A stretch of 64,000 bases of DNA from Mucilaginibacter sp. (GTDB lineage Bacteria > Bacteroidota > Bacteroidia > Sphingobacteriales > Sphingobacteriaceae), in contig JAQBOM010000028.1 of NCBI GenBank assembly GCA_028288025.1, positions 1 through 64,000 on the forward strand. The letters run 5' to 3'. Every line of letters starts with the position of its first letter. The first letter of the stretch is position 1. Shown here piece by piece: positions 1-64,000 of this stretch. Below the pieces are notes generated by a model. The model did not search any database. It had not been told where the DNA came from and saw only the letters and a list, made by a program, of their open reading frames with translations. The position numbers were made by a program, and so were the translations under genes.

Positions 1-1051
1 CGAATATGTCGCTTTTTGAGCTGTTGTCTAGTCTAACTTCTGGAATTAAGGTTAATGGGCCAGCTTTAATATTAGCGGTAAAAGTTATCCCGGTAACATT
101 TTCGCCCGGAGGCGGGCCTGCAGTAACATAATTGCCCGATTTGGTCATAAAATACTCACCCCTTAAGCCCAGGGTAACCGCTTTTGATACAGCTAACTGA
201 GGATATAAGGCAACACCCGAGAAACCGCCGCTAAGTCCAACACCGCTTGGCACAGTAAAGTCAGCGGCATTTAAACCCAGCTTAAACGCATCGGTAATTT
301 GGTATGCCGTTGTCAGGTCCACTTCTGTGCCTGATGCGGGGCCGGTAACTAAATTAAAATAAGCGGTCCAGCCTTTAACCGGGGTTACGGTCAGCTGTGC
401 GCCAAAGGTATTCACCTTATTAGCCGACTGGTAAACGTTCCAGTAATCGTTAAAGATGCCTGCCATTAAGCTTACCTTGTCCGAGAAAGCATAGGTAGCT
501 TTAAAGCCGGCATTCTGGAATGGCCCGTTGGTGAACAGGTACGAGGTTGAGTAGTTAAAGTTAGCAGCAGGGCTGATCACTTCGTATCCCACAAAAGTTG
601 CCATATAACCGGCTGTAAGATTAAACTTATCGGTTACGTTATACGATACATACAAATTCTGGATATGATAGCTGGAATAAGCTGTTCCTGTTCCGCTGGC
701 TGCGGCTCCATTTATATGGTCGATATAAACTATACCCGGCGATGCATTCGGAATTGACTGCGACTGGCCCCTTGGCCCGAACGAAAGCTCGCCCACAAAT
801 GACGCCTTGCCAACGGTCTTTTTTAGACCCAGGTCGATCATACCAATGGACATCGAGTTGTTTTCATTCGCGAAACTTGTTGGAATGTTTGGATGACCCG
901 AGAAATCGTATTTATAATAAGTATCCACTGAACCTGAAAACACCAATGGCGGATCGGGTACGGTTTTCGTAGTGTCGGCGCCATTTACAGCGGCTTTTGC
1001 TGCCAATACAGAAGATGCCAAAAGGCAGAGTATTATTAGTTTTTTATTCAT
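1..1051 (-). CDS. Outer-membrane beta-barrel porin (OmpL-like/BBP2 type), 3' end cut by window edge
   Basis: I translated this from the ATG at 1049-1051 on the minus strand; the frame stays open to base 1, giving about 350 codons with the stop outside the window. The N-terminus is a clear signal peptide (MNKKLIILCLLASSVLAAKA). The body is rich in alternating aromatic/hydrophobic strands with YYKYDFSGH, GELSFGPRG and AGYMATFVGYE segments, as in the putative OmpL-like porin-2 family. It starts 45 nt after kdpC on the same strand, so it is probably the last-transcribed visible gene of the kdp operon. A role in letting K+ through the outer membrane is inference from position only. Confidence 0.75.
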   Translation of the reverse strand, partial: MNKKLIILCLLASSVLAAKAAVNGADTTKTVPDPPLVFSGSVDTYYKYDFSGHPNIPTSFANENNSMSIGMIDLGLKKTVGKASFVGELSFGPRGQSQSIPNASPGIVYIDHINGAAASGTGTAYSSYHIQNLYVSYNVTDKFNLTAGYMATFVGYEVISPAANFNYSTSYLFTNGPFQNAGFKATYAFSDKVSLMAGIFNDYWNVYQSANKVNTFGAQLTVTPVKGWTAYFNLVTGPASGTEVDLTTAYQITDAFKLGLNAADFTVPSGVGLSGGFSGVALYPQLAVSKAVTLGLRGEYFMTKSGNYVTAGPPPGENVTGITFTANIKAGPLTLIPEVRLDNSSKSDIF

Positions 1052-1096
1052 TTTGGTATTTGATTAAATTATAGTGCAATTAGGAAGTTAGTTATA

Positions 1097-1663
1097 TTAT
1101 CTTTTTAGCTCATCCAGCGCCACATTCAATTTTAAAACATTGACTTTTGGCGGGCCGAATAAGCCGAATAAAGGATTTTCAGTATGGTCATCAATAATTT
1201 TGACAACCTGTTCTGCCGGGATGTTGCGGATTTTGGCAATCCGGGCAACTTGCACTCTTGCGCCTGCAGGGGACAGGTTAGGATCCAGGCCGCTGCCTGA
1301 TGCTGTTACCAGCTCGGCAGGTATCTCTTCGCGTTTTATATCCGGGTTATGTTTTAAAAAGGTATCGATACGTGCCTTTACGTCCTTAATGTAATCGGGA
1401 TTTGAAGGGCCCTTGTTTGAGCCCGCACCTGCATCAGCCTGGTAATTGGCTGCTGAAGGCCGTGACCAGAAATACTGGTCTTTTGTAAACTTTTGGCCGA
1501 TGTTGGCATAACCAACCACGCGCCCCTTGTAAGTAACGGTTTCGCCGTCGCCATGGCCTGGTGTAAATTTCCCGATGGCTGCTATAGCGAGCGGGTATAA
1601 GCCTGACAGTATCACTATCAGTATGAGAGATAACTTTAAGGCCGGTGCTATGTAAGTTTTCAT
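1097..1663 (-). CDS. kdpC: K+-transporting ATPase subunit C
   Basis: KdpC is the single-span subunit that stabilises the KdpFABC high-affinity K+ pump. The 188-residue product begins MKTYIAPALKLSL, then a membrane segment (LILIVILSGLYPLAIAAIG). It carries the family blocks YFWSRPSAANY, GSGLDPNLSPAGA, and NIPAEQVVKIIDDHTE followed by FGPPKVNVLKLN near the C-terminus. The longer reading frame (start at 1747) is rejected because its extra 28 residues are encoded by an intergenic heptamer repeat. It lies 107 nt downstream of kdpB and upstream of a porin. Confidence 0.96.
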   Translation of the reverse strand: MKTYIAPALKLSLILIVILSGLYPLAIAAIGKFTPGHGDGETVTYKGRVVGYANIGQKFTKDQYFWSRPSAANYQADAGAGSNKGPSNPDYIKDVKARIDTFLKHNPDIKREEIPAELVTASGSGLDPNLSPAGARVQVARIAKIRNIPAEQVVKIIDDHTENPLFGLFGPPKVNVLKLNVALDELKR

Positions 1664-1689
1664 TTTTTTAAAATTTAAATGTTTAAAAA

Positions 1690-1761
1690 GATTTGAGATG
1701 TGAGACATGAGACATGAGATTTTTAACGTTTGAGTTTTTTGTCTCAAATCTCACATCTCAA
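1690..1761. repeat. Heptamer hairpin between kdpB and kdpC
   Basis: Left arm 1695-1720 is made of 7-nt words of the form GAGAYRT; right arm 1742-1761 is made of TCTCAMA-type words. TTGAGATGTGAGA at 1693-1705 pairs perfectly with 1749-1761. It sits inside the kdp operon and could modulate the kdpB/kdpC ratio by processing or partial termination (inference). Confidence 0.7.
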
Positions 1762-1770
1762 TACTCGTAT

Positions 1771-3801
1771 CTATATTAATAAGCCTACAACTAAATCAAT
1801 TAATTTGATGCCGATAAATGGAACCAGTATGCCGCCCAGGCCGTAGATCAACAGGTTTCTGCGCAGTAAGGCACTTGCACCAATCGGTTTGTATTCCACG
1901 CCCCTTAAGGCTAAGGGAATCAGCATGGGTATAATTATCGCGTTAAATATTACTGCCGATAATATGGCCGATTGCGGGCTATGCAGGCCCATAATGTTTA
2001 GTGCCCTTAACGCGGGGATCGACACCATAAACAAGGCCGGAACAATGGCGAAGTATTTGGCAACGTCGTTCGCGATGGAGAAAGTGGTTAATGTTCCGCG
2101 GGTCATCAGCAACTGCTTGCCTATCTCTACAATCTCGATCAGCTTGGTTGGGTCGTTATCCAGGTCGACCATGTTGCCCGCCTCCTTGGCGGCCTGTGTT
2201 CCGCTGTTCATGGCGACACCAACGTCAGCTTGGGCCAGGGCAGGAGCGTCATTTGTACCGTCGCCCATCATGGCTACCAGCTTTCCGCCCTGCTGTTCTT
2301 TTTTAATGTAGTTCATTTTGTCCTCGGGCTTAGCCTCGGCAATAAAATCGTCTACACCTGCTTTATTGGCGATAAACTTAGCGGTTAAGGGGTTGTCGCC
2401 TGTAACCATCACGGTTTTAACACCCATTTTGCGCAGGCGTTCGAAACGTTCGGCGATGCCTGGCTTGATAATATCCTGCAATTCTATAACGCCCAGTATC
2501 ATTTCGTTTTGCGATACTACCAATGGGGTGCCACCATTTGACGATATGGTTTTTACATTTTCTTCCACATCGGCAGGAAAAGGATTGCCAGCTTTTAATG
2601 CGATGTTACGGATAGAATCAAAAGCTCCTTTACGGATACGTAAACCATTAGGGGTATCCAGCCCGCTTGAGCGTGTTTCGGCCGTAAATTTGATGAATAT
2701 GGAACCTTCAGGCGCTTTAACCGATACTTTGGTTTTACCGGTTTCGGCCAGCTCGACAATTGATTTACCTTCGGGCGTTTCATCAGCCAGTGAGCTTAAA
2801 ACACATGCGGTAATAAAATCAATTTCGTTTATCCCTTTGGTTGGATAAAAGCTGGTAGCCTTCCGGTTGCCTATAGTAATCGTACCTGTTTTATCTAAAA
2901 GTAAGGTATCCAGGTCGCCGGCAGTTTCAACAGCCTTGCCCGATTTGGTGATTACGTTGGCACGCAATGCCCTGTCCATACCCGCAATACCGATGGCCGA
3001 TAACAAGCCGCCGATAGTTGTGGGGATCAAACAAACAAACAATGAAATGAATGCTGCTATAGTGATAGGGGTATTTGCATAGTCGGCAAAAGGTTTAAGG
3101 GTAACACAAACGATCACAAAGATGAGTGTGAAACCGGCCAGCAGGATGGTTAACGCTATTTCGTTAGGCGTTTTCTGGCGTGATGCGCCTTCAACCAGCG
3201 CGATCATTTTATCCAGGAAGCTTTCGCCCGGCTGGGTGGTAACCATTACTTTAATACGGTCGGACAATACCCTGGTACCGCCGGTTACAGATGATTTATC
3301 GCCTCCGGACTCACGGATAACCGGGGCTGATTCGCCGGTGATGGCCGACTCATCGATAGTAGCTATACCTTCAACGATCTCGCCGTCGGTAGGGATATTA
3401 TCGCCGGTTTCGCAGATAAAAACATCACCTTTTTTTAATTGGGATGACATCACCCGCGTTTCTTTACCATTTACCAGCAGCCTGGCGGGTGTTTCTTCAC
3501 GCGTTTTGCGCAGGCTTTCTGCCTGCGCCTTGCCGCGTGCTTCGGCAATAGCTTCGGCAAAGTTGGCAAACAGCACTGTCAGCAGCAGCACCATAAATAC
3601 GGTAAAGTTATAGCCAAAGCTTCCCTGTCCTTTGTTTGAGAAGGAGAAGATGGTTACTATAAGCATTACTACTGTACCAATCTCCACAGTGAACATCACC
3701 GGGTTGCGGAATAGTACGCGGGGGTCCAGTTTGATAAAAGACTGCCTGAAGGCGTCTTTCACCTGGTCGCCCTGGAATAGTATATTGTTTTCAGATTTCA
3801 T
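1771..3801 (-). CDS. kdpB: K+-transporting ATPase ATP-binding subunit B
   Basis: This is the P-type ATPase subunit that hydrolyses ATP to drive K+ uptake through KdpA. The 676-residue length is typical. Visible motifs are TGES at residues 155-158 (actuator domain), the phosphorylation loop DKTGT with Asp303, the hinge [16 protein letters not shown], and several membrane segments including [21 protein letters not shown], which has the conserved Pro. It lies 14 nt downstream of kdpA on the minus strand, so translation is probably coupled. All catalytic residues are present. Confidence 0.98.
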
Positions 3802-3815
3802 GATCGTACGTATAA

Positions 3816-5531
3816 TTATTTAATTGAAAAGTGTTCGGCAATAGGGCCTAACGTTAAGGCAGGGAAGAATGATAACGCTGCCACAATAATGATGACGGCA
3901 AATATCATAATGCCAAACGTGGCCGTATCGGTTTTTAAAGTACCGGCAGATTCCGGAACAAACTTTTTGTTGGCCAGTATCCCTGCAATGGCAACCGGCC
4001 CGATAATAGGCAGAAAACGGCCGATAAATATGACAAAGCCTGTACTCACGTTCCAAAAGATGTTATTGGCGGTAAGGCCTGCATAGCCTGATCCGTTATT
4101 GGCAGAGCTGGATGTAACCTGGTACAGCATCTCTGAAAATCCGTGGAAGCCGGGGTTATTTAACCATGCCGACGGCTTAGTGGCCCATGCCGCATTTGGG
4201 AAGTGAACCAGCACATAAGTTGCAAGGGCTGTGCCCACCAAAATTAAAAATGGGTGCAGTAAAGCGATAAGCGAGGCTATTTTCATTTCCCGCGCTTCAA
4301 TTTTGCGGCCCATAAATTCGGGCGTCCTGCCAACCATGAGGCCTGAAATAAACACCGCGATAATAATAAAGATGTAAAAGTTGAGGTAACCTACACCGAC
4401 GCCGCCGTAAAAGGCGTTTATCATCATATCAAACATCTGGGCCAGGCCAGATATGGGCATCATGCTATCGTGCATGGCGTTTACCGACCCATTTGAAGTT
4501 ACGGTAGTCGTAATACCCCAGTATGCTGATGCTGCCGGGCCAAAACGGACTTCCTTGCCCTCCATTGAGCCGCCCGGCTGGCTGATGCCTAAATGGGCGA
4601 TAGCGGGGTTGCCGTTTACTTCGGCGTGTATGGACGGGAATACCATAATTAGAAAGCCTGTCGTCATTACACCAAAAATTACCCAGGCCAGTTTCTTTTT
4701 ATTCAAATAATAGCCCAGCGCAAACACCAGCGAGATGGAAATAAGAATAATGCTGATGTTTTCAACAATATTGGTCGCATAGTTTGGATTTTCAAACGGG
4801 TGGGCCGAATTGACGCCGAACCAGCCGCCGCCGTTGGTTCCGGTTTGTTTGATAGCGATCATAGCCGCTGCCGGCCCGCGAGAAACGTGCGTAGTGTCGC
4901 CCTGGAGGGTTATCACGGTGTCTTTGCCCTTGAAGCTTGTTGGTGTGCCGTTGAAAGCTAAAATAACAGCTACCACAAAACTTAAAGGAAGCAATAATCT
5001 TGTAATTGACTTTACCAGGTAATCCCAAAAGTTACCAAGCTTGTCGGTTATTTTATCCCGCATGGCTTTAAACACCACCATCATGGCAGCTATACCTGTA
5101 GCCGCGCTTACAAAGTGCAGGAACATAAATACAAATAATTGCGTGTAGTAGGTGGCTCCTGATTCGCCGGAGTAATCCTGCAGGTTGGTGTTGGTTAAAA
5201 AGCTTAATGCCGTATTAAAGGCCAGGTCGGGTGTTTGATTAGGGTTGTGGTCGGGATTTAATGGTAAGCGGCCCTGGAATAATAAGCAGAAGAAGGCATA
5301 AAATAACCATAAGCAATTGATGGTTAACAAAGCTTTTAAATGCTGTTTCCAGTTCATCTCCCTGTTGGGGTCGATACCACTGAACTTATAGATCATCCGC
5401 TCAAGCGGGGCCATAAAATCAAGCCACGTTTTTTCGCCGTTAAATACCTTAGCAATGTATTTACCCAATGGTATGGCTAAGGCAACAGTGGCCAGGTACA
5501 TGAAAATTATACCTATATATTCAGTATTCAT
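3816..5531 (-). CDS. kdpA: K+-transporting ATPase K+-binding subunit A
   Basis: KdpA is the channel-like subunit that selects and binds K+ in the inner membrane. The 571 residues hold about ten hydrophobic segments and the family selectivity-filter blocks, for example [30 protein letters not shown] and [13 protein letters not shown]. The start [25 protein letters not shown] matches the family N-terminus. It follows kdpF with a 21-nt gap. No truncation is seen. Confidence 0.98.
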
Positions 5532-5552
5532 GATTCTTTAGTTTAATTGTGA

Positions 5553-5630
5553 TTAAAATTTTTCGGGTTTGAGGAGCACATAAACCATATAGATAAATAC
5601 GGCGATGGCTACAATGAATAATGCCAGCAT
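5553..5630 (-). CDS. kdpF: K+-transporting ATPase small subunit F
   Basis: This ORF of 25 codons plus stop is directly upstream of kdpA. It starts at the ATG on 5628-5630, has a single hydrophobic span (MLALFIVAIAVFIYMVYVLL) and ends in KPEKF. Size, single span, polar C-terminal tail and position before kdpA all match KdpF, the lipid-like stabilising peptide of the KdpFABC complex. It begins 5 nt after the stop of another tiny membrane ORF. Confidence 0.85.
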   Translation of the reverse strand: MLALFIVAIAVFIYMVYVLLKPEKF

Positions 5631-5635
5631 GATGA

Positions 5636-5728
5636 TTAAATTTTTTCGAAGTAATTAACTGATTTGAAGAAAAGCCAGAATATGACTATGAATGATAGTA
5701 CATAAGCGAAGGTGAGCAGCGTGTCCAT
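5636..5728 (-). CDS. Tiny single-span membrane protein upstream of kdpF (30 aa)
   Basis: The start is the ATG at 5726-5728 and the product has 30 residues. It begins MDTLLTFAYVLSFIVIFWLF and ends in a charged/aromatic tail (KSVNYFEKI). The stop at 5636-5638 is 5 nt before kdpF and the start is 9 nt after the stop of the 40-codon ORF. Tight packing, correct strand and one clean membrane segment support a real gene. I do not recognise a family. It could be a second KdpF-like accessory peptide or a membrane leader peptide. Confidence 0.6.
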   Translation of the reverse strand: MDTLLTFAYVLSFIVIFWLFFKSVNYFEKI

Positions 5729-5737
5729 TTTGTTTGA

Positions 5738-5860
5738 TTATGAATGATAAAATAGTTTGATTTTCAGATAGACGATATAAACCATACAGATCGCAAATAG
5801 CCAAAAAAGGATTATGGTTAATATCTCTTTGGCGGTGTATTTTATTTGCTGCCTTTTCAT
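5738..5860 (-). CDS. Small single-span membrane protein, first ORF of the kdp operon (40 aa)
   Basis: The start is the ATG at 5858-5860 and the product has 40 residues. It has a basic N-terminus (MKRQQIKYTAK), a hydrophobic span (EILTIILFWLFAICMVYIVY) and a basic tail. It is the first ORF after the proposed kdp control region and is followed 9 nt later by the 30-codon ORF. The positive-inside pattern fits a small inner-membrane protein. No family is recognised. A regulatory leader or an additional pump subunit are the two plausible roles (inference). Confidence 0.6.
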   Translation of the reverse strand: MKRQQIKYTAKEILTIILFWLFAICMVYIVYLKIKLFYHS

Positions 5861-6287
5861 AAATGAGGACTTTATCGCGTACTGATTTGCGACAGACAGG
5901 CCAATGCGATGCCATAACCGGGGCCAAAATTACAACGTATTGATAATTAGTTTACTATGAAGTTTCGTAACGAAATGTAATTGTTACACTACCCTATTAA
6001 AATGATAGGGTTTTATCAAAATGGCATCAATAGGTATTGTTGAATGATTAGATAGCAAATCGCGGGAAGCTATTTAAATTATGGTTATCAGGTAATGCCA
6101 GTACGCAGTGTCAATAACCTGTCCATCAATAGCTTATCAGTATAAGAGAACTTTCAAAGATGACTACTTACTGTTAAAAGTTACGGCCTGGCAAAAGCGT
6201 TTAGATGTGGCTTAAGATGCACTATTACGAAAAACCAATGCTATGGCATCCTTTTGGCACATGTGTATTAAATACCAGGATTAAAAA
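5861..6287. other. kdp upstream region (427 nt without a gene)
   Basis: This gap separates the minus-strand kdp operon from a plus-strand hypothetical gene. It holds the inverted repeat TTTCGTAACGAAA at 5963-5975 and the K+-gene operator-like block at 5977-6028. I see no ORF that looks real and no RNA gene in 6030-6287. Confidence 0.6.
5977..6028 (-). promoter_or_regulatory. Putative K+-regulon operator upstream of kdp
   Basis: On the plus strand this reads GTAATTGTTACACTA (5977-5991), then the palindrome CCTATTAAAATGATAGG (5993-6009), then a degenerate second copy TTTATCAAAATGGCATC (6012-6028) exactly 19 nt further on. The same three elements, with the same 19-nt spacing between the palindrome copies, occur upstream of kup at 49616-49679. 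They lie about 115-170 nt before the first kdp-operon ORF. Whether this is a protein operator or an RNA element cannot be decided from the sequence. Confidence 0.6.
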
Positions 6288-6698
6288 ATGACACAAAAAT
6301 TAAATGAACTCATAACTTCTGAAAGCGAATCTGCCTTTCAATTTTTGAGTGAACAAGCACAGGTCAAGCTGGATAAAGCTGATACCAACCGATTTGTAAG
6401 AATTAGTATGCCCGACAGGGTCATTCCGTTTATTGTCACTATAGACGGCGGGGTTATAGCCGATATTACCGCGAATAATCCTAAAACAATAGTCGAAAAT
6501 CTTAAATCAATTATTCCTGTCGCTACTTTATATGGCGGGGCCGGTTTTATAGAAGTGTTCCACGGAAATAAACTATTGGTATTGCGGCATGTTGAAAGCA
6601 GTGTTTTCGGAAAAAAGTGGCTGGCGGATGATATCGCTTCGGCCCTGCAATTTGAATTCGACGTATACTATCCGGGGTACCAGATACGGTCGCATTAA
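6288..6698 (+). CDS. Hypothetical protein (136 aa)
   Basis: This is a complete ORF with an ATG start and no recognised family. It looks cytosolic: no signal peptide and no membrane span. It contains a glycine-rich hydrophobic stretch (PVATLYGGAGFIEVF) and a C-terminal segment with several aromatics (EFDVYYPGYQIRSH). It is transcribed away from the kdp operon and is followed by a hairpin at 6720-6765, so it is probably monocistronic. Codon use looks like that of its neighbours. I assign no function. Confidence 0.6.
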   Translation: MTQKLNELITSESESAFQFLSEQAQVKLDKADTNRFVRISMPDRVIPFIVTIDGGVIADITANNPKTIVENLKSIIPVATLYGGAGFIEVFHGNKLLVLRHVESSVFGKKWLADDIASALQFEFDVYYPGYQIRSH

Positions 6699-6719
6699 AT
6701 AAAGCTATTCTAATTTGCA

Positions 6720-6765
6720 GTGTTTCACCCAGTTTCGGGTTGTTTCAGTCTGTTTCGTGAAACAC
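6720..6765. repeat. GTTTC-word hairpin
   Basis: GTGTTTCAC (6720-6728) pairs perfectly with GTGAAACAC (6757-6765). The loop repeats the word GTTTC. It sits between the convergent ends of the 136-aa gene and exonuclease III and touches the xth stop region. It may act as a bidirectional terminator, although no U-tract is obvious. Confidence 0.55.
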
Positions 6766-6768
6766 CTT

Positions 6769-7536
6769 CTAAAACTCCAGTTCCAGCAGCACGGGGCAAT
6801 GGTCGGAGTGGCGGGCTTCGGGCAGTATAGCCGATCTTTTGATATTTCCTTCGAGCACCTTGGTGGCCATATTATAGTCGATGCGCCAGCCCAGATTTTT
6901 GGCGCGGGAATTGGCGCGGAAACTCCACCAGGTATAGTTATGCGGCTCCGGGTTCACATGCCTGAAGGTATCTACATAGCCGGAGTTAATGAAATTTTCC
7001 ATCCACTCCCGCTCAGCCGGTAAAAACCCGGAAGAATTGGCGTTTGATTTTGGGTTATGGATATCGATCGGCCGGTGGCAAATATTGTAATCGCCCGAAA
7101 CTACCAGTTTAGGGTGTTCAGTTTTTAACTTATCGAGGTAAGCGCCAAACTCATCTAAAAAGCGGTATTTAAACCCCTGCCTTTCTTCGCCGCTTGAGCC
7201 AGACGGGAAGTAAGCGCTCATTACAGATACATCGTCAAAATCAACCCGGATGTTGCGGCCCTCTCGGTCGTACTCGGTTATGCCGCATCCGTATTCAACA
7301 TGTTTGGGTGTTTTTTTGGTGAAGATAGCCGTGCCGCTATAGCCTTTCTTTTCGGCGGGGAACCAGTAGTGCTCGTAACCCAGTTGTTCAACGAGCAAAA
7401 GATCAGTCAATACATCGGGCGTAGCTTTTATTTCCTGCAGGCAAACTACATCAGCATCGGTAGCCTGGAGCCAGGCCAGCCAGTTTTTGCTCATCGCCGA
7501 GCGGATACCGTTTATGTTGTAGGTGATGATTTTCAT
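6769..7536 (-). CDS. xth: Exodeoxyribonuclease III / AP endonuclease
   Basis: This Mg-dependent base-excision-repair enzyme cuts 5' to abasic sites. The 255 residues start at MKIITYNINGIRSA; the 14-codon upstream extension is rejected because the catalytic Asn of the IxxxNINGIR block lies directly after this Met. Motifs in order: CLQEIKA (metal Glu), SGDYNICHRPIDI (Asp/Asn), WRIDYNMAT, and SDHCPVLLELEF at the C-terminus with the catalytic Asp-His pair. The length is normal for the ExoA/Xth family. It stands alone on the minus strand. Confidence 0.95.
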   Translation of the reverse strand: MKIITYNINGIRSAMSKNWLAWLQATDADVVCLQEIKATPDVLTDLLLVEQLGYEHYWFPAEKKGYSGTAIFTKKTPKHVEYGCGITEYDREGRNIRVDFDDVSVMSAYFPSGSSGEERQGFKYRFLDEFGAYLDKLKTEHPKLVVSGDYNICHRPIDIHNPKSNANSSGFLPAEREWMENFINSGYVDTFRHVNPEPHNYTWWSFRANSRAKNLGWRIDYNMATKVLEGNIKRSAILPEARHSDHCPVLLELEF

Positions 7537-7615
7537 TTCGTATTTTTCACTTTTGTTTGTTTTTTTCAAGGCGTTCAAGAGGGCTTCGCCGTTTCGGATT
7601 TAAGGGATTAGTACA

Positions 7616-7682
7616 GAAGTCAAATTTCGAATTTCAAAATAAAACAATAATTCCGAAATCGAACATCCGAAATTCAAAATAG
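7616..7682. repeat. TTCGAA-word repeat between xth and the cyclophilin gene
   Basis: Near-direct copies TCGAATTTCAAAATA (about 7627) and CCGAAATTCAAAATA (about 7667) are separated by related words. They use the same vocabulary as tracts at 18111, 20959 and 53920. No ORF is present. Confidence 0.5.
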
Positions 7683-7690
7683 TCTCGGCG

Positions 7691-8401
7691 TTAGCGGGAT
7701 TGGCCAAAGAGTATTTTGTCTAATTGTTTACATTCCCTCTTACTTAGTAGCTCCACCGTCATGGGCACATCATCCAGGGGGCGGTCCTTATTATCTTTTT
7801 TAACTGCGGCTATCCTGTCCACCATATCAATGCCGGAAACGACTTCGCCGTAAACGGTATAGTTTTGATCCAGATGCGGGACGCCGCCTACCGATTTATA
7901 ATATTCGCGCTGCCAGGCCGGTATTTTACGGCCCTTTAGGCGGGTTTGCTCAAGGGTATCGAGTTTGCCGTCGGTAAACCGTTTCCCTTCAACAATATAA
8001 AACTGGCACCCGCTTGAGGCTTTTGTCGGGTTGTCATCACGTGCAGCAGCCAATACTCCTCTTTTATGAAAAAGGCTATCCCTGAACTCAGCCGGAACGG
8101 TATAGCCGACATCACCGTTACCGAGTGGCGCACCGGGCTTTGCTTTTTTTGTGTCTTTTGACTCCGGGTCGCCGCCCTGTATCATAAAGTTTTGTATCAC
8201 CCGGTGAAATAAGGTGCCATTATAAAATCCCTGCTTTGCGAGCCTGATAAAATTATCGCGGTGCTTTGGTGTTTCGTTGTATAGCCGGATAATACACTCA
8301 CCGTAGGCGGTCTTTATCCGCACGTACTGGTTTTTCGGCCTCTTTGCGAACGCGGTTATGAGTGTTAGGAGTAATAGTGCAGTGGTAAATAATTTTTTCA
8401 T
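7691..8401 (-). CDS. Secreted peptidyl-prolyl cis-trans isomerase, cyclophilin type
   Basis: It catalyses proline isomerisation during folding, probably in the periplasm. The 236 residues start at MKKLFTTALLLLTLITAFA, a signal peptide; the longer frame upstream is intergenic repeat. The cyclophilin core shows FHRVIQNFMIQGGDPE (catalytic Arg), GCQFYIVEG and YTVYGEVVSGIDMVDRIA. The segment between these blocks is slightly longer than in minimal cyclophilins (GRKIPAWQREYYKSVGG). A second, more divergent cyclophilin lies at 62796-63446. Confidence 0.93.
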   Translation of the reverse strand: MKKLFTTALLLLTLITAFAKRPKNQYVRIKTAYGECIIRLYNETPKHRDNFIRLAKQGFYNGTLFHRVIQNFMIQGGDPESKDTKKAKPGAPLGNGDVGYTVPAEFRDSLFHKRGVLAAARDDNPTKASSGCQFYIVEGKRFTDGKLDTLEQTRLKGRKIPAWQREYYKSVGGVPHLDQNYTVYGEVVSGIDMVDRIAAVKKDNKDRPLDDVPMTVELLSKRECKQLDKILFGQSR

Positions 8402-8410
8402 TGTTATGTT

Positions 8411-8483
8411 GGTTGATTGAGTTTGATTAAGTTGAATAGGTTGATCGAGTTGACAACAACTCACTTAATCAACACAATCAACC
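8411..8483. repeat. TTGATTG-word hairpin, copy 1
   Basis: Left arm 8411-8434 (GGTTGATTGAGTTTGATTAAG...) and right arm 8457-8483 (...CTTAATCAACACAATCAACC) pair over about 20 bp with one mismatch and one bulge. Same family as 15228-15329 and 20511-20643. Confidence 0.75.
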
Positions 8484-8495
8484 GCTCACTATATA

Positions 8496-8834
8496 TCACA
8501 TTTCTTCAAAATAATTGATGATCAGCGATTTCAATACCATCTCCTGCTCAAGCAGGGTATAGTTGGGGATGGTTTTTACCAGCTTCCAGTGCGGCCAGCC
8601 GTCCTGGTCCAGGCCTTCCAGCTCGTAAAAGCCCATCATACTGAATAATTTACAGTTGGCAATATGCATTAGCTCTTCCTTTTGCCGTTTGCTGAATTTT
8701 TTTGGCCCCTGCCCAAGCTCCTGTACGCCGATGAGGAAAAGCATTACCTTTAGATCGGGCTTTTCGTTATCAAATTCATCGGCTATCCGCTGCTGCAGCG
8801 CACTCCATTTCAAATTAATTTCAGCGGGTTTCAT
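8496..8834 (-). CDS. Conserved-looking hypothetical protein (112 aa)
   Basis: This is a small cytosolic, charged protein with no signal peptide. It starts MKPAEINLKWSALQQRIADEF and contains VMLFLIGVQELGQGPKKFSK and GLDQDGWPHWKLVKTIP. I recall no characterised family. It is transcribed in the same direction as the cyclophilin gene but separated from it by a repeat hairpin, so operon membership is doubtful. The balanced composition and clean start support a real gene. Confidence 0.7.
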   Translation of the reverse strand: MKPAEINLKWSALQQRIADEFDNEKPDLKVMLFLIGVQELGQGPKKFSKRQKEELMHIANCKLFSMMGFYELEGLDQDGWPHWKLVKTIPNYTLLEQEMVLKSLIINYFEEM

Positions 8835-8855
8835 GGCGGTAAAGATACGTGAGGA

Positions 8856-8890
8856 AGTTCATAGTTGATAGTCGATGGTTCATAGTAGCT
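8856..8890. repeat. Five tandem AGTTSAT-type heptamers
   Basis: Phase-perfect 7-nt words (AGTTCAT, AGTTGAT, then AGTCGAT and variants) run through the gap upstream of the 112-aa gene. This is one of the cleanest examples of the heptamer class in the window. Confidence 0.75.
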
Positions 8891-8984
8891 GTAAGTTGCT
8901 CTTGGTAAGCATGTCTAAATAAAACTTTGTTGCATTTAAAACAATAATGTTACATTGCAGAGCTTTTAAAAACATTATAATAAT

Positions 8985-8992
8985 TACTTTTG
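8985..8992 (+). promoter_or_regulatory. Putative -7 promoter element TACTTTTG
   Basis: It matches the Bacteroidota -7 consensus TAnnTTTG and lies in TTACTTTTGTTCCA, a 14-mer repeated identically upstream of glmS at 41346-41359. Its position favours the TTG start at 9022 for the next gene over the ATG at 8947, which would lie upstream of the transcript. I see no clear -33 element at the expected spacing. Confidence 0.5.
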
Positions 8993-9021
8993 TTCCATCT
9001 TGCAAAAGAGCACCGGCTGAT

Positions 9022-9357
9022 TTGAAAAAGAATAAATATCATATCGTATGTTCGTGGATACTGCTGGCCTGTTTTATTGCGGGGCAGTATACGATATATG
9101 CGCATCAGCATAATATTGCTTCAAATATTTCTCCAAAATATAGTATTTCCAAAAACCTGCCGCAGACAACAGTCACAGACAAGTGCGCACTGTGCGATGC
9201 CATGCACCACAACGTTATGGTTAAAGGCGCCTCGGCTTATTTTGAGCGCATTGTAGTTACGGGGTACGTTTTTAAAAGCTTTGAATATAATTTCATAAGC
9301 TTATCCCTCATCCTCTCCGGCGGACGGGCGCCACCTGCTTCCGTTTACCAGGCGTAA
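9022..9357 (+). CDS. Small Cys/His-containing protein upstream of a TonB receptor (111 aa)
   Basis: The start is chosen at TTG 9022 because a -7 promoter element lies at 8985-8992, and because from here the protein has a normal Lys-rich start followed by a membrane/signal segment (CSWILLACFIAGQYTIYAH). An ATG at 8947 in the same frame is the alternative. After the span comes CALCDAMHHN, a Cys-x2-Cys-Asp-x2-His-His pattern that could bind metal. The next gene, 153 nt downstream, is a TonB-dependent receptor of ZnuD-like appearance. A linked metal-uptake role is inference. Confidence 0.6.
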   Translation: MKKNKYHIVCSWILLACFIAGQYTIYAHQHNIASNISPKYSISKNLPQTTVTDKCALCDAMHHNVMVKGASAYFERIVVTGYVFKSFEYNFISLSLILSGGRAPPASVYQA

Positions 9358-9510
9358 TTAAGACGTTAAACCGTCATTATTATTGAAACGATTGTTTATT
9401 ACCTGCGTCTTACTTATGAATAAAACTCTACAAAGAATTTTATAACGTAGTTGTTACCGGTGTCCCGGGTAACAGCTTATTTAAAGTAAATATCTTCATT
9501 ACAATTAATT

Positions 9511-12039
9511 ATGAGCATCAGGATACGATTATCTATACTTACGATAATTCTTTTCATTATATCAACCGCAGCTATAGCAGCAACAACACTCCCGCCCGGC
9601 GAGGGGGTTATCGGTACCTTAACAGGTACTGTGACAGACAAAGCCGATGGCAAACCCATTATTGGTGCAACAGTACATGTGCCAGACATAAAAACCGGGG
9701 CTGTCACCGACGTGAACGGCCATTATATTTTAAATAATTTACCAAGAGGGGTTTATCTTGTACAGGTAAGCTATTTGGGCTATGGCACATATAATCAGCG
9801 GGTTGATTTTACAAAAACAACGGTGCTGGATGTTCAAATGACGGCCTCGTCAATTGAAGCCGGCGAGGTTGTGATTACAGGAGTAAGCAAGGCAACGGAG
9901 ATCAAAAGGGATCCTGTGCCTATGGCAGCGGTGAGCAAAACCTATATCGACCAGCGGTCGGCCGCGGGTAACGTGATAGATGTTATTGCCAATTTGCCGG
10001 GCATAAGCGCGGTAACTACAGGGCCAAACGTTTCAAAGCCGTTTATACATGGCCTGGGCTATAACCGGGTAGTAACTTTGCAGGATGGTATAAGACAGGA
10101 AGGCCAGCAATGGGGTGACGAACACGGCATCGAGATTGACCAAAATTCTATCGATCGTATAGAAATTATTAAAGGCCCGGCGAGCTTAACGTACGGGTCG
10201 GATGCTATTGGCGGGGTGGTGAACCTGCTTTCGCCGCCGCCTGTTCCGGAAGGAACTATTTTGGGCTCGCTAACAAGCAGCTACGGCACAAATAACGGCC
10301 TGTTGAATGAATCGTTCAGGCTGCAAGGCAACCAAAACGGGTTGGTATGGGGCATGATCATATCAGAAAAAGCCGCGAAAGATTACCAAAACCAGCACGA
10401 CGGTCGGGTGTACGGCACCAATTTCCTGGAGAAAGATGCACGGGTCATGATCGGTTTAAATAAGAAATGGGGATACTCGTACCTGAATGCATCGGTATTC
10501 GACGACACCCAGGCTATCCCTGATGGCAGCCGCGATTCGCTTACCCGACAGTTTACGAGACAGATTACGGAAGACGATGCTTCTCGCCAGATTGTTCCGG
10601 CATCCATGCTCAATTCCTATTCCATCCCGACATTACACCAGCACGTGCAGCTTTATCGTATTTATGATAACAGCAACTTTGTGCTGGGAAGCGGCAACCT
10701 GATCGTTAACCTCGGCTACCAGTTTAGCCACAGGCGTGAATATACGCACCCATCGGAAGGTGATATACCCGGTTTGAACCTGCACCTGCAAACTTATACT
10801 TACGATTTTAAGTATAACTTTAACTGGGGAGATGATTTTGAAACCACTTTTGGCATTAACGGACAATACCAAAACAACACCATCGGCGGGGGTACCGTTT
10901 TCCCTATACCAGCTTATCACCAGTTTGATGCCGGACCGTTCTTTGTGATCAAAAAGACCTATGGTAAATTAGATCTGTCTGCTGGCGCACGGTACGACAC
11001 CCGTTCATTTAGCGGTCAGGCCGCCTATATTGATACGACAAATGTTAATTTCCCGTCGCTTTATACAGGGGCTAACCCCACCGGGGCACCTAATGTATAT
11101 TCCCAGTTCAATGCGTTAAACAAAACATTTTCAGGCTATTCCGGCAGCTTTGGCGCCACCTATAATTTCTCGAATGAGTTTTTGATAAAGGCAAACATAG
11201 CGCGTGGTTTCAGGGCACCGAGTATCGCTGAGCTTTCGGCCAACGGACCGGATCCTGGTTCGCAGATATATCACGTGGGCAATAGTAATTTTAATCCCGA
11301 ATTTAGCGTGCAGGAAGATGTGGGCGCGTTTCTTACGTTAAAGGACGTATCGGTAAGTGTTGAGGTATTTAACAATGATATCAACAACTATATTTATCAG
11401 CAACAGCTATTGAACCCCGATGGTACGCCTGCCCATAACTCTGTATATCCGTTGTACAACGAATTTTCGTACACACAAAGCCATGCACGTATAAACGGTG
11501 GCGAGCTGGGAATAGATATTCACCCGTTTGCCTGGCTGCACTTCGAGAACGCCGCTTCGCTTACATATGGCACCAACCTAGGCAATGGCGGTAAAGTTCC
11601 CGACAGCCTGAAATATTTGCCGTTTATACCGCCGCTGCATACCCACTCGGAACTGCGCGCCACGTTTAATAAAGGGTTCAGCAACTTCAGGAATGTTTAT
11701 GGATTTATCGGGTTCGACCACTATAATGCGCAGAACAGATTTTTCGCAGCATATGGCACCGAAACGTACACCGCAGGATATAATTTGCTAAGCGCAGGCT
11801 TCGGGGGCAACGTGGTGAACGCTGCCGGGAAAGTTATAATTAAGTTATTTGTTGAAGGCACTAACCTGGCCAATGTAAGCTACCAATCGAACATGAGCAG
11901 GCTTAAATATTTCGACAATCCGAATGTACCTGCCGGCGTTCAACCCGGTATTTTTAACATGGGCCGGAATATCAGCTTTAAAGCGGTGGTGCCATTTGAC
12001 CTGTCGCCGCACAAAAAGGAATTTTTAAAAGGAGACTGA
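9511..12039 (+). CDS. TonB-dependent outer-membrane receptor
   Basis: The 842-residue product has a signal peptide (residues about 1-24), a carboxypeptidase-regulatory-like domain (about 35-115: GTLTGTVTDKADGKPIIGA, then NLPRGVYLVQVSYLGYG), and a plug (about 125-245) with NLPGISAV, VVTLQDGIRQEGQQWGDEHG and IEIIKGPASLTYGSDAIGGVV. A 22-strand barrel ends near the C-terminus in FNMGRNISFKAVVPF. The WGDEHGIEID plug motif is what I associate with metal (ZnuD-like) receptors, so a metal or metallophore substrate is possible but unproven. It imports its ligand using TonB/ExbBD energy. The neighbouring small Cys/His protein supports the metal idea. Confidence 0.9.
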   Translation: MSIRIRLSILTIILFIISTAAIAATTLPPGEGVIGTLTGTVTDKADGKPIIGATVHVPDIKTGAVTDVNGHYILNNLPRGVYLVQVSYLGYGTYNQRVDFTKTTVLDVQMTASSIEAGEVVITGVSKATEIKRDPVPMAAVSKTYIDQRSAAGNVIDVIANLPGISAVTTGPNVSKPFIHGLGYNRVVTLQDGIRQEGQQWGDEHGIEIDQNSIDRIEIIKGPASLTYGSDAIGGVVNLLSPPPVPEGTILGSLTSSYGTNNGLLNESFRLQGNQNGLVWGMIISEKAAKDYQNQHDGRVYGTNFLEKDARVMIGLNKKWGYSYLNASVFDDTQAIPDGSRDSLTRQFTRQITEDDASRQIVPASMLNSYSIPTLHQHVQLYRIYDNSNFVLGSGNLIVNLGYQFSHRREYTHPSEGDIPGLNLHLQTYTYDFKYNFNWGDDFETTFGINGQYQNNTIGGGTVFPIPAYHQFDAGPFFVIKKTYGKLDLSAGARYDTRSFSGQAAYIDTTNVNFPSLYTGANPTGAPNVYSQFNALNKTFSGYSGSFGATYNFSNEFLIKANIARGFRAPSIAELSANGPDPGSQIYHVGNSNFNPEFSVQEDVGAFLTLKDVSVSVEVFNNDINNYIYQQQLLNPDGTPAHNSVYPLYNEFSYTQSHARINGGELGIDIHPFAWLHFENAASLTYGTNLGNGGKVPDSLKYLPFIPPLHTHSELRATFNKGFSNFRNVYGFIGFDHYNAQNRFFAAYGTETYTAGYNLLSAGFGGNVVNAAGKVIIKLFVEGTNLANVSYQSNMSRLKYFDNPNVPAGVQPGIFNMGRNISFKAVVPFDLSPHKKEFLKGD

Positions 12040-12042
12040 TAA

Positions 12043-13491
12043 TTACCGGCCGAAGCTGGTAACTACCTGCTCGACGGTAAGCTTTTCCTGTACGCCGGTT
12101 TCCATATTTTTTACGGTTAACAGGCCGGTTTGCATTTCCTGGCTGCCGATGATGATCGTGTAGGGAATATGGTTATTGTTGGCGTAGTCCAGCTGTTTTT
12201 TGAGTTTGGCGCCTGCCGGGTATAGCTCGGCATTAACATCCTGCCGGCGCAGCTGCTGCAAAATAGGGAAGGCGAATTGCTCGCCTTCCTTATCCATGCA
12301 GCAGATAAGCAGCCGTGTTGCCTGGTCGGCTGCGGCCGGAAAAATATTCAGCTCTTCCATTACATCATAAATGCGGTCGGCGCCAAAGGATATGCCAACG
12401 CCTGTAAGCCCTTTTAACCCGAACATCCCGGTAAGGTCGTCGTAACGCCCGCCGCCGCCGATGCTGCCCATGGAAACCTCGTTGGTTTTTACTTCGAATA
12501 TCGCGCCGGTATAATAGTTTAAGCCGCGCGCAAGGGTGATGTCCAGTTCGCAGCTTGCAGTTTGCAGTCTGCAGCTGGCCAGGTAGTTTAAAACTTCTTC
12601 TACCTCGTCGCATCCTTTCAAGCCGATTGGCGAATTGGCCAGCGCGGCGCGCAGCTTTTCGAGCTTTTCGGTATTTGACCCCTGCAGCAAAATTACGGGC
12701 TCAATTATCTTAATATCATTTTCTGTAAACCCTTTTCCAAGCAACTCGTTTATCACGCCATTCAAACCGATCTTATCCAGTTTATCAATGGCGACAGTCA
12801 TATCAACTATGTTATCGACTTTATCTATAAGTTCGGCTATTCCTGATAGTATTTTTCTATTATTTATTTTTATGGTGAAATCTTTTAACCCCAGCTTGGT
12901 TAAAGCTTCATCGTAAATAAGTATAAATTCGGCTTCGTTGATGAGCGAATCGGAACCTACCACGTCGGCATCGCACTGGTAAAATTCGCGGTAACGGCCT
13001 TTTTGCGGCCTGTCGGCGCGCCAAACCGGTTGCACCTGGAAGCGCTTGAAAGGAAAAGTAATTTCGTTTTGGTGCATCACCACGTACCGGGCGAAGGGGA
13101 CGGTGAGATCGTAGCGGAGGGCTTTTTCGGCTTCAATAAGATTTCTGATAGGTTCGTTTAAATCAATCTCAATTTCCGAATCACTAGATGAATTAGTTGC
13201 TTCTTCTTTCGCTTTCCATATGCGTTCAATTACCTCAGAAGTAAACTTACTAAGTTCATTTTGATCAATAAAGTTTCCGGAATTCAATATCTTAAATATC
13301 AGCTTATCGCCCTCATCACCATACTTACCGGTTAAAGTTGAAATGTTTTCCATCGCCGGCGTTTCGATCTGCCGGTAGCCATATTTGCGAAAAACGCCTT
13401 TTATTGTATCAAAAATAAAATTGCGGCGCACCATTTCGGTTGGTGAAAAATCGCGGGTGCCTTTTGGTACAGATGGTTTGATGGATGCCAT
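12043..13491 (-). CDS. hisS: Histidyl-tRNA synthetase
   Basis: This class II synthetase charges tRNA-His. The 482 residues show motif 1 region FRKYGYRQIETPAMEN, YDLTVPFARYVVMH, motif 2 RPQKGRYREFYQCD, the HisRS signatures ARGLNYYTGAIFEV and GGGGRYDDL, motif 3 GVGISFGADR, and a C-terminal anticodon-binding domain (about 385-482). Two oddities are visible. Residues about 76-120 form a charged insert before EKALRYDLTVP. Residues 305-314 (ASCRLQTASC) are encoded by four heptamers related to GCAGTTT at 12550-12577, the same kind of word found in intergenic repeats. The catalytic parts are intact. Confidence 0.97.
   Translation of the reverse strand: MASIKPSVPKGTRDFSPTEMVRRNFIFDTIKGVFRKYGYRQIETPAMENISTLTGKYGDEGDKLIFKILNSGNFIDQNELSKFTSEVIERIWKAKEEATNSSSDSEIEIDLNEPIRNLIEAEKALRYDLTVPFARYVVMHQNEITFPFKRFQVQPVWRADRPQKGRYREFYQCDADVVGSDSLINEAEFILIYDEALTKLGLKDFTIKINNRKILSGIAELIDKVDNIVDMTVAIDKLDKIGLNGVINELLGKGFTENDIKIIEPVILLQGSNTEKLEKLRAALANSPIGLKGCDEVEEVLNYLASCRLQTASCELDITLARGLNYYTGAIFEVKTNEVSMGSIGGGGRYDDLTGMFGLKGLTGVGISFGADRIYDVMEELNIFPAAADQATRLLICCMDKEGEQFAFPILQQLRRQDVNAELYPAGAKLKKQLDYANNNHIPYTIIIGSQEMQTGLLTVKNMETGVQEKLTVEQVVTSFGR
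12550..12577. repeat. GCAGYTT heptamer tract inside hisS
   Basis: There are four uninterrupted 7-nt units beginning GCAG (consensus GCAGYYT) on the plus strand, coding on the minus strand for HisRS residues 305-314. The word matches the intergenic repeat after glmS at 43221-43311. The reading frame is kept. Confidence 0.8.
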
Positions 13492-13662
13492 GGGCGCAAA
13501 TGTACAAAGTATAGTTCAAAAGGCTGTAAGAGTTGGAATCCCGAAGAGTTGAAGTGTCAATCGTTTGCGGTATCCCGGTTAAGCCGCTGTGCACCTGCAA
13601 TGCGTAAAAAAGAGCCTGGCTTTGCGTAAGCAAAAATTTGCTAATGAACATGCTATTTTCTA

Positions 13663-13693
13663 AACTTGAAGTTGCAATTTGCGACTTCAAGTT
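13663..13693. repeat. 14-bp inverted repeat upstream of the ORF6N gene
   Basis: AACTTGAAGT (13663-13672) pairs with ACTTCAAGTT (13684-13693), and the stem continues inward for 4 bp including one G-T. Its core GCAATTTGCGAC recurs in a second palindrome inside the gene at 13929-13955. Confidence 0.7.
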
Positions 13694-13730
13694 ATAACTA
13701 CAACTAATAATTATAAAAAACAGCCCTGTT

Positions 13731-14259
13731 ATGCCGAAGAAATTAATCATACCTGATGAAATTATAATGAATAAGATATTTTATCAGGAATCAAAAAGTG
13801 ATGCTTGATAGTGATTTGGCAGAATTGTATGGTGTTGAAACAAGAAGATTGAATGAGCAAGTCGCAAGGAATATTGATAGGTTTCCCGACGACTTTATGT
13901 TTAGGGTAGACGATAAGGAATTTGAAAGTTTGATGTCGCAATTTGCGACATCAAAACGTGGAGGCAGAAGAAAACTGCCATATGTTTTTACGGAGCATGG
14001 TGTATTAATGCTTTCAAGCGTATTAAACAGCAAACAAGCTATCCAGGTCAATATACAAGTGATGCGGATATTTACACGCATCCGCCAAATGTTTATAGAT
14101 AATACCGAGTTACGCCTCGAAATAGAAAAGATAAAAACTAAACTGGACAATCAGGACAAAAATATGGAAGTTGTTTTCCGATATCTGGACGAGCTATTAG
14201 AGAAAAAAGCAGAACCGAAACCACGAAAAAGAATAGGCTATAAATCGGATGATCTTTAA
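13731..14259 (+). pseudogene. ORF6N-domain protein, frameshifted near its N-terminus
   Basis: ORF6N domains are DNA-binding modules of phage-like origin that also occur as single chromosomal genes. The main frame from 13801 (MLDSDLAELYGVETRRLNEQ, then FPDDFMF, FTEHGVLMLSSVLNS and a coiled-coil tail) lacks the usual N-terminus. That N-terminus is present upstream in another frame: MPKKLIIPDEIIMNKIFY from 13731. Switching frame at 13784-13786 restores IFY-RNQKVMLDSDLAELYG, which fits the family with one residue (Ile) missing, as if two bases were lost. Either the gene is damaged, it starts internally at GTG 13798/ATG 13801, or this is a sequencing error. Confidence 0.75.
13929..13955. repeat. 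Perfect 27-nt palindrome inside the ORF6N gene
   Basis: TTTGATGTCGCAA, one central T, then its exact reverse complement. It encodes the SQFATSK part of the protein and shares the core GCAATTTGCGAC with the upstream hairpin at 13663-13693. Confidence 0.8.
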
Positions 14260-14296
14260 TAGTTAAAAGCATAATCAGAAATACTAAATTTGAGTT

Positions 14297-14806
14297 ATGA
14301 GCATAGTGGCCCAAACACCCCGCATAATTATCCGCGAGTTTTTACCGGAGGAGGAAGATATTTATTTGAACCACTTCAATGATGAACTGGTTACACAATA
14401 CCTGCCGGTACGCAGCCGCGATGAGCGCATTAATTTTTTTCGCAAAGCACTGGAACAATATGCCGTCAATAAAAAACTAGGCACCTGGGGTATATTTAAC
14501 AAGGTCGGTGGCGAATTTATAGGAAGCTGCTTGCTGCGCCCTTTTAATACCGAGCCGGGAATAGTCGAAGTTGGATACAGCATGGAAAGAAAATATTGGG
14601 GTATGGGCATCGGCACTGAAATGGCTACAGCAATGGTGGCGCACGGGTTTACTGACGAAAACACTTCCGAAATTGTGGCGGTTACCATCCTGGAGAACAT
14701 CGGCTCGCAGCGGGTGCTTGAAAAGGCCGGCCTGAAGCGTATGGACAACCTGATGAGAGACGGGATAGAGTTGGCTTATTTCAAAATTCTGCCCGGCAAA
14801 TCTTAA
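14297..14806 (+). CDS. GNAT-family N-acetyltransferase (RimJ/RimL type)
   Basis: This 169-residue single-domain acetyltransferase transfers an acetyl group from acetyl-CoA to an amine. It begins TPRIIIREFLPEEEDIYLNHF and contains the acetyl-CoA loop region VEVGYSMERKYWGMGIGTEM (motif A) and SQRVLEKAGLKRM (motif B), as in the Acetyltransf_3 group. The substrate cannot be told from sequence. Its start is 37 nt after the ORF6N gene on the same strand. The end is convergent with the phosphatase gene, with a 6-nt gap. Confidence 0.88.
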   Translation: MSIVAQTPRIIIREFLPEEEDIYLNHFNDELVTQYLPVRSRDERINFFRKALEQYAVNKKLGTWGIFNKVGGEFIGSCLLRPFNTEPGIVEVGYSMERKYWGMGIGTEMATAMVAHGFTDENTSEIVAVTILENIGSQRVLEKAGLKRMDNLMRDGIELAYFKILPGKS

Positions 14807-14812
14807 GCCTTG

Positions 14813-15220
14813 CTACTTATTGTGTTGTTTGATGATCTCCCGGCAGCCTTGTTCGATCAATTGAAACACCGGCTCAAACTTGGCGTCATCGTAATATGGG
14901 TCGGGTACGATCTTGTCGCCTAATAAGAGCTTTACTTTTTTAACATCTTCCTCATTGCGCGCCTTTGCAAGTATGTCGCTCAGGTTGCTTTTATCCATTA
15001 CCAGGATGAGGTCGAACTCATCGAAATCGCTTACTTTAAAAATCCTGCAAATCTGCCGGCTGATGTCAATACCATGGCTCATAGCTGTGCGGGTGGACCG
15101 CCGGTCGGGGCCCTCGCCGACATGCCAGTCGAGGCCTTGTTCATCAGCCAGGTGCTGCATAATGCCTTCCGCCAGCGGCGAACGGCAAATATTGCCCAGG
15201 CAAACCATGAGGAGTTTCAT
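14813..15220 (-). CDS. Low-molecular-weight protein-tyrosine phosphatase with an internal deletion
   Basis: The P-loop CLGNICRS (Cys7, Arg13) and the general-acid loop DPYYDD (Asp107) identify the family, which dephosphorylates tyrosine, for example on capsule kinases. The 135 residues are shorter than the usual 150-160. Where relatives have a stretch containing the conserved DSAGT motif followed by W-H-x-GE, this protein goes straight from LDW to HVGE (residues 30-36), so about ten residues are absent with the frame kept. The active site loops remain. It may be inactive, altered, or a natural variant. Confidence 0.88.
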   Translation of the reverse strand: MKLLMVCLGNICRSPLAEGIMQHLADEQGLDWHVGEGPDRRSTRTAMSHGIDISRQICRIFKVSDFDEFDLILVMDKSNLSDILAKARNEEDVKKVKLLLGDKIVPDPYYDDAKFEPVFQLIEQGCREIIKQHNK

Positions 15221-15227
15221 TTAGGTT

Positions 15228-15329
15228 GGTTGATTGAGTGAGTTGTTGATTGGGTTGATTAAGTTTTAGGAATAGTTGACAGAATTTCATAACTCAATCG
15301 ACTATTCACTCAATCAACATAATCAACTA
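15228..15329. repeat. TTGATTG-word hairpin, copy 2
   Basis: Left arm 15228-15265 (TTGATTGAGTGAGTTG and related words) and right arm 15291-15329 (CACTCAATCAACATAATCAA) are complementary over much of their length. It fills the gap between the phosphatase and the nuclease gene. Confidence 0.7.
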
Positions 15330-16117
15330 AATAACTGATTTAATATCCCCGCTAGCCTTACGCCGGCTTTGAGCAGGCGCTGGTTTACGATATCGATATG
15401 TGTGAAATTATATTTGTAGTTCAGCGTATCGCCGGGCTTTATTTCGGTATAAAGCTTTTCGGTGATCTGGTTCGACTCAAATATCCATTTGCTTACAGGC
15501 GCGGCCTGCCATTCGGCGCGCTCCGCGGCGGTAGTATGGTTAATGGCCGAAGCGTATTCGGTATAGCTTAATTGCTGAAATTCTATCAACTGTGAATCCC
15601 AAACGGAGTGCAGGTTGGTTGGGTTGTTAAACCAATTCAGTTTAAAATCGTTGCCGCCTTTGTCGTCCGCGTGGGCGGCGTGCATGGGCTGGTGCACGTC
15701 CTCAACAAGATGGATCAGCATGTGCAGGTATAGCAGCCTGTTTTCTTTGCTGATATCTTTCTTTTTTAACTCATTTATCAGGAATTGCAGCTTGGTATAA
15801 GCATCGACATTTTTATCGTGGCTTAAATAATCCATCATTTCGGGGTAGGTATACACCTTATCGAAATCAACGTAATGCCAGGGAGCTAAATAGCTGTAAT
15901 TAGCATCGGACCTGATGAAATCGGCCCAGTTGCCGGCAAGCGCCAGCGATTCGTTGCCCAATATTTGCGCTATCGCCAGGCGGGCTTTGGGGGTTAAATA
16001 CGTGCTGGCTATTTGCCCGCATATGCGGTGGCCCTGGGTGCCCCATGCCATGGATTGCAGCGGGAAATAAAAGATGGCGGCTAGTAAAGTGAGTTTCTTT
16101 AAAAAATTTGCTTTCAT
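15323..16117 (-). CDS. Secreted S1/P1-type nuclease
   Basis: This is a zinc-dependent single-strand nuclease/3'-nucleotidase. The 264 residues begin with a signal peptide ending at ..LQSMA, so the mature N-terminus is Trp-Gly (WGTQGHRICGQIA), which is the Zn-binding N-terminal Trp of this family. Further ligands are visible in LAGNWADFIRSD, APWHYVDF and LLYLHMLIHLVEDVHQPMHAAHADDKGGND (His/Asp). It precedes no obvious partner; the next genes on the strand are a lipoprotein and fumC. The product is probably periplasmic or extracellular, for nucleotide scavenging. Confidence 0.93.
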   Translation of the reverse strand: MKANFLKKLTLLAAIFYFPLQSMAWGTQGHRICGQIASTYLTPKARLAIAQILGNESLALAGNWADFIRSDANYSYLAPWHYVDFDKVYTYPEMMDYLSHDKNVDAYTKLQFLINELKKKDISKENRLLYLHMLIHLVEDVHQPMHAAHADDKGGNDFKLNWFNNPTNLHSVWDSQLIEFQQLSYTEYASAINHTTAAERAEWQAAPVSKWIFESNQITEKLYTEIKPGDTLNYKYNFTHIDIVNQRLLKAGVRLAGILNQLFS

Positions 16118-16118
16118 A

Positions 16119-16619
16119 CTATAATGGTTTTGGACGACAAGTAGTTCGTTTGATTAAATGAGCGTTTATGGGGATAACATCAGATGTGCCGGCAAACTGT
16201 ACGTTTGAATTATCTTTTTTGGTGACTTTGAAAAATTCCTCATAATCGCCCGAACGGAAACAACCCTTATCGTCTTTTATGGTCATATCGGCATTGCAAA
16301 ACTGGCCTTTTAGATGCAAGGTATCATGACTTTGCTCATACGTTCCGCGTACATATTCTGCCCAGTGGCCGGATCGCATACAGGTATCGGGCCCAGTATT
16401 TACTTTGCTGTACGATTTGATCGATACAAAAAACGAATCACAGCTAAATTTAAGATGATACAATGAATAAGTGAGCAACCTCTTTTGGCCCGGCACCGAA
16501 TCCTGCTGCCACTCGCCCTGCAGGAAGATTTCTCCCCGCGTCTGCACGTTTGGATTGAACCAGCAGGAAGCCAGGAACAAGGTGAAAGGTAAAAGGCGAA
16601 GGGCGAAAGGTTTTTGCAT
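16119..16619 (-). CDS. Hypothetical lipoprotein next to fumC (166 aa)
   Basis: A signal peptide with lipobox (LPFTLFLASC, Cys19) is followed by a small mostly beta domain with GEWQQDSVPGQKRLLTY, DSFFVSIKSYSKV and three further Cys. It sits 54 nt after fumC and 1 nt before the nuclease gene, so these may form one transcript. I recognise no function. The first 15 codons or so are encoded by a heptamer tract (16579-16610), so the signal peptide itself appears built from intergenic-type repeat. Confidence 0.75.
   Translation of the reverse strand: MQKPFALRLLPFTLFLASCWFNPNVQTRGEIFLQGEWQQDSVPGQKRLLTYSLYHLKFSCDSFFVSIKSYSKVNTGPDTCMRSGHWAEYVRGTYEQSHDTLHLKGQFCNADMTIKDDKGCFRSGDYEEFFKVTKKDNSNVQFAGTSDVIPINAHLIKRTTCRPKPL
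16579..16610. repeat. AAGGYGA heptamer tract inside a signal-peptide coding region
   Basis: There are four and a half phase-perfect 7-nt units (AAGGTGA, AAGGTAA and AAGGCGA-like) on the plus strand. On the minus strand they encode the hydrophobic RLLPFTLF part of the lipoprotein signal. Confidence 0.75.
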
Positions 16620-16673
16620 TTTTCTATATAAGCGTTTTAACCGGTCTCTTTTGGAGAGGAGTTGGGGTGAGGC

Positions 16674-18071
16674 TTATTTCAATCCGCCTATCATATCTTC
16701 GGGGCGCACCCATCGGTCAAACTGCTCATTGGTCAGTAAGCCCAGCTCGGTAGCGGCCTCGCGTAATGATTTATTTTCCTTTAGTGCTTTTTTTGCGATT
16801 TTGGCAGCGTTCTCATAACCGATGTGCGGGTTTAACGCAGTAACCAGCATCAGCGAATTTTCGAGATGCTTTTTAATGCCGTCGTAGTTTGGTTCGATGC
16901 CAACAGCGCAATGGTCATTAAGGGATGTGCAGGCATCGCCAATTAGCCGGGCAGATTGTAAAAAGTTAGCGGCCATTAACGGTTTAAATACGTTGAGCTC
17001 GTAGTGGCCGTTTGAGCCGGCTATCGAAATGGCTACATCGTTACCCATTACCTGTGCCGCAACCATGGTTACCGCCTCGTTTTGGGTAGGATTGACCTTG
17101 CCGGGCATTATAGATGAACCAGGCTCGTTATCGGGAATATGTATCTCGCCGATACCAGAGCGCGGGCCGGAAGCCAGCATGCGGATGTCGTTCGCAATTT
17201 TCATTAAGGACACGGCGATCTGCTTTAACGCGCCATGTGTTTCCACGATAGCATCGTGTGCGGCCAGTGCTTCAAACTTGTTTTCGGCTGTGCGGAATGG
17301 CAGGTGGGTGAACTTGGCGATATAGTTGGCCACCATAACATCATAACCTTTTGGTGTATTGATGCCGGTACCTACGGCGGTGCCGCCCAGTGCCAGTTCG
17401 GCAAGATGGTCGAGCGTGTTTCGTAATGCACGCAAGCCATGATCCAATTGCGACACATAGCCTGAAAATTCCTGCCCGAGGGTAAGCGGGGTGGCATCCA
17501 TCAGGTGGGTACGCCCAATCTTAACCACGCTTTTAAAAGCTTCCGACTTTTTTTTAAGGGTATTACGCAACTTTTCAACTCCCGGTATGGTTACATCGAT
17601 CAGCATTTTATAGGCCGCGATGTGCATAGCCGTTGGGTAGGTATCGTTTGACGACTGCGATTTATTGACATCGTCATTCGCATGAATAAATGTTTTGCCT
17701 TCGCCCAGTTTGTGACCCTCCAGTACGTGGGCACGGTTAGCGATCACCTCGTTCACGTTCATATTTGATTGCGTGCCCGAACCGGTTTGCCATATCACGA
17801 GCGGAAACTCGCTATCCAGTTTGCCCTGCAATATTTCGTCACATACCTGCGCGATGAGGTTACGCTTTTCGAGCGCCAAAACGCCAAGGTCCATATTGGT
17901 ATAGGCGGCCGCTTTTTTAAGATAAGCAAATGCGTATATAATCTCCTTCGGCATAGACGCCTCGGGCCCTATTTTAAAGTTATTACGCGAACGCTCAGTT
18001 TGTGCTCCCCAGTATTTATCGGCAGGTACTTGTACCTCGCCCATGGTATCGTGTTCCGTTCTGAAACTCAT
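16674..18071 (-). CDS. fumC: Fumarate hydratase, class II
   Basis: This TCA-cycle enzyme interconverts fumarate and malate. The 465 residues start at [20 protein letters not shown]; the eight-codon upstream extension is rejected because this is the family N-terminus. Signature [15 protein letters not shown], plus [37 protein letters not shown] and [10 protein letters not shown], are all intact. Homotetrameric and iron-free by family. A lipoprotein and a secreted nuclease follow on the same strand. Confidence 0.97.
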
Positions 18072-18110
18072 GGAATATATGTTTTGCAGGGGCAAAGGTA
18101 GGGGTTTGAT

Positions 18111-18144
18111 TTCGGAATTCGGAATTTCGATTTCGGATTTGGAG
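18111..18144. repeat. TTCGGAA heptamer tract
   Basis: Tandem 7-nt words TTCGGAA, TTCGGAA and shorter variants lie in the gap between fumC and the TPR gene. No complementary arm is nearby. Confidence 0.6.
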
Positions 18145-18168
18145 AATTAAACCATTCGCAGTCAAAGG

Positions 18169-19191
18169 TTAATTAACCGACCTCTCCGTCGCCCTAATCC
18201 ACATATACAAATCATTCATATACTGCGGATGGTCCGCTATCCATGCTGCGTTATCAGGAGTACCTGCATTTATGGAGCGCGTAAAAGCCGGCATATTATT
18301 ACTCTGCGCAAGCTTATAAAAGTAATCCGCATAAAATTTATCGAAAAAACCTTTATCAGTTTTCTTTTGAGATAGCTCACCCGTAATTGTAAAGATGCTT
18401 TTCAACTCATATTCCAGCAGGTCGACTCCCGTTAGTTTTTTTTGCTGACCGGATATCACACTCATCGAGATGCCTAAATTTTGCGACGTTGTTTCGGTGT
18501 TGTCCTTTGGGGAAAGCGTTATGGTTGTGCCGCCATTAGAATTTTTCAGCACGCCGCCCTGTAGTATATGCTGTATGTTGTTATAGGCCTCGGTTGAGCG
18601 CACTGTATTCGGCTCCAGCAAAATAAAGCTGCAAAAACCCAGCAATGCCGGCACCCGCTTGTTTTGATGAAAATTAACCAGGGCATACATCCGCTGGCTG
18701 CTGGCATGTTTTGGATCGAGCTTTATGGCTTCGATAGCGCATTTCTCAGCCTCGGCGTATTGTTTATACCTGGAGTACACAATACCCAGGTTATAATAAA
18801 GCCGCTGGTAGCCCGGGTTGGCTTTGATACCGGCGTTGTATGCCTCAATGGCTTTATCCTTTTGGTTGTCCTTATCATAAATGGTGCCCAAGAGATCGTA
18901 AGCCCCGGCCGTTAAGGAAGTATTGGCGGCAATTACTTTCTTGAGGTATGGAATGCCGTCAGTTCCTTTTCCTGAAATAAAAAGTGTGTAAGCCAATTCA
19001 AAATCGGCATAAATATTTCCCGGGTCCATCTTTAAGGCCTGGTTGTATTTTTCAATAGCTTCGGCGTATTTACCCTGGTCGTTGAGCTGTACTCCCTCTC
19101 TTACCAATGCCTTTGCATCTTCATTATTTTGCGCGAACGCCGTATTGCAAACAAATATCAAAATGGTGGCAAGAATTTTGATTGTTTTCAT
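18169..19191 (-). CDS. Secreted tetratricopeptide-repeat protein
   Basis: The 340 residues have a signal peptide (MKTIKILATILIFVCNTAFA). Four to five TPR units follow from about residue 25 to 180, for example LNDQGKYAEAIEKYNQALKM, AYDLLGTIYDKDNQKDKAI and LYYNLGIVYSRYKQYAEAE. After them comes a C-terminal domain with no recognisable family (YELKSIFTITGELSQKK, FYADYFYKLAQSN). TPRs mediate protein-protein contacts. The partner is unknown. It is divergent from the serine hydrolase gene. Confidence 0.85.
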   Translation of the reverse strand: MKTIKILATILIFVCNTAFAQNNEDAKALVREGVQLNDQGKYAEAIEKYNQALKMDPGNIYADFELAYTLFISGKGTDGIPYLKKVIAANTSLTAGAYDLLGTIYDKDNQKDKAIEAYNAGIKANPGYQRLYYNLGIVYSRYKQYAEAEKCAIEAIKLDPKHASSQRMYALVNFHQNKRVPALLGFCSFILLEPNTVRSTEAYNNIQHILQGGVLKNSNGGTTITLSPKDNTETTSQNLGISMSVISGQQKKLTGVDLLEYELKSIFTITGELSQKKTDKGFFDKFYADYFYKLAQSNNMPAFTRSINAGTPDNAAWIADHPQYMNDLYMWIRATERSVN

Positions 19192-19300
19192 ACCTAAACA
19201 TACAAATGTTATTCACAAAGACGAAAAATTTAAACATTCCGTTATACCTGAAGTTTAATTTCCCCATTTTCGCCTTTTGTTAACCTGTGATAATTTGCCC

Positions 19301-20509
19301 ATGAGATTTGTGTATAAAACTGTATTAACACTTGTTGCCAACCTGGTTTTCTTAGCTTCCTGCTCTTCCAAACATGCCGATCATAACGACCCGCCAGCTC
19401 CGCCAACCCCCTTCAACACCAAAGCTTTATTGGCTTACAACCCTAAAGATGCCGATAAAAGGATAGATGCCTTTATCCAGCAGCTGCATAAAACGCGGGC
19501 ATTTAACGGCAACGTGCTGGTGGCCAAACACGGCAAGATCATTTATGAAAAAGCATTGGGCTGGGCTGATCACCTACGCCGCGACAGCCTGAAGATCAGT
19601 TCGCAATTTGAACTGGCATCGGTTAGCAAAACCATGACCTCGACCGCGATATTGATGCTGATGGAGCGGGGGAAACTGAAACTGGACCAAAATGTAAAGG
19701 AATTTTTCCCTGATTTTCCGTATGATGGTATTACCATCCGCCTGTTGCTTACGCACCGTTCGGGGCTGATGAATTATGTATATTTTACGGACGACCTGTA
19801 CCGCGCCCAACACTGGAACCAGCGCAAGGGTATTTCAAATATCGAGGAAATGGCTCTTATAGCCAAATATAAACCGCATCCATTCAACAAGCCTGATAAG
19901 CGTTTCCTGTATAATAATTCGAACTTTATGGTGCTTGGCTCCATTATTGAAAAGGTAACCGGGCAATCGTATGCCGATTTTATGAAACAAAACGTGTTTA
20001 AACCGGCAGGTATGGAACACACGGCGGTTTATTCCAAAGCGGTGTATGATAAGATACCGGTTGACGTGGTGGGTCACGATAGGGGCCAGTGGCGCTATTC
20101 GGTAGCACAAAACTTCCTCGACGGGCCGGTTGGCGATAAGGGTGTTTACAGTACCGTTGGCGACCTATATTTATTCGACCGGGCCTTGCGGGCAGGGAGG
20201 CTGTTAAAGCAAGCCACCATGGATTCGGCCTATGTTCCGCGCAACCCGGTAATTCATGGGCATTTTAGCTATGGTTACGGCTGGCGAATTTTTGAAGCGC
20301 CGGGTCAGCAGGTGATCTATCATACCGGCTGGTGGCACGGTTTCAGGCATATTTATTTGCGGGACATAAAGGACGATATCACCATTGTCATGCTCTCGAA
20401 CCTATCAAACGGCAGCTTGCTCAAGCTGGACGAACTGTTTAAAATAACCGGAATGCCTATTGTACGCAAAAGCGCCTATAAGGGCAATGGGGATACGAGT
20501 GAGGATTAA
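19301..20509 (+). CDS. Serine hydrolase lipoprotein of the beta-lactamase/class C PBP fold
   Basis: The 402 residues start at MRFVYKTV; the track of eight upstream codons adds nothing to the signal. Lipobox LASC puts the lipidated Cys at 21. Active-site SxxK is S107-V-S-K110 in LASVSKTMTS, the second motif is Tyr-x-Asn in FLYNNSNFMVLG, and the third is HTGWWHGF replacing KTG. A true beta-lactamase is unlikely; D-alanyl or ester hydrolase activity fits better. The substrate is unknown. It is transcribed divergently from the TPR gene. Confidence 0.88.
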   Translation: MRFVYKTVLTLVANLVFLASCSSKHADHNDPPAPPTPFNTKALLAYNPKDADKRIDAFIQQLHKTRAFNGNVLVAKHGKIIYEKALGWADHLRRDSLKISSQFELASVSKTMTSTAILMLMERGKLKLDQNVKEFFPDFPYDGITIRLLLTHRSGLMNYVYFTDDLYRAQHWNQRKGISNIEEMALIAKYKPHPFNKPDKRFLYNNSNFMVLGSIIEKVTGQSYADFMKQNVFKPAGMEHTAVYSKAVYDKIPVDVVGHDRGQWRYSVAQNFLDGPVGDKGVYSTVGDLYLFDRALRAGRLLKQATMDSAYVPRNPVIHGHFSYGYGWRIFEAPGQQVIYHTGWWHGFRHIYLRDIKDDITIVMLSNLSNGSLLKLDELFKITGMPIVRKSAYKGNGDTSED

Positions 20510-20510
20510 T

Positions 20511-20643
20511 TGGTTGATTTAGGTTGATTGTGTGAGTGGTTGATTGGGTTTTGTTTTGATAACAATCAAACAGTTTGCGCTTTAATTTGTAGAATTATCG
20601 ACAGGTGTAACCATTCACTCAATCAACCCAATCAACAACTTAA
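20511..20643. repeat. TTGATTG-word hairpin, copy 3
   Basis: Left arm 20511-20553 (TGGTTGATTTAGGTTGATTG and TGGTTGATTGGGTTTTG) and right arm 20609-20643 (CACTCAATCAACCCAATCAA) are complementary. It fills the gap before the YbaB gene. Confidence 0.7.
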
Positions 20644-20654
20644 CTAATACACAC

Positions 20655-20954
20655 ATGTTCGATAAATTAATGCAGGCCCAGCAAAAAGCGGGCGAAGTAA
20701 AGAAACGGCTGGAGGGTATAACGGTTTCCGGATCGGCGGAGGGCGGTAAAATTACTGTTACAGCCAATGGCAACAAAGAGATCCAGTCGGTTATGATAGA
20801 CGACGATTTTTTTAAAGATGCCGATAAAGACCAGGTAGAAGAACTGCTGGTTATTGCCATAAATAAGGCTATGGAACAGGCTGATAATGTGAGCCAAAGC
20901 GAAATGGCTACCATGACCAAAGAAATGTTTGGCGGTCTGAGCAACCTCTTTTGA
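20655..20954 (+). CDS. Nucleoid-associated protein, YbaB/EbfC family
   Basis: This 99-residue DNA-binding protein of the YbaB/EbfC family forms a tweezer-like dimer. It begins MFDKLMQAQQKAGEVKKRLEG and has the family blocks VSGSAEGGKITVTANGNKEI and VEELLVIAINKAMEQADN. Usually it lies beside dnaX/recR; neither is visible here. It stands between two repeat-filled gaps and so is probably monocistronic. Confidence 0.93.
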   Translation: MFDKLMQAQQKAGEVKKRLEGITVSGSAEGGKITVTANGNKEIQSVMIDDDFFKDADKDQVEELLVIAINKAMEQADNVSQSEMATMTKEMFGGLSNLF

Positions 20955-20958
20955 TTTG

Positions 20959-21076
20959 TTTGAATATTGAACATCGAACATCGAATTTTGATGATGAAGC
21001 GATAAGTGTGAAATAGTTTTTTGACATTTCGGTGTTGGACGTTGGATATTCATTATTCGATATTCGCAAATAAACA
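20959..21076. repeat. AACATCG-word inverted repeat
   Basis: Left arm 20960-20985 has tandem ACATCGA words; right arm 21028-21053 is its imperfect reverse complement (about 19 of 25 positions). It fills the gap between the YbaB and UPF0173 genes. Confidence 0.6.
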
Positions 21077-21084
21077 TCATCTAT

Positions 21085-21762
21085 ATGAAAGCTACCTATT
21101 ACGGACAATCGACATTTGAGATTGAAACCGGCGGAAAGAAATTATTATTTGACCCTTTTATTTCGCCGAACCCGATGGCCAAGGCTATCGACATCAATAG
21201 TTTAAAACCCGATTATATCCTGGTATCACACGGCCATGGCGACCACGTTGCTGATTTGCTGGCCATTCAAAAAAACAGCGGCGCGGTGATCATCTGTATT
21301 GCCGAGATAGCGGGCTGGCTTGAGAAACAGGGCGTTAAAAATGCACATGGGATGAACATCGGCGGCGGTTTTGACTTTGACTTCGGCCGCGTGAAGATGG
21401 TAAATGCCGTGCATTCAAGCACTATGCCCGACGGTTCGGCGGGGGGAAACCCGGCGGGCTTTTTAATAAAGGCCGAAGGGAAAAGCATTTATTATGCCGG
21501 GGATACAGCCTTAACCTACGATATGAAACTGCTGGCCGATGAAAAACTGGATTGGGCGTTTTTGCCTATCGGCGACAATTATACCATGGGCGCCGATGAT
21601 GCCGTTAAAGCATGCGATTTTATCAACTGCAAAAACGTGATCGGTATGCATTATGATACCTTCCCGGTGATAAAGATCGATAAGGCCGAAGTAAAACAAA
21701 AGTTTATAATGGCCCAGCTGAATTTGAAGCTGCCTGAAATAGGCGAGAGCCTGTCGCTTTAA
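21085..21762 (+). CDS. UPF0173 metal-dependent hydrolase (metallo-beta-lactamase fold)
   Basis: The 225 residues begin MKATYYGQSTFEIETGGKKL. The metal-binding HxHxDH is SHGHGDHVADL (about residues 49-58). NAVHSSTMPDGS, IYYAGDTALTYDM and NVIGMHYDTFPVI supply the other ligands, as in UlaG/YtkL-like proteins. The natural substrate of the family is not settled. It ends at a strong bidirectional terminator. Confidence 0.92.
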   Translation: MKATYYGQSTFEIETGGKKLLFDPFISPNPMAKAIDINSLKPDYILVSHGHGDHVADLLAIQKNSGAVIICIAEIAGWLEKQGVKNAHGMNIGGGFDFDFGRVKMVNAVHSSTMPDGSAGGNPAGFLIKAEGKSIYYAGDTALTYDMKLLADEKLDWAFLPIGDNYTMGADDAVKACDFINCKNVIGMHYDTFPVIKIDKAEVKQKFIMAQLNLKLPEIGESLSL

Positions 21763-21797
21763 AAAAACGCCCCGGCATTTGCCAGGGCGTTTTTTAA
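21761..21797. terminator. Bidirectional intrinsic terminator
   Basis: A run of seven A, a GC-rich stem (ACGCCCC-GGC / GCC-AGGGCGT) with an ATTT loop, then six T. It serves the UPF0173 gene on plus and the small basic protein gene on minus, which end here convergently. Confidence 0.9.
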
Positions 21798-21799
21798 CT

Positions 21800-21988
21800 C
21801 TAACGTGTGGCTCCTTTCCTTGTCGTCATCGTATCTCTTTTCCTTGTTGTATCCCGTTTTGTGGGCCTTGTCCGCTTCTTCTTGGTCGTATCCTGTTGAA
21901 CAGCTGCTTTAACTACCGGAGCCCCATAAGCATAAATGCTTCCGAAACCGATCGCCGCTAAGGCAATCAAACAAATTGTTTTTTTCAT
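21800..21988 (-). CDS. Small secreted basic protein, paralogue 1 (62 aa)
   Basis: The start is placed at MKKTICLIALAAIGFGSIYA, a signal peptide; the 24 upstream codons of the longest frame are AT-rich leader. After cleavage, about 35 residues are dominated by Lys, Arg and Thr, with recurring DTTKKKR, KRDTT and RKRDTM units. It closely resembles the next small gene in its N-terminus. No function is known. A secreted cation-rich peptide interacting with surface polymer or nucleic acid is only a guess. Confidence 0.75.
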   Translation of the reverse strand: MKKTICLIALAAIGFGSIYAYGAPVVKAAVQQDTTKKKRTRPTKRDTTRKRDTMTTRKGATR

Positions 21989-22127
21989 AATTGCAGAATT
22001 TGATGTTAATAAAATTAATTTTAGATTAATATTTAAAATCTCAACTTCTGCAATATTCATTTTGTTTTAGAAATATTAAAATAGGTAAATATGGATTTTG
22101 TCCCGAGCAGCAACGGAATAATATTAA

Positions 22128-22158
22128 AAAAAACACCCGCCGGAGCGGGTGTTTTTTG
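22128..22158 (-). terminator. Intrinsic terminator after small secreted paralogue 2
   Basis: Stem ACACCCGC / GCGGGTGT with CGGA loop at 22134-22153. On the minus strand it is followed by eight U. It ends the 22169-22354 gene. Confidence 0.9.
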
Positions 22159-22168
22159 AGTGCCGATA

Positions 22169-22354
22169 CTAGTATTTTTTGGCGGTATCTTTTATTTTAG
22201 TTTTGATCTTGGTGGTCGGCGTTTTTGCTTTTTGCTTTAAATTACCGTGCTTCATTTTGGTTTTTACCTTAACGGTGTCTGTTTGCAACGTAGATGCCGA
22301 AACAGTACCGATAGCGATTGCGGCAAGGGCAATCATACAAATTACTTTTTTCAT
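22169..22354 (-). CDS. Small secreted basic protein, paralogue 2 (61 aa)
   Basis: It starts MKKVICMIALAAIAIGTVSA, nearly the same signal peptide as paralogue 1. The mature part is Lys/Thr-rich with repeated VKTKMK, TTKIKTKIK and DTAKKY. The two genes are head-to-tail on the minus strand, each with its own terminator, which suggests a recent duplication with divergence of the mature part. No known family recognised. Confidence 0.75.
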   Translation of the reverse strand: MKKVICMIALAAIAIGTVSASTLQTDTVKVKTKMKHGNLKQKAKTPTTKIKTKIKDTAKKY

Positions 22355-22442
22355 AATTAACAAATTTTAGTTTTTAGTTTATAATTAGATATAAACAAAC
22401 TATTTTAAAATTGTTTTTATTTATGAAAATTCACTGGGAGAA

Positions 22443-22522
22443 AGACTTACGAAGTTTAACTCGTAGCGATTTATTTTTAAAGGCCTCGTTGAGGGCTCCG
22501 CCGTTAAAAACTTCGTAAGTCT
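22443..22522. repeat. 80-nt palindromic element downstream of glgC
   Basis: AGACTTACGAAGTTT (22443-22457) is perfectly complementary to AAACTTCGTAAGTCT (22508-22522), with an inner GC-rich region that can also pair partly. No U-tract follows, so it looks like a dispersed repeat or mRNA-end hairpin rather than a simple terminator. Confidence 0.75.
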
Positions 22523-22536
22523 GTTGAGTGTTATTT

Positions 22537-23799
22537 TTAAATAATTGTCCCGCTTGGTATAACCGCGCGTTTTTTGATGATGACAATACCATCCTGTACG
22601 GTGTAGGTACCATAGTCACCATCTTCCAGCTTTTCACCGCAGTTTATCTGCACGTCATCACCTATGTAGGTATTTTTATCGATAATGGCATTTTTGATAT
22701 GGCACCTGTCGCCAATACCCATAATTGGTGATTTGCTGAGGTGCGATTCCTGTATCTGCGCCAGTGTTTGATAATTATCCGACCCCATAACATAACAGTT
22801 TTCGATAATGGTGCCAAAACCTACGCGGGTGCGAATGCCGATAATCGACCGGCTGATGTGGCTGGCGTTAATGATACAGCCATCGGCAATGATGGCCTTG
22901 TCAACCTGTGTACCCGACATTTTTGAAGGCGGCAGCATACGCGCCCGGGTATAAATAAAGTTTTCGTCGAACAGGTTAAACTGCGGAATGTCGTCGGTTA
23001 AGCCAAGGTTGGCTTCAAAAAATGAAGGAATGGTTCCGATATCTGTCCAATAGCCCTCATACTGGTAGCTAACCACCTTGTGTTCGGTGATGGACTGCGG
23101 TATTATTTCCTTACCGAAGTCGGTGCGTTCATTTCCAAGCAACAGCTCATATAGTAGCTTTCGGTTGAAGATATAAATACCCATCGAAGCCAGGTAAATA
23201 CGGCCCTCGGCCTTCATTTGCGGACTTACATCCGATACCCAATTTTCAAAACCGCTTTTTGGCTTTTCAACAAACGAGGTAATAGTACCATCGTTATCGG
23301 TTTTTAATATCCCGAAACCAGGTACGTCGTTCACATGTACCGGGATAGTGGCAATAGATATTTCGGCATTCTTTCTAATATGATCTTCGATCATCGACTC
23401 GAAATCCATTTGGTAAAGCTGGTCGCCCGAAAGGATGAGCACATACTCAAACTCATGTACCGCCAGGTGGTGCAGGCTTTGCCTTACCGCGTCGGCAGTT
23501 CCCTGGAACCATGCAACGCTCGACGGCGTTTGCTCGGCCGCCAGTATATCCACAAAGGCCTCGCTGAAACTACTGAAATGATAGGTGTTTTTTATGTGCT
23601 TGTTGAGCGACGCCGAGTTAAATTGCGTAAGCACATATATCCGGTCGATACCCGAGTGCAGGCAATTTGAGATAGGAATATCAACCAGCCGGTATTTACC
23701 TGCTATAGGTACGGCGGGTTTTGAGCGTGTTGCGGTTAAAGGAGATAACCGGCTTCCCTGGCCGCCGCCAAGTACGATGCAAATTACTTTTGAGGTCAT
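22537..23799 (-). CDS. glgC: Glucose-1-phosphate adenylyltransferase
   Basis: It makes ADP-glucose from glucose-1-phosphate and ATP, the committed step of glycogen synthesis. The 420 residues have the nucleotidyltransferase start VICIVLGGGQGSRLSPLTATRSKPAVPI, the ILSGDQLYQMD metal site and SFVEKPKSG substrate loop, then a left-handed beta-helix domain (about 300-420: GFGTIIENCYVMGSD, TYIGDDVQINCGE). Its start overlaps the end of glgA by 4 nt (23796-23799), so the two are translationally coupled. Confidence 0.96.
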   Translation of the reverse strand: MTSKVICIVLGGGQGSRLSPLTATRSKPAVPIAGKYRLVDIPISNCLHSGIDRIYVLTQFNSASLNKHIKNTYHFSSFSEAFVDILAAEQTPSSVAWFQGTADAVRQSLHHLAVHEFEYVLILSGDQLYQMDFESMIEDHIRKNAEISIATIPVHVNDVPGFGILKTDNDGTITSFVEKPKSGFENWVSDVSPQMKAEGRIYLASMGIYIFNRKLLYELLLGNERTDFGKEIIPQSITEHKVVSYQYEGYWTDIGTIPSFFEANLGLTDDIPQFNLFDENFIYTRARMLPPSKMSGTQVDKAIIADGCIINASHISRSIIGIRTRVGFGTIIENCYVMGSDNYQTLAQIQESHLSKSPIMGIGDRCHIKNAIIDKNTYIGDDVQINCGEKLEDGDYGTYTVQDGIVIIKKRAVIPSGTII

Positions 23800-25220
23800 A
23801 TTACAGGGTTTAAACTTTTATAAAGATCAATATACTCTTTGGCCGAACGGTCCCACGAAAAATTGAGCGACATCATAAACTTACGCAAAGTTTGCAGGTG
23901 TTTGGTATTACTATAAAGGACTACTGCACGGCTAATGGCATGGCAAATATCCTCCACATTGGCGTGGTTGAACCTGATGCCGTAGCCGCCTTCTTCACCA
24001 AAATCAATTACCGAATCTTTGAGGCCGCCTGTGCTTCTCACAATAGGCAGCGTTCCATACCGCATGGCGTACATTTGGTTTAACCCGCAAGGCTCAACCC
24101 GCGACGGCATCAGCAGGAAATCCGACCCGGCGTAAACTAAATGCGCCAGCACCTCGTCATAGCCTATAAAAACAGCGCAGCTTTCGGGATAGAATGCTTT
24201 TAAGTCAAGCAGCTCCTTTTCGGTTTCCTTATCACCCGTGCCCAGTACCAAAAAATTAAATCCGCCGGGATGTTCGTTAAAACTTTCTTCCATGGCGGTG
24301 GCCAGCAGGTCGGCGCCTTTTTCAACTACCAGCCGGCCTATGAATGAAATAAGCGGCTTATCAGGCGACAGATCAAACCGCGCGCATAAAGCAGCTTTAT
24401 TGGCTTGCTTGCCTTTGGTGATTTGTGTTTTGAATATCTTATTGGCGAGCATCGGGTCGGTAGCCGGGTTCCAGATATCGGTGTCAATCCCGTTAAGGAT
24501 ACCTACGCCTTTTGCATGCTCCAGGTAAAATAAAAACTCAAGGCCGTTCGACTGGATGGTAAGCTCATGCAGGTAAGTAGGCGAAACGGTGGTATAGCGC
24601 CAGCAGCATTTTACGGCGCTTGCCAGCGGGTTGATGCCGCCAGCCCAATCGAGCAGGCCGGTTTGTGTAAGGTCGATCTCCGGCAGGTATGAGAGCCTGT
24701 CCCAGCCAAACGCGCCGTGGTACTGCCCATTATGAATGGTGAAAACGGTAGCCGTATTGGCCAGCCGGGTGTAAAGTCGTGAGTGGTATAGTAAAAACGG
24801 TACCAGGCCCGAATGATGATCATGGCAATGGATCAGGTCGGGCGATTGCTGCGAATAGTTTATCCAATCTAAAAAAGCTAACTGAAAAGCAATGAATTGT
24901 TCGGTTTCATCCGGGTAGCTGTAAATTTCTTCGCGGTCGAGCAGCCCGGGTATCTTAACCAGGAACAACTCAAAACCAAGCTTATCGGTGGTTTCCTTTA
25001 ATATCTCAAAATACAGCCTGCGGATGCCAAGCAGGGTCGACCCCCTGAAAACGGTTTCAAACTCATTTTCCTGCGTAAATTTACGGTCGTAAAACGGCAT
25101 AACCACAGCTGCCTGCAACCCTGCCAAATTTTGATATTTGGGCAGCGCGCCAACGACATCTGCCAGCCCGCCCACTTTTGCTACTGGATAACACTCGGCA
25201 CTCAGATGAAAAATTTTCAT
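23796..25220 (-). CDS. glgA: Glycogen synthase (ADP-glucose-dependent)
   Basis: This GT5 glycosyltransferase extends alpha-1,4-glucan. The 474 residues start MKIFHLSAECYPVAKVGGLADVVG (the KVGGL ADP-glucose loop). HCHDHHSGLVPF, FTIHNGQYHGAFGWD and NGIDTDIWNP lie in the N-half, and the C-terminal GT-B domain holds ISFIGRLVVEKGADLLATA and PSRVEPCGLNQMYAMRYGTLPIV. It is first in a two-gene operon with glgC. A second gene at 39000-39824 carries only the N-terminal half of this fold. Confidence 0.96.
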   Translation of the reverse strand: MKIFHLSAECYPVAKVGGLADVVGALPKYQNLAGLQAAVVMPFYDRKFTQENEFETVFRGSTLLGIRRLYFEILKETTDKLGFELFLVKIPGLLDREEIYSYPDETEQFIAFQLAFLDWINYSQQSPDLIHCHDHHSGLVPFLLYHSRLYTRLANTATVFTIHNGQYHGAFGWDRLSYLPEIDLTQTGLLDWAGGINPLASAVKCCWRYTTVSPTYLHELTIQSNGLEFLFYLEHAKGVGILNGIDTDIWNPATDPMLANKIFKTQITKGKQANKAALCARFDLSPDKPLISFIGRLVVEKGADLLATAMEESFNEHPGGFNFLVLGTGDKETEKELLDLKAFYPESCAVFIGYDEVLAHLVYAGSDFLLMPSRVEPCGLNQMYAMRYGTLPIVRSTGGLKDSVIDFGEEGGYGIRFNHANVEDICHAISRAVVLYSNTKHLQTLRKFMMSLNFSWDRSAKEYIDLYKSLNPVI

Positions 25221-25314
25221 TTAGGTTTATGAAAGGATTAAGGTACTAAACATTTAGCTAAATGAACAAACACATTATTTGAAAAATGTGTTGGGAATAG
25301 TAAAATAATTTAAT

Positions 25315-25350
25315 AAAAAATGCCGATAGGTTACTATATCGGCATTTTTA
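25315..25350. terminator. Bidirectional intrinsic terminator
   Basis: TGCCGATA (25321-25328) and TATCGGCA (25337-25344), flanked by six A on the left and T-rich sequence on the right. On the minus strand it closes the M28 peptidase gene. Confidence 0.85.
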
Positions 25351-25382
25351 CTATTCAGCGTGTAATTCGCGGTTAGCTTTTT

Positions 25383-26972
25383 TTATTTTTTTCCATCAAC
25401 AACCGGGCGGGTATTTGCATTCACTAAATTCCAGGCGGTATAAAATACCAGCTGGGCGCGTTTTGCCAGCAAGGGGAAATTGATCTTGCTGACTTCATCG
25501 CCAACCTGGTGATAATCGGGGTGTACCCCATTAAAATAAAATATGATGGGCACGCCGTGCTTCGCAAAGTTGTAATGATCGGAACGGTAATAAAAACGGT
25601 TTGGATCGTTCGGGTCGTCGTATTTATAATCAAGGTCAAGCCTGGTGTATGTGTTATTAGCCTGCTCATTTACCTTATGCAGATCGGTGCTTAGCATGGA
25701 TGAGCCTATTACATATACGTAGTTCGCTGAATCGGCCTTACCGGTATATTCATTGCCTATGCGGCCTATCATATCAATATTCAAATCGGCAATTGTATTG
25801 GCTAATGGGATAACCGGATGATCGGTATAATACTCCGAACCCAGCAAACCTTTTTCCTCGCCCACATTGCCTAAAAACAGGATGCTGCGGCGCGGGCCAT
25901 GGCCTTCCTTTTTAGCCTGGGTAAAAGCTTTTGCTATTTCGAGGATACCGGTTGTGCCTGAGCCATCGTCATCAGCGCCGTTGTTAACGCGGTCGCCTTT
26001 GGTGCCTTCGGGCAGCAGGCCGATATGGTCGTAATGCGCCGATATCACCAGCACTTCATCCTTTAGCTTTGGATCGGATCCCGGAAGGAAGCCAACCACA
26101 TCAACGGCTTTAACGTCCCTGGTCTCAGTTGCATACGAAGTTGAAACAGCCGCTTTAACAACCTGCGTTTTCGGCTCGCCCGACTCATCAATTGCAGATC
26201 TTAACTGTTCATAGGTGTTGCCTGAGTTTTTTAGTAAAGCAGTGGCTAATTCAGGTGTAATGTTGAATACCACTGCCTGGGTACGGGGGGTCGCGGGGGC
26301 GTCCTTTTTTATCGATAAACGGCCGGCGCCTATTTGTGACCCGAACCTTTTTAGGTTAGCCGCTACATTCGATGCGACAGCCAAAACCAATTTCGGATTT
26401 TTACTCATGATAAACTGTATACGTTTGCCGCGTTCGGTGGTCCATGCCGATCTGGTGGCGGTACCGGTTATTTTTGATATACCGTTGGCAAATGGCTCGC
26501 CATCTGTTATAATCAACACCACTTTGCCGGTAATATCCGTGCCCTTGAGGTCGTCGTAATTATCGGCGCCTATGCCATAGCCTATAAAGACTATTTCGTT
26601 TGCACTGATCGTGCCAGCGGTGGCCGAGCCGGTTGCATAAAACTCTTTCCCGTTGGTATATGGTGTGCCGTTTACTATAAATGAATTTACTTTGAAAGCA
26701 TTTTCAACCAATGGCACATCAAAAAAATAAGAGCCGTTCACGGGCGGCTGAAGTCCTAATTTTTTAAATTCATCGGCAACGTAATGGGCAGCTTTGTCGG
26801 CGCCCGGTTTGCCGGTTTCGCGGCCCTCAAACTCATCCGAGGCAAGGATGCTCAAATGTTTCCGCGCCAGTTCGGGCGTAATGGACTGAGCGTATTTCAT
26901 TGCCGTGCGGTCTTGCGCATAGGCACCAGTTAATAGTGCTGTTAAAGCGAGTAATAAAATTGTCTTTCTCAT
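25383..26972 (-). CDS. Secreted M28-family metallopeptidase with PA domain
   Basis: The 529 residues start at MRKTILLLALTALLTGAYA, a signal peptide; six further codons upstream are dropped. A PA-like domain (about 120-270: GYGIGADNYDDLKG, GKVVLIITDGEP) is inserted before the two-zinc peptidase core. Visible ligands are ISAHYDHIGLL (His, Asp), NNGADDDGSG (Asp), LGNVGEEKGLLGSEYY (catalytic Glu-Glu), DLNIDMIGR (Asp) and YRSDHYNFAKHGVP (His). It probably removes N-terminal residues in the periplasm. Length and order are family-typical. Confidence 0.94.
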   Translation of the reverse strand: MRKTILLLALTALLTGAYAQDRTAMKYAQSITPELARKHLSILASDEFEGRETGKPGADKAAHYVADEFKKLGLQPPVNGSYFFDVPLVENAFKVNSFIVNGTPYTNGKEFYATGSATAGTISANEIVFIGYGIGADNYDDLKGTDITGKVVLIITDGEPFANGISKITGTATRSAWTTERGKRIQFIMSKNPKLVLAVASNVAANLKRFGSQIGAGRLSIKKDAPATPRTQAVVFNITPELATALLKNSGNTYEQLRSAIDESGEPKTQVVKAAVSTSYATETRDVKAVDVVGFLPGSDPKLKDEVLVISAHYDHIGLLPEGTKGDRVNNGADDDGSGTTGILEIAKAFTQAKKEGHGPRRSILFLGNVGEEKGLLGSEYYTDHPVIPLANTIADLNIDMIGRIGNEYTGKADSANYVYVIGSSMLSTDLHKVNEQANNTYTRLDLDYKYDDPNDPNRFYYRSDHYNFAKHGVPIIFYFNGVHPDYHQVGDEVSKINFPLLAKRAQLVFYTAWNLVNANTRPVVDGKK

Positions 26973-26983
26973 ATTTTGGTAAT

Positions 26984-27037
26984 TAGTCAATAGTCATTGG
27001 TGAACGGTTTTTTACCTTTCAGCTTTCACCTCTCCTT
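26984..27037. repeat. Heptamer tract (TAGTCAT and CTTTCAG words)
   Basis: TAGTCAA, TAGTCAT and TGGTGAA at 26984-27004, then CTTTCAG and CTTTCAC at 27016-27029. It lies between rpiB and the peptidase gene. The second word recurs at 35344, 54020 and 60060. Confidence 0.6.
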
Positions 27038-27471
27038 CAGCAGGCTATTTTATTAACCCGGTTGGCGTGGCGGCCGCCTTCAAATTCGGTGCTTAAAAAT
27101 GCCTGTACAATTTTCTTTGCTTCGTCGATGGAAATAAAACGGGCGGGAATACATACAATATTCGCGTTGTTGTGGCTGCGGGCTAGGGTTGCTAATTCTT
27201 CATTCCAGCAAATGGCCGCGCGAATGCCCTGGTGCTTGTTGGCGGTGATGGCTACGCCGTTTGCACTTCCGCAGATAAGGATGCCGAAGTCAAATTCGCC
27301 GTTTTCAACGGCTGAAGCTACCGGGTGGGCAAAATCGGGGTAATCAACCGACGCGGCAGAATAAGTGCCGAAATCCTTCAGCTCTTTTAAATCCAGACTA
27401 TCGGCAATTTGCTGCTTATACTCAAACCCCGCATGATCGGCGCCGATAGCGATCTTTAACCCATTATCCAT
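27037..27471 (-). CDS. rpiB: Ribose-5-phosphate isomerase B
   Basis: It interconverts ribose-5-phosphate and ribulose-5-phosphate in the pentose phosphate pathway. The 144 residues begin MDNGLKIAIGADHAGFEYKQ and contain DYPDFAHPVASAV, GILICGSANGVAITANKHQG (catalytic Cys) and SHNNANIVCIPARFIS, all conserved in RpiB. The length is normal. It is flanked by repeat-containing gaps on both sides, so probably its own transcript. Confidence 0.95.
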   Translation of the reverse strand: MDNGLKIAIGADHAGFEYKQQIADSLDLKELKDFGTYSAASVDYPDFAHPVASAVENGEFDFGILICGSANGVAITANKHQGIRAAICWNEELATLARSHNNANIVCIPARFISIDEAKKIVQAFLSTEFEGGRHANRVNKIAC

Positions 27472-27473
27472 TT

Positions 27474-27651
27474 AATTTGAAAATTAGTTGATTTGAAAAT
27501 TTGAAGATAGGAATTTCGATGAAAAGAAATACTAAGATGCGAAACACAATCAAAATATTACAAAAATAGCGATGGGTTTTAAACCCATCGCTATGGAGGC
27601 TGGTCAATTCATTTTCAAATTAACCAATTTCCAAATCTTCAAATTATCTAA
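27474..27651. repeat. TTTGAAA-word inverted pair flanking the tatC terminator
   Basis: Left arm 27474-27511 (AATTTGAAAATTAGTTGATT and similar) and right arm 27611-27651 (TTTTCAAATTAACC, CAAATCTTCAAATT) are mutually complementary in words. The tatC terminator lies between them, so the large hairpin would enclose it. Confidence 0.6.
27566..27594 (-). terminator. Intrinsic terminator downstream of tatC
   Basis: ATAGCGATGGGTTT (27566-27579) is perfectly complementary to AAACCCATCGCTAT (27581-27594). On the minus strand it is followed by a U-run. Confidence 0.9.
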
Positions 27652-28534
27652 CCATTAATTCGTCGTTTTCCCGTTTCTTCTTTCTGCGCTGCACGAAGGC
27701 CGAAACCCATATACTGCACTCGTACAATAAAAACAACGGCATGGCAACAACCATCATGGTAAGCGCATCAGGCGAAGGCGTTATGATCGCTGCTAATATT
27801 AATATCAGCACAACGGCATAGCGGCGTTTTTCGCGCATGAATTTTGGTGTAAGTATATCGAGGCTTGAGAGGATATAAACTACGATCGGTAACTGGAAAA
27901 CAATCCCGGCAACTAGCGTCAGCATGGTTTCGGACGATATAAACGAGTCGATGCTGAACAAATTTTTTATGGTAGGGCTTATGGTATAATTGACAAAAAA
28001 CCGTATAGACAACGGCGTTACCACGTAATACCCAAAAAGCACGCCGAGCATAAATAGGCATGAGCAGTAAAATACAAAACCGCTTGCCGCCTTGCGTTCC
28101 CTGTCGTGAAGGGCCGGCCTTATAAAACGCCATATTTCGTAAAGCAGGTAAGGGATGCCCAAAATAAGGCCGATCATGATCGACGAGCTGAACTGGAGGT
28201 TAAACTGCCCGGCAAGGTCGGTATTAATCAAGTCAAAATTAAACTTTTTAACACAAAATCCCTGCGGATCTAATGAGAACAGGTTATGAAATACTGTCCC
28301 CATGTTGCACATCATCCGGTATGTCCAGAAATCGGTGCGCGTTGGGGCCAGGATAACACTGTAGAAAATTTGGTCGTAAAAAATAAAGGCAACTATGGTG
28401 AATAACAGCACGGCCAAAGCAGCACGAATAATATGCCACCTGAGTGCTTCAAGGTGCTGAAAAAAGGACATTTCGCCGCCCATTTTCTCGCCTTTTTCTT
28501 TTATTGATTCGGTTATCTTGCTAAATATGCTCAT
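27644..28534 (-). CDS. tatC: Sec-independent protein translocase TatC
   Basis: This is the core receptor of the twin-arginine pathway, which exports folded proteins. The 296 residues have six predicted membrane spans. The signature MSFFQHLEALRWHIIRA is near residue 21, with YEIWRFIRPALHDRERKA in the first cytoplasmic loop. The C-terminus is strongly basic (VQRRKKKRENDELMVR). No tatA/B gene is adjacent in this window. It follows accC on the same strand with a 65-nt gap. Confidence 0.95.
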   Translation of the reverse strand: MSIFSKITESIKEKGEKMGGEMSFFQHLEALRWHIIRAALAVLLFTIVAFIFYDQIFYSVILAPTRTDFWTYRMMCNMGTVFHNLFSLDPQGFCVKKFNFDLINTDLAGQFNLQFSSSIMIGLILGIPYLLYEIWRFIRPALHDRERKAASGFVFYCSCLFMLGVLFGYYVVTPLSIRFFVNYTISPTIKNLFSIDSFISSETMLTLVAGIVFQLPIVVYILSSLDILTPKFMREKRRYAVVLILILAAIITPSPDALTMMVVAMPLFLLYECSIWVSAFVQRRKKKRENDELMVR

Positions 28535-28599
28535 TGTTCAAAAACTCCCGGTGTACCGGGTTGCATGTATATACGCTTAACCGCATCAACACGTTTTAA

Positions 28600-29940
28600 T
28601 TATTCGCTGTATTCGAAAGTTTCCATAAACTTCGTGGTAAAATTACCCGCGCGAAAGTTAGGATCCTGTAGTAATTTTAAATGGAAAGGTATGGTGGTTT
28701 TAACGCCTTCGATCACAAACTCGCTTAAAGCCCGCTCCATAGTAGCCAAAGCCTCATCTCGCGTTTGCGCCACACAAATAACCTTGGCTATCATCGAATC
28801 GTAATTTGGCGGGATGACATAGCCGGTGTAAACATGCGTGTCAATACGCACGCCATGGCCACCTGGTGAGTGGAAGTTGGTGATCTTTCCGGGCGACGGG
28901 CGGAAATTATTAAAAGGGTCCTCGGCATTAATACGGCACTCAATAGCATGCAGCATTGGTTCGTAGTTTTTCCCGGAAATGGGGATACCTGCGGCTACTT
29001 TTATTTGTTCCTTTATTAAATCGAAATTGATGACCTCTTCGGTTACGGGATGCTCTACCTGTATCCGGGTGTTCATCTCCATAAAATAAAAGTTCCTGTT
29101 CTTATCAACCAAAAATTCCACCGTTCCGGCGCCTTCGTATTTCACCGCTTTTGCGCCTTTGATGGCGGCATCACCCATTCTTTTACGCAGTTTTTCGGTC
29201 ATAAAAGGAGATGGCGATTCTTCTACCAGTTTCTGGTGGCGGCGCTGAATGGAACAATCCCTTTCGGAGAGATGGCAAACCTTGCCGTACTGATCGCCTA
29301 CAACCTGTATCTCGATGTGGCGCGGGTCTTCTACATATTTTTCGAGGTACATGCCGTCGTTGCCGAAAGCAGCACCCGACTCGGCACGCGCGGAATCCCA
29401 GGCTGCCTCAAACTCAGCATCCTTCCAAACTACGCGCATACCCCGGCCACCACCACCGGCGGTAGCTTTTAAAATAACCGGATAGCCTATTTTTTTCGCG
29501 ATATCTATACCCTGTTTTACACTTTGCAATAAACCTTCGGACCCGGGGATGGTAGGCACGCCGGCCTTTTTCATGGTCTCCTTAGCCGAAGCCTTGTCGC
29601 CCATGGCGTTGATCTGGTCGGCCGTGGCGCCAATAAACTTAATGCCGTATTCCGCGCAGATAGCCGAAAACTTAGCGTTCTCAGATAAAAACCCATAGCC
29701 CGGGTGTATAGCGTCGGCATTGGTCAACTCGGCAGCGGCTATGATGTTCGGAATATTTAAGTAAGAATCGCGGCTGGGCGGCGGGCCGATACAAACCGCT
29801 TCATCGGCAAACCGCACATGCAGGCTGTCGCGGTCGGCAGTGGAATATACAGCTATGGTTTTGATGCCCATTTCCTTACAGGTGCGAATAATTCGCAGGG
29901 CAATTTCACCACGGTTAGCTATCAATATTTTTTTAAACAT
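28600..29940 (-). CDS. accC: Acetyl-CoA carboxylase, biotin carboxylase subunit
   Basis: It carboxylates biotin on AccB using ATP and bicarbonate in the first step of fatty acid synthesis. The 446 residues start [19 protein letters not shown], with [14 protein letters not shown] (ATP loop), [40 protein letters not shown] and [17 protein letters not shown]. The length is typical. It is last of the accB-accC pair, separated from accB by a heptamer/octamer hairpin (29948-30036). Confidence 0.97.
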
Positions 29941-29947
29941 AGTTTTA

Positions 29948-30036
29948 AATGTGCAGATTATAGATGTGCAGATGTGCAGATGGCTTGAATGTGCAAATCA
30001 TCCGCACATTTGAAATCTGCACATCCGCATATCTAT
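29948..30036. repeat. GATGTGCA-word hairpin between accB and accC
   Basis: The sequence 29960-29981 pairs with 30015-30036 at 20 of 22 positions (ATCTGCACATCCGCATATCT on the right). Units are 7-8 nt. It lies inside an operon whose two products must assemble in fixed ratio. Confidence 0.75.
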
Positions 30037-30494
30037 ATAGGTTCAACCAAAAACAAAGGCTGGTCGTATTCAACCGGTGATGCGTTATCAACCAGCACTT
30101 TTACAATGCGGCCTGATACCTCTGATTCAATCTCGTTAAACAGTTTCATGGCTTCAATAATGCAAAGTACAGCGCCGGGCTTTATCTCGTCGCCAACGTT
30201 AACAAATATTGGTTTTTCGGGACTTGCCGAACGATAAAATGTACCGATCATAGGGGATTTTATGGTTATATATTTTGATGTATCCTCAACAGGCTCGGCG
30301 GCAACGGGCGCCGAAGGCGCAGGGGCCGGAGCAGCTAAGGCGGCGGCATGTGAAGCCGGTATCGTCGCGTTGACAACTGTGGCTACCTGGTTGGTTTTTA
30401 TCGTAATCTTAAAATCCTTCTGTTCAATTGCAACTTCGTTTACTCCTGATTTGGAAACAAAGCGTATAAGGTCCTGTATTTGTTTAATATCCAT
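30033..30494 (-). CDS. accB: Acetyl-CoA carboxylase, biotin carboxyl carrier protein
   Basis: It carries the biotin that shuttles CO2 between AccC and the carboxyltransferase. The 153 residues have an N-terminal part (MDIKQIQDLIRFVSKSGVNE), an Ala/Pro linker (about 50-70: AALAAPAPAPSAPVAAEP) and a biotinyl domain with the biotin-Lys in EAMKLFNEIES. The stop overlaps the right arm of the 29948-30036 repeat by 4 nt. It is upstream of accC on the same strand. Confidence 0.96.
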   Translation of the reverse strand: MDIKQIQDLIRFVSKSGVNEVAIEQKDFKITIKTNQVATVVNATIPASHAAALAAPAPAPSAPVAAEPVEDTSKYITIKSPMIGTFYRSASPEKPIFVNVGDEIKPGAVLCIIEAMKLFNEIESEVSGRIVKVLVDNASPVEYDQPLFLVEPI

Positions 30495-30540
30495 GCCCGG
30501 GGGTTAATTGGTTTTAGATAAAGTTACTATTTTAAGATAT

Positions 30541-30748
30541 GCAAATGACGAATGTGCAGATTACAAATGTGCAAATTTCAAATGCAAGTGTAATTTAAAT
30601 GTTTGATTAATTAGATTAGGGTTTCTTAACGGCAAATAAACAAAACTTATTTAACAAATCTATGTGCAAATATGCAAATTTCAAACGTCAGAAGCCGGGA
30701 ATCGCCGGCTATTAATGTGTATGCTAATCGATCATTTGCACATCAATA
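30541..30748. repeat. ATGTGCAAA-word repeats between fabH and accB
   Basis: Tracts at 30541-30586 and 30661-30685 repeat words like AATGTGCA and AAATTTCA; ATTTGCACATCAATA near 30733-30747 is the opposite-strand form and reaches into the fabH 3' end. A separate small hairpin AGCCGG/CCGGCT is at 30693-30710. Confidence 0.6.
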
Positions 30749-31732
30749 CGCCCACTTTAAGTAAATGGATCCCCAGGTGAACCCGCCGCCAAATGCAGCA
30801 AGTATCAGGTTGTCGCCTTTTTTGAATTTATCTTCCCACTCCCACAAACACAAGGGGATAGTGCCGTTGGTGGTATTGCCGTATTTTTCGATATTAATGA
30901 TCACCTTATCGGCGGTTACACCGGTACGGTTAGCCGTTGCATCAATAATGCGCTTGTTGGCCTGGTGCGGAACCAGCCAGGCAATATCTTCTGATTTCAG
31001 GTTGTTGCGTTCCATTACTTCGGCAGCTACGTCGGCCATGTTGGTAACGGCGAATTTAAATACCGCCTGCCCTTCCTGGTAGGCAAAATGCTCGAGGGCG
31101 TCAACCGTTTCGTGTGAAGCGGGCTTTACCGATCCGCCTGCTTTTTGGTGAAGATACGGAACACCGGAGCCATCACTCCTTAAAATAGAATCCATAATGC
31201 CATATCCATCTTCATTGGGTTCAAGCAGTACTGCGCCGCAGCCATCGCCAAAAATAATGCAGGTCGCACGATCCTGGTAGTTGGTTATCGCCGACATCTT
31301 ATCGCCGCCTACTATTAAAACTTTTTTATGCTTGCCGCTCTCAATGAACTGGGCGCCGGTAGCTAACCCAAACAGAAACCCTGAGCATGCAGCCGAAAGG
31401 TCGTAACCCCAGGCGTTTTTCGCGCCGATCTTATCGGCCAGTATATTTGCGGTAGCCGGGAATACAAAGTCGGGTGTAGTGGTACAAAAGATGATCAGGT
31501 CAATTTCATCGGCGCCAATGCCGCGCTTTTCGAGCAGGGCCTTAACAGCCGGAACGGCCAGGTCGGAAGTGCCCAGGCCCTCTCCTTTTAAAATGCGGCG
31601 CTCTTTGATACCGGTACGCGAGGTTATCCATTCGTCGTTGGTATCAACCATTGATTCCAGCTCGTGATTGGTTAGTATATAATCGGGCACGTAACCGTGC
31701 ACGGCGGTAATAGCGGCATGAATTTTACTCAT
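30743..31732 (-). CDS. fabH: 3-oxoacyl-ACP synthase III
   Basis: It condenses acyl-CoA with malonyl-ACP to start fatty acid elongation. The 329 residues carry the catalytic triad: Cys116 in [16 protein letters not shown], His in [13 protein letters not shown], and Asn in [26 protein letters not shown] near residue 38 is the CoA-binding segment. It follows plsX with an 11-nt gap in the usual plsX-fabH order. Confidence 0.97.
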
Positions 31733-31743
31733 TTTTTTATTTT

Positions 31744-32682
31744 TTATTGAAAAGCGAGTTTGATTTTATCTACAAGCGAATTTTCAACCATGCTTTTTGA
31801 CAAAAGCACCATGTTTTTGATCGCTTCGGGTGTTGATATACCATGACCTACAACTACGGGCGCGTTAACACCCAAAATGGGGCTGCCGCCATATTTCTCG
31901 TAGTTAAAACGGTCAAAAAAATCGTCTTTTATTCCTTTTGAATGTGTTACTTCGTAAAACGTTTCGGCAAGCTTCAGGATCACGTTGCCGGTAAAGCCAT
32001 CGCAAACATAAACATCGGCTGCATCGCTAAACAGGTCGCGGCCTTCAACATTGCCTATAAAGTTAAATGCTGTGGATTCCTTCATTAACGGATAAGCGGC
32101 CTGGCAAAGTATATTGCCTTTTTCCTCCTCCTCGCCAATATTCATTAAAGCAACCCGGGGTTCCGGAATGTTATACACGTATTTGGCCAGCAGGTTGCCG
32201 AGGATACCAAATTGCAGTAGAAACTCGGGTTTGCAATCGGCGTTGGCGCCTACATCAACTAAAATACCCAAACCACCATTGAGCTTAGGAATAAAAGTTG
32301 CGATGGCCGGACGTAAGATGCCGGGAACGGCTTTTACGCTGAACATGGCGCCAACCAGCATGGCCCCGCTATTGCCGGCTGAAGAAAATGCTTGTATATG
32401 GCCCTCTTTGAGCAGCCTGAAACCGACTGAAATACTGGAATCGGCTTTGTTAACGATGGCTTTGGTGGGATGCTCGCCCATTGCGATCACTTCGGTTGTG
32501 TGTACAAACTCAAAATGACCGGGATCAATGTTATTTTCCTGGAGAATGCTTGTCGCCAGCTCCTTATCGCCGATAAGCACCAGCCGGTGTTCGGCGGGCA
32601 GGGTATTATAAGCCGCAATTGCACCTAAGATCGTCGCCTGGGGTGCAAAATCACCGCCCATAATATCTAAGCCAATCTTCAT
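31744..32682 (-). CDS. plsX: Phosphate acyltransferase PlsX
   Basis: It makes acyl-phosphate from acyl-ACP for phospholipid synthesis. The 312 residues start [21 protein letters not shown], with [44 protein letters not shown] and [13 protein letters not shown], all family blocks. It is first of plsX-fabH, separated from rpmF upstream by a 212-nt repeat region. Confidence 0.97.
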
Positions 32683-32694
32683 ACAGAGAGATAA

Positions 32695-32890
32695 GACGGT
32701 ATCAAGTAGTGAGTGATCAGTATCAAGCAGTTAGTATCAAGTATCAAGTATTTGTTTTTTGACGATCTTGCTACCATAGTCTTGCTACTTGTTACGAGAT
32801 AGTATCAAGTCGTTAGTATCAAGTATCAAGTGTTTGTTTTTTGGTGATTGTGCTACCATAGTCTTGCTGCTTGATACTAGTTACTTGCTA
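32695..32890. repeat. Tandem 82-nt repeat built of AGTATCA heptamers
   Basis: GTTAGTATCAAGTATCAAG begins at 32730 and again at 32812, a period of 82 nt. Each copy goes on to a TTTGTTTTTT run and GCTACCATAGTCTTGCT. Copy 2 can close a hairpin through CTTGATACT at 32870-32878. It fills the gap between rpmF and plsX. Confidence 0.8.
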
Positions 32891-32894
32891 CTGT

Positions 32895-33086
32895 TTAGGC
32901 TACGGCTGCTTTTTCGATCAGTAATTTACCGTTGTAGTAAACGTTACCGTCAACAGTATAGGCCCTGTGCGGTAAATGTACGGCACCGGTAGTTTTGCAT
33001 GTAGTTAAAGTAGGCGCTTCAGCTTTATAGTGCGTACGGCGCTTATCTCTTCTCGATTTGGATATTTTTCGCTTTGGATGTGGCAT
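32895..33086 (-). CDS. rpmF: Large-subunit ribosomal protein bL32
   Basis: This is a 63-residue ribosomal protein. [20 protein letters not shown] is the family N-terminus, and [19 protein letters not shown] is the conserved C-terminal part. Only one Cys is present, so this is the zinc-free (C-minus) form without the two CxxC pairs. It lies 16 nt after the DUF177 gene, the usual yceD-rpmF pairing. Confidence 0.97.
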
Positions 33087-33102
33087 AAATCCTGTTTATT
33101 TA

Positions 33103-33627
33103 TTATTCATTTAATTTTTTGAGCACATCCCATCGCGGGTCTGTGTTCTCGTTTTGTTCTGTATTTGCTGTGAGCTTATTAAGGCTTTCGAGCATTTCTT
33201 TATCGCAATAGGGGGTATTCCCCTCGTTGCCGCATACCGTTATAAAAGGCATGGCTACGTTTATGTATTCATATATCAACCCTGCTATATTGATCTCGTG
33301 ATCATTTTTAGTCAGGACGATGATCTCTTCATCTTCACCCAGCGCTTCTTCGCTGAACTTGGCCACCTGCTGCTCGTGTATATCCACCTGTTGCGGATAT
33401 TGCGCCAAACATTTGTCGCAGTTGGCGTCAATTGTGCCGCTGATATCGAAATTCAGGATGAGCATAGTCTCCTGCCTTTCGAGCTCCACCTTGCATTGCA
33501 GGTTTGCTTTTTTTACCAGCGAATAGTCAAACTGGTCGAAAAAAGCATCTGTAACAGCGTACTCAAACTGGTGCTTTCCCAGTTTAAGGCCGGTAAAAGG
33601 AATCGAAAAATCTTTTAGCGATTTCAA
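33103..33627 (-). CDS. DUF177/YceD-family protein
   Basis: The family is linked to 23S rRNA/ribosome assembly and is almost always next to rpmF, as here. The start is set at TTG 33625-33627, giving LKSLKDFSIPFTGLKLGKHQ, the expected Bacteroidota N-terminus; the ATG seven codons upstream (33648) is the alternative. The 174 residues contain Cys pairs DANCDKCLAQY and the pattern CGNEGNTPYC that can bind zinc, and an acidic segment (EEALGEDEEIIVL). Confidence 0.9.
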   Translation of the reverse strand: MKSLKDFSIPFTGLKLGKHQFEYAVTDAFFDQFDYSLVKKANLQCKVELERQETMLILNFDISGTIDANCDKCLAQYPQQVDIHEQQVAKFSEEALGEDEEIIVLTKNDHEINIAGLIYEYINVAMPFITVCGNEGNTPYCDKEMLESLNKLTANTEQNENTDPRWDVLKKLNE

Positions 33628-33648
33628 TGAGCAACAATTAGCCCGCAA

Positions 33649-34187
33649 ATGTAGGGATAAATATCAAATTTGAAAAGTGTTTTTTGGGATTAAATTTTAT
33701 GGGGTGAAACGATAGTCGAAGTGCTGTATAAGAACAGTATTTTTATATCGAAGGTCACCTTTATAAGAAATTCATCCGACCTTAAAAAACCGATCCACCT
33801 AAAACAGGCATGATGGCTGACGCCGAAACTGTAACTCAGGATGCCACATGCCGCAGCGGCTTAGCCGGAGTTTCTTTAAGATTGTTGGGAATAAGTGAGA
33901 GAAAGAGCCAAGATGCAAGGGACAAGAGCAAGAAGCAGGAGATAAGAGCCAAGAAGCAAGACCAGAAGAGCCAAAAAAAAGAACAGGAAACGCGAATCAT
34001 AGTTACCGGGATTGCTTACTGCCAAAATAATGACAGTGTTCCAGGTGTGTTCACCTGTATCCACCTGTACCGGGTGGTACACCAGTATCAAGTGACAACT
34101 TTTTCTGTTCCACTCTCAAAAATTGGAACACTTGAAATTTAACGAAATAATCTTTTGCCCCTTGTCGGCAGGCAGGTTTATCCTCAA
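33649..34187. other. 539-nt gap between pdxA and the DUF177 gene
   Basis: I see no convincing gene: the open frame 33810-34142 translates a Lys/Gln/Ser low-complexity stretch made by a heptamer tract (33903-33975). The region also has CACCTG-containing words around 34045-34085 with the partial inverted repeat GTACC/GGTAC. It ends at the pdxA stop. Confidence 0.6.
33903..33975. repeat. AAGAGCC heptamer tract
   Basis: About ten units of the form AAGNNNC (AAGAGCC, AAGATGC, and others), nearly all 7 nt and in register. Related words occur upstream of oxyR at 44930-45023. No complementary arm is nearby. Confidence 0.75.
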
Positions 34188-35255
34188 TTAATCCCTGTCG
34201 CGGCTTAGTTTGGTTATAAGCAATGGGTTTTCCCCAAGTTCGGCGGTTTCGCGGCGGTATTTCACAATATGGGTGGCGGCAAACAGCGCCTCGCGGAAAG
34301 ATATTTCGGAAGCAAGGTTTTTTCCGGCGATATCATACGCGGTACCATGATCAGGCGAAGTGCGTACAAAATTCAATCCCGCTGTAAAGTTCACCCCCGA
34401 TTCGAAGGCGATCTGTTTAAAAGGTATCAGGCCCTGGTCGTGGTACATAGCCAGCACGGCGTCAAACTGCAGATAGGTGCCATTGGCGAAAAAGCCATCG
34501 GCGGAGTAGGGGCCAAAGGCAAGCATATCGTTATTCCTGGCTTCTTCGATAGCGGGGATGATCACTTTTTGCTCTTCATCGCCGATAAGGCCGTTGTCGC
34601 TGGCATGGGGGTTAAGGCCCAGCACAGCGATCTTTGGCTTGCGTATCCAAAAATCATTTCGCAGGCTGGCGTCCATCAACTTCAGCTTGGCAACTATCTT
34701 TTCGGCGGTAACACTCTCCGATACTTTATTAAGCGGAATGTGGCCGGTAACCACGCCCACGCGGAGGGTATCGCTAACCAAAAACATTAGCGATTCGGCA
34801 GCGCCGTCGCGTTCCTGCAGGTATTCGGTATGCCCGGGGAAATTGAACTGGTCGCTTTGAATATTGTCTTTATTGATCGGTGCGGTAACCAGGGCATCAA
34901 TATCACCTCGTAGCAGGTCGTTAGTGGCCCGTTCCAGGGATATAAAAGAATACTTGCCAACCTCGGCGTTCGCCACGCCCGGCTCGATCTTTACGTCCTC
35001 CTCCCAGCAGTTGATCATATTGGGTTTGCGGTGGTCCTTTTTACCGGTCAGCTCGCCGGGATGATCAATAACAAAAAAATTGAGCTCATCTAAATCGGTC
35101 AGGCGGCGGTAAAATGAGGCCACTTTTGTATGGCCGTATACAATGGGCATGCAGTAGTCATATATACGGCTATCCGCCAGTGTTTTCAGGATTATCTCTA
35201 AACCTATTCCGTTTATATCTCCTATGCTTATCCCTATTTTCAGTTTCTCGCTCAT
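34188..35255 (-). CDS. pdxA: 4-hydroxythreonine-4-phosphate dehydrogenase
   Basis: This is an NAD-dependent enzyme of vitamin B6 synthesis. The 355 residues start MSEKLKIGISIGDINGIGLE; a six-codon extension is dropped. Metal-site and substrate blocks are FPGHTEYLQERDG, GVVTGHIPLNKV, LGLNPHASDNG and AMYHDQGLIPFKQIAF, with TSPDHGTAYDIAGK at the end. The length is somewhat longer than the E. coli enzyme but normal for Bacteroidota. It stands alone on its strand, divergent from rsmA. Confidence 0.95.
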   Translation of the reverse strand: MSEKLKIGISIGDINGIGLEIILKTLADSRIYDYCMPIVYGHTKVASFYRRLTDLDELNFFVIDHPGELTGKKDHRKPNMINCWEEDVKIEPGVANAEVGKYSFISLERATNDLLRGDIDALVTAPINKDNIQSDQFNFPGHTEYLQERDGAAESLMFLVSDTLRVGVVTGHIPLNKVSESVTAEKIVAKLKLMDASLRNDFWIRKPKIAVLGLNPHASDNGLIGDEEQKVIIPAIEEARNNDMLAFGPYSADGFFANGTYLQFDAVLAMYHDQGLIPFKQIAFESGVNFTAGLNFVRTSPDHGTAYDIAGKNLASEISFREALFAATHIVKYRRETAELGENPLLITKLSRDRD

Positions 35256-35315
35256 GTTATATAATGATTTCACCGATTGAGGTGTGATTACACCGACTTT
35301 TTGGGGTGTTGATCA

Positions 35316-35352
35316 GTTGTCATTGGTCATTAGTTGCTTTCGGCTTTCAGCT
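35316..35352. repeat. TTGGTCA and CTTTCAG heptamers between pdxA and rsmA
   Basis: GTTGTCA, TTGGTCA and TTAGTTG, then CTTTCGG and CTTTCAG: five 7-nt units in perfect register in the divergent pdxA/rsmA gap. The words match the tract at 26984-27037. Confidence 0.65.
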
Positions 35353-35426
35353 TATTAATGCAAATAAAAGATTTTAAGCTGATTAAAGGACAAATATGTA
35401 TTAATTTGCTCAATAATTGAACATAA

Positions 35427-36203
35427 ATGACATTGGTAAGAGCAAAAAAGCACCTGGGTCAGCATTTCCTTACTGATAAAAATATAGCTGCCAAAATTGT
35501 AGAGAGTCTGCGGCCTGATCGGTATAAACAGGTACTGGAGGTGGGGCCGGGCATGGGCATATTGTCGGATTTCCTGCTCCAAAAACCGGAGTACGAAGTG
35601 TATATGATCGACATAGATACCGAATCGTATCAATACCTTCAAAAGAAATACCCGCAACTAGGCAGCCGCCTGATCAACGCCGACTTTTTGGACATGGACT
35701 TTGCCGCGTATTTTACGGGCCCGCTAGGCATTATTGGCAATTTCCCGTATAATATATCGTCGCAAATTCTATTTAAAGTGCTGGATAACCGCCAGCAGGT
35801 AATTGAAGTTGTGGGCATGTTCCAAAAGGAAGTAGCCGAGCGGTGCTCGGCCAAACCGGGCAGCAAGGAATACGGTATTTTGAGTGTTTTCTTACAGGCT
35901 TATTACAAGGTTGAATACTTGTTTACCGTAAAAGCCGGCGTTTTTAATCCGCCCCCAAAGGTACTCTCAGCAGTAATCCGCTTAACGCGGAATGAAACCG
36001 GTGCGCTTAACTGTGATGAAAAATTATTTTGGCAGGTGGTGAAGGCCGGGTTTAACCAGCGAAGGAAAACATTAAGAAATGCCTTATCGTCGCTTATCAA
36101 CAAAGAAAAAATGACAGACGATAAAATGCTCGACCTGCGGGCCGAACGCTTGGGCGTTGACGATTTCGTGCGGTTAACGAATGAGATATCCCGTAACAGA
36201 TAA
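35427..36203 (+). CDS. rsmA: 16S rRNA dimethyladenosine transferase (KsgA)
   Basis: It dimethylates two adjacent adenines near the 3' end of 16S rRNA during 30S maturation. The 258 residues start MTLVRAKKHLGQHFLTDKNI. The SAM loop is VLEVGPGMGILSDFL, and the catalytic motif is NFPYNISSQILFK (NLPYNI in most relatives). FNPPPKVLSAVIRL and GFNQRRKTLRNAL are in the C-terminal part. It ends 9 nt before the convergent EcsC gene. Confidence 0.96.
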   Translation: MTLVRAKKHLGQHFLTDKNIAAKIVESLRPDRYKQVLEVGPGMGILSDFLLQKPEYEVYMIDIDTESYQYLQKKYPQLGSRLINADFLDMDFAAYFTGPLGIIGNFPYNISSQILFKVLDNRQQVIEVVGMFQKEVAERCSAKPGSKEYGILSVFLQAYYKVEYLFTVKAGVFNPPPKVLSAVIRLTRNETGALNCDEKLFWQVVKAGFNQRRKTLRNALSSLINKEKMTDDKMLDLRAERLGVDDFVRLTNEISRNR

Positions 36204-36212
36204 ATACATTGG

Positions 36213-36779
36213 TTAAAACACCTGGATCGGTTCCGGTTGGCCAACGCCCTGCATTTCTTTTACCGATTTGGCCATGCGTTTGATAAACAGGTAATTGGCT
36301 GTGCCGCCAATAACCGCGCCGACAATGGGCACCATTCTTTCGGCGGTACGTGTGCCTAACAGCAGCAATAATTTTTCGGCAATTCCTTCCATCATGGTTT
36401 TGGTTAGTGTTACCCGGGCATCTACCTTAAGGGAAGTGGCAACAAGTTTCATAAACTCTTCAAATCCCATTTGAAAGCTGCCGCGGTAATAGTACATAAT
36501 GGCCATGGTTACCCTGAATTGCTGGGTAATAAGGTTCATAAAATCAAGCGGGACACCTACTACCATGGTAATTATACCGCCGCTGCCCGATATAACGCCC
36601 GAACCGGCAGCCAGATAGGCACATTGGTCGATAAATTTATCCAGGCCCATTGTATCAACGCCTTTTTTAATATTAAGCTGGTCGATGTGGTCAAATATCT
36701 GTTTGAAGCCTTCCTGCGAAAGCTTTTGAGCCTGGCGCTTTATACCCGCCTGCAGTTTATTAAATTTGGTTAATTTCAT
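36213..36779 (-). CDS. EcsC-family protein
   Basis: The 188 residues resemble the EcsC family (named from the Bacillus ABC-transporter locus; biochemical role unclear). Visible blocks are FDHIDQLNIKKGVDTMGLDK, AAGSGVISGSGGIITMVVGV and VPIVGAVIGGTANYLFIKRM, the last two being glycine-rich amphipathic membrane-associated segments. It has no signal peptide. It is convergent with rsmA and divergent from the dehydrogenase gene. Confidence 0.85.
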   Translation of the reverse strand: MKLTKFNKLQAGIKRQAQKLSQEGFKQIFDHIDQLNIKKGVDTMGLDKFIDQCAYLAAGSGVISGSGGIITMVVGVPLDFMNLITQQFRVTMAIMYYYRGSFQMGFEEFMKLVATSLKVDARVTLTKTMMEGIAEKLLLLLGTRTAERMVPIVGAVIGGTANYLFIKRMAKSVKEMQGVGQPEPIQVF

Positions 36780-36937
36780 TTGCTGTAGTTATAACTGATA
36801 GAATAGCCGGATTAGTATAGGCTAAACACGTGCCAGTTTTAAAGAATCTGACAAATCCGGCAAACGTTACCTTACTTAAATTAGAATAATCCCCGTCATT
36901 TTGTAAATTCGCCGGATATAAAGATCTAACCAAACAT

Positions 36938-37873
36938 TTGAAAAATAACATACTCATCGTTGACGACATTCACCCTGTTTTTATTGAACGCGCCGAAGCC
37001 ATGGGCTACCAATGCGATTACCGGCCGGCAATAAAACCTGCGGAGGCGCTTGAAATTTTAGGCGGATATGCGGGCCTGGTGATGCGGTCGAAGTTTAAGC
37101 TCGACCGCCAGTATATAGATGCCGGTGAAAACCTGCGTTTTGTATGCCGGGCTGGTGCGGGAATGGATAATATTGACGAAAGTTATGCTATCAGCAAGGG
37201 AATAGAACTGATCAACGCCCCGGAGGGAAATGCCGATGCAGTTGGCGAGCATACCATTGGTATGCTGCTGTCGCTGATGAACAACTTCAATACAGCTGAT
37301 GCCCAGGTGCGCTCCGGAATATGGGACCGGGAAGGTAACCGCGGTTACGAATTGAAAGGTAAAACCGTCGGTATTATCGGGTACGGGTTCATGGGCAAAA
37401 GCTTCGCGCGGAAATTGTCGGGTTTCGGGGTAAATGTTATCGCCTATGATAAATATAAGACCGGCTTTAGCGACGAGTACGCCCGTGAGGTAAGCATGGA
37501 AGAAATTGTAAAGCACAGTGATGTATTAAGCCTGCACATCCCCTTAACTGCTGAAACTTTGGGAATGGTAAATGAAGAGTACCTGTTCCATTTCAAAAAG
37601 CAAATATTTTTGATCAATACCTCCCGCGGAAAGGCCGTGCAAACAACCGCGGTGCTGAATGCTATCGAACAAGGAAGGATTTTAGGGGCTGGGCTGGATG
37701 TGCTTGAGATTGAAAAGTTCCCAGCGCTGGGCGAACAGCAATGGTTTGATCAGTTGCGTCAATCAGGCAAGGTAATTTTAACGCCTCATATTGCCGGCTG
37801 GACATTTGAATCATACCGTAAGATAAGTGAGGTGATGGCGGAGAAGTTGTTAGCCTGGAGTTCTAAGTCCTGA
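36938..37873 (+). CDS. D-isomer-specific 2-hydroxyacid dehydrogenase
   Basis: This is an NAD(P)-dependent dehydrogenase of the SerA/GyaR group. The 311 residues are read from TTG 36938, the only start that gives KNNILIVDDIHPVFIERAEA. The Rossmann motif is GIIGYGFMGKSFARKLSGFG, the catalytic Arg is in CRAGAGMDNID, and the catalytic His is in LTPHIAGWTFES. A phosphoglycerate or hydroxypyruvate substrate is possible; there is no ACT domain. Its last codons run into the AGTCCTG-word repeat at 37866. Confidence 0.88.
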   Translation: MKNNILIVDDIHPVFIERAEAMGYQCDYRPAIKPAEALEILGGYAGLVMRSKFKLDRQYIDAGENLRFVCRAGAGMDNIDESYAISKGIELINAPEGNADAVGEHTIGMLLSLMNNFNTADAQVRSGIWDREGNRGYELKGKTVGIIGYGFMGKSFARKLSGFGVNVIAYDKYKTGFSDEYAREVSMEEIVKHSDVLSLHIPLTAETLGMVNEEYLFHFKKQIFLINTSRGKAVQTTAVLNAIEQGRILGAGLDVLEIEKFPALGEQQWFDQLRQSGKVILTPHIAGWTFESYRKISEVMAEKLLAWSSKS

Positions 37874-37930
37874 GTCTCAAGTCTTAAAACGGATTTGACT
37901 TGCGACTCCGGACTCAAGACTTCGGACTTA
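37866..37930. repeat. AGTCCTG-word hairpin at the dehydrogenase/panC junction
   Basis: AGTCCTGAGTCTCAAGTC (37866-37883) pairs with GACTTGCGACTCCGGACT (37897-37914) at 16 of 18 positions. Both flanking stop codons lie in or beside the arms. It may serve as a convergent terminator-like hairpin. Confidence 0.75.
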
Positions 37931-38759
37931 AAATCACGTTATCTATCAATCTCGTTTTCCCGGCGCGTGCTGCCACAAGGGCCACGATCTTTTTTGAATC
38001 CTCAACGGCGGGCAGCAGCGTATCTCCATCAACTATTTCAAAATATTCCAATTCTATACCGGGTTCATTGCTGATCATGGATTCCGCAGTCTTTTTTAAG
38101 GTCGTAATTTTACCGTGATCAAAATTAGATTTTACCCAATTTAACGTTGTTGATAATATCAAAGCGTGGTGATGATTGTCAGGCGTCAGGTGAATATTCC
38201 TTGAGCTCATGGCGAGGCCATCCGGCTCACGCTTTATAGGGCACATTATTAGTTTAACAGGAATTTTAAGCAGTTCAACCATTTTGCTAATAACCAAGCA
38301 TTGCTGGTAGTCCTTTTGGCCGAAAAAAGCTGTGTCAGGTTTAACCAGCGTAAATAGTTTATACACAATTTGGGTAACCCCCTGATAATGCCCTGGCCTG
38401 AACTTTCCTTCGAGCAAATTCTCCAGCTGCCCTATGTCCAAATGCCATTGTTCATTACCATCATACATCTCTTTTTCATCCGGGTTAAATAAAACGTCGC
38501 AGTTTGCCTGCTCCAGCATTTGAATATCGGCTTCTATTGTCCGGGGGTATTTTTCAAGGTCTTTTGGGTCGTTAAACTGGGTTGGGTTAACAAAAATAGT
38601 GCATACTATCTCATCATCATGGTCTTTTGCCTGCTTAATCAGTGAAAGGTGCCCCTGGTGCAAAGCCCCCATCGTGGGTACCAGGCCAATGGTTTTGTTA
38701 GCAGCGCGGGTTAGCAGTAAATGTTTTTGAAGGGCTTCCCTGGTAGTAAAAATTTTCAT
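37914..38759 (-). CDS. panC: Pantoate-beta-alanine ligase
   Basis: It joins pantoate and beta-alanine with ATP in coenzyme A synthesis. The 281 residues contain the nucleotide loop VPTMGALHQGHLSLIKQA, TIFVNPTQFNDPKDLEKYPR, FGQKDYQQCLVISKMV and LAMSSRNIHLTP (KMSKS-like). The stop codon overlaps the repeat hairpin shared with the preceding gene. It is divergent from the half glycogen synthase gene, a conserved neighbour pair in this group as far as I recall. Confidence 0.96.
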   Translation of the reverse strand: MKIFTTREALQKHLLLTRAANKTIGLVPTMGALHQGHLSLIKQAKDHDDEIVCTIFVNPTQFNDPKDLEKYPRTIEADIQMLEQANCDVLFNPDEKEMYDGNEQWHLDIGQLENLLEGKFRPGHYQGVTQIVYKLFTLVKPDTAFFGQKDYQQCLVISKMVELLKIPVKLIMCPIKREPDGLAMSSRNIHLTPDNHHHALILSTTLNWVKSNFDHGKITTLKKTAESMISNEPGIELEYFEIVDGDTLLPAVEDSKKIVALVAARAGKTRLIDNVILSPKS

Positions 38760-38919
38760 TAAAAGGTACCTGTTTTAATGGCTATTCTGCAGCCGGTGGA
38801 TCAGAGTTTTTTGCAATTTTATTAATGGTTGGGCACAAATTTCAACGATTTTTTAATTGCAAAATCCGGCAAAGATGTAAAATCAGTTAAAATTTACCAA
38901 AAGTAACTTGCATAATTGG

Positions 38920-38950
38920 TTGCCAGTTCATATAATAATGCTTATATTTG
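38920..38950 (+). promoter_or_regulatory. Putative promoter of the half-glycogen-synthase gene
   Basis: TTG at 38920-38922 and TATATTTG at 38943-38950 are separated by 20 nt, fitting the Bacteroidota -33/-7 pattern. It lies 49 nt before the ATG at 39000. Confidence 0.5.
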
Positions 38951-38999
38951 CACACTCAATTTTTTTATACTTCTTATATAATTTAATACTGATATAGTG

Positions 39000-39824
39000 A
39001 TGGGTAAATCTAAGCTTTTGTTTATAACTCACGAAATGTCTCCGTTCCTTGAACTCTCAAAAATTTCCGAAATTACACGCCAGCTTCCGCAGGCTATGCA
39101 GGAAAAAGGTTACGAAATCCGTATCCTTATGCCCCGTTTTGGAAATATCAACGAGCGCAGGAACCGCCTGCATGAAGTGATCCGTTTATCGGGAATGAAT
39201 ATCATCATTAACGATAACGATAATCCGCTGATCATCAAAGTTGCCTCGATCCCTTCTGCACGCATGCAGGTTTATTTTTTAGACAATGAAGAGTATTTTC
39301 AGCGTAAGCATGTATTTACCGACAAAGACGGTAAATTTTATGCCGATAACGACGAACGCATGATCTTCTTTTGCAAAGGTGCGTTAGAAACTGTAAAAAA
39401 ATTAGGCTGGGCTCCTGATGTGATCCATTGCCACGGCTGGATGAGTGCCTTAATACCGGCTTACTTAAAGACAACCTATAAAGACGACCCTACATTTAAG
39501 AATTCGAAGGTAATTTACTCTGTTTATGAGAATGATTTTACCGGCGCAATGGATCCTGATTTTGCTCAAAAAGCAGTGATGGGCGATATGACCGAGCAGC
39601 ACACCGCTGCTTACAAGCCCGGCACCAATTCGGCCTTATATGCCGGCGCAATCCAATACAGCGACGGTATAGTTTTGGGTAGCGCTGAGATTGACGATGA
39701 TGTGTTAAATAATGTTAAAAACAGCAATAAATCGGTTTTAGAGTTCGATTCCACCTCAGATTTCGAAAATTATTACAATTTTTACGACGAAATTGCCAAT
39801 GAAGAATTGGCACATGTTGTATAA
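39000..39824 (+). CDS. Glycogen synthase-like protein with only the N-terminal GT5 domain
   Basis: The start is ATG 39000 (GTG one codon upstream is possible), giving 274 residues. It matches the first half of starch/glycogen synthases: SKLLFITHEMSPFLELSKIS, IRILMPRFGNINERR, FFCKGALETVKKLGWAPDVIHCHGWMSAL. The KVGGL loop is replaced by ELSKI, and the whole C-terminal ADP-glucose-binding domain is absent; the protein ends in an acidic segment (YNFYDEIANEELAHVV). It is therefore unlikely to be a glycosyltransferase. It sits between panC and a DUF4270 lipoprotein. Confidence 0.9.
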   Translation: MGKSKLLFITHEMSPFLELSKISEITRQLPQAMQEKGYEIRILMPRFGNINERRNRLHEVIRLSGMNIIINDNDNPLIIKVASIPSARMQVYFLDNEEYFQRKHVFTDKDGKFYADNDERMIFFCKGALETVKKLGWAPDVIHCHGWMSALIPAYLKTTYKDDPTFKNSKVIYSVYENDFTGAMDPDFAQKAVMGDMTEQHTAAYKPGTNSALYAGAIQYSDGIVLGSAEIDDDVLNNVKNSNKSVLEFDSTSDFENYYNFYDEIANEELAHVV

Positions 39825-39839
39825 GCTTTGAAATCATAT

Positions 39840-41243
39840 ATGAAATTTTTCCGGTTAGACTTATTGACCCTGTTGATAAGTCTTTTTATTTTAAATAGTT
39901 GTAAGAACCAGGGTACGGTAGGTTTAGGTCTAAATCCTTCCGCGCAGTTAAACGGCGCCCTTGTTGATACTTCAACTATTTTAACCAATACTGTGCTGGA
40001 CGATACGGTTATCACCACAGGCGCGTCTAAAATGCCTTTGGCTTATTTTAACGACCCGATATTTGGTTTAACAGAAGCGAATATAGCAACCAATCTCAAT
40101 TTACCCGGTTCTGCGGCTTATACACCACCAACCGGAACAATAGTTATCGACTCAGCCCGCCTTATACTGCAATATGCCGATGGCTTTTACGGTGATTCAA
40201 CGGCATCAAGCTATACGGTGAATGTATTTCAGCTGAATGAAAAATATAATAATAATACAGCTTATTACAATACCAAACAGTGGAATTATAATCAAAATGC
40301 TTTATTAGGGTCACTAACGTTTAATTCCAGAACCCATACTGCAATAAAGGTTTATAATATTATAGTTGGAAAGCCTGACACGTTGATCAGGGCAGTTCCC
40401 CAAATCCGGATCCCGATCAGCACTAATTTTATTAATGCCAATCTTTTCAGTGCAAGCACTGCTACCCTTGCCAATAACAACCTTTTTCAAAATTTGGTAA
40501 AGGGGTTATATGTTACGCTTGATAAGACTAAAACTACAGGGCCGGGTGGAGTATTTATGATCAAATCTGACACCTTAGCGGTATATTACAGGGCCAATAA
40601 CGGCACCACAATTGACACTGCTATTGTAAAACTGCCCGTATCAAGTTTGTCGGCGCAGATAAAGCATACTTATTCAGCAACCATCCAGGCCGAATTAAAT
40701 AATACTACCTCGTCAAGGGGAACGATTTATTTAGAAGGGCTTTCAGGTTTGCGGGCTAAGATCAGCTTCCCTAATTTGTTGGTAAACCTTCGGAATAACT
40801 TATTAAAAAAGGATAGTGATATCGTATTGAACAGGGCGGAATTAGTTGTTACGCCTGTTGCCGGTTCTGATATACCTTACAAGCCGGCGCCCAAATTGAC
40901 AATGTACCGGCTCGATCTGGCGCATCAGCGCATGGTTGTGGAAGATGCGAATATTGGAGACCCGCGTTCGGGAGGGGTTGCTGTTTTCGGGGGATATTAT
41001 GTCCCGACCTTAAAAAATTATCATTTCATAGTTACTGCTTACATGCAGGACCTGTTGAGCAACAAAACCGTAGATTACGGTACTTATATAGCACCGATAG
41101 ATACTACCAGCGCAAATTTTGGTGTTGGGTCACCTCCCGTTCTTTTATCGGCGGGAGCGCGGACCGTGGCTGGCGGCGGAGCAAATAAAGCCTCGCCATA
41201 CCAGATAAAATTGAATGTTATCTATACCAAAGTACATAGATAG
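39840..41243 (+). CDS. DUF4270-family lipoprotein
   Basis: The 467 residues are read from ATG 39840 (a TTG four codons upstream is the alternative). The signal peptide ends with a lipobox-like FILNSC. The long beta-rich body has GTVGLGLNPSAQL, FNDPIFGLTEANIATNLNLP, YNTKQWNYNQNALLG and NRAELVVTPVAGSDIPYKPA, as in the Bacteroidota DUF4270 family. The function is unknown; surface or periplasmic location. It starts 15 nt after the half glycogen synthase and ends just before a strong terminator. Confidence 0.88.
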   Translation: MKFFRLDLLTLLISLFILNSCKNQGTVGLGLNPSAQLNGALVDTSTILTNTVLDDTVITTGASKMPLAYFNDPIFGLTEANIATNLNLPGSAAYTPPTGTIVIDSARLILQYADGFYGDSTASSYTVNVFQLNEKYNNNTAYYNTKQWNYNQNALLGSLTFNSRTHTAIKVYNIIVGKPDTLIRAVPQIRIPISTNFINANLFSASTATLANNNLFQNLVKGLYVTLDKTKTTGPGGVFMIKSDTLAVYYRANNGTTIDTAIVKLPVSSLSAQIKHTYSATIQAELNNTTSSRGTIYLEGLSGLRAKISFPNLLVNLRNNLLKKDSDIVLNRAELVVTPVAGSDIPYKPAPKLTMYRLDLAHQRMVVEDANIGDPRSGGVAVFGGYYVPTLKNYHFIVTAYMQDLLSNKTVDYGTYIAPIDTTSANFGVGSPPVLLSAGARTVAGGGANKASPYQIKLNVIYTKVHR

Positions 41244-41259
41244 CCAATTTGAAAATATT

Positions 41260-41306
41260 AAAAGGCCCGAAGAAATGATTAAAATCATATCCTTCGGGCC
41301 TTTTTG
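41260..41306 (+). terminator. Intrinsic terminator after DUF4270
   Basis: AAAAGGCCCGAAG and CTTCGGGCC followed by TTTTT, with a loop that itself contains ATGATTAAAATCAT. It ends the upstream transcript before glmS. Confidence 0.88.
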
Positions 41307-41346
41307 GTTTATGACCTTTCGGTCCGCGACTTTCCAACTTTCTTGT

Positions 41347-41354
41347 TACTTTTG
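41347..41354 (+). promoter_or_regulatory. Putative -7 promoter element of glmS
   Basis: TACTTTTG within TTACTTTTGTTCCA, identical over 14 nt to the sequence upstream of the 9022 gene. It lies 26 nt before the glmS ATG, downstream of the DUF4270 terminator. Confidence 0.5.
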
Positions 41355-41379
41355 TTCCAATTATATTTATCAATTTTTT

Positions 41380-43215
41380 ATGTGCGGAATTGTCGGTTAC
41401 ATAGGTTACAGGGATGCTTACCCAATCATTATCAAAGGGCTTCACCGTTTAGAGTATCGCGGATACGACAGCGCAGGGATCGCTTTATTTGACAAACAGC
41501 TTAAGGTGTTCAAAAAGGCGGGAAAGGTTGTCGATCTGGAAAATTTCGTGAAAGATGTTGAGTTGGGCGGGAGTATCGGCATGGGCCACACACGTTGGGC
41601 AACGCACGGCGCTCCAAGTGACCGCAACTCTCATCCCCACTCGTCCGGCGACCGTAAGCTTACCATTATTCATAATGGTATAATCGAAAATTACGGTATT
41701 ATTAAGGAAACGCTGATCAATAAAGGGCATGTTTTTAAAAGTGATACCGATACGGAAGTCCTGATCCACCTTGTTGAAGATATACAAGAGGAAACCGGCC
41801 TCGACCTTCGCGAGGCGGTTCGGGTAGCGCTAAATAAGGTAATAGGCGCCTACGCCATCGTCATCATGAGCGCTGATGAACCGGACCTGCTGATCGCGGC
41901 CCGAAAAGGCAGCCCAATGGTTATTGGCGTTGGAAAGGGCGAGTATTTTATAGCATCGGACGCTACGCCAATTGTAGAATACACCAAAAATGTGATCTAT
42001 TTAAACGATAATGAAATAGCCTTTGTACGCAGGGAAGACTTGCTGATCAAGAATATCGACAACACCGTACAAACCCCCTACATTCATGAGCTTGATCTTA
42101 AGTTAGAAATGCTTGAGAAAGGCGGGTATGACCACTTTATGCTTAAGGAAATTTATGAGCAGCCGAGGTCAATACGCGATTGTATGCGCGGCCGTATCTA
42201 TCCACAGGAAGGCAAGGTGCAGCTTGGCGGAATAAAGGAGTACACCGAGAAATTAAAAAATATCGACCGTATCATCATTGTAGCGTGCGGCACGTCGTGG
42301 CACGCGGGTCTTGTTGGCGAATATTTGATTGAGGAATATGCCCGTGTTCCCGTAGAAGTGGAATATGCATCGGAATTTAGGTATCGTAATCCAATCATTA
42401 CCGAAAAGGACCTGGTTATCGCTATTTCGCAATCAGGTGAAACAGCCGATACTATGGCAGCCATTGAGCTGGCCAAAGAAAAAGGTGCGACCATTTTTGG
42501 TATTTGCAATGTTGTAGGCGCTTCAATACCGCGTACCACCCATGCCGGCGTTTATACACACGCAGGCCCCGAAATTGGCGTGGCTTCAACCAAAGCGTTT
42601 ACCGCGCAAGTCACTGTATTAACGCTAATGGCCTTTTATATTGCCCAGCAAAGAGGAGCCATTACGCAAAGTAAGCTCGTCGAGCTTTTAACCGGTTTAA
42701 ATGAAATACCTGAGTTAGTTGAAAAAGCTTTAAAATCCGATGATCATATTAAAAAGATAGCGGCAAAGTTTAAGGATTCTACCAACTGCTTGTTTTTGGG
42801 CCGGGGCAGCTCGTTCCCTGTGGCGCTTGAGGGCGCTTTGAAATTGAAGGAAATCTCTTACATCCACGCAGAAGGATATCCGGCAGCTGAAATGAAACAT
42901 GGCCCAATTGCCTTAATTGATGCCGATATGCCGGTTGTATTTATCGCAACCAAAGATTCGTCATACGAAAAAGTAGTCAGCAATATACAGGAAGTGAAAG
43001 CCCGTAGCGGACATGTGATCGCCATCGTTACTGAAGGAGATACTGAAGTGAAAGGGATGGCAGATTATGTTATTGAGATACCAGCAAGCGGCGAGGCTTT
43101 TGTACCATTACTGGCAACCATCCCGCTTCAGTTACTGGCCTACCACATTGCGGTAATGCGCGACTGTAATGTTGATCAGCCACGGAATTTGGCGAAGTCG
43201 GTAACAGTGGAGTAG
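41380..43215 (+). CDS. glmS: Glutamine-fructose-6-phosphate aminotransferase (isomerizing)
   Basis: It makes glucosamine-6-phosphate for cell wall and LPS. The 611 residues start MCGIVGYIGYRDAYPIIIKG, so the Cys nucleophile is residue 2 after Met removal; the 55-codon upstream extension is rejected for that reason. The glutaminase domain (1-240: GHTRWATHGAPSDRNSHPH) is followed by two SIS domains (IIIVACGTSWHAGLVGEYL, AISQSGETADTMAAIELAK, GRGSSFPVALEGALKLKEIS). The conserved end NVDQPRNLAKSVTVE is present. Confidence 0.97.
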   Translation: MCGIVGYIGYRDAYPIIIKGLHRLEYRGYDSAGIALFDKQLKVFKKAGKVVDLENFVKDVELGGSIGMGHTRWATHGAPSDRNSHPHSSGDRKLTIIHNGIIENYGIIKETLINKGHVFKSDTDTEVLIHLVEDIQEETGLDLREAVRVALNKVIGAYAIVIMSADEPDLLIAARKGSPMVIGVGKGEYFIASDATPIVEYTKNVIYLNDNEIAFVRREDLLIKNIDNTVQTPYIHELDLKLEMLEKGGYDHFMLKEIYEQPRSIRDCMRGRIYPQEGKVQLGGIKEYTEKLKNIDRIIIVACGTSWHAGLVGEYLIEEYARVPVEVEYASEFRYRNPIITEKDLVIAISQSGETADTMAAIELAKEKGATIFGICNVVGASIPRTTHAGVYTHAGPEIGVASTKAFTAQVTVLTLMAFYIAQQRGAITQSKLVELLTGLNEIPELVEKALKSDDHIKKIAAKFKDSTNCLFLGRGSSFPVALEGALKLKEISYIHAEGYPAAEMKHGPIALIDADMPVVFIATKDSSYEKVVSNIQEVKARSGHVIAIVTEGDTEVKGMADYVIEIPASGEAFVPLLATIPLQLLAYHIAVMRDCNVDQPRNLAKSVTVE

Positions 43216-43220
43216 TTTTT

Positions 43221-43311
43221 CAGTTTGCAGTGAGCTGTTTGCAGTAAAAAGGAAAGGCGGTTCGCAGTTGGTATACCCAACTGCAAACTGCCTGCTATAA
43301 ACTGCAAACTG
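43221..43311. repeat. GCAGTTT-word hairpins between glmS and katA
   Basis: CAGTTTG, CAGTGAG and CTGTTTG units at 43221-43245; the right side near 43301-43311 is ACTGCAAACTG. A small internal hairpin GCAGTTGG/CCAACTGC lies at 43264-43284. The word is the one that also occurs inside hisS. Confidence 0.75.
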
Positions 43312-43312
43312 A

Positions 43313-44809
43313 TTAAGCGTGCACCGGGATGGATTTCATTGCTTCGTCCAGATCCAGCTCAAGGCCTTTCGCAATGGCCATTCCGAGGCCGATGTCAGCC
43401 CTGAACCAGTGACAAAGCTGCCTGTTGACGATCAACTCGCGCTTCGGACCGGTAATGCCGCTCATGGAATTGGTAATATTTTTTATCAGATCGTGCCTGG
43501 CCTGATCGCTCATTAACCGGTATAAATTACCGGGTTGCGTATAATGGTCATTTTCACCTTCGGCATTACGGTCGTACCAGTCGGCTACACCGGTCCCTAA
43601 ATCCCATGACGGTTCTTTATAGGCTGGGTCAGCAACGATGTCATCAAAGCTGTTCGGAAAATAATTCGGCGCCGAACCCTGGTTGCCGTCAACACGCATC
43701 TGGCCGTCGCGCTCGTAATTATTCACCGCAAACGGGCACCTGTTTACTGGGATCTGTTCGTAGTTTCCGCCTAAACGGTGACGGTGCGCATCCGGATAGG
43801 ATAATAACCTGCCCTGGAGCATTTTATCGGGCGAATAGCCAACGCCATCCACAACATGGGCAGGGGCAAATGCAGCCTGCTCAACGTGGGCGAAATAGTT
43901 ATCCGGATTTTTGTTTAATTCCAATACGCCCACATCAATCAGCGGAAAATCACCGTGCGGCCAAACTTTTGTAAGGTCAAACGGGTTCCATTTATAGGTT
44001 TTGGCCTGCTCCTCGGTCATTACCTGTATTTTCAGTTCCCATTGCGGAAAATTTCCGCTATCGATAGCCGTTAACAGGTCGTGCTGCGCAAAATCAGGGG
44101 CTTTGCCGCGCATTTCGCCGGCTTCTTCATCGGTAAAGTTTTTAATGCCCTGTTTGGTCAGGAAATGGAATTTTACCCAATGCCTTTCGTTATTGGCATT
44201 GATCATGGAAAAAGTATGGCTTCCGAAACCGTGCATGTGCCGGTAGCCATAAGGTGTGCCTCTGTCAGACATCAGGATGGTTACCTGGTGCAGGCTTTCG
44301 GGGTTTAGCGACCAGAAATCCCACATCATGGTTGCACTTTTGCAATTGGTGTACGGGTCGCGTTTTTGTGTGTGAATAAAATCGCCAAATTTTTTCGGAT
44401 CTTTTATAAAAAATACCGGAGTATTGTTTCCCACCAGGTCCCAGTTGCCTTCTTCAGTATAAAATTTTAAAGCGAAGCCCCTTGGATCACGTTCAGTGTC
44501 CGCCGAGCCTTTTTCGCCCCCTACAGTTGAAAAACGCAAAAATGTCTTTGTTTCCTTGCCAATGGTATTGAAAAGTTTGGCGCGGGTATATTTTGAAATA
44601 TCGTGCGTAACAGTAAAAGTGCCGTATGCGCCCGATCCTTTGGCGTGCACTACTCTTTCAGGAATGCGCTCGCGGTTAAAATGGGCCATTTTTTCGTGCA
44701 GGATAAAATCCTGCAATAAAATAGGGCCGCGTGGCCCTACGGTCATTGAGTTTTCGTTTTCCGCATAGGGTATCCCTGATGCGGTTGTCAGTTTCTTCTT
44801 AATTTCCAT
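43313..44809 (-). CDS. katA: Monofunctional heme catalase
   Basis: It destroys hydrogen peroxide. The 498 residues start MEIKKKLTTASGIPYAENEN; 11 upstream codons are dropped. Catalytic His55 is in RVVHAKGSGAYGTFTVTHD, the distal Asn is in VGNNTPVFFIKDPKKFGDF, and the heme-ligand Tyr is in RLLSYPDAHRHRLG. This is the small-subunit clade by length. It is divergently transcribed from oxyR, with a candidate OxyR box between them, so peroxide induction is expected. Confidence 0.97.
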   Translation of the reverse strand: MEIKKKLTTASGIPYAENENSMTVGPRGPILLQDFILHEKMAHFNRERIPERVVHAKGSGAYGTFTVTHDISKYTRAKLFNTIGKETKTFLRFSTVGGEKGSADTERDPRGFALKFYTEEGNWDLVGNNTPVFFIKDPKKFGDFIHTQKRDPYTNCKSATMMWDFWSLNPESLHQVTILMSDRGTPYGYRHMHGFGSHTFSMINANNERHWVKFHFLTKQGIKNFTDEEAGEMRGKAPDFAQHDLLTAIDSGNFPQWELKIQVMTEEQAKTYKWNPFDLTKVWPHGDFPLIDVGVLELNKNPDNYFAHVEQAAFAPAHVVDGVGYSPDKMLQGRLLSYPDAHRHRLGGNYEQIPVNRCPFAVNNYERDGQMRVDGNQGSAPNYFPNSFDDIVADPAYKEPSWDLGTGVADWYDRNAEGENDHYTQPGNLYRLMSDQARHDLIKNITNSMSGITGPKRELIVNRQLCHWFRADIGLGMAIAKGLELDLDEAMKSIPVHA

Positions 44810-44881
44810 CTGGATAGTTTTAATACATCCAAACTTCATCATAAAAATTTAATAGAAAAAATCAATAATTACTATATTTGA

Positions 44882-44896
44882 ATAGGAGAAATCTAT
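44882..44896. promoter_or_regulatory. Candidate OxyR-type operator between katA and oxyR
   Basis: ATAGGAGAAATCTAT is an ATAG-N7-CTAT dyad with the T-N11-A core of LysR-type sites, matching one OxyR half-site pair. It is preceded by TATATTTG (44873-44880), a possible -7 element toward oxyR. The second pair of half-sites is not clear. Confidence 0.5.
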
Positions 44897-44929
44897 ATCT
44901 ATTGAAAATCAAGATAGAGGCAAGATTTT

Positions 44930-45023
44930 TAGAAGCAAGAGTCAAGATAGTAAAAAGCAAGAACAATTGGTCATTATCCTCATTCTTCTTGTCTTGTCTC
45001 TTGGTTCTTGCTTCTTGACTCTA
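44930..45023. repeat. AAGCAAGA-word hairpin upstream of oxyR
   Basis: Left arm 44930-44964 (AGAAGCAAGAGTCAAGA, AAAGCAAGAAC) and right arm 45004-45022 (GTTCTTGCTTCTTGACTCT) pair by words. It occupies the oxyR leader. Confidence 0.65.
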
Positions 45024-45038
45024 ACTTAGCTACTTAAC

Positions 45039-45974
45039 ATGACTATAACCCAGCTTGAATACATTGTGGCTGTTGATACATACCGGAGTTTTGTGCTTGC
45101 CGCTGAAAAATGTTTTGTTACTCAGCCCACCCTGAGTATGCAGGTACAAAAATTGGAAGATACACTTGGCGTAAAGCTGTTTGACCGTAGTAAGCAACCC
45201 GTTGTGCCCACCGAAATCGGTATCGAAATTGTTACACAAGCCAGGATATTGCTTTCGGAAAGTGAGAAGATCAGGGAGATCATCACCGACAGGAAAAAGG
45301 AATTGTCGGGTGAATTGAAATTAGGGATAATTCCTACCGTGGCACCCTATATTCTACCAAAAGTACTCTGCAGCTTTATTGAAAAATACCCTCAGGTGAA
45401 ACTGATCGTGTGGGAACAAACGACCGAACAGATCATTCAGCAATTGAAATCGGGGCAGATCGATTGCGGCATTTTATCAACGCCTTTGCGTGAAGCCACC
45501 TTAACCGAAATACCCGTATTTTATGAAAACTTTGTAGCTTACGTATCCAAAAACAGCAAACTATCCAAAAAGAAAAATATAAGCCCGGAGGATATTGATA
45601 TCGAGGAAATATGGATGTTAAACGAGGGCCATTGTATGCGCGAGCAGGTGTTAAATATTTGCCAGCGCCGCAAAGCAACGGAAAGGTTTAAACATCTTGA
45701 ATACAACATAGGCAGCGTTGAAACGCTGAAGCGTATGGTTGACCAAAGTAGCGGGGCAACCATTTTACCCGAGCTCGCACTTTCGGACCTGAGTGATAAA
45801 CAGTTGGATAAGGTACGTTATTTTAAAGCGCCCGAGCCGGCCCGGGAAGTAAGTATTGTTATCCAGCGTAATTTCTTGAAACGCAGGATGATCGAGGCAT
45901 TAAAAAACGAGATCCTTGATTTGCTGCCCAAACGTATGAAAACTAAGAAGAAAAAAGATGTGATGAATATTTAG
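45039..45974 (+). CDS. oxyR: Hydrogen-peroxide-sensing LysR-type regulator OxyR
   Basis: The 311 residues have an N-terminal winged HTH (MTITQLEYIVAVDTYRSFVL, SMQVQKLEDTLGVKLFDR) and a LysR substrate-like domain. The peroxide-sensing pair Cys199 and Cys208 is present at exactly the E. coli numbering in GHCMREQVLNIC. It is divergent from katA, as is common for OxyR, and probably controls it. The C-terminus is very basic (KRMKTKKKKD). Confidence 0.95.
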   Translation: MTITQLEYIVAVDTYRSFVLAAEKCFVTQPTLSMQVQKLEDTLGVKLFDRSKQPVVPTEIGIEIVTQARILLSESEKIREIITDRKKELSGELKLGIIPTVAPYILPKVLCSFIEKYPQVKLIVWEQTTEQIIQQLKSGQIDCGILSTPLREATLTEIPVFYENFVAYVSKNSKLSKKKNISPEDIDIEEIWMLNEGHCMREQVLNICQRRKATERFKHLEYNIGSVETLKRMVDQSSGATILPELALSDLSDKQLDKVRYFKAPEPAREVSIVIQRNFLKRRMIEALKNEILDLLPKRMKTKKKKDVMNI

Positions 45975-46058
45975 AGTCGGGAAAGTCCGGAAGAAGGGTT
46001 GTACTTCTGCAATTGGCATTCCGACTTCCGAAATAGTTTATTTCCGTATTTTTGCCAC

Positions 46059-46697
46059 ATGGCCAGCATCCTATACTTTGAAAACAATCCTTACCAGGAA
46101 AACACCTACGTGCTATACGACGAAAGCGGCGAATGCGCCATTATAGACCCCGGCATGTATTCCGCTGCCGAACAAAACGTAGTGGTAAGTTTTATCAGGG
46201 ACAAAAATTTAACACCGGTTTTATTGCTGAATACACACTGCCATATTGACCATGTACTTGGCAACAAATTTGTTTTTGATCAATACGGGCTTAAGCCACA
46301 ATTCAATAAAGGCGAATTGCCGGTGCTGGAAGCGGTTGTTGCATACGCGCCGATGATGGGCATTAGGTATGACACATCGCCTTTGCCGGACGAATACTTA
46401 CCCGAATCAGGTAGCATTCGTTTTGGAAAAACCGAGCTGGAACTGATATTCGCGCCCGGCCATTCACCGGCACACCTATGTTTTTATGATAAAAAGGATA
46501 ATATACTGATTGGTGGCGACGTCTTATTCAGGAGCAGCATAGGGCGCACCGACCTGCCCGGTGGTAACCATAACCTGCTGATAAAAAATGTCGAAGAAAA
46601 GTTATTTACTTTACCGGATAATTGTACCGTATACCCCGGTCACGGCCCGGAAACGACCATAGGTTACGAAAAGCAAACCAACCCGTTTTTTAATTAA
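46059..46697 (+). CDS. MBL-fold metallohydrolase, glyoxalase II-like
   Basis: The 212 residues are read from ATG 46059 (MASILYFENNPYQENTYVLY); 20 upstream codons are dropped. The metal motif is NTHCHIDHVLGN, then FAPGHSPAHLCFYDKK, GGDVLFRSSIGRTDLPGG and TVYPGHGPETTIGYE, typical of the hydroxyacylglutathione-hydrolase-like group. A TATTTTTG element at 46047-46054 is only 5 nt before the ATG, so the transcript may be leaderless (inference). Glutathione is not assured in this group, so the substrate stays open. Confidence 0.9.
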   Translation: MASILYFENNPYQENTYVLYDESGECAIIDPGMYSAAEQNVVVSFIRDKNLTPVLLLNTHCHIDHVLGNKFVFDQYGLKPQFNKGELPVLEAVVAYAPMMGIRYDTSPLPDEYLPESGSIRFGKTELELIFAPGHSPAHLCFYDKKDNILIGGDVLFRSSIGRTDLPGGNHNLLIKNVEEKLFTLPDNCTVYPGHGPETTIGYEKQTNPFFN

Positions 46698-46734
46698 TTA
46701 AAAATTCAAAAACAGACTGCAAGTCGCATATTCA

Positions 46735-46766
46735 CTAAATCGCCAACTCACTAACTCACCAACTAA
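46735..46766. repeat. AACTCAC-word tract before the LolE-like gene
   Basis: AACTCAC and TAACTCAC units of 7-8 nt lie between the MBL hydrolase gene and the permease gene. No opposite arm is seen. Confidence 0.45.
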
Positions 46767-47993
46767 TTGAACACTTCTGTTTACATAGCTAAGAGGTACC
46801 TGTTTTCACGAAAGAAGGTGCATGCCATTAATGTGATTTCGGGGATTTCTATGGTTGGGGTATTGATCGGCAGCGCGGCGCTGATCATTATTTTATCGGT
46901 GTTTAACGGGTTTGAGGACGTGATACTGTCTTTATACAGCAATTTTTCGCCGGAAATTAAAATTGAACCACGGCTTGGAAAAACTTTTGACCCTAATACA
47001 GTTTATTTCAATGCGCTTCGGCATGACCCAAAAGTGTTTTCTTATACCGAAGTTTTGCAGGAAAAAGCGTTAATCAAATACGACGGCAAGCCTTTTATAG
47101 GTACAGTAATGGGCGTAAGCGAGGATTTTTTGAAGAACCCTCAATTAGACAGTACCATCCAAAGCGGATCATTTACATTAAAAACGGACAACCAGGATTT
47201 TGCTGTTATCGGTTCGGCTGTACAGGGGAGCCTCGGGGTAAATATACATAACCAGTTTTCGCCGCTTGAAGTTTACTCGCCCCGTCGCGAAGCAAGCGGC
47301 GGTTCAAACCCCCTAAATGAGTTTGTAGTTCGCACCATTGCACCGGCCGGCGTATTCGCCATTGAACAAGAGTTTGACGACCTTGTTATTACCCCGATTG
47401 AATTTGTGCGCAGCCTTCTCGATCAGCCAAAAGATGTATCGTCGATTCAAATCAATTTCCGTAAAGGCACCAACGTGGCGGCTGTCCAGTCGGCCATGCA
47501 GGATAAAATAGGCGGCAGTTTTATTATTAAAAACCGGAGGGAACAAAACACCGAACTATATAAAACATTAAACTACGAACGGTGGTTTATTTTTATGATA
47601 TTGACTTTTGTACTGATAATAGCCGTCTTTAATATCATCGGCTCGTTAACCATGCTGGTGATCGATAAGCGAAAGGACATAGCTATTTTAACCAGCTTGG
47701 GGGCAGATAAAAAGCTGATCAAAAGTATCTTCTTTTTTGAGGGGATGATGATATCCGAAATTGGATGTTTTGCGGGAATAGTTTTGGGCCTGCTATTTTG
47801 TATATTGCAGCAACATTTTGGCCTGGTGAAAATGGGGAGCAAAATTTCGATGCTGGATGCTTACCCGGTATCATTAAGGCTTACCGATTTTATCCTGGTT
47901 TTTATAACGGTAAGCGTTATTGCTGTTATTGCATCAGGTATAAGCTCGCGGCTGAGCATTAAAGGGCTGGATGATATTAAACAGGACCTATAA
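46767..47993 (+). CDS. ABC transporter permease, LolC/LolE type
   Basis: The 408 residues are read from TTG 46767 (NTSVYIAKRYLFSRKKVHAI). There is one N-terminal membrane span (residues 20-48: VISGISMVGVLIGSAALIIIL), a large periplasmic domain (about 50-265), then three C-terminal spans (FIMILTFVLIIAVFNIIGSL, GMMISEIGCFAGIVLGLLF, LTDFILVFITVSVIAVIASG). This is the MacB/FtsX-type permease topology used by the lipoprotein-release system. No ATPase gene is adjacent. It is followed closely by a lipoprotein gene (9-nt gap). Confidence 0.9.
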   Translation: MNTSVYIAKRYLFSRKKVHAINVISGISMVGVLIGSAALIIILSVFNGFEDVILSLYSNFSPEIKIEPRLGKTFDPNTVYFNALRHDPKVFSYTEVLQEKALIKYDGKPFIGTVMGVSEDFLKNPQLDSTIQSGSFTLKTDNQDFAVIGSAVQGSLGVNIHNQFSPLEVYSPRREASGGSNPLNEFVVRTIAPAGVFAIEQEFDDLVITPIEFVRSLLDQPKDVSSIQINFRKGTNVAAVQSAMQDKIGGSFIIKNRREQNTELYKTLNYERWFIFMILTFVLIIAVFNIIGSLTMLVIDKRKDIAILTSLGADKKLIKSIFFFEGMMISEIGCFAGIVLGLLFCILQQHFGLVKMGSKISMLDAYPVSLRLTDFILVFITVSVIAVIASGISSRLSIKGLDDIKQDL

Positions 47994-48002
47994 ATTTTTT
48001 AA

Positions 48003-48368
48003 ATGCGATTAAAATTTACCGCCTATTTGATGTGCTTAGTGATTATCGGGATGTGGTCGTGCCGCAATTCCAATAAAAGTGCTAAAAATGTGGTTTATAA
48101 AGGCGTATACAGCTTTGGCCCCGAGGTGAAATCATTTAAGGATTGTGAAACCGGCAGCGAATTTTGGGCGACAGACAGTTCGAAGCAGTTGGAACTAAAA
48201 TACTCGCAATTGAACTTTGAAAAACCTTATGTGCCTGTTTATGTTGAAGTAGAGGGCGTAAAAATACATTCGGGCAAAGATGGTATGGGCTCTGAGTATG
48301 ACAGTACGCTCGTGGTAAAAAAATTGATCAAGATCACGAAAGAAATTCCGCAGGATATGTGCAACTGA
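48003..48368 (+). CDS. Small lipoprotein (121 aa), NlpE-like appearance
   Basis: A signal peptide with the Cys in GMWSC (Cys20) is followed by a compact domain with YKGVYSFGPEVKSFKDCETG, FWATDSSKQLELKYSQ and PVYVEVEGVKI. This order resembles the OB-like domain seen in NlpE-type lipoproteins, but the assignment is weak. It lies 9 nt after the LolE-like permease, probably in one transcript. Function unknown. Confidence 0.7.
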   Translation: MRLKFTAYLMCLVIIGMWSCRNSNKSAKNVVYKGVYSFGPEVKSFKDCETGSEFWATDSSKQLELKYSQLNFEKPYVPVYVEVEGVKIHSGKDGMGSEYDSTLVVKKLIKITKEIPQDMCN

Positions 48369-48454
48369 AGCTGAAAGCAAAAAGCCGAAAGCAAAAAAAA
48401 TATTAACCAGAGAACGCGTAAGCTTTAAGCTTTCTGCTTTCACCTTTAAGCTTA
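48367..48454. repeat. GCTGAAA-word hairpin before rbfA
   Basis: Left arm 48367-48392 has 7-nt units GCTGAAA, GCAAAAA and GCCGAAA-like; right arm 48419-48454 has TTTAAGC, TTTCTGC and TTTCACC-like units. The arms are complementary by words. Confidence 0.7.
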
Positions 48455-48458
48455 AAAC

Positions 48459-48824
48459 ATGGAATCAAAACGTCAGCAAAAATTTGCAGGAGTAATACAA
48501 CAGGACCTGGCTGCTATATTTCAGCGCGAAGCCATAAATTATTTGCCTAATACATTGATAACTATAACCAAGGTCAGGGTTACGCCCGACCTGGCTATTG
48601 CCCGGGTTTTTTTAAGCTTCTTTAATAATACAAACCCGCAATCAGCCTTACAAACTATTAAATCTCATGCTTCCGAAATACGGTACAAGCTGGGCGCGCG
48701 CATAAAGGACCAGGTGAGAATTATTCCCCAACTGGAGTTTTTTGTTGACGATACCGGCGAATACGTAGAGCGGATGGATAAAATCTTCGATAAGATAAAC
48801 AAGGAAGACCGGCAGGCGGAGTAA
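48459..48824 (+). CDS. rbfA: Ribosome-binding factor A
   Basis: This 30S maturation factor acts on 16S rRNA. The 121 residues have a KH-like core: MESKRQQKFAGVIQQDLAAI, TITKVRVTPDLAIARVFLSF, and FFVDDTGEYVERMDKIFDKI at the end, matching RbfA. The length is typical. It is read after a repeat hairpin and before an M23 peptidase gene. Confidence 0.95.
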   Translation: MESKRQQKFAGVIQQDLAAIFQREAINYLPNTLITITKVRVTPDLAIARVFLSFFNNTNPQSALQTIKSHASEIRYKLGARIKDQVRIIPQLEFFVDDTGEYVERMDKIFDKINKEDRQAE

Positions 48825-48825
48825 T

Positions 48826-48855
48826 AAGTCAGTAGTGAGTCCTAAGTCCTGAGTC
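48826..48855. repeat. AAGTCCT heptamer tract
   Basis: AAGTCAG, TAGTGAG, TCCTAAG and TCCTGAG units in exact 7-nt register between rbfA and the M23 gene. The words are shared with the hairpin at 37866-37930. Confidence 0.65.
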
Positions 48856-48878
48856 GTTTGGATTTGTTATTTTGCGAA

Positions 48879-49577
48879 ATGAATTTTTCCGGTCAATTGT
48901 CTGCTTATTTAAGTGCCCATCCCGCCGGTAAGGTAATTGATTTTAATCCCCAAACCGACCGGCTGTACCATTTTGATTTTACTTCCACTAACACAGAGCT
49001 GGATAGCGCAACGATTTCGGATACTTCAAGTTTCAGCTGCTGGATAAATAATAAACTGCACACTAATAACTGCCTTTACGGTATAGGCGGTTATATGGAA
49101 CACCGCACCCTGTATGCCCGGAGCCCGCTGTTTGATGCGGAGGATGAGCCCCGCAGGCTGCATTTGGGCATAGATATATGGGCAAAGGCCGGTACGCGTG
49201 TTTATTCACCTCTGCCCGGGATAGTCCACAGTTTTAACGACAACAATAACTTTGGCGATTACGGCCCAACCATCATTTTAGAACATGACCTCGAGGGGCT
49301 GAAACTATACAGCCTTTATGGCCACTTAAGCCGCAAAAGCCTGAAGGGGTTATCCATTGGGCATCCTGTGGGCAAGGAAGATCAAATTGGTTGGCTGGGT
49401 ATTGAAGATGAAAACGGGCACTGGCCGCCGCACCTGCATCTCCAGTTGATGTTTGACATGGAAGGGATGCAGGGCGATTATCCCGGCGTTTGTCGTTTTT
49501 CGGAAAAAGAGAAATATCTCAAAAACATACCGGACCCGCAATTGATACTGAAATTTCCAAAAGCAGTAAATGAATAA
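48879..49577 (+). CDS. M23-family peptidase (LytM-type)
   Basis: The 232 residues are taken from ATG 48879 (MNFSGQLSAYLSAHPAGKVI); a TTG seven codons upstream is possible. Zinc ligands are in RRLHLGIDIWAKAGTRVYSP (HxxxD) and WPPHLHLQLMFDM (HxH), with SLYGHLSRKSL between, so the peptidoglycan-endopeptidase core looks complete. No signal peptide is visible, which is odd for a wall enzyme, so the start or location needs care. Confidence 0.85.
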   Translation: MNFSGQLSAYLSAHPAGKVIDFNPQTDRLYHFDFTSTNTELDSATISDTSSFSCWINNKLHTNNCLYGIGGYMEHRTLYARSPLFDAEDEPRRLHLGIDIWAKAGTRVYSPLPGIVHSFNDNNNFGDYGPTIILEHDLEGLKLYSLYGHLSRKSLKGLSIGHPVGKEDQIGWLGIEDENGHWPPHLHLQLMFDMEGMQGDYPGVCRFSEKEKYLKNIPDPQLILKFPKAVNE

Positions 49578-49615
49578 GACTTTTTACAACATGGCTTGTT
49601 GCTTACTCTTCCTTT

Positions 49616-49679
49616 CCTATCAAAATGATAATAACCTATCAAAATGATAGGTTGAATGCATGGTGTAATTGTCACACTA
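49616..49679 (+). promoter_or_regulatory. Putative K+-regulon operator upstream of kup
   Basis: CCTATCAAAATGATA at 49616-49630, the full palindrome CCTATCAAAATGATAGG at 49635-49651 (19 nt on), then GTAATTGTCACACTA at 49665-49679. The layout and the 19-nt step match the block upstream of kdp (5977-6028). It lies 161 nt before the kup start. The rest of the 263-nt gap (49578-49840) shows nothing else. Confidence 0.6.
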
Positions 49680-49840
49680 ATTGGGTAAATTTCTGTATCC
49701 TAACTGGTTACTTACCGAATGCCTTGTGTGGCATGGCTATTGATTTGCGCCGCTTGATTAATTACATCAAATGGTTATTTCTTCATATTCGTATTTACCC
49801 GGCCGGACTTCGCGGCTACAAGCCCCTTTAACTTTTATTT

Positions 49841-51829
49841 ATGGATTCACATATTAAGCGGCTTTCCTTTGCGGGAGCGCTGGTTACGCTAGGTATTATT
49901 TTTGGCGATATCGGCACATCTCCCCTTTATGTTTTTCAAACGTTGCTGGTTGAAGGTGGTAAAGTAAATGAAGCCCTCGTGCTCGGATCAATATCTTGCA
50001 TCTTCTGGACACTTACCCTGCAAACCACTTTTAAATATATTTTTATAACCCTGCAGGCCGATAACCACGGAGAAGGTGGAATATTTTCGTTATACGCCCT
50101 GGTGCGCCGGTATGGAAAATGGCTGGCTATACCGGCTATAATTGGCGCCGGCACCTTGCTTGCTGATGGTATTATCACTCCGCCCATTTCCGTAACATCG
50201 GCTATTGAGGGATTGAACAATGTGCCCGCACTTAGCAACCCGAAACTGCATCCCGAATTTGTAGCAGGCAGTCCCCTTATTTTGGGCCTTGTTATCGGTA
50301 TTATGGTCGCCTTGTTTTTCTTCCAGCAGTTTGGCACAAAGGTGGTTGGCTCGGCGTTCGGGCCTATTATGCTGTTATGGTTTTTGATGATCGGCACTTT
50401 GGGTTTCCTGCAGGTAGTGCATTATCCTACCATATTTAAAGCTTTTAATCCATATTATGGAATGCGGCTGCTGGTTGACCACCCCGGTGGCTTCTGGCTT
50501 TTGGGCGCGGTATTTTTATGTACTACCGGCGCCGAAGCATTGTACTCCGACTTGGGGCATTGCGGCCGAAAAAACATCCAGGTTAGTTGGATCTTTGTAA
50601 AGATCACGCTTTTATTAAGTTATTGCGGGCAGGGCGCGTGGGTATTGCTTCAACCTAAAGGAACTAATTTCGGCGGCGTAAACCCGTTTTATGCCATTGT
50701 ACCCAATCCGCATTTATTCATGATCCCTTGTGTGGCGTTGGCAACCCTGGCAACTATTATCGCCAGCCAGGCGCTCATTAGCGGGTCGTTTACGTTAATA
50801 AGCGAAGCCGTAAGCATGAATTTTTGGCCGCGTATAACCATTAAATATCCATCAAATATTCGTGGGCAAATTTATATACCAAGTATCAATTGGATACTAT
50901 GTATTGGATGTGTGCTTGTATCGCTCTATTTTCGTAAATCTGAAAATATGACGGCGGCGTATGGCTTTTCAATCACCATCGCCATGCTGATGACCACTAT
51001 ATTAATGTCGTACTTTATGCGATACGTAAAACACTGGCCTTTCTGGCTTGTGGTTATTATTCTGTGTGTATTTTTAACGGTTGAATCGTCTTTCTTTATA
51101 ACAAATGCGGCGAAATTGCTGAAGCGGATATTCTTTGTTGTGTTTGAGGTTGGCCTGATATTTACGATGTATATCTGGTTCAAAGCCCGTAAGATCAATA
51201 ACCGGTTTTTGCATTTTATCGACTTAAAGGATCAGATACCCATGTTAATTGCGCTGAGTGCGGATGAAACGGTTAGCAAATATTCAACCCATCTCATCTA
51301 TCTTACCAAAGCTAACAATGCCAAACAGATAGAGGAAAAGGTTATCTACTCGATCATCAGCCGGAAACCCAAGCGGGCCGATACCTACTGGTTTGTTCAT
51401 ATCGAAACGACCAATGAACCTTACACCATGGAATACAGCGTGGACCAGATAGAGCCGGGGAAAGTGATCCGGGTTGAATTCAGGCTGGGATTCAGGATAC
51501 AGCCGCGTGTGAATGTATTGTACCGCAAGGTTATTGAAGATATGGTGGCCCGCAAGGAGATCGACATTACAAGCAACTACGAGTCGCTGCATAAATTTAA
51601 AGTTACCGCGGATTTCCGGTTTGTGATCATGGAAAAGTTCTTGTCATACAATAACCTGTTCCGCACCAGGGAAGGGTTTATATTAAACAGCTATTTCGCG
51701 ATCAAAAAACTGGCCCTGTCCGAAGCCAAAGCCTTTGGCCTGGATACCAGTGAAACCTACGTGGAAAAAATACCGCTTATCGTAAAACCAGTTGGAAACG
51801 TTGTGTTGAAGCGGGTTGACCCAGTATAA
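49841..51829 (+). CDS. kup: KUP-family potassium uptake protein
   Basis: This is a proton-coupled K+ importer of the inner membrane. The 662 residues begin MDSHIKRLSFAGALVTLGII, then FGDIGTSPLYVFQTLL (family signature), DGIITPPISVTSAIEGL and TTGAEALYSDLGHCGRKNI. About twelve membrane spans reach residue 450, followed by a cytosolic domain of about 200 residues. It is complete. Its upstream region carries the same motif block as kdp, so both K+ uptake systems may be co-regulated. Confidence 0.96.
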   Translation: MDSHIKRLSFAGALVTLGIIFGDIGTSPLYVFQTLLVEGGKVNEALVLGSISCIFWTLTLQTTFKYIFITLQADNHGEGGIFSLYALVRRYGKWLAIPAIIGAGTLLADGIITPPISVTSAIEGLNNVPALSNPKLHPEFVAGSPLILGLVIGIMVALFFFQQFGTKVVGSAFGPIMLLWFLMIGTLGFLQVVHYPTIFKAFNPYYGMRLLVDHPGGFWLLGAVFLCTTGAEALYSDLGHCGRKNIQVSWIFVKITLLLSYCGQGAWVLLQPKGTNFGGVNPFYAIVPNPHLFMIPCVALATLATIIASQALISGSFTLISEAVSMNFWPRITIKYPSNIRGQIYIPSINWILCIGCVLVSLYFRKSENMTAAYGFSITIAMLMTTILMSYFMRYVKHWPFWLVVIILCVFLTVESSFFITNAAKLLKRIFFVVFEVGLIFTMYIWFKARKINNRFLHFIDLKDQIPMLIALSADETVSKYSTHLIYLTKANNAKQIEEKVIYSIISRKPKRADTYWFVHIETTNEPYTMEYSVDQIEPGKVIRVEFRLGFRIQPRVNVLYRKVIEDMVARKEIDITSNYESLHKFKVTADFRFVIMEKFLSYNNLFRTREGFILNSYFAIKKLALSEAKAFGLDTSETYVEKIPLIVKPVGNVVLKRVDPV

Positions 51830-51906
51830 GTGTTGTGGATACAGGTTCGCCGAAATTGAAAGCCCGAATTCCGAAATGCAGATATTTTTATCACTTTTGA
51901 TTGATC

Positions 51907-53256
51907 ATGCAAAAGGACAAACTGTTAATTATTGATGATGAGGAGCGTTTGCGCAACCTGCTGGCCCGTATTCTTCAACTGGAGGGGTATGATGTGCTCG
52001 TAGCCTCAACAGGCAAAGAGGGCTTAAAAAAATTACAGCATGAACCCATACCGGTTGTCATCAGTGATGTTAAGCTGCCTGACATAAACGGTATCGAACT
52101 CACTTCACAAATAAAAGCCGGGTGGCCTGCTACGGAAATTATTGTATTAACAGCTTTTGGTACTATTAACGACGGTGTAAAGGCGATTAAATCGGGCGCG
52201 TTTGATTACATCACAAAGGGCGATGATAACGAAAAAATAATTCCCCTTGTTAGCAAAGCAATGGACAAAGCTTTGCTGCAGCAACGGGTTTTTGAGCTGG
52301 AGAAAAAACTAAACAATAAGTTTGGTTTTGAACGCCTGATCGGCAAGTCGCCTGCTATAACCGATGTAATAAAACTGGCCCAAAAAGTAGCGCTAACCGA
52401 TACAACCGTTCTATTGCTGGGCGAAACAGGAACAGGGAAGGAACTGTTTGCCGAGGCCATTCACCAGGCCAGCCCGCGCAACGCCAAAACGTTTGTGGCG
52501 GTTAACTGCAGTGCCTTTACAAAGGACCTGCTCGAAAGCGAGCTGTTCGGCCATAAAGCTGGCTCGTTTACCGGCGCGGTACGAGATAAAAAAGGGCTTT
52601 TTGAAGAAGCCAACGGTGGCACGATTTTTTTGGATGAGATAGGCGAGCTCGACCACGACCTGCAGGCTAAACTGCTGCGGGTGCTTGAATCACAGCAGTT
52701 TTTAAAGATCGGCGATACCAAACCTACGCAGGTAAATGTGCGCATCTTAGCTGCTACCAATCGTAATTTGCTCGATGAAGTAAATCAGGGCAGTTTCCGG
52801 TCAGACCTGTATTATCGTCTTTCGGTTTTTACCATTACGCTGCCCGCATTGCGCCATCGCAAAAAAGATATCGCGCTGCTGGCTGAATATTTTATGAACT
52901 ATTTTGGCCTGAAGGTAAAAAAGCAATTCACCGGTTTGAGTAATACCTTTATTGAAAAGCTGGAAGCTTATAACTGGCCGGGAAATATCCGTGAGTTAAA
53001 AAACATCATTGAACGCGCCGTAATATTAGCGGATGATGATACCGTGGATGAAACGTTACTCCCTTATGAAATGCAGCAGCCGCAAGCTTCTAAACCGGGT
53101 AGCGCACTTTCAGCTTTCGACCTTTCGACCGTCGAAAAATTGCATATACAGCGTGTGCTTAACTATACCCACGGCAACCGTGCCGAAACAGCGCGCTTGT
53201 TAAATATAGGCATCGCTACCTTGTACCGTAAGCTGAAGGATTACGGGCTGGAATGA
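51907..53256 (+). CDS. Sigma-54-dependent response regulator (NtrC type)
   Basis: The 449 residues are read from ATG 51907. The receiver domain (1-120) has the phospho-acceptor Asp54 in VVISDVKLPDINGIE. The AAA+ domain (about 145-370) has Walker A LLGETGTGKELFAEAIH, the sigma-54 loop GSFTGAVRDKKG (GAFTGA variant) and Walker B GGTIFLDEIGEL. A C-terminal Fis-type HTH is in GNRAETARLLNIGIATLYRKL. No histidine kinase is adjacent, so it is an orphan here. Targets are unknown. Confidence 0.95.
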   Translation: MQKDKLLIIDDEERLRNLLARILQLEGYDVLVASTGKEGLKKLQHEPIPVVISDVKLPDINGIELTSQIKAGWPATEIIVLTAFGTINDGVKAIKSGAFDYITKGDDNEKIIPLVSKAMDKALLQQRVFELEKKLNNKFGFERLIGKSPAITDVIKLAQKVALTDTTVLLLGETGTGKELFAEAIHQASPRNAKTFVAVNCSAFTKDLLESELFGHKAGSFTGAVRDKKGLFEEANGGTIFLDEIGELDHDLQAKLLRVLESQQFLKIGDTKPTQVNVRILAATNRNLLDEVNQGSFRSDLYYRLSVFTITLPALRHRKKDIALLAEYFMNYFGLKVKKQFTGLSNTFIEKLEAYNWPGNIRELKNIIERAVILADDDTVDETLLPYEMQQPQASKPGSALSAFDLSTVEKLHIQRVLNYTHGNRAETARLLNIGIATLYRKLKDYGLE

Positions 53257-53263
53257 GATATTA

Positions 53264-53827
53264 TTATCCTTTCACCCGCTCAACATAAGCGCCGGTAGCG
53301 GTGTCTACCTTTACCTTATCGCCGATGTTTATAAACAGCGGCACTTTTATTTCGGCACCCGTTTCAACAGTGGCATTTTTTAACGCGCCGCTTGAGGTGT
53401 CGCCTTTAACAGCGGGTTCGGTATAAGTGATCTCTAACTCGGCCGAGCCTGGTATCTGGCCCATAATAGGCTCATCGCTTTCAAAAGCAACGATCACATT
53501 CATCCCTTCTTTCAGGAATTTTACCGCGTTGCCGAATAAGGTTTTGGGTATGTTATGCTGGTCGAAAGTAGTGTTGTCCATTACCACCAGCGAGCCGGCG
53601 TCTTCATATAAATACTGGTAGTCGTTCGTTTCAACACGTGCTATGGTTACATCTTCATCCGTGCGGAAACGGTATTCAACCAGTTTGCCGGTTTTTACAT
53701 TGCGCATGCGTGCCTGGTAAAATGCGCGCAAATTGCCGGGTGTGCGGTGTAAAAATTCTTCAACCTGTAACAACTCGCCGTTGAAGCGGATGATGTTGCC
53801 GTTCTTTATTTCGGATGCTTTTGACAT
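53264..53827 (-). CDS. efp: Translation elongation factor P
   Basis: It rescues ribosomes stalled at polyproline. The 187 residues start MSKASEIKNGNIIRFNGELL; the seven-codon upstream extension is dropped. Domain I carries the tip loop HRTPGNLRAF: the residue aligned with the modified Lys34 of E. coli EF-P is Asn32, so the lysine or arginine modification cannot occur at that site. Domains II and III are complete (ITYTEPAVKGDTSSGALKNA, VPLFINIGDKVKVDT). It is convergent with the response regulator gene. Confidence 0.96.
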   Translation of the reverse strand: MSKASEIKNGNIIRFNGELLQVEEFLHRTPGNLRAFYQARMRNVKTGKLVEYRFRTDEDVTIARVETNDYQYLYEDAGSLVVMDNTTFDQHNIPKTLFGNAVKFLKEGMNVIVAFESDEPIMGQIPGSAELEITYTEPAVKGDTSSGALKNATVETGAEIKVPLFINIGDKVKVDTATGAYVERVKG

Positions 53828-53877
53828 AACGCTATTATTGAGGCGCAAACTTAGACACTTATGGGGAAAGAAACAAG

Positions 53878-54034
53878 AGGAGAGATTAGCGTTAGCGATT
53901 GGAGATTAGCTGAATATTAAATTTCGAATGATGAATAACGAAGTACCTGGGCGTTTGACATTCAAAAGTCATTATTCGAAATTCAGCGTTCGCTATTTAA
54001 AGGCGCCTTCAGCTTTGGTCTTTCAGCTTTCAGC
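53878..54034. repeat. GATTAGC, TTCGAAT and CTTTCAG word tracts before the aminotransferase
   Basis: Three vocabularies in one gap: AGATTAGC words at 53880-53912, an inverted pair AATTTCGAATGATGAA (53920-53935) / GTCATTATTCGAAATT (53968-53983; 14 of 16 positions pair), and CTTTCAG units at 54020-54034. No gene is seen in this 249-nt gap. Confidence 0.6.
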
Positions 54035-54076
54035 TAAAATCCGCACCTTTGCACATCCAAAATTTGCACATCTAAC

Positions 54077-55333
54077 ATGAGCGTATCCGTATTATCCCAA
54101 AACCTGCATGGGTCTGAAATTATCAAAATAGCAGGCGAGATCAACGAGTTAAAACGACAGGGGCAAAATATCGCCAACCTAACCATCGGCGATTTCGATT
54201 CAAATATTTACCCGATCCCTGATGCATTGAAACAGGGGGTCATTCGGGAATACAACGATAACCAAACAAACTATCCTGCTGCCGACGGTATGCTCGACCT
54301 CCGCGAAAGCGTGTCGGCATTTTTGAAAAGCAGGTACAATCTGGATTATGCTACGAACCAGATATTAATATCCGGCGGTTCAAGGCCTTTAATTTATTCT
54401 ACGTATTTAGCGCTCGTTGACCCGGGTGATAAGGTAGTGTTCCCGGCGCCATCGTGGAACAATAACCACTACTGCGACCTCACCGGTGCCGAAGCTATCA
54501 TTATCCAAACCCGGCCTGAGCATAATTTTATGCCGACCGCCGACGAGATAGGCCCACATTTAAAAGGGGCCACCTTGCTGGCACTTTGCTCGCCGCTTAA
54601 CCCCACCGGCACCATGTTCAGCAAAAAAGATTTGGAAGAGATTTGCGACCTGGTTATTGCCGAAAATAAAACCCGGAAAGCCGGCGAAAAACCGCTTTAT
54701 ATTTTATACGACCAGATATACTCGCAACTAACCTTCGGCCACCATCAGCATTTTGACCCGGTTAGCCTGCGCCCCGAATTAAAGGATGTGGTGATATTTG
54801 TTGACGGCGCTTCGAAATGTTTTGCCGCCACCGGTGTACGGGTGGGCTGGGGATTTGGCCCCACAAACGTGATCGGCCACATGAAGGCAATAGTAGGCCA
54901 CATGGGCGCCTGGTCGCCAAAACCTGAGCAAATGGCCATGGCGAAGTTCCTGAAACAGGACGACGAAGTGAACAACTACCTGGCCCGGCTCAAATCAAAT
55001 ATCCAAAATAGTTTGAATACCCTTTACCAGGGATTTAAGCAATTGCAGGCCGAAGGATTGAATGTTGACGCCATAGAGCCTATGGGCGCTATTTACCTGA
55101 CGGTAAAAGTTGATTATGCCGGTAAAACCACCCCGGACGGTAAATTGCTGAAAACATCAACCGACATTAATTTCTATCTCATCAAGGAAGCGAAAGTTGC
55201 TTTTGTACCATTCTCGGCATTTGGCACGGACGATAATGTAAACTGGTTCCGCGTATCAGTAGGCGCAAGCACTTTGCAGGATATTGAGCAAATGATCCCA
55301 AGAATAAAGGACGCGCTGGCGAAATTGAAATAG
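54077..55333 (+). CDS. PLP-dependent aminotransferase, class I/II
   Basis: The 418 residues have the fold-type I core: NIANLTIGDFDSNIYPIPDA, NYPAADGMLDLRESVSAFLK, CSPLNPTGTMFSKKDLEEIC and the PLP-Lys in DGASKCFAATGVRVGWGFG. The Arg carboxylate clamp is in WFRVSVGASTLQDIE. It is aspartate-aminotransferase-like; the amino acid substrate cannot be fixed from sequence. It is monocistronic between a repeat gap and a terminator. Confidence 0.92.
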   Translation: MSVSVLSQNLHGSEIIKIAGEINELKRQGQNIANLTIGDFDSNIYPIPDALKQGVIREYNDNQTNYPAADGMLDLRESVSAFLKSRYNLDYATNQILISGGSRPLIYSTYLALVDPGDKVVFPAPSWNNNHYCDLTGAEAIIIQTRPEHNFMPTADEIGPHLKGATLLALCSPLNPTGTMFSKKDLEEICDLVIAENKTRKAGEKPLYILYDQIYSQLTFGHHQHFDPVSLRPELKDVVIFVDGASKCFAATGVRVGWGFGPTNVIGHMKAIVGHMGAWSPKPEQMAMAKFLKQDDEVNNYLARLKSNIQNSLNTLYQGFKQLQAEGLNVDAIEPMGAIYLTVKVDYAGKTTPDGKLLKTSTDINFYLIKEAKVAFVPFSAFGTDDNVNWFRVSVGASTLQDIEQMIPRIKDALAKLK

Positions 55334-55346
55334 CCCGGTGCATTTT

Positions 55347-55390
55347 AGATTGGTCAATGTTTTAAAAGTTGACCAATCTTTAAAAATCAA
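55347..55390. terminator. Bidirectional intrinsic terminator
   Basis: AGATTGGTCAA (55347-55357) pairs with TTGACCAATCT (55369-55379), with an AT-rich loop and T/A-rich flanks. It lies between the convergent aminotransferase and M16 peptidase genes. Confidence 0.8.
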
Positions 55391-55395
55391 AAAAA

Positions 55396-58257
55396 TTACT
55401 TTTTCTCCGGCATCAATATAAATTTGATCAGGTTATTGCCACCCAGGTATTTATTGGCGGCATCCTTTGTGCTTTGCACCGTAACGTTGTTAAGGCTGTT
55501 TACATGGTTTAAAATATCATCCGGATTATCCTGGTTTTGCGAGGCAGCGCCTAAATAGCCGGCCCAAAAAAAGTTCTCTTTTAACTGTACCTGTGTCGAG
55601 CGCGCTTCCTGTGCTTTAAACTTCTCAATATCGGTTGCGATAGCGCCATTTTGTTTGATTGTGTTGATCTCCTCCAAAGCCGCTGCTACCAGTTTATCTA
55701 CATTAGCAGGGGCACATTGAAAAGAAATAGTAAAGCTATACCGGCCGCTCGGAATTTTTTTATAGCTGGCCCTTACACCCGGCGAATATGTGCCACTTTC
55801 CTTTTCACGCAAACGCTCGTCAAGCTTGATCTGCAAAATTTCCTCCAATGCGTCGATCTGGATATTGTTCGCTTCATTGTAGTCGTAATCGCCGCTGAAC
55901 ACCAGTTGCACACTGCTTTTGTCGCCGATACCTTTAGTTACCGTTTTGGTGATCCGCCCTGCCGGCGGCTGGATATGCAAGTTGTTATAGGTCTCTTTAC
56001 CGTTTGTGGAAGGCAGGCTGCCAAGGTAAGCCTCGAGGTAAGGCTTTATCGTTTCCACCTTAAAACTGCCCACGATGGTGAAAATAAATCCATTTGCGTC
56101 GGCAAAACGGTCCTTATAAAAAGAATAGGCTTTATCAAGGCTGGCTGCGTTTAATCTTGCCATATTAACGACCATTCCCCTGAGATTATGGTTGCTCATC
56201 GTAGCCGAAATGGTATCCTGGAAAACGCTTCCGGGGTCGAGACTGCGGTTGGCCAGTAACGATTTGGTTTGGCTGAGATTTGATTGCCAGATATCCGCAT
56301 CCTTGCGCGGGCGGGTAAAATATAAATATATCAGCTGCATAGCCGTTTCAAAATCTTTAGGCGTTGCGTTAGCCGAGATGCCTTCAGTTATATCACTGAT
56401 ATAAGGTGATACACTTACATTTTTGCCGCTCATCATTTTGTCCAGTTGCACTTGTGTAAATTCGGAGATGCCGCTGCTGCCGACGATGCCACCCGCCATT
56501 GAAGCAGACGTATAATCCTGGTCATTTGCCAGCGAGGTGCCGCCAAAGCGATAGCCATTTATCAGCACCTGGTCGTTTTTGAACTCAGTGGGTTTTAATA
56601 TCACTTTTACACCATTGCTGAGCACAATGGTAGTGGTGGCAATGGCGCTGTCGGCCTGCTCGCTTATAACTTTACCCGGAGCAGGTAGCTTATCCAGCAA
56701 CGGCTTATCAACCGTGTTATCAATATAGGGTTTTATATTTTTCCCGCCTGCGCTTATCCAATCCAATAAGGTTTTCTCGTTTGGCAGCTTGTCTTTTTCT
56801 TTATCAGGCGCTTCAACGATCACCACCCGATTCTGGTCGCTGATAAATTTGCCGGCCATGGCATTAATTTCCGCAAGGGTTATCCTGCCGATGTTGTTCA
56901 CATAAAAATTATATTCATAGGATACACCGGGCATAGCCTCGCCGGTTAAAAAATTTCGTTGGTATTCATTTACAAAGTGTACCGATGGAGTTTTGTCCCG
57001 CTCCTTATAGGCGTTATCTATTCCCAGCAGGGCAGTTTGTTTTGCCCTTTCAAGCTCTGTCAGCGTAAACCCAAACTGCCGTGCTCTCTCGGTTTCGGCT
57101 ACAGCAGCCTTTACCGCTGTTTCAAGCCCACCCGGTTTAGCCACCGCGAACGTAGTAAAGGCATCCAGTTTACCTATAAATCCCCCGTAACTTGCCTGCC
57201 CGAACAGGAACGGCGGATTGGCCTTTTGCAGCAATTCGCCCAGGCGGGCATTGAGCATCTGGTTGAATAGCTGGATACGGATGTTTTGCATATAGTCTGC
57301 CGTTGTTCTCGCTATTGTTCCGGGATGTTTTACGATAATTTCGGCAATGGTGTAAGGATATTCTTTGTCGGTTGCGATCTTTACCGCTGTGCCGGGGGTA
57401 GCCGGTACGGTATATTTTATGCGCGGTTTTTCGCCCGGAGGGTTTGTTAGTGACGAGAAGTTTTCACTGATCAGTTGTTCAACCCGTTTGGGGTCAAAAT
57501 CACCGACGGCTATTACGGCTTCCAGATCGGGACGGTACCAGTCGTGATAAAAGCTTTTAATGGTTTCGGATTTAAAGGTTTTCAGTATATCTTCCTTGCC
57601 GATAGGCAAACGCTGGGCATATCTTGAATTATTAAGCAACACCGGCAGGGTTTGCAAGCTTAAACGTTCCTGGGCATTTTTCCCGCGCAGGCGTGCTTCT
57701 TCCAGCACCACGCCGCGTTCTGCATCTATCTCCTTCGGGTCGAATGCCTGGTATCCCGCCCAGTTGGCCAGGATGTTGAAGCCTTTCTCGAATGTTTTTA
57801 TGCTGTCAGTAGGTATCGGGAGCTGGTAAACGGTTTCATCAAATGAAGTAAAGGCGTTCAGATCAGCGCCGAATTTGATGCCTGATTTTTGCAGGTAATC
57901 CACCAACTGGTTTTTAGGATAGTCGCGCGTGCCGTTAAACGCCATGTGTTCGGTAAAGTGCGCCAGCCCCTGCTGGTCGTCGGCCTCTAATACCGACCCG
58001 GCTTTGCTTACCAGGTATAGTTCGGCCCTGTTTTTAGGCTCGGCGTTTTTACGGATATAATACGTGAGGCCATTGGGCAGCTTGCCGATGATCACATTCG
58101 GGTCGACCGGTAAAATATTGCCGCTTAATTGTTCAGCCGTGGCACCCGGTTTGATTTTGTGCGACGGGGCAGGCTTTCTTTTTACCTGAGCAAATGCGCC
58201 AACAGTTAAAAAAATAAACGCCAGCGCCGTTATGGCGATTTTTTTGTTTAAATACAT
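55396..58257 (-). CDS. Secreted M16-family zinc metallopeptidase (two-domain)
   Basis: The 953 residues have a signal peptide (LNKKIAITALAFIFLTVGAFA). The N-terminal catalytic domain carries the inverted zinc motif HFTEH in QQGLAHFTEHMAFNGTRDYP and the distal Glu in DAERGVVLEEARLRG. The second half (about 500-950) is the inactive partner domain with the R/Y pair region YSPGVRASYKKIPSGRYSF. It is a pitrilysin-like clamp for peptides, probably periplasmic. The length is typical of Bacteroidota M16 proteins. Confidence 0.94.
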   Translation of the reverse strand: MYLNKKIAITALAFIFLTVGAFAQVKRKPAPSHKIKPGATAEQLSGNILPVDPNVIIGKLPNGLTYYIRKNAEPKNRAELYLVSKAGSVLEADDQQGLAHFTEHMAFNGTRDYPKNQLVDYLQKSGIKFGADLNAFTSFDETVYQLPIPTDSIKTFEKGFNILANWAGYQAFDPKEIDAERGVVLEEARLRGKNAQERLSLQTLPVLLNNSRYAQRLPIGKEDILKTFKSETIKSFYHDWYRPDLEAVIAVGDFDPKRVEQLISENFSSLTNPPGEKPRIKYTVPATPGTAVKIATDKEYPYTIAEIIVKHPGTIARTTADYMQNIRIQLFNQMLNARLGELLQKANPPFLFGQASYGGFIGKLDAFTTFAVAKPGGLETAVKAAVAETERARQFGFTLTELERAKQTALLGIDNAYKERDKTPSVHFVNEYQRNFLTGEAMPGVSYEYNFYVNNIGRITLAEINAMAGKFISDQNRVVIVEAPDKEKDKLPNEKTLLDWISAGGKNIKPYIDNTVDKPLLDKLPAPGKVISEQADSAIATTTIVLSNGVKVILKPTEFKNDQVLINGYRFGGTSLANDQDYTSASMAGGIVGSSGISEFTQVQLDKMMSGKNVSVSPYISDITEGISANATPKDFETAMQLIYLYFTRPRKDADIWQSNLSQTKSLLANRSLDPGSVFQDTISATMSNHNLRGMVVNMARLNAASLDKAYSFYKDRFADANGFIFTIVGSFKVETIKPYLEAYLGSLPSTNGKETYNNLHIQPPAGRITKTVTKGIGDKSSVQLVFSGDYDYNEANNIQIDALEEILQIKLDERLREKESGTYSPGVRASYKKIPSGRYSFTISFQCAPANVDKLVAAALEEINTIKQNGAIATDIEKFKAQEARSTQVQLKENFFWAGYLGAASQNQDNPDDILNHVNSLNNVTVQSTKDAANKYLGGNNLIKFILMPEKK

Positions 58258-58344
58258 TTTACTAGGGGATAATATTCTGCTAAGATGCTAAACGAATAGC
58301 TTAGTTACAAATTGTATTTATCGCCTGAGTGCGGCGGTTTGCCT

Positions 58345-59583
58345 TTATTTTGTTTCCACTATTTTGGTTATGCTTTTCCGGATCGTTTCCTTATCGGCTT
58401 TCGATTTAGCTAGTTTTAACGCTGTTTTTAAATGGATCAATGCCTGTTGCTTATCAATATCCGTATACAAATGACCCAACAGGGAGTAATATAGATGATT
58501 CGAGGTAAGCTTCAATTTCTCAGCTTCGATAATCGCCGTTTGCTTGTTTCGTGCCTTTGCTAAAGCAAACGTTCGGTTCAACGCGGCAATCGGCGAATAC
58601 TCTATTGGGAGCAGCGTGTTATAGAGCTGTAAAATACTTTCCCATTTTTCCGTGGTATCGTCTTTTTTGGTATGCCAATATGCTATGGCCGCCTCAAGGT
58701 GATATTTTGATATTTTATCGCCTGTGGCCGCTTTATTTAAATAGAATTCGCCTTGTATGATGAGGTTTTTATCCCACAACGTTGTGTCCTGGTCATCGTA
58801 TAAAATAATTTCGCCGTTTTGGTTAAGCCGTGCATCAAACCGCGAGGCGTGGAAGCACATCAGCGAAAGCAAAGCATTTACCGGCGGTTTATTGGTGTGC
58901 GGATCATCAACCAGCAGGTAATTTAGCCGCATGGCTTCCAGGCAAAGGTCTTTTCGTAAGGTGGTGTTTTGCGATGAGGAATAATAACCCTCGTTGAAAA
59001 GCAGGTACAGGGTGGTTAACACGGTTTCCAGCCTTGCGTCAATTTCCGATACCCTGGGAAATTCGATCCTTACCTTTTCTTTCCGTAGCTTTTCCTTCGC
59101 CCTGAACAGGCGTTTATTGATGGTTTCTTTATTGCTCAAAAACGCGCCGGCTATCTCTTCGATCCCGAACCCGCAAAGAATACGCAGGGATAAACCTATC
59201 TGTGCTTCTGCCGGTATTGAGGGATGGCATATGGCAAACATCATTTGCAGCTGGCTGTCGGCAATGTTTTTATTTGAGAGGTCGATCTCTATCTCATGGG
59301 ACCCGGTATTGGATCGCTGTATGCCGGGTTTAACCTTTTCGGAAAATATATTGTTTCGTTTTAAATGGTCCCTTGCCTTGTTTTTAGCTACAGTATAAAG
59401 CCATGCGGCGGGGTTTTCGGGCAAGCCTTTTATGCCCCAGGTTTCGGTTGCCAGCAAAAAGGTATCGCTGGCAATGTCTTCGGCAATCTCGATATGCTCA
59501 AAGCCAACCAATCTACCTAAAACGGAGACGATTTTGCTGTATTCGGTCCTGAATAAATGGGGAATTATTTCCTGTTGTTCCAT
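58345..59583 (-). CDS. ECF-type RNA polymerase sigma factor with C-terminal extension (ECF42-like)
   Basis: The 412 residues have sigma region 2 (about 10-80: VGFEHIEIAEDIASDTFLLA, NPAAWLYTVAKNKARDHLKR) and region 4 (about 125-185: AEAQIGLSLRILCGFGIEEI, FLSNKETINKRLFRAKEKLR). A 210-residue C-terminal extension holds RNEGYY-like LLFNEGYYSSSQ and TPR-like helices. This architecture, next to a DGPF/YciI protein as found here, is that of ECF42 sigma factors, which regulate the neighbouring DGPF gene. It lies 57 nt after that gene. Confidence 0.9.
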   Translation of the reverse strand: MEQQEIIPHLFRTEYSKIVSVLGRLVGFEHIEIAEDIASDTFLLATETWGIKGLPENPAAWLYTVAKNKARDHLKRNNIFSEKVKPGIQRSNTGSHEIEIDLSNKNIADSQLQMMFAICHPSIPAEAQIGLSLRILCGFGIEEIAGAFLSNKETINKRLFRAKEKLRKEKVRIEFPRVSEIDARLETVLTTLYLLFNEGYYSSSQNTTLRKDLCLEAMRLNYLLVDDPHTNKPPVNALLSLMCFHASRFDARLNQNGEIILYDDQDTTLWDKNLIIQGEFYLNKAATGDKISKYHLEAAIAYWHTKKDDTTEKWESILQLYNTLLPIEYSPIAALNRTFALAKARNKQTAIIEAEKLKLTSNHLYYSLLGHLYTDIDKQQALIHLKTALKLAKSKADKETIRKSITKIVETK

Positions 59584-59640
59584 TTGATTAAAAAAGCCCC
59601 TGTAAAAGTACAGAGGCTTTCCGGCAAATCAGTATTGTCG

Positions 59641-59982
59641 TTACATCTGATCAATTGGGCGCACTTCAACACTTCCGCCAACGGCAAATATCGGGCATCC
59701 TTTCGCCAGTTCAACAGCCTCGTCCATTGAGTTAGCTTTAACCAGCGTGTAACCACCTAATGACTCTTTAATTTCGGTGTAAGGGCCATCGGTTACAACG
59801 TTGTTGGGCCGTAGCACTTTGCCTTCTTCGCCAAGGCGGTTCCCGCGGTCGACGAGTTTGTTTTGCGCTGCAATACTGCCGATCCAATCCATCCATTGTT
59901 GGGTCATACTTTGCATTTCTTCGGGCGACCCGGTCGGCATGGCCGTTGAAGCTCTCCTGAATAAGAATAAGAAGTCTTTCAT
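59641..59982 (-). CDS. YciI/DGPF-domain protein
   Basis: The 113 residues contain VVTDGPYTEIKESLGGYTLV, the DGP(F/Y) signature of the family, and MTQQWMDWIGSIAAQNKL. It is small and cytosolic, with a ferredoxin-like YCII fold. It is the first gene of a pair with the ECF sigma factor; in ECF42 loci this is the usual target gene. Enzymatic role unsettled for the family. Confidence 0.9.
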   Translation of the reverse strand: MKDFLFLFRRASTAMPTGSPEEMQSMTQQWMDWIGSIAAQNKLVDRGNRLGEEGKVLRPNNVVTDGPYTEIKESLGGYTLVKANSMDEAVELAKGCPIFAVGGSVEVRPIDQM

Positions 59983-60051
59983 TTTTTTATCGTTTAGTTG
60001 TTTATGACCCGATGACGATCGGCCTTCTGGAAATTGGACACGCCGCCTAAA

Positions 60052-60080
60052 CTTTTTGCCTTTCAGCTTTCACCTCCTTA
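60052..60080. repeat. CTTTCAG heptamers at the RlmI-like 3' end
   Basis: CTTTCAG and CTTTCAC units at 60060-60073 follow CTTTTTG. The tract reaches the stop codon of the methyltransferase gene. Confidence 0.5.
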
Positions 60081-61262
60081 TAGCACCCGACACAATAACC
60101 CCTTTAAATATTCTCCCTCCGGGAATGAGGCCCTTACCGGATGATCTTCGGGCTGGCAAAACTGGTGGATGAATTGCACTTGTTTGCCGGCATCCAGCGC
60201 GGCCCAGGCCAGCACCTGTTTAAACGTTTCCATATTCATGGCGCCCGAGCAGGAAAAAGTCGCCAGTAGCCCGCCTTTATTGAGCAGCAGCATAGCCAGG
60301 CGGTTCAAATCTTTATACGCACGTGATGCCCGATCGAGCGCGGAGCGCGATGGAGCGTATTTTGGGGGATCAAGGATGATGATGTCGAACAGTTCGCCAT
60401 CGTCCTTGAATTGGCGCAGTTGTTTGTTGACGTCTGATTGTATAGCGGTAAGCCTGGCCGTATCAAAATTGTTTAGTTTGATATTTTCCTTAAGTGTTTC
60501 GATGGCCAGTGCCGAACTGTCGACGCTTGTTACCGATGCAGCGCCATTTTTTAGTGAGGCCAGGGTAAAACCGCCGGTGTAGCAGAAGCAATCCAGCACT
60601 TTTTTACCTTTTGCATGAGCCGCAAGCAGTTTACGGTTGTCGCGCTGGTCGCAGTAAAAACCTGATTTTTGCCCTTCGGCGATATTGATATTGTAAACAA
60701 TCCCATTTTCACGAACCTCAACGCGCTCGGGCGGGTGGCTGCCTGCCAGTACAACGTTTGTGGTCTTTAATCCTTCATGCTCGCGCGATGCGGCATCGCT
60801 TTTATCAAAAATGCTTTCAGGCTTTAGCCGCTGCTGCAGCTCGTCGATAATTACCGGCAATACGTTTTCGATACCTGAGGTAAGTACCTGCACGGCCAGG
60901 TGCCCTGCATATTTGTCGACAATAAGGCCCGGCAAATAATCCGACTCACTGAATATTAAACGACAGGTGTTTGTATCGTCGCTCAAAACCTCCCCGCGGC
61001 TTGCCACTGCTACTGCCACCTTGTTTCTAAGCCATTGCTCGTTAACCTCAATAGCTTCGTCCCACTCCAGCAGGCGCACAGCTACCCTCGACTTATCGTT
61101 ATAAAAACCGTAGGCCATAAATGCGCCTTTGGCATCTACCAGGCGCACGATGTCGCCGTTGGCGGGTTTGCCTTTGGCCCCATCAATAGCGCCCGAAAAT
61201 ACCCAGGGGTGGCGGTGCAAAACAGCTTTCTCTTTACCTTTTTTTAATACGACATCGATCAT
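60078..61262 (-). CDS. Class I rRNA (cytosine-C5) methyltransferase, RlmI-like
   Basis: The 394 residues start MIDVVLKKGKEKAVLHRHPW; 18 upstream codons are dropped. An N-terminal PUA domain (about 1-75: VFSGAIDGAKGKPANGDIVR) precedes the SAM-dependent domain with GQKSGFYCDQRDNRKLLAAH, VLDCFCYTGGFTLASLKNGA, and the catalytic IILDPPKYAPSRSALDRASR. This is the order found in RlmI, which methylates 23S rRNA. The exact target base is inference. Confidence 0.92.
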   Translation of the reverse strand: MIDVVLKKGKEKAVLHRHPWVFSGAIDGAKGKPANGDIVRLVDAKGAFMAYGFYNDKSRVAVRLLEWDEAIEVNEQWLRNKVAVAVASRGEVLSDDTNTCRLIFSESDYLPGLIVDKYAGHLAVQVLTSGIENVLPVIIDELQQRLKPESIFDKSDAASREHEGLKTTNVVLAGSHPPERVEVRENGIVYNINIAEGQKSGFYCDQRDNRKLLAAHAKGKKVLDCFCYTGGFTLASLKNGAASVTSVDSSALAIETLKENIKLNNFDTARLTAIQSDVNKQLRQFKDDGELFDIIILDPPKYAPSRSALDRASRAYKDLNRLAMLLLNKGGLLATFSCSGAMNMETFKQVLAWAALDAGKQVQFIHQFCQPEDHPVRASFPEGEYLKGLLCRVL

Positions 61263-61323
61263 GGGGCAAAGGTAATAAACGCAACCTATAAACCCGTGAG
61301 CAAGCCCCGCACACAAAACCGCC

Positions 61324-61506
61324 CGTCATTGCGAGGAACGAAGCAATCTCTACGCCTGCTGATCACGGACCTTAAGCCCAGGTGGAACGGCATGCCGTGT
61401 ACACTTTTCTTTTCGCATGCGCAATCAGCAGGCGACCTTTTTCTCCCCACGTGCTTTTATCTGTCTGACTTGTATAGTTTAGAGATTGCTTCGTTCTCGC
61501 AATGAC
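61324..61506. repeat. 183-nt nested palindromic element (MITE-like)
   Basis: The outer inverted repeats are GTCATTGCGAGGAACGAAGC at 61325-61344 (extending to about 61351) and its near-perfect complement at 61481-61506. Inside lies CGCCTGCTGAT (61353-61363) / ATCAGCAGGCG (61424-61434), and at the centre the palindrome ACGGCATGCCGT (61387-61398). No ORF with transposase features. The outer word is one I know as a dispersed repeat in many bacterial genomes. It fills most of the 284-nt gap between dinB and the methyltransferase gene. Confidence 0.85.
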
Positions 61507-61546
61507 CCTGGAGATATTTTGCAATGACGCGTGGAGAGAGGAAACG

Positions 61547-62656
61547 TTAAAACGGCAGCATCAACTGGTCCGTACGCTTTTCGTCTTTTTGTTTCGGAGT
61601 TGGCTCGTTGAAATTGGAGAGGGAGATGCCCAGCAGGCGCACTTTTTTGTCGTCGGGTTCGGTGGCGGCAAGCAGGCGTTTGGCTGTGGCGCACACGGTT
61701 TCCAGGTCGTTGAAACCGGCGGGGAACGATTGGTTGCGGGTGATCTGTTTAAAATCGCTGTATTTTATTTTAAGCGTGAGGGTGCGCCCTTTTAGCTGGT
61801 AGGTTTGCAAGCGGTTGCAAACCGTTTGGGCTATTTTGTCCAGTTCGGCTTCCATTTCTTCGGTGGTGGTCAAGTCATAAGGAAAAGTGTCTTCGGCGGC
61901 GAGGGATTTGGTTTCACGGTGGGGCTGCACCTCGCGGTTATCGATGCCGCGAACGATCTGGTAATAAAAGCGGCCGGCTTTGCCGAAGTTTTTGGTCAGT
62001 TCATCCTCGGTAAGTTTTTTCAGGTCTTCGCCGGTGTGCAGGCCCATGTTCTTCATCTTTTGGGCGGTTACCTTGCCCACGCCAAAAAACTTTTCGACCG
62101 GCAGCTTTTCCATAAACGCTTCGATAGCCGATGGGCCGATAAAGGTCAATCCGTCGGGTTTGTTAATATCTGAAGCGGTTTTGGCGACGAATTTATTTAT
62201 CGACACCCCTGCCGAGGCGGTGAGCTGCAGTTCGTCCTTAATAGCCTGTTTTATTTGTTTGGCGATGTCGATGGCCGAGCCGATGTTGAGCTTGTCGGTG
62301 GTGACATCAAGGTAGGCTTCATCCAGCGAAAGTGGCTCGACCAAATCGGTATAGCGGCTGAATATTTCGCGTATCTTTTGCGAAACGTCTTTGTACGCCG
62401 CGAACCGTGGCCGTACAAACAGCGCGTGCGGACAAAGCTGCAGCGCCTTTTTCGAGGGCATGGCCGAACGGATGCCAAACTTGCGCGCCTCATAACTGGC
62501 CGTAGCTACCACGCCGCCGCGCCCCTCGGGCAGCCCGCCGACCACCAGCGGTTTGCCCCGGTATTCGGGGTTGTCGCGCTGTTCAACCGATGCGTAAAAC
62601 GCGTCCATATCAATATGGATGATCTTACGGTGGGGGTGAGCGGGGGATTGGTCCAT
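61547..62656 (-). CDS. dinB: DNA polymerase IV (Y-family)
   Basis: This is an error-prone translesion polymerase. The 369 residues have catalytic blocks IHIDMDAFYASVEQRDNPEY and VEPLSLDEAYLDVT (Asp/Glu metal ligands), the steric region GVATAS-like VVATASYEARKFGIRSAMPS, and a little-finger domain. It ends in DQLMLPF, a beta-clamp-binding peptide. Directly upstream are two palindromes (62712-62778). I see no LexA box. Confidence 0.96.
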   Translation of the reverse strand: MDQSPAHPHRKIIHIDMDAFYASVEQRDNPEYRGKPLVVGGLPEGRGGVVATASYEARKFGIRSAMPSKKALQLCPHALFVRPRFAAYKDVSQKIREIFSRYTDLVEPLSLDEAYLDVTTDKLNIGSAIDIAKQIKQAIKDELQLTASAGVSINKFVAKTASDINKPDGLTFIGPSAIEAFMEKLPVEKFFGVGKVTAQKMKNMGLHTGEDLKKLTEDELTKNFGKAGRFYYQIVRGIDNREVQPHRETKSLAAEDTFPYDLTTTEEMEAELDKIAQTVCNRLQTYQLKGRTLTLKIKYSDFKQITRNQSFPAGFNDLETVCATAKRLLAATEPDDKKVRLLGISLSNFNEPTPKQKDEKRTDQLMLPF

Positions 62657-62711
62657 CTGCTGTTGTGGGTATACAAAGATATAAAGCCTGGCGGTTTTTG
62701 CTTGCCGAATT

Positions 62712-62778
62712 GCAGGTGTCGCACTGCGCCGGGTGCGACACCTGCGACAAAAAAGTGCGACAGGTGCGACACCTGTCG
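62712..62778. repeat. Two tandem GGTGTCGCAC palindromes upstream of dinB
   Basis: GCAGGTGTCGCAC (62712-62724) / GTGCGACACCTGC (62733-62745) is perfect over 13 bp. The second, CGACAGGTG (62758-62766) / CACCTGTCG (62770-62778), is perfect over 9 bp. They share the words GTGCGACA and CACCTG. They lie between the cyclophilin stop and dinB start. Confidence 0.8.
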
Positions 62779-62795
62779 GTCTGCGCCGATTAATT

Positions 62796-63446
62796 TTACA
62801 ATATCACTGCCCGTTTAATATAATCAAGCTTCGGAAAATGCCGCTTTAAATACGCGTTCCCGCCTGCAAAAACCGAATCCTGGTGACCTGCGCGTATGCC
62901 GCCGCCCGAGCGTTCGCCATAGCCGGCATAAAGCGCATCGGCAACATCCATTCCCTGTATTATTTTTGCGAAGGGCGCAAATTGCTGCGCATCAAGGGTT
63001 GGGCTATTGTCGCGCAGATTTATAAAAACCTGCGTGGTGCGTCCGTTCGGGTCTTTAAACGCGAAAGCCACCGTTCCGCGGTCATTTGATGTTTTACGCG
63101 GATCGTCGGGAATGGTTTTTGTGCGCCAGAGTTGTGCAATCCCAGGTGTTGAGGCTATGCCGAACTGTGCCCATGTTTTATCGCGCACGCGAAAAAAGGC
63201 AGTGTTATAATAATAGCCGTATCGTACCAGGTTATAAAACCTGTCGACGCCGTTTGGCGCCCATTCGCGCCTTACTTCCAATATTATATTTCCCTTTGTG
63301 GTTTCGAGCAGTACTTTAAATACCAGGGGTGCCTGTTTGGTAAATTCCCGGTTGCCGGGGTGGAGGAGCATACTTTGCGGTTTACAGCCTGGTAAAATGG
63401 TGGTTATTAGTATGGTATAGAAAAGCAAGTTTTTAAGCGAGGCCAT
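62796..63446 (-). CDS. Peptidyl-prolyl isomerase, cyclophilin type, lipoprotein
   Basis: The 216 residues have a signal peptide with lipobox-like ITTILPGC (Cys21). The cyclophilin fold is visible in TTKGNIILEVRREWAPNGVD and RFYNLVRYGYYYNTAFFRVR. FVFKD-like AFAFKDPNGRTTQVFINLRD and FAPFAKIIQGMDVADALYAG follow. The FMIQGGD loop of typical cyclophilins is changed to AQFGIAST, so activity may differ. It is a paralogue of 7691-8401. Confidence 0.88.
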   Translation of the reverse strand: MASLKNLLFYTILITTILPGCKPQSMLLHPGNREFTKQAPLVFKVLLETTKGNIILEVRREWAPNGVDRFYNLVRYGYYYNTAFFRVRDKTWAQFGIASTPGIAQLWRTKTIPDDPRKTSNDRGTVAFAFKDPNGRTTQVFINLRDNSPTLDAQQFAPFAKIIQGMDVADALYAGYGERSGGGIRAGHQDSVFAGGNAYLKRHFPKLDYIKRAVIL

Positions 63447-63677
63447 ATTCGGGGTGTAAAGCTGTATTCTTTAAAAGTGCGAAATTTATTTAAATTATAA
63501 CGACGCGGAGGCACTATCCGTTTAACAAATGTACTTCTGCCACAGCGGCGGCGCGGCGCGACGAATGGATCGGTGGTGGATAGTTTTCGAAACTTGAAGT
63601 TTTCAAAACGGCAAGTTTGATCACTTCCAAGGTTGACATATATCGTTTAATATCGTAATTTTATAAAAAACAATTTT

Positions 63678-63911
63678 ATGCTCACTATAGATAGAATTAC
63701 ATCCGATCCCCAAATAATGAACGGCAAGGCCTGCATAAGGGGCATGCGCATTACGGTATCACTGGTACTTAATCTTATCGCTAACGGGATGAATAAAACA
63801 GAAATCCTAAAAGAGTATCCTGTCCTGGAAGCTGAGGATATTAATCAGTGCCTGCAATACGCTGCCTACCTGGCGGAGGAAGAATTATATACAAATCAAA
63901 AAGTATCCTGA
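63678..63911 (+). CDS. DUF433-family antitoxin
   Basis: The 77 residues begin MLTIDRITSDPQIMNGKACI and carry the DUF433 signature RGMRITVSLVLNLIANGMNK, then EILKEYPVLEAEDINQCLQY, a winged-helix/HTH-like DNA-binding domain used as antitoxin next to PIN-like toxins. The toxin reading frame starts 1 nt after its stop. The upstream gap (63447-63677) has AACTTGAAGTT at 63591-63601, a short palindrome that could be an operator. Confidence 0.88.
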   Translation: MLTIDRITSDPQIMNGKACIRGMRITVSLVLNLIANGMNKTEILKEYPVLEAEDINQCLQYAAYLAEEELYTNQKVS

Positions 63912-63912
63912 T

Positions 63913-64000
63913 TTGCGATTTATATTAGATATGGGTATAGCCCAAAGTGTTGCATTATGGCTGAAAGTCCAGGGACATGATGCTATACATTTAAATGATG
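63913..64000 (+). CDS. DUF5615/PIN-like toxin, 5' part only (cut by window edge)
   Basis: The frame opens at TTG 63913 and stays open to the end: RFILDMGIAQSVALWLK, then a GHDAIHL segment. The LDMG/LDxG acidic start and the WLKxxGHDAIHL pattern fit the Mut7-C/DUF5615 PIN-like RNases that partner DUF433 antitoxins. The rest is outside the window. The start codon is 1 nt from the antitoxin stop. Confidence 0.75.
   Translation, partial: MRFILDMGIAQSVALWLKVQGHDAIHLND

Follow-up and report, generated by a model that had tools for sequence, protein, structure and literature searches.

Heptamer repeat words in a loop of histidyl-tRNA synthetase and in other core-gene loops of Mucilaginibacter

How does a short repeat that lies mostly between genes come to be spelled, in frame, inside an essential enzyme? 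The question is raised by hisS of a Mucilaginibacter sp. genome, located at 12043..13491 on the minus strand of the window (the whole stretch analysed here, 64,000 nucleotides of contig JAQBOM010000028.1). This ORF of 482 aa matches the histidyl-tRNA synthetase (HisRS) model TIGR00442 with 392 bits against a cut-off of 286.75. Tandem Repeats Finder identifies a period-7 array at 12544–12574 on the same strand (4.4 copies, 83% matches, coding word AACTGCA, lag-7 score 14.0), the coding strand of which reads CTGCAGACTGCAAACTGCAAGCTGCGAACTG and encodes SCRLQTASCEL, residues 306–316. Within it the four codons of L309-Q310-T311-A312 (12556..12567, minus strand, CTGCAAACTGCA; LQTA below) make up about two heptamer units. 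A few residues further on in the protein is the active-site block ARGLNYYTG (residues 321–329; 12505..12531, minus strand), of which A321, R322, G323, L324, Y326, Y327, T328 and G329 are invariant in a 27-row HisRS alignment. A first-pass annotation of this DNA had reported 7-nt units in the coding region of hisS just before that block, and the gene, the units and their position are all borne out. The array has no inverted partner (score 6, against a threshold of at least 11 within 160 bp), and there are no stops within it among the genus matches listed.

In an AlphaFold model of HisRS (27-row alignment; mean pLDDT 77.1), the array spans the end of a predicted helix (288–305), a turn (306–312) and the start of a strand (313–316). 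The model is poor at 46–81, 101–130 and 158–168 (pLDDT below 50), and the turn is confidently modelled (92 for residues 301–310, 91 for 311–320). Residue diversity is 0.49 in this linker versus 0.17 in the rest of HisRS, leaving out linker 1. The latter (residues about 83–123; 13123..13245, minus strand) is the other length-variable region of the protein; it carries no heptamer array here and does carry arrays in some relatives. Its length as bounded is 41 aa in the window genome, and it reaches 131, 78 and 77 aa at L214, L211 and L182 (L and G numbers are our handles for loci and genomes) versus about 20 in many sequences, the inserts being non-repetitive. A palindromic insert in linker 1 was considered and set aside, as no long hairpin was evident by eye, judged without a null, in folds of the 14 longest linkers, that of the window and a few others.

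Heptamers are dispersed well beyond hisS. GCAGTTT occurs 26 times in the window compared to 11.05 expected, a count reached in none of 100 shuffles, and the AACTGCA pattern has 107 matches genome-wide versus 7 for its reversed control. The repeat that the first-pass annotation had noted after glmS (ORF 41215–43215, TIGR01135) is present as an intergenic inverted pair, with a left arm at about 43221..43245 (minus strand) and a right arm of AACTGCA units at 43279..43311 (plus strand; Tandem Repeats Finder), preceding a convergent catalase-like gene (NF008422, below the model cut-off). Period-7 arrays of other words lie elsewhere in the window (inverted pairs at 1689–1761, 44931–45017 and 48368–48456; also 33898–33974 and 18108–18140), and 32719–32877 holds 1.9 copies of an 82-bp unit containing AGTATCA heptamers. 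Our lag scan covered 1.264 Mb (28%) of the genome (G000; 4.45 Mb, 55 contigs) and found 68 lag-7 segments scoring at least 12, compared to 2, 17, 12, 0 and 2 at the control lags 5, 8, 10, 11 and 13; the multiples 14 and 21 gave 51 and 31. The 7-nt period is therefore dominant, and the placement dispersed and mostly intergenic (37 segments between genes, 20 at the edges of ORFs and 11 within greedy ORFs), both of which characterise STRR and TAACTGA-type repeats. Inverted partners scoring at least 11 within 160 bp accompany 22 of the 37 intergenic, 11 of the 20 ORF-edge and 7 of the 11 intra-ORF arrays, compared to 12/135 in a mismatched-flank control. One ORF elsewhere in the genome (G000:C9:209765-211027, minus strand) begins with 17 signal-peptide-like residues, MKLLKYLLPFAFYLLPL, encoded by a CCTTTTG/CCTTTCG heptamer array with an inverted partner nearby, and its start codon may be misplaced.

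The array in hisS could be a coincidence, in which a partly conserved LQTA-type peptide is written in its usual codons, these happen to spell two heptamer units, and the remainder is chance singled out by a reader. Synonymous redraws of the same peptide reach the observed lag-7 score with p = 0.0007 (4,000 draws). Because the earlier reader picked an outlier, a test across the clade is fairer, and for this we used 228 hisS loci minus 16 duplicates: 104 distinct genus sequences (one from a named record, the others from 103 of the 142 genus genomes that gave a match), 52 from other Sphingobacteriales (named records and 45 genomes of other family genera, chosen from the better-scoring matches listed and hence not a random sample) and 56 more distant ones, mostly Bacteroidota. 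Scores of at least 12 at the linker occur in 9 of the 104 Mucilaginibacter sequences against a null mean of 0.34 (maximum 3 in 500 simulations), and in 9 of the 52 other Sphingobacteriales against 0.10 (maximum 1 in 500 simulations). No sequence scores 10 or more there at lags 5, 8, 10 or 11; at a threshold of at least 8, lag 8 yields 1/104 (null 0.05) and lag 10 a small excess (2/104, null 0.02). Over the whole of hisS in all 212 sequences, 28 lag-7 segments score at least 12, with 18 in linker 2 (that of the array), 7 in linker 1 and 3 immediately ahead of the latter, at residue 81, while the control lags yield none (5, 8, 10 and 11) or one (13). The DNA of hisS fits the heptamer beyond what its peptide dictates. 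Coincidence gains something from the recurrence of LQTA and of a single linker length within the genus (see below), from the scarcity of genus sequences scoring at least 8 (17/104) and from the score of 4.3 that redrawn codons already average. It is strained by an excess that 500 simulations never reached in either group, by the confinement of hisS arrays to the two linkers or just beside them, and by the other words that occupy the same site outside the genus, and we regard it as unlikely. In-frame AAATCTCAAACCTCAAATCTCAAACC heptamer arrays also occur in hisS linker 1 of L087 and L110 (Prevotellaceae/Prevotella, outside Sphingobacteriales).

The turn of HisRS holds different words in different lineages, namely AACTGCA, CTCAATA, CTCATAC, AATCTCA, CAACTGA and CTCAGAC. 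CTCAATA is found at L045 (Daejeonella), CTCATAC at L042, CTCAGAC at L241, AATCTCA-type words at L235, L221, L124, L225 and L220 (the last scoring 11.5, below 12), and CAACTGA at L242 and L126 (the latter 8.5, again below 12). Most word carriers outside Mucilaginibacter belong to one genus (g12), placed by the tree with Pedobacter nanyangensis (L047); the closest pair, L242 and L235, is 86.1% identical in nucleotides outside the linkers and has a 16 aa core in both members, and the words differ. Strong arrays are scattered over several parts of a tree from which the linkers were excluded; two of their carriers, L196 and L011, are long branches of uncertain position.

Words at the turn are also found elsewhere in the genomes that carry them. 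We counted words in 22 genomes, allowing 3 mismatches at most, hisS itself included and the reversed word serving as control; the own hisS words of G167 and G174 were left out. In all 14 array genomes with a tested word, the hisS word occurs elsewhere in the same genome, but no more than 9 of them have it as the most frequent of the five words tested. TACCTCA, the hisS word of G237, matches 47 times in that genome, where its reversed control matches 5 times, and no more than 4 times in any of the 21 others. TACTCAA, that of G218, has 30 matches there and 0–4 in seven Mucilaginibacter, and is also frequent in G237 (54) and G350 (29), both of which have other words in hisS. CAACTGA is only slightly more frequent than its reversed control (12 vs 6 in G350, 14 vs 5 in G254). 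Word abundance alone does not account for the hisS array, since G304 has 59 AACTGCA matches and no hisS array, and the own hisS word of G006 (L196) is rare (7 matches, 2 of them hisS) where AATCTCA has 53.

The first-pass annotation took the array as a sign of active insertion or expansion, and a version of this, in which slippage added heptamer units inside hisS in this lineage, was weighed against linker length. The compared linker region is 18 residues long in all 104 distinct Mucilaginibacter hisS sequences, and no gap is needed at the array site to align the HisRS structure 6nhi, which together rule out insertion in hisS within the genus; steps of 7 or 21 nt between relatives, as the annotation expected, are absent from the 104. 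L026, the nearest relative in the set (83.5% identity outside), has a linker of equal length, in which 8 of the 36 nucleotides are not those of the window. These three results indicate that the changes in the hisS array were of a substitution-like kind. Of the 104 genus sequences, 46 contain LQTA and others carry forms such as SFTLQKATVELDI; the motif is missing from all of the 52 other Sphingobacteriales and the 56 more distant sequences. The annotation's view that relatives have unrelated sequence here is thus correct outside the genus and not within it, and the conserved peptide that it named as evidence against itself exists in part of the genus and not across genera. Slippage finds some room outside the genus, where the region varies from 18 to 33 aa in the 52 other Sphingobacteriales (15 to 28 in the 56 distant sequences) and some of the varying linkers have arrays, but two of these, L042 and L045, exceed 18 aa by 9 and 15 nt, neither a multiple of 7. 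We therefore consider slippage at hisS improbable. The part of the insertion claim that survives concerns other genes, in which arrays do turn over.

Seven of the 11 intra-ORF arrays of the scan are in family-confirmed genes: hisS, leuS, ispG (three arrays), mqnB and a PF02621 menaquinone-biosynthesis gene of the mqnA/mqnD family without an NCBIfam match; the remaining four lie close to ORF starts that are doubtful, or within unconfirmed ORFs. mqnB and the PF02621 gene, both with in-frame heptamers, are adjacent (G000:C52:39039-40651). Among ispG orthologs (the best-scoring 30 of 60 genomes searched), lag-7 arrays of at least 12 occur in 23/30 at loop 1 (null 0.32) and 16/30 at loop 2 (null 0.12), all 52 lag-7 segments lie within these two loops, and 14/30 have an inverted repeat of at least 11 in loop 1. 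The words vary by species, including AAAGGCG/ACCTTTC, AGCTTTC, GTCCATG, AAGTCAA, ACTCACC and AATCTCA. Arrays are also found in 5/30 leuS orthologs (30 of 31 genomes searched; null 0.07), with one segment (L389) outside the named loop, and, for a set made up of the own genome and 20 of 45 relatives, in 4/21 for mqnB (null 0.32) and 7/21 for the PF02621 gene (null 0.12). The mqnB and leuS loops vary in length among relatives, 4 of 20 being about 20 residues shorter at the array loop of mqnB. The three closest ispG pairs are 93.9, 92.3 and 92.0% identical outside the loops; inserts are shared in L345/L348 and L342/L343, and are unrelated in both loops of L357/L361 (the 92.0% pair), of which L361 has a non-heptamer palindromic element and L357 a weak array (11.0). 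Other core-gene loops of the same genome therefore carry heptamers, and the words or inserts differ at the same loop in relatives. PF01797 (Y1 transposase, the partner of REP/RAYT-type mobilised palindromes and considered here as a driver) is found in 37 of 41 genus genomes, with 2 matches in the own genome; the four without it include G018, whose ispG loop still carries an array.

Recurring palindromic elements were also observed in frame, in ispG loops (L356, L361, L353, L355) and in the leuS loop (L372, L375, L393, L395, L373, L390). They translate to SPTQPSPEGRA...KVSPTGGDLEGA and EASPKSSPKERTS...NSLSFGEGRGEA forms, and occupy loops in which other species have heptamer arrays.

Such elements, together with the excess of inverted partners over the control, lend some weight to a further explanation, that a mobile palindromic element was inserted in frame, as in Rickettsia, and that the array is one of its arms. 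Rickettsia palindromic elements are described as insertions roughly 150 bp long, each element with its own conserved peptide (PMC10969869), and the present arrays resemble them, as there described, in being repeated DNA kept in frame in unrelated genes. They differ from that description in two ways: the heptamer arms have a word in common but mostly unrelated spacers between them, and hisS shows no partner arm, no insertion and no arm-plus-spacer length jump within the genus. Spacers were compared for the 37 of 45 collected inverted pairs in which they measured at least 15 nt: 16/666 comparisons score at least 10 versus 39/1998 for random intergenic pieces, and 2/666 score at least 14 versus 0/1998. 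The copies thus share mainly the word and not an element, transposition of a fixed heptamer element gains little from the comparison, and no fixed element appears to be copied. For hisS we hold the explanation to be very improbable. Selection for the heptamer-coded peptide, convergent through a function of the turn in HisRS, is the least probable of all, as the excess persists with the peptide fixed, the peptides of different words are wholly different and most relatives have no strong array, even if the peptides are polar and the arrays examined stop-free.

We consider it somewhat probable that permissive loops receive in-frame copies of dispersed heptamer words, and that the hisS array is one such local copy, neutral in length and partly decayed. 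Short heptamer patches would be copied between dispersed arrays and loops in which a few bases match the word beforehand, either by template switching primed by microhomology or by short-patch gene conversion, and copies would be retained only where they are in frame, free of stops and in a tolerant loop, with selection removing the others. At hisS the LQTA codons may have been the seed, the bases changing with no change in length, and the array may now be decaying. We propose that the heptamer inside HisRS is tolerated, and propose no function for it. Several observations weigh against copying. Plain point substitution would also give a constant length; the match between hisS words and genome words is incomplete (9/14, with G006 and G304 as exceptions); the hisS array lacks an inverted partner, unlike many intergenic arrays; lag 10 also gives its small excess at the lower threshold; and two of the three closest ispG pairs share their inserts. 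Among the sequences compared, which include no strain-level pairs, no copying event was caught.

To our knowledge, dispersed bacterial heptamer repeats have no agreed origin. The arrays resemble the STRR heptanucleotides of filamentous Cyanobacteria, which are dispersed tandem heptamers, and we know of no coding-loop turnover in STRRs. In phase-variable simple sequence repeats (contingency loci) a tandem repeat also lies within a coding region; unit number varies in these and switches the frame, whereas hisS shows no length variation in the genus. Our literature search reached few subscription journals; among the titles and abstract openings listed, none describes core Bacteroidota enzymes with heptamer arrays in their loops, and none bears on heptamers or palindromes inserted into coding sequence in Bacteroidetes. 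From Beggiatoaceae, Cyanobacteria and five Bacteroidetes, direct heptamer repeats like TAACTGA have been reported, and most differences between two close Cyanothece strains are indels in steps of 7 nt (MacGregor 2015, PMC4679880). As portrayed in that report, those repeats share with ours tandem 7-nt units, dispersal, mostly intergenic and sometimes coding placement, and several heptamers per genome. Its coding cases in the main genome are mostly short hypothetical proteins or protein ends, whereas the Mucilaginibacter arrays lie in interior loops of core enzymes, with words differing at fixed sites and often as inverted pairs. Heptamer-derived satellites are mentioned in Bacteria in an excerpt that does not name Bacteroidetes (PMC6749651), and PARCELs are described in PMC2996958.

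A wider and more doubtful reading is that a self-spreading heptamer-writing process operates in Sphingobacteriaceae, by which interchangeable words are written and rewritten in the same loops of HisRS, LeuRS, IspG, MqnB and the MqnA/MqnD-family protein, the arrays often forming inverted pairs without a common core. If this were true, an enzyme or repair route working in 7-nt steps would copy or template the word with no transposed element, and an enzyme that itself steps by 7 nt is a bolder possibility still. As the same turn and other core-enzyme loops use varied words, the repeat seems to spread through genes in use with no visible damage to them. Core-enzyme loops record the heptamer process at sites where frame, stops and homology give an exact alignment, so that step size, word source and replacement rate become measurable. 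The finding suggests a route by which non-coding repeat DNA may be turned into protein sequence in core genes.
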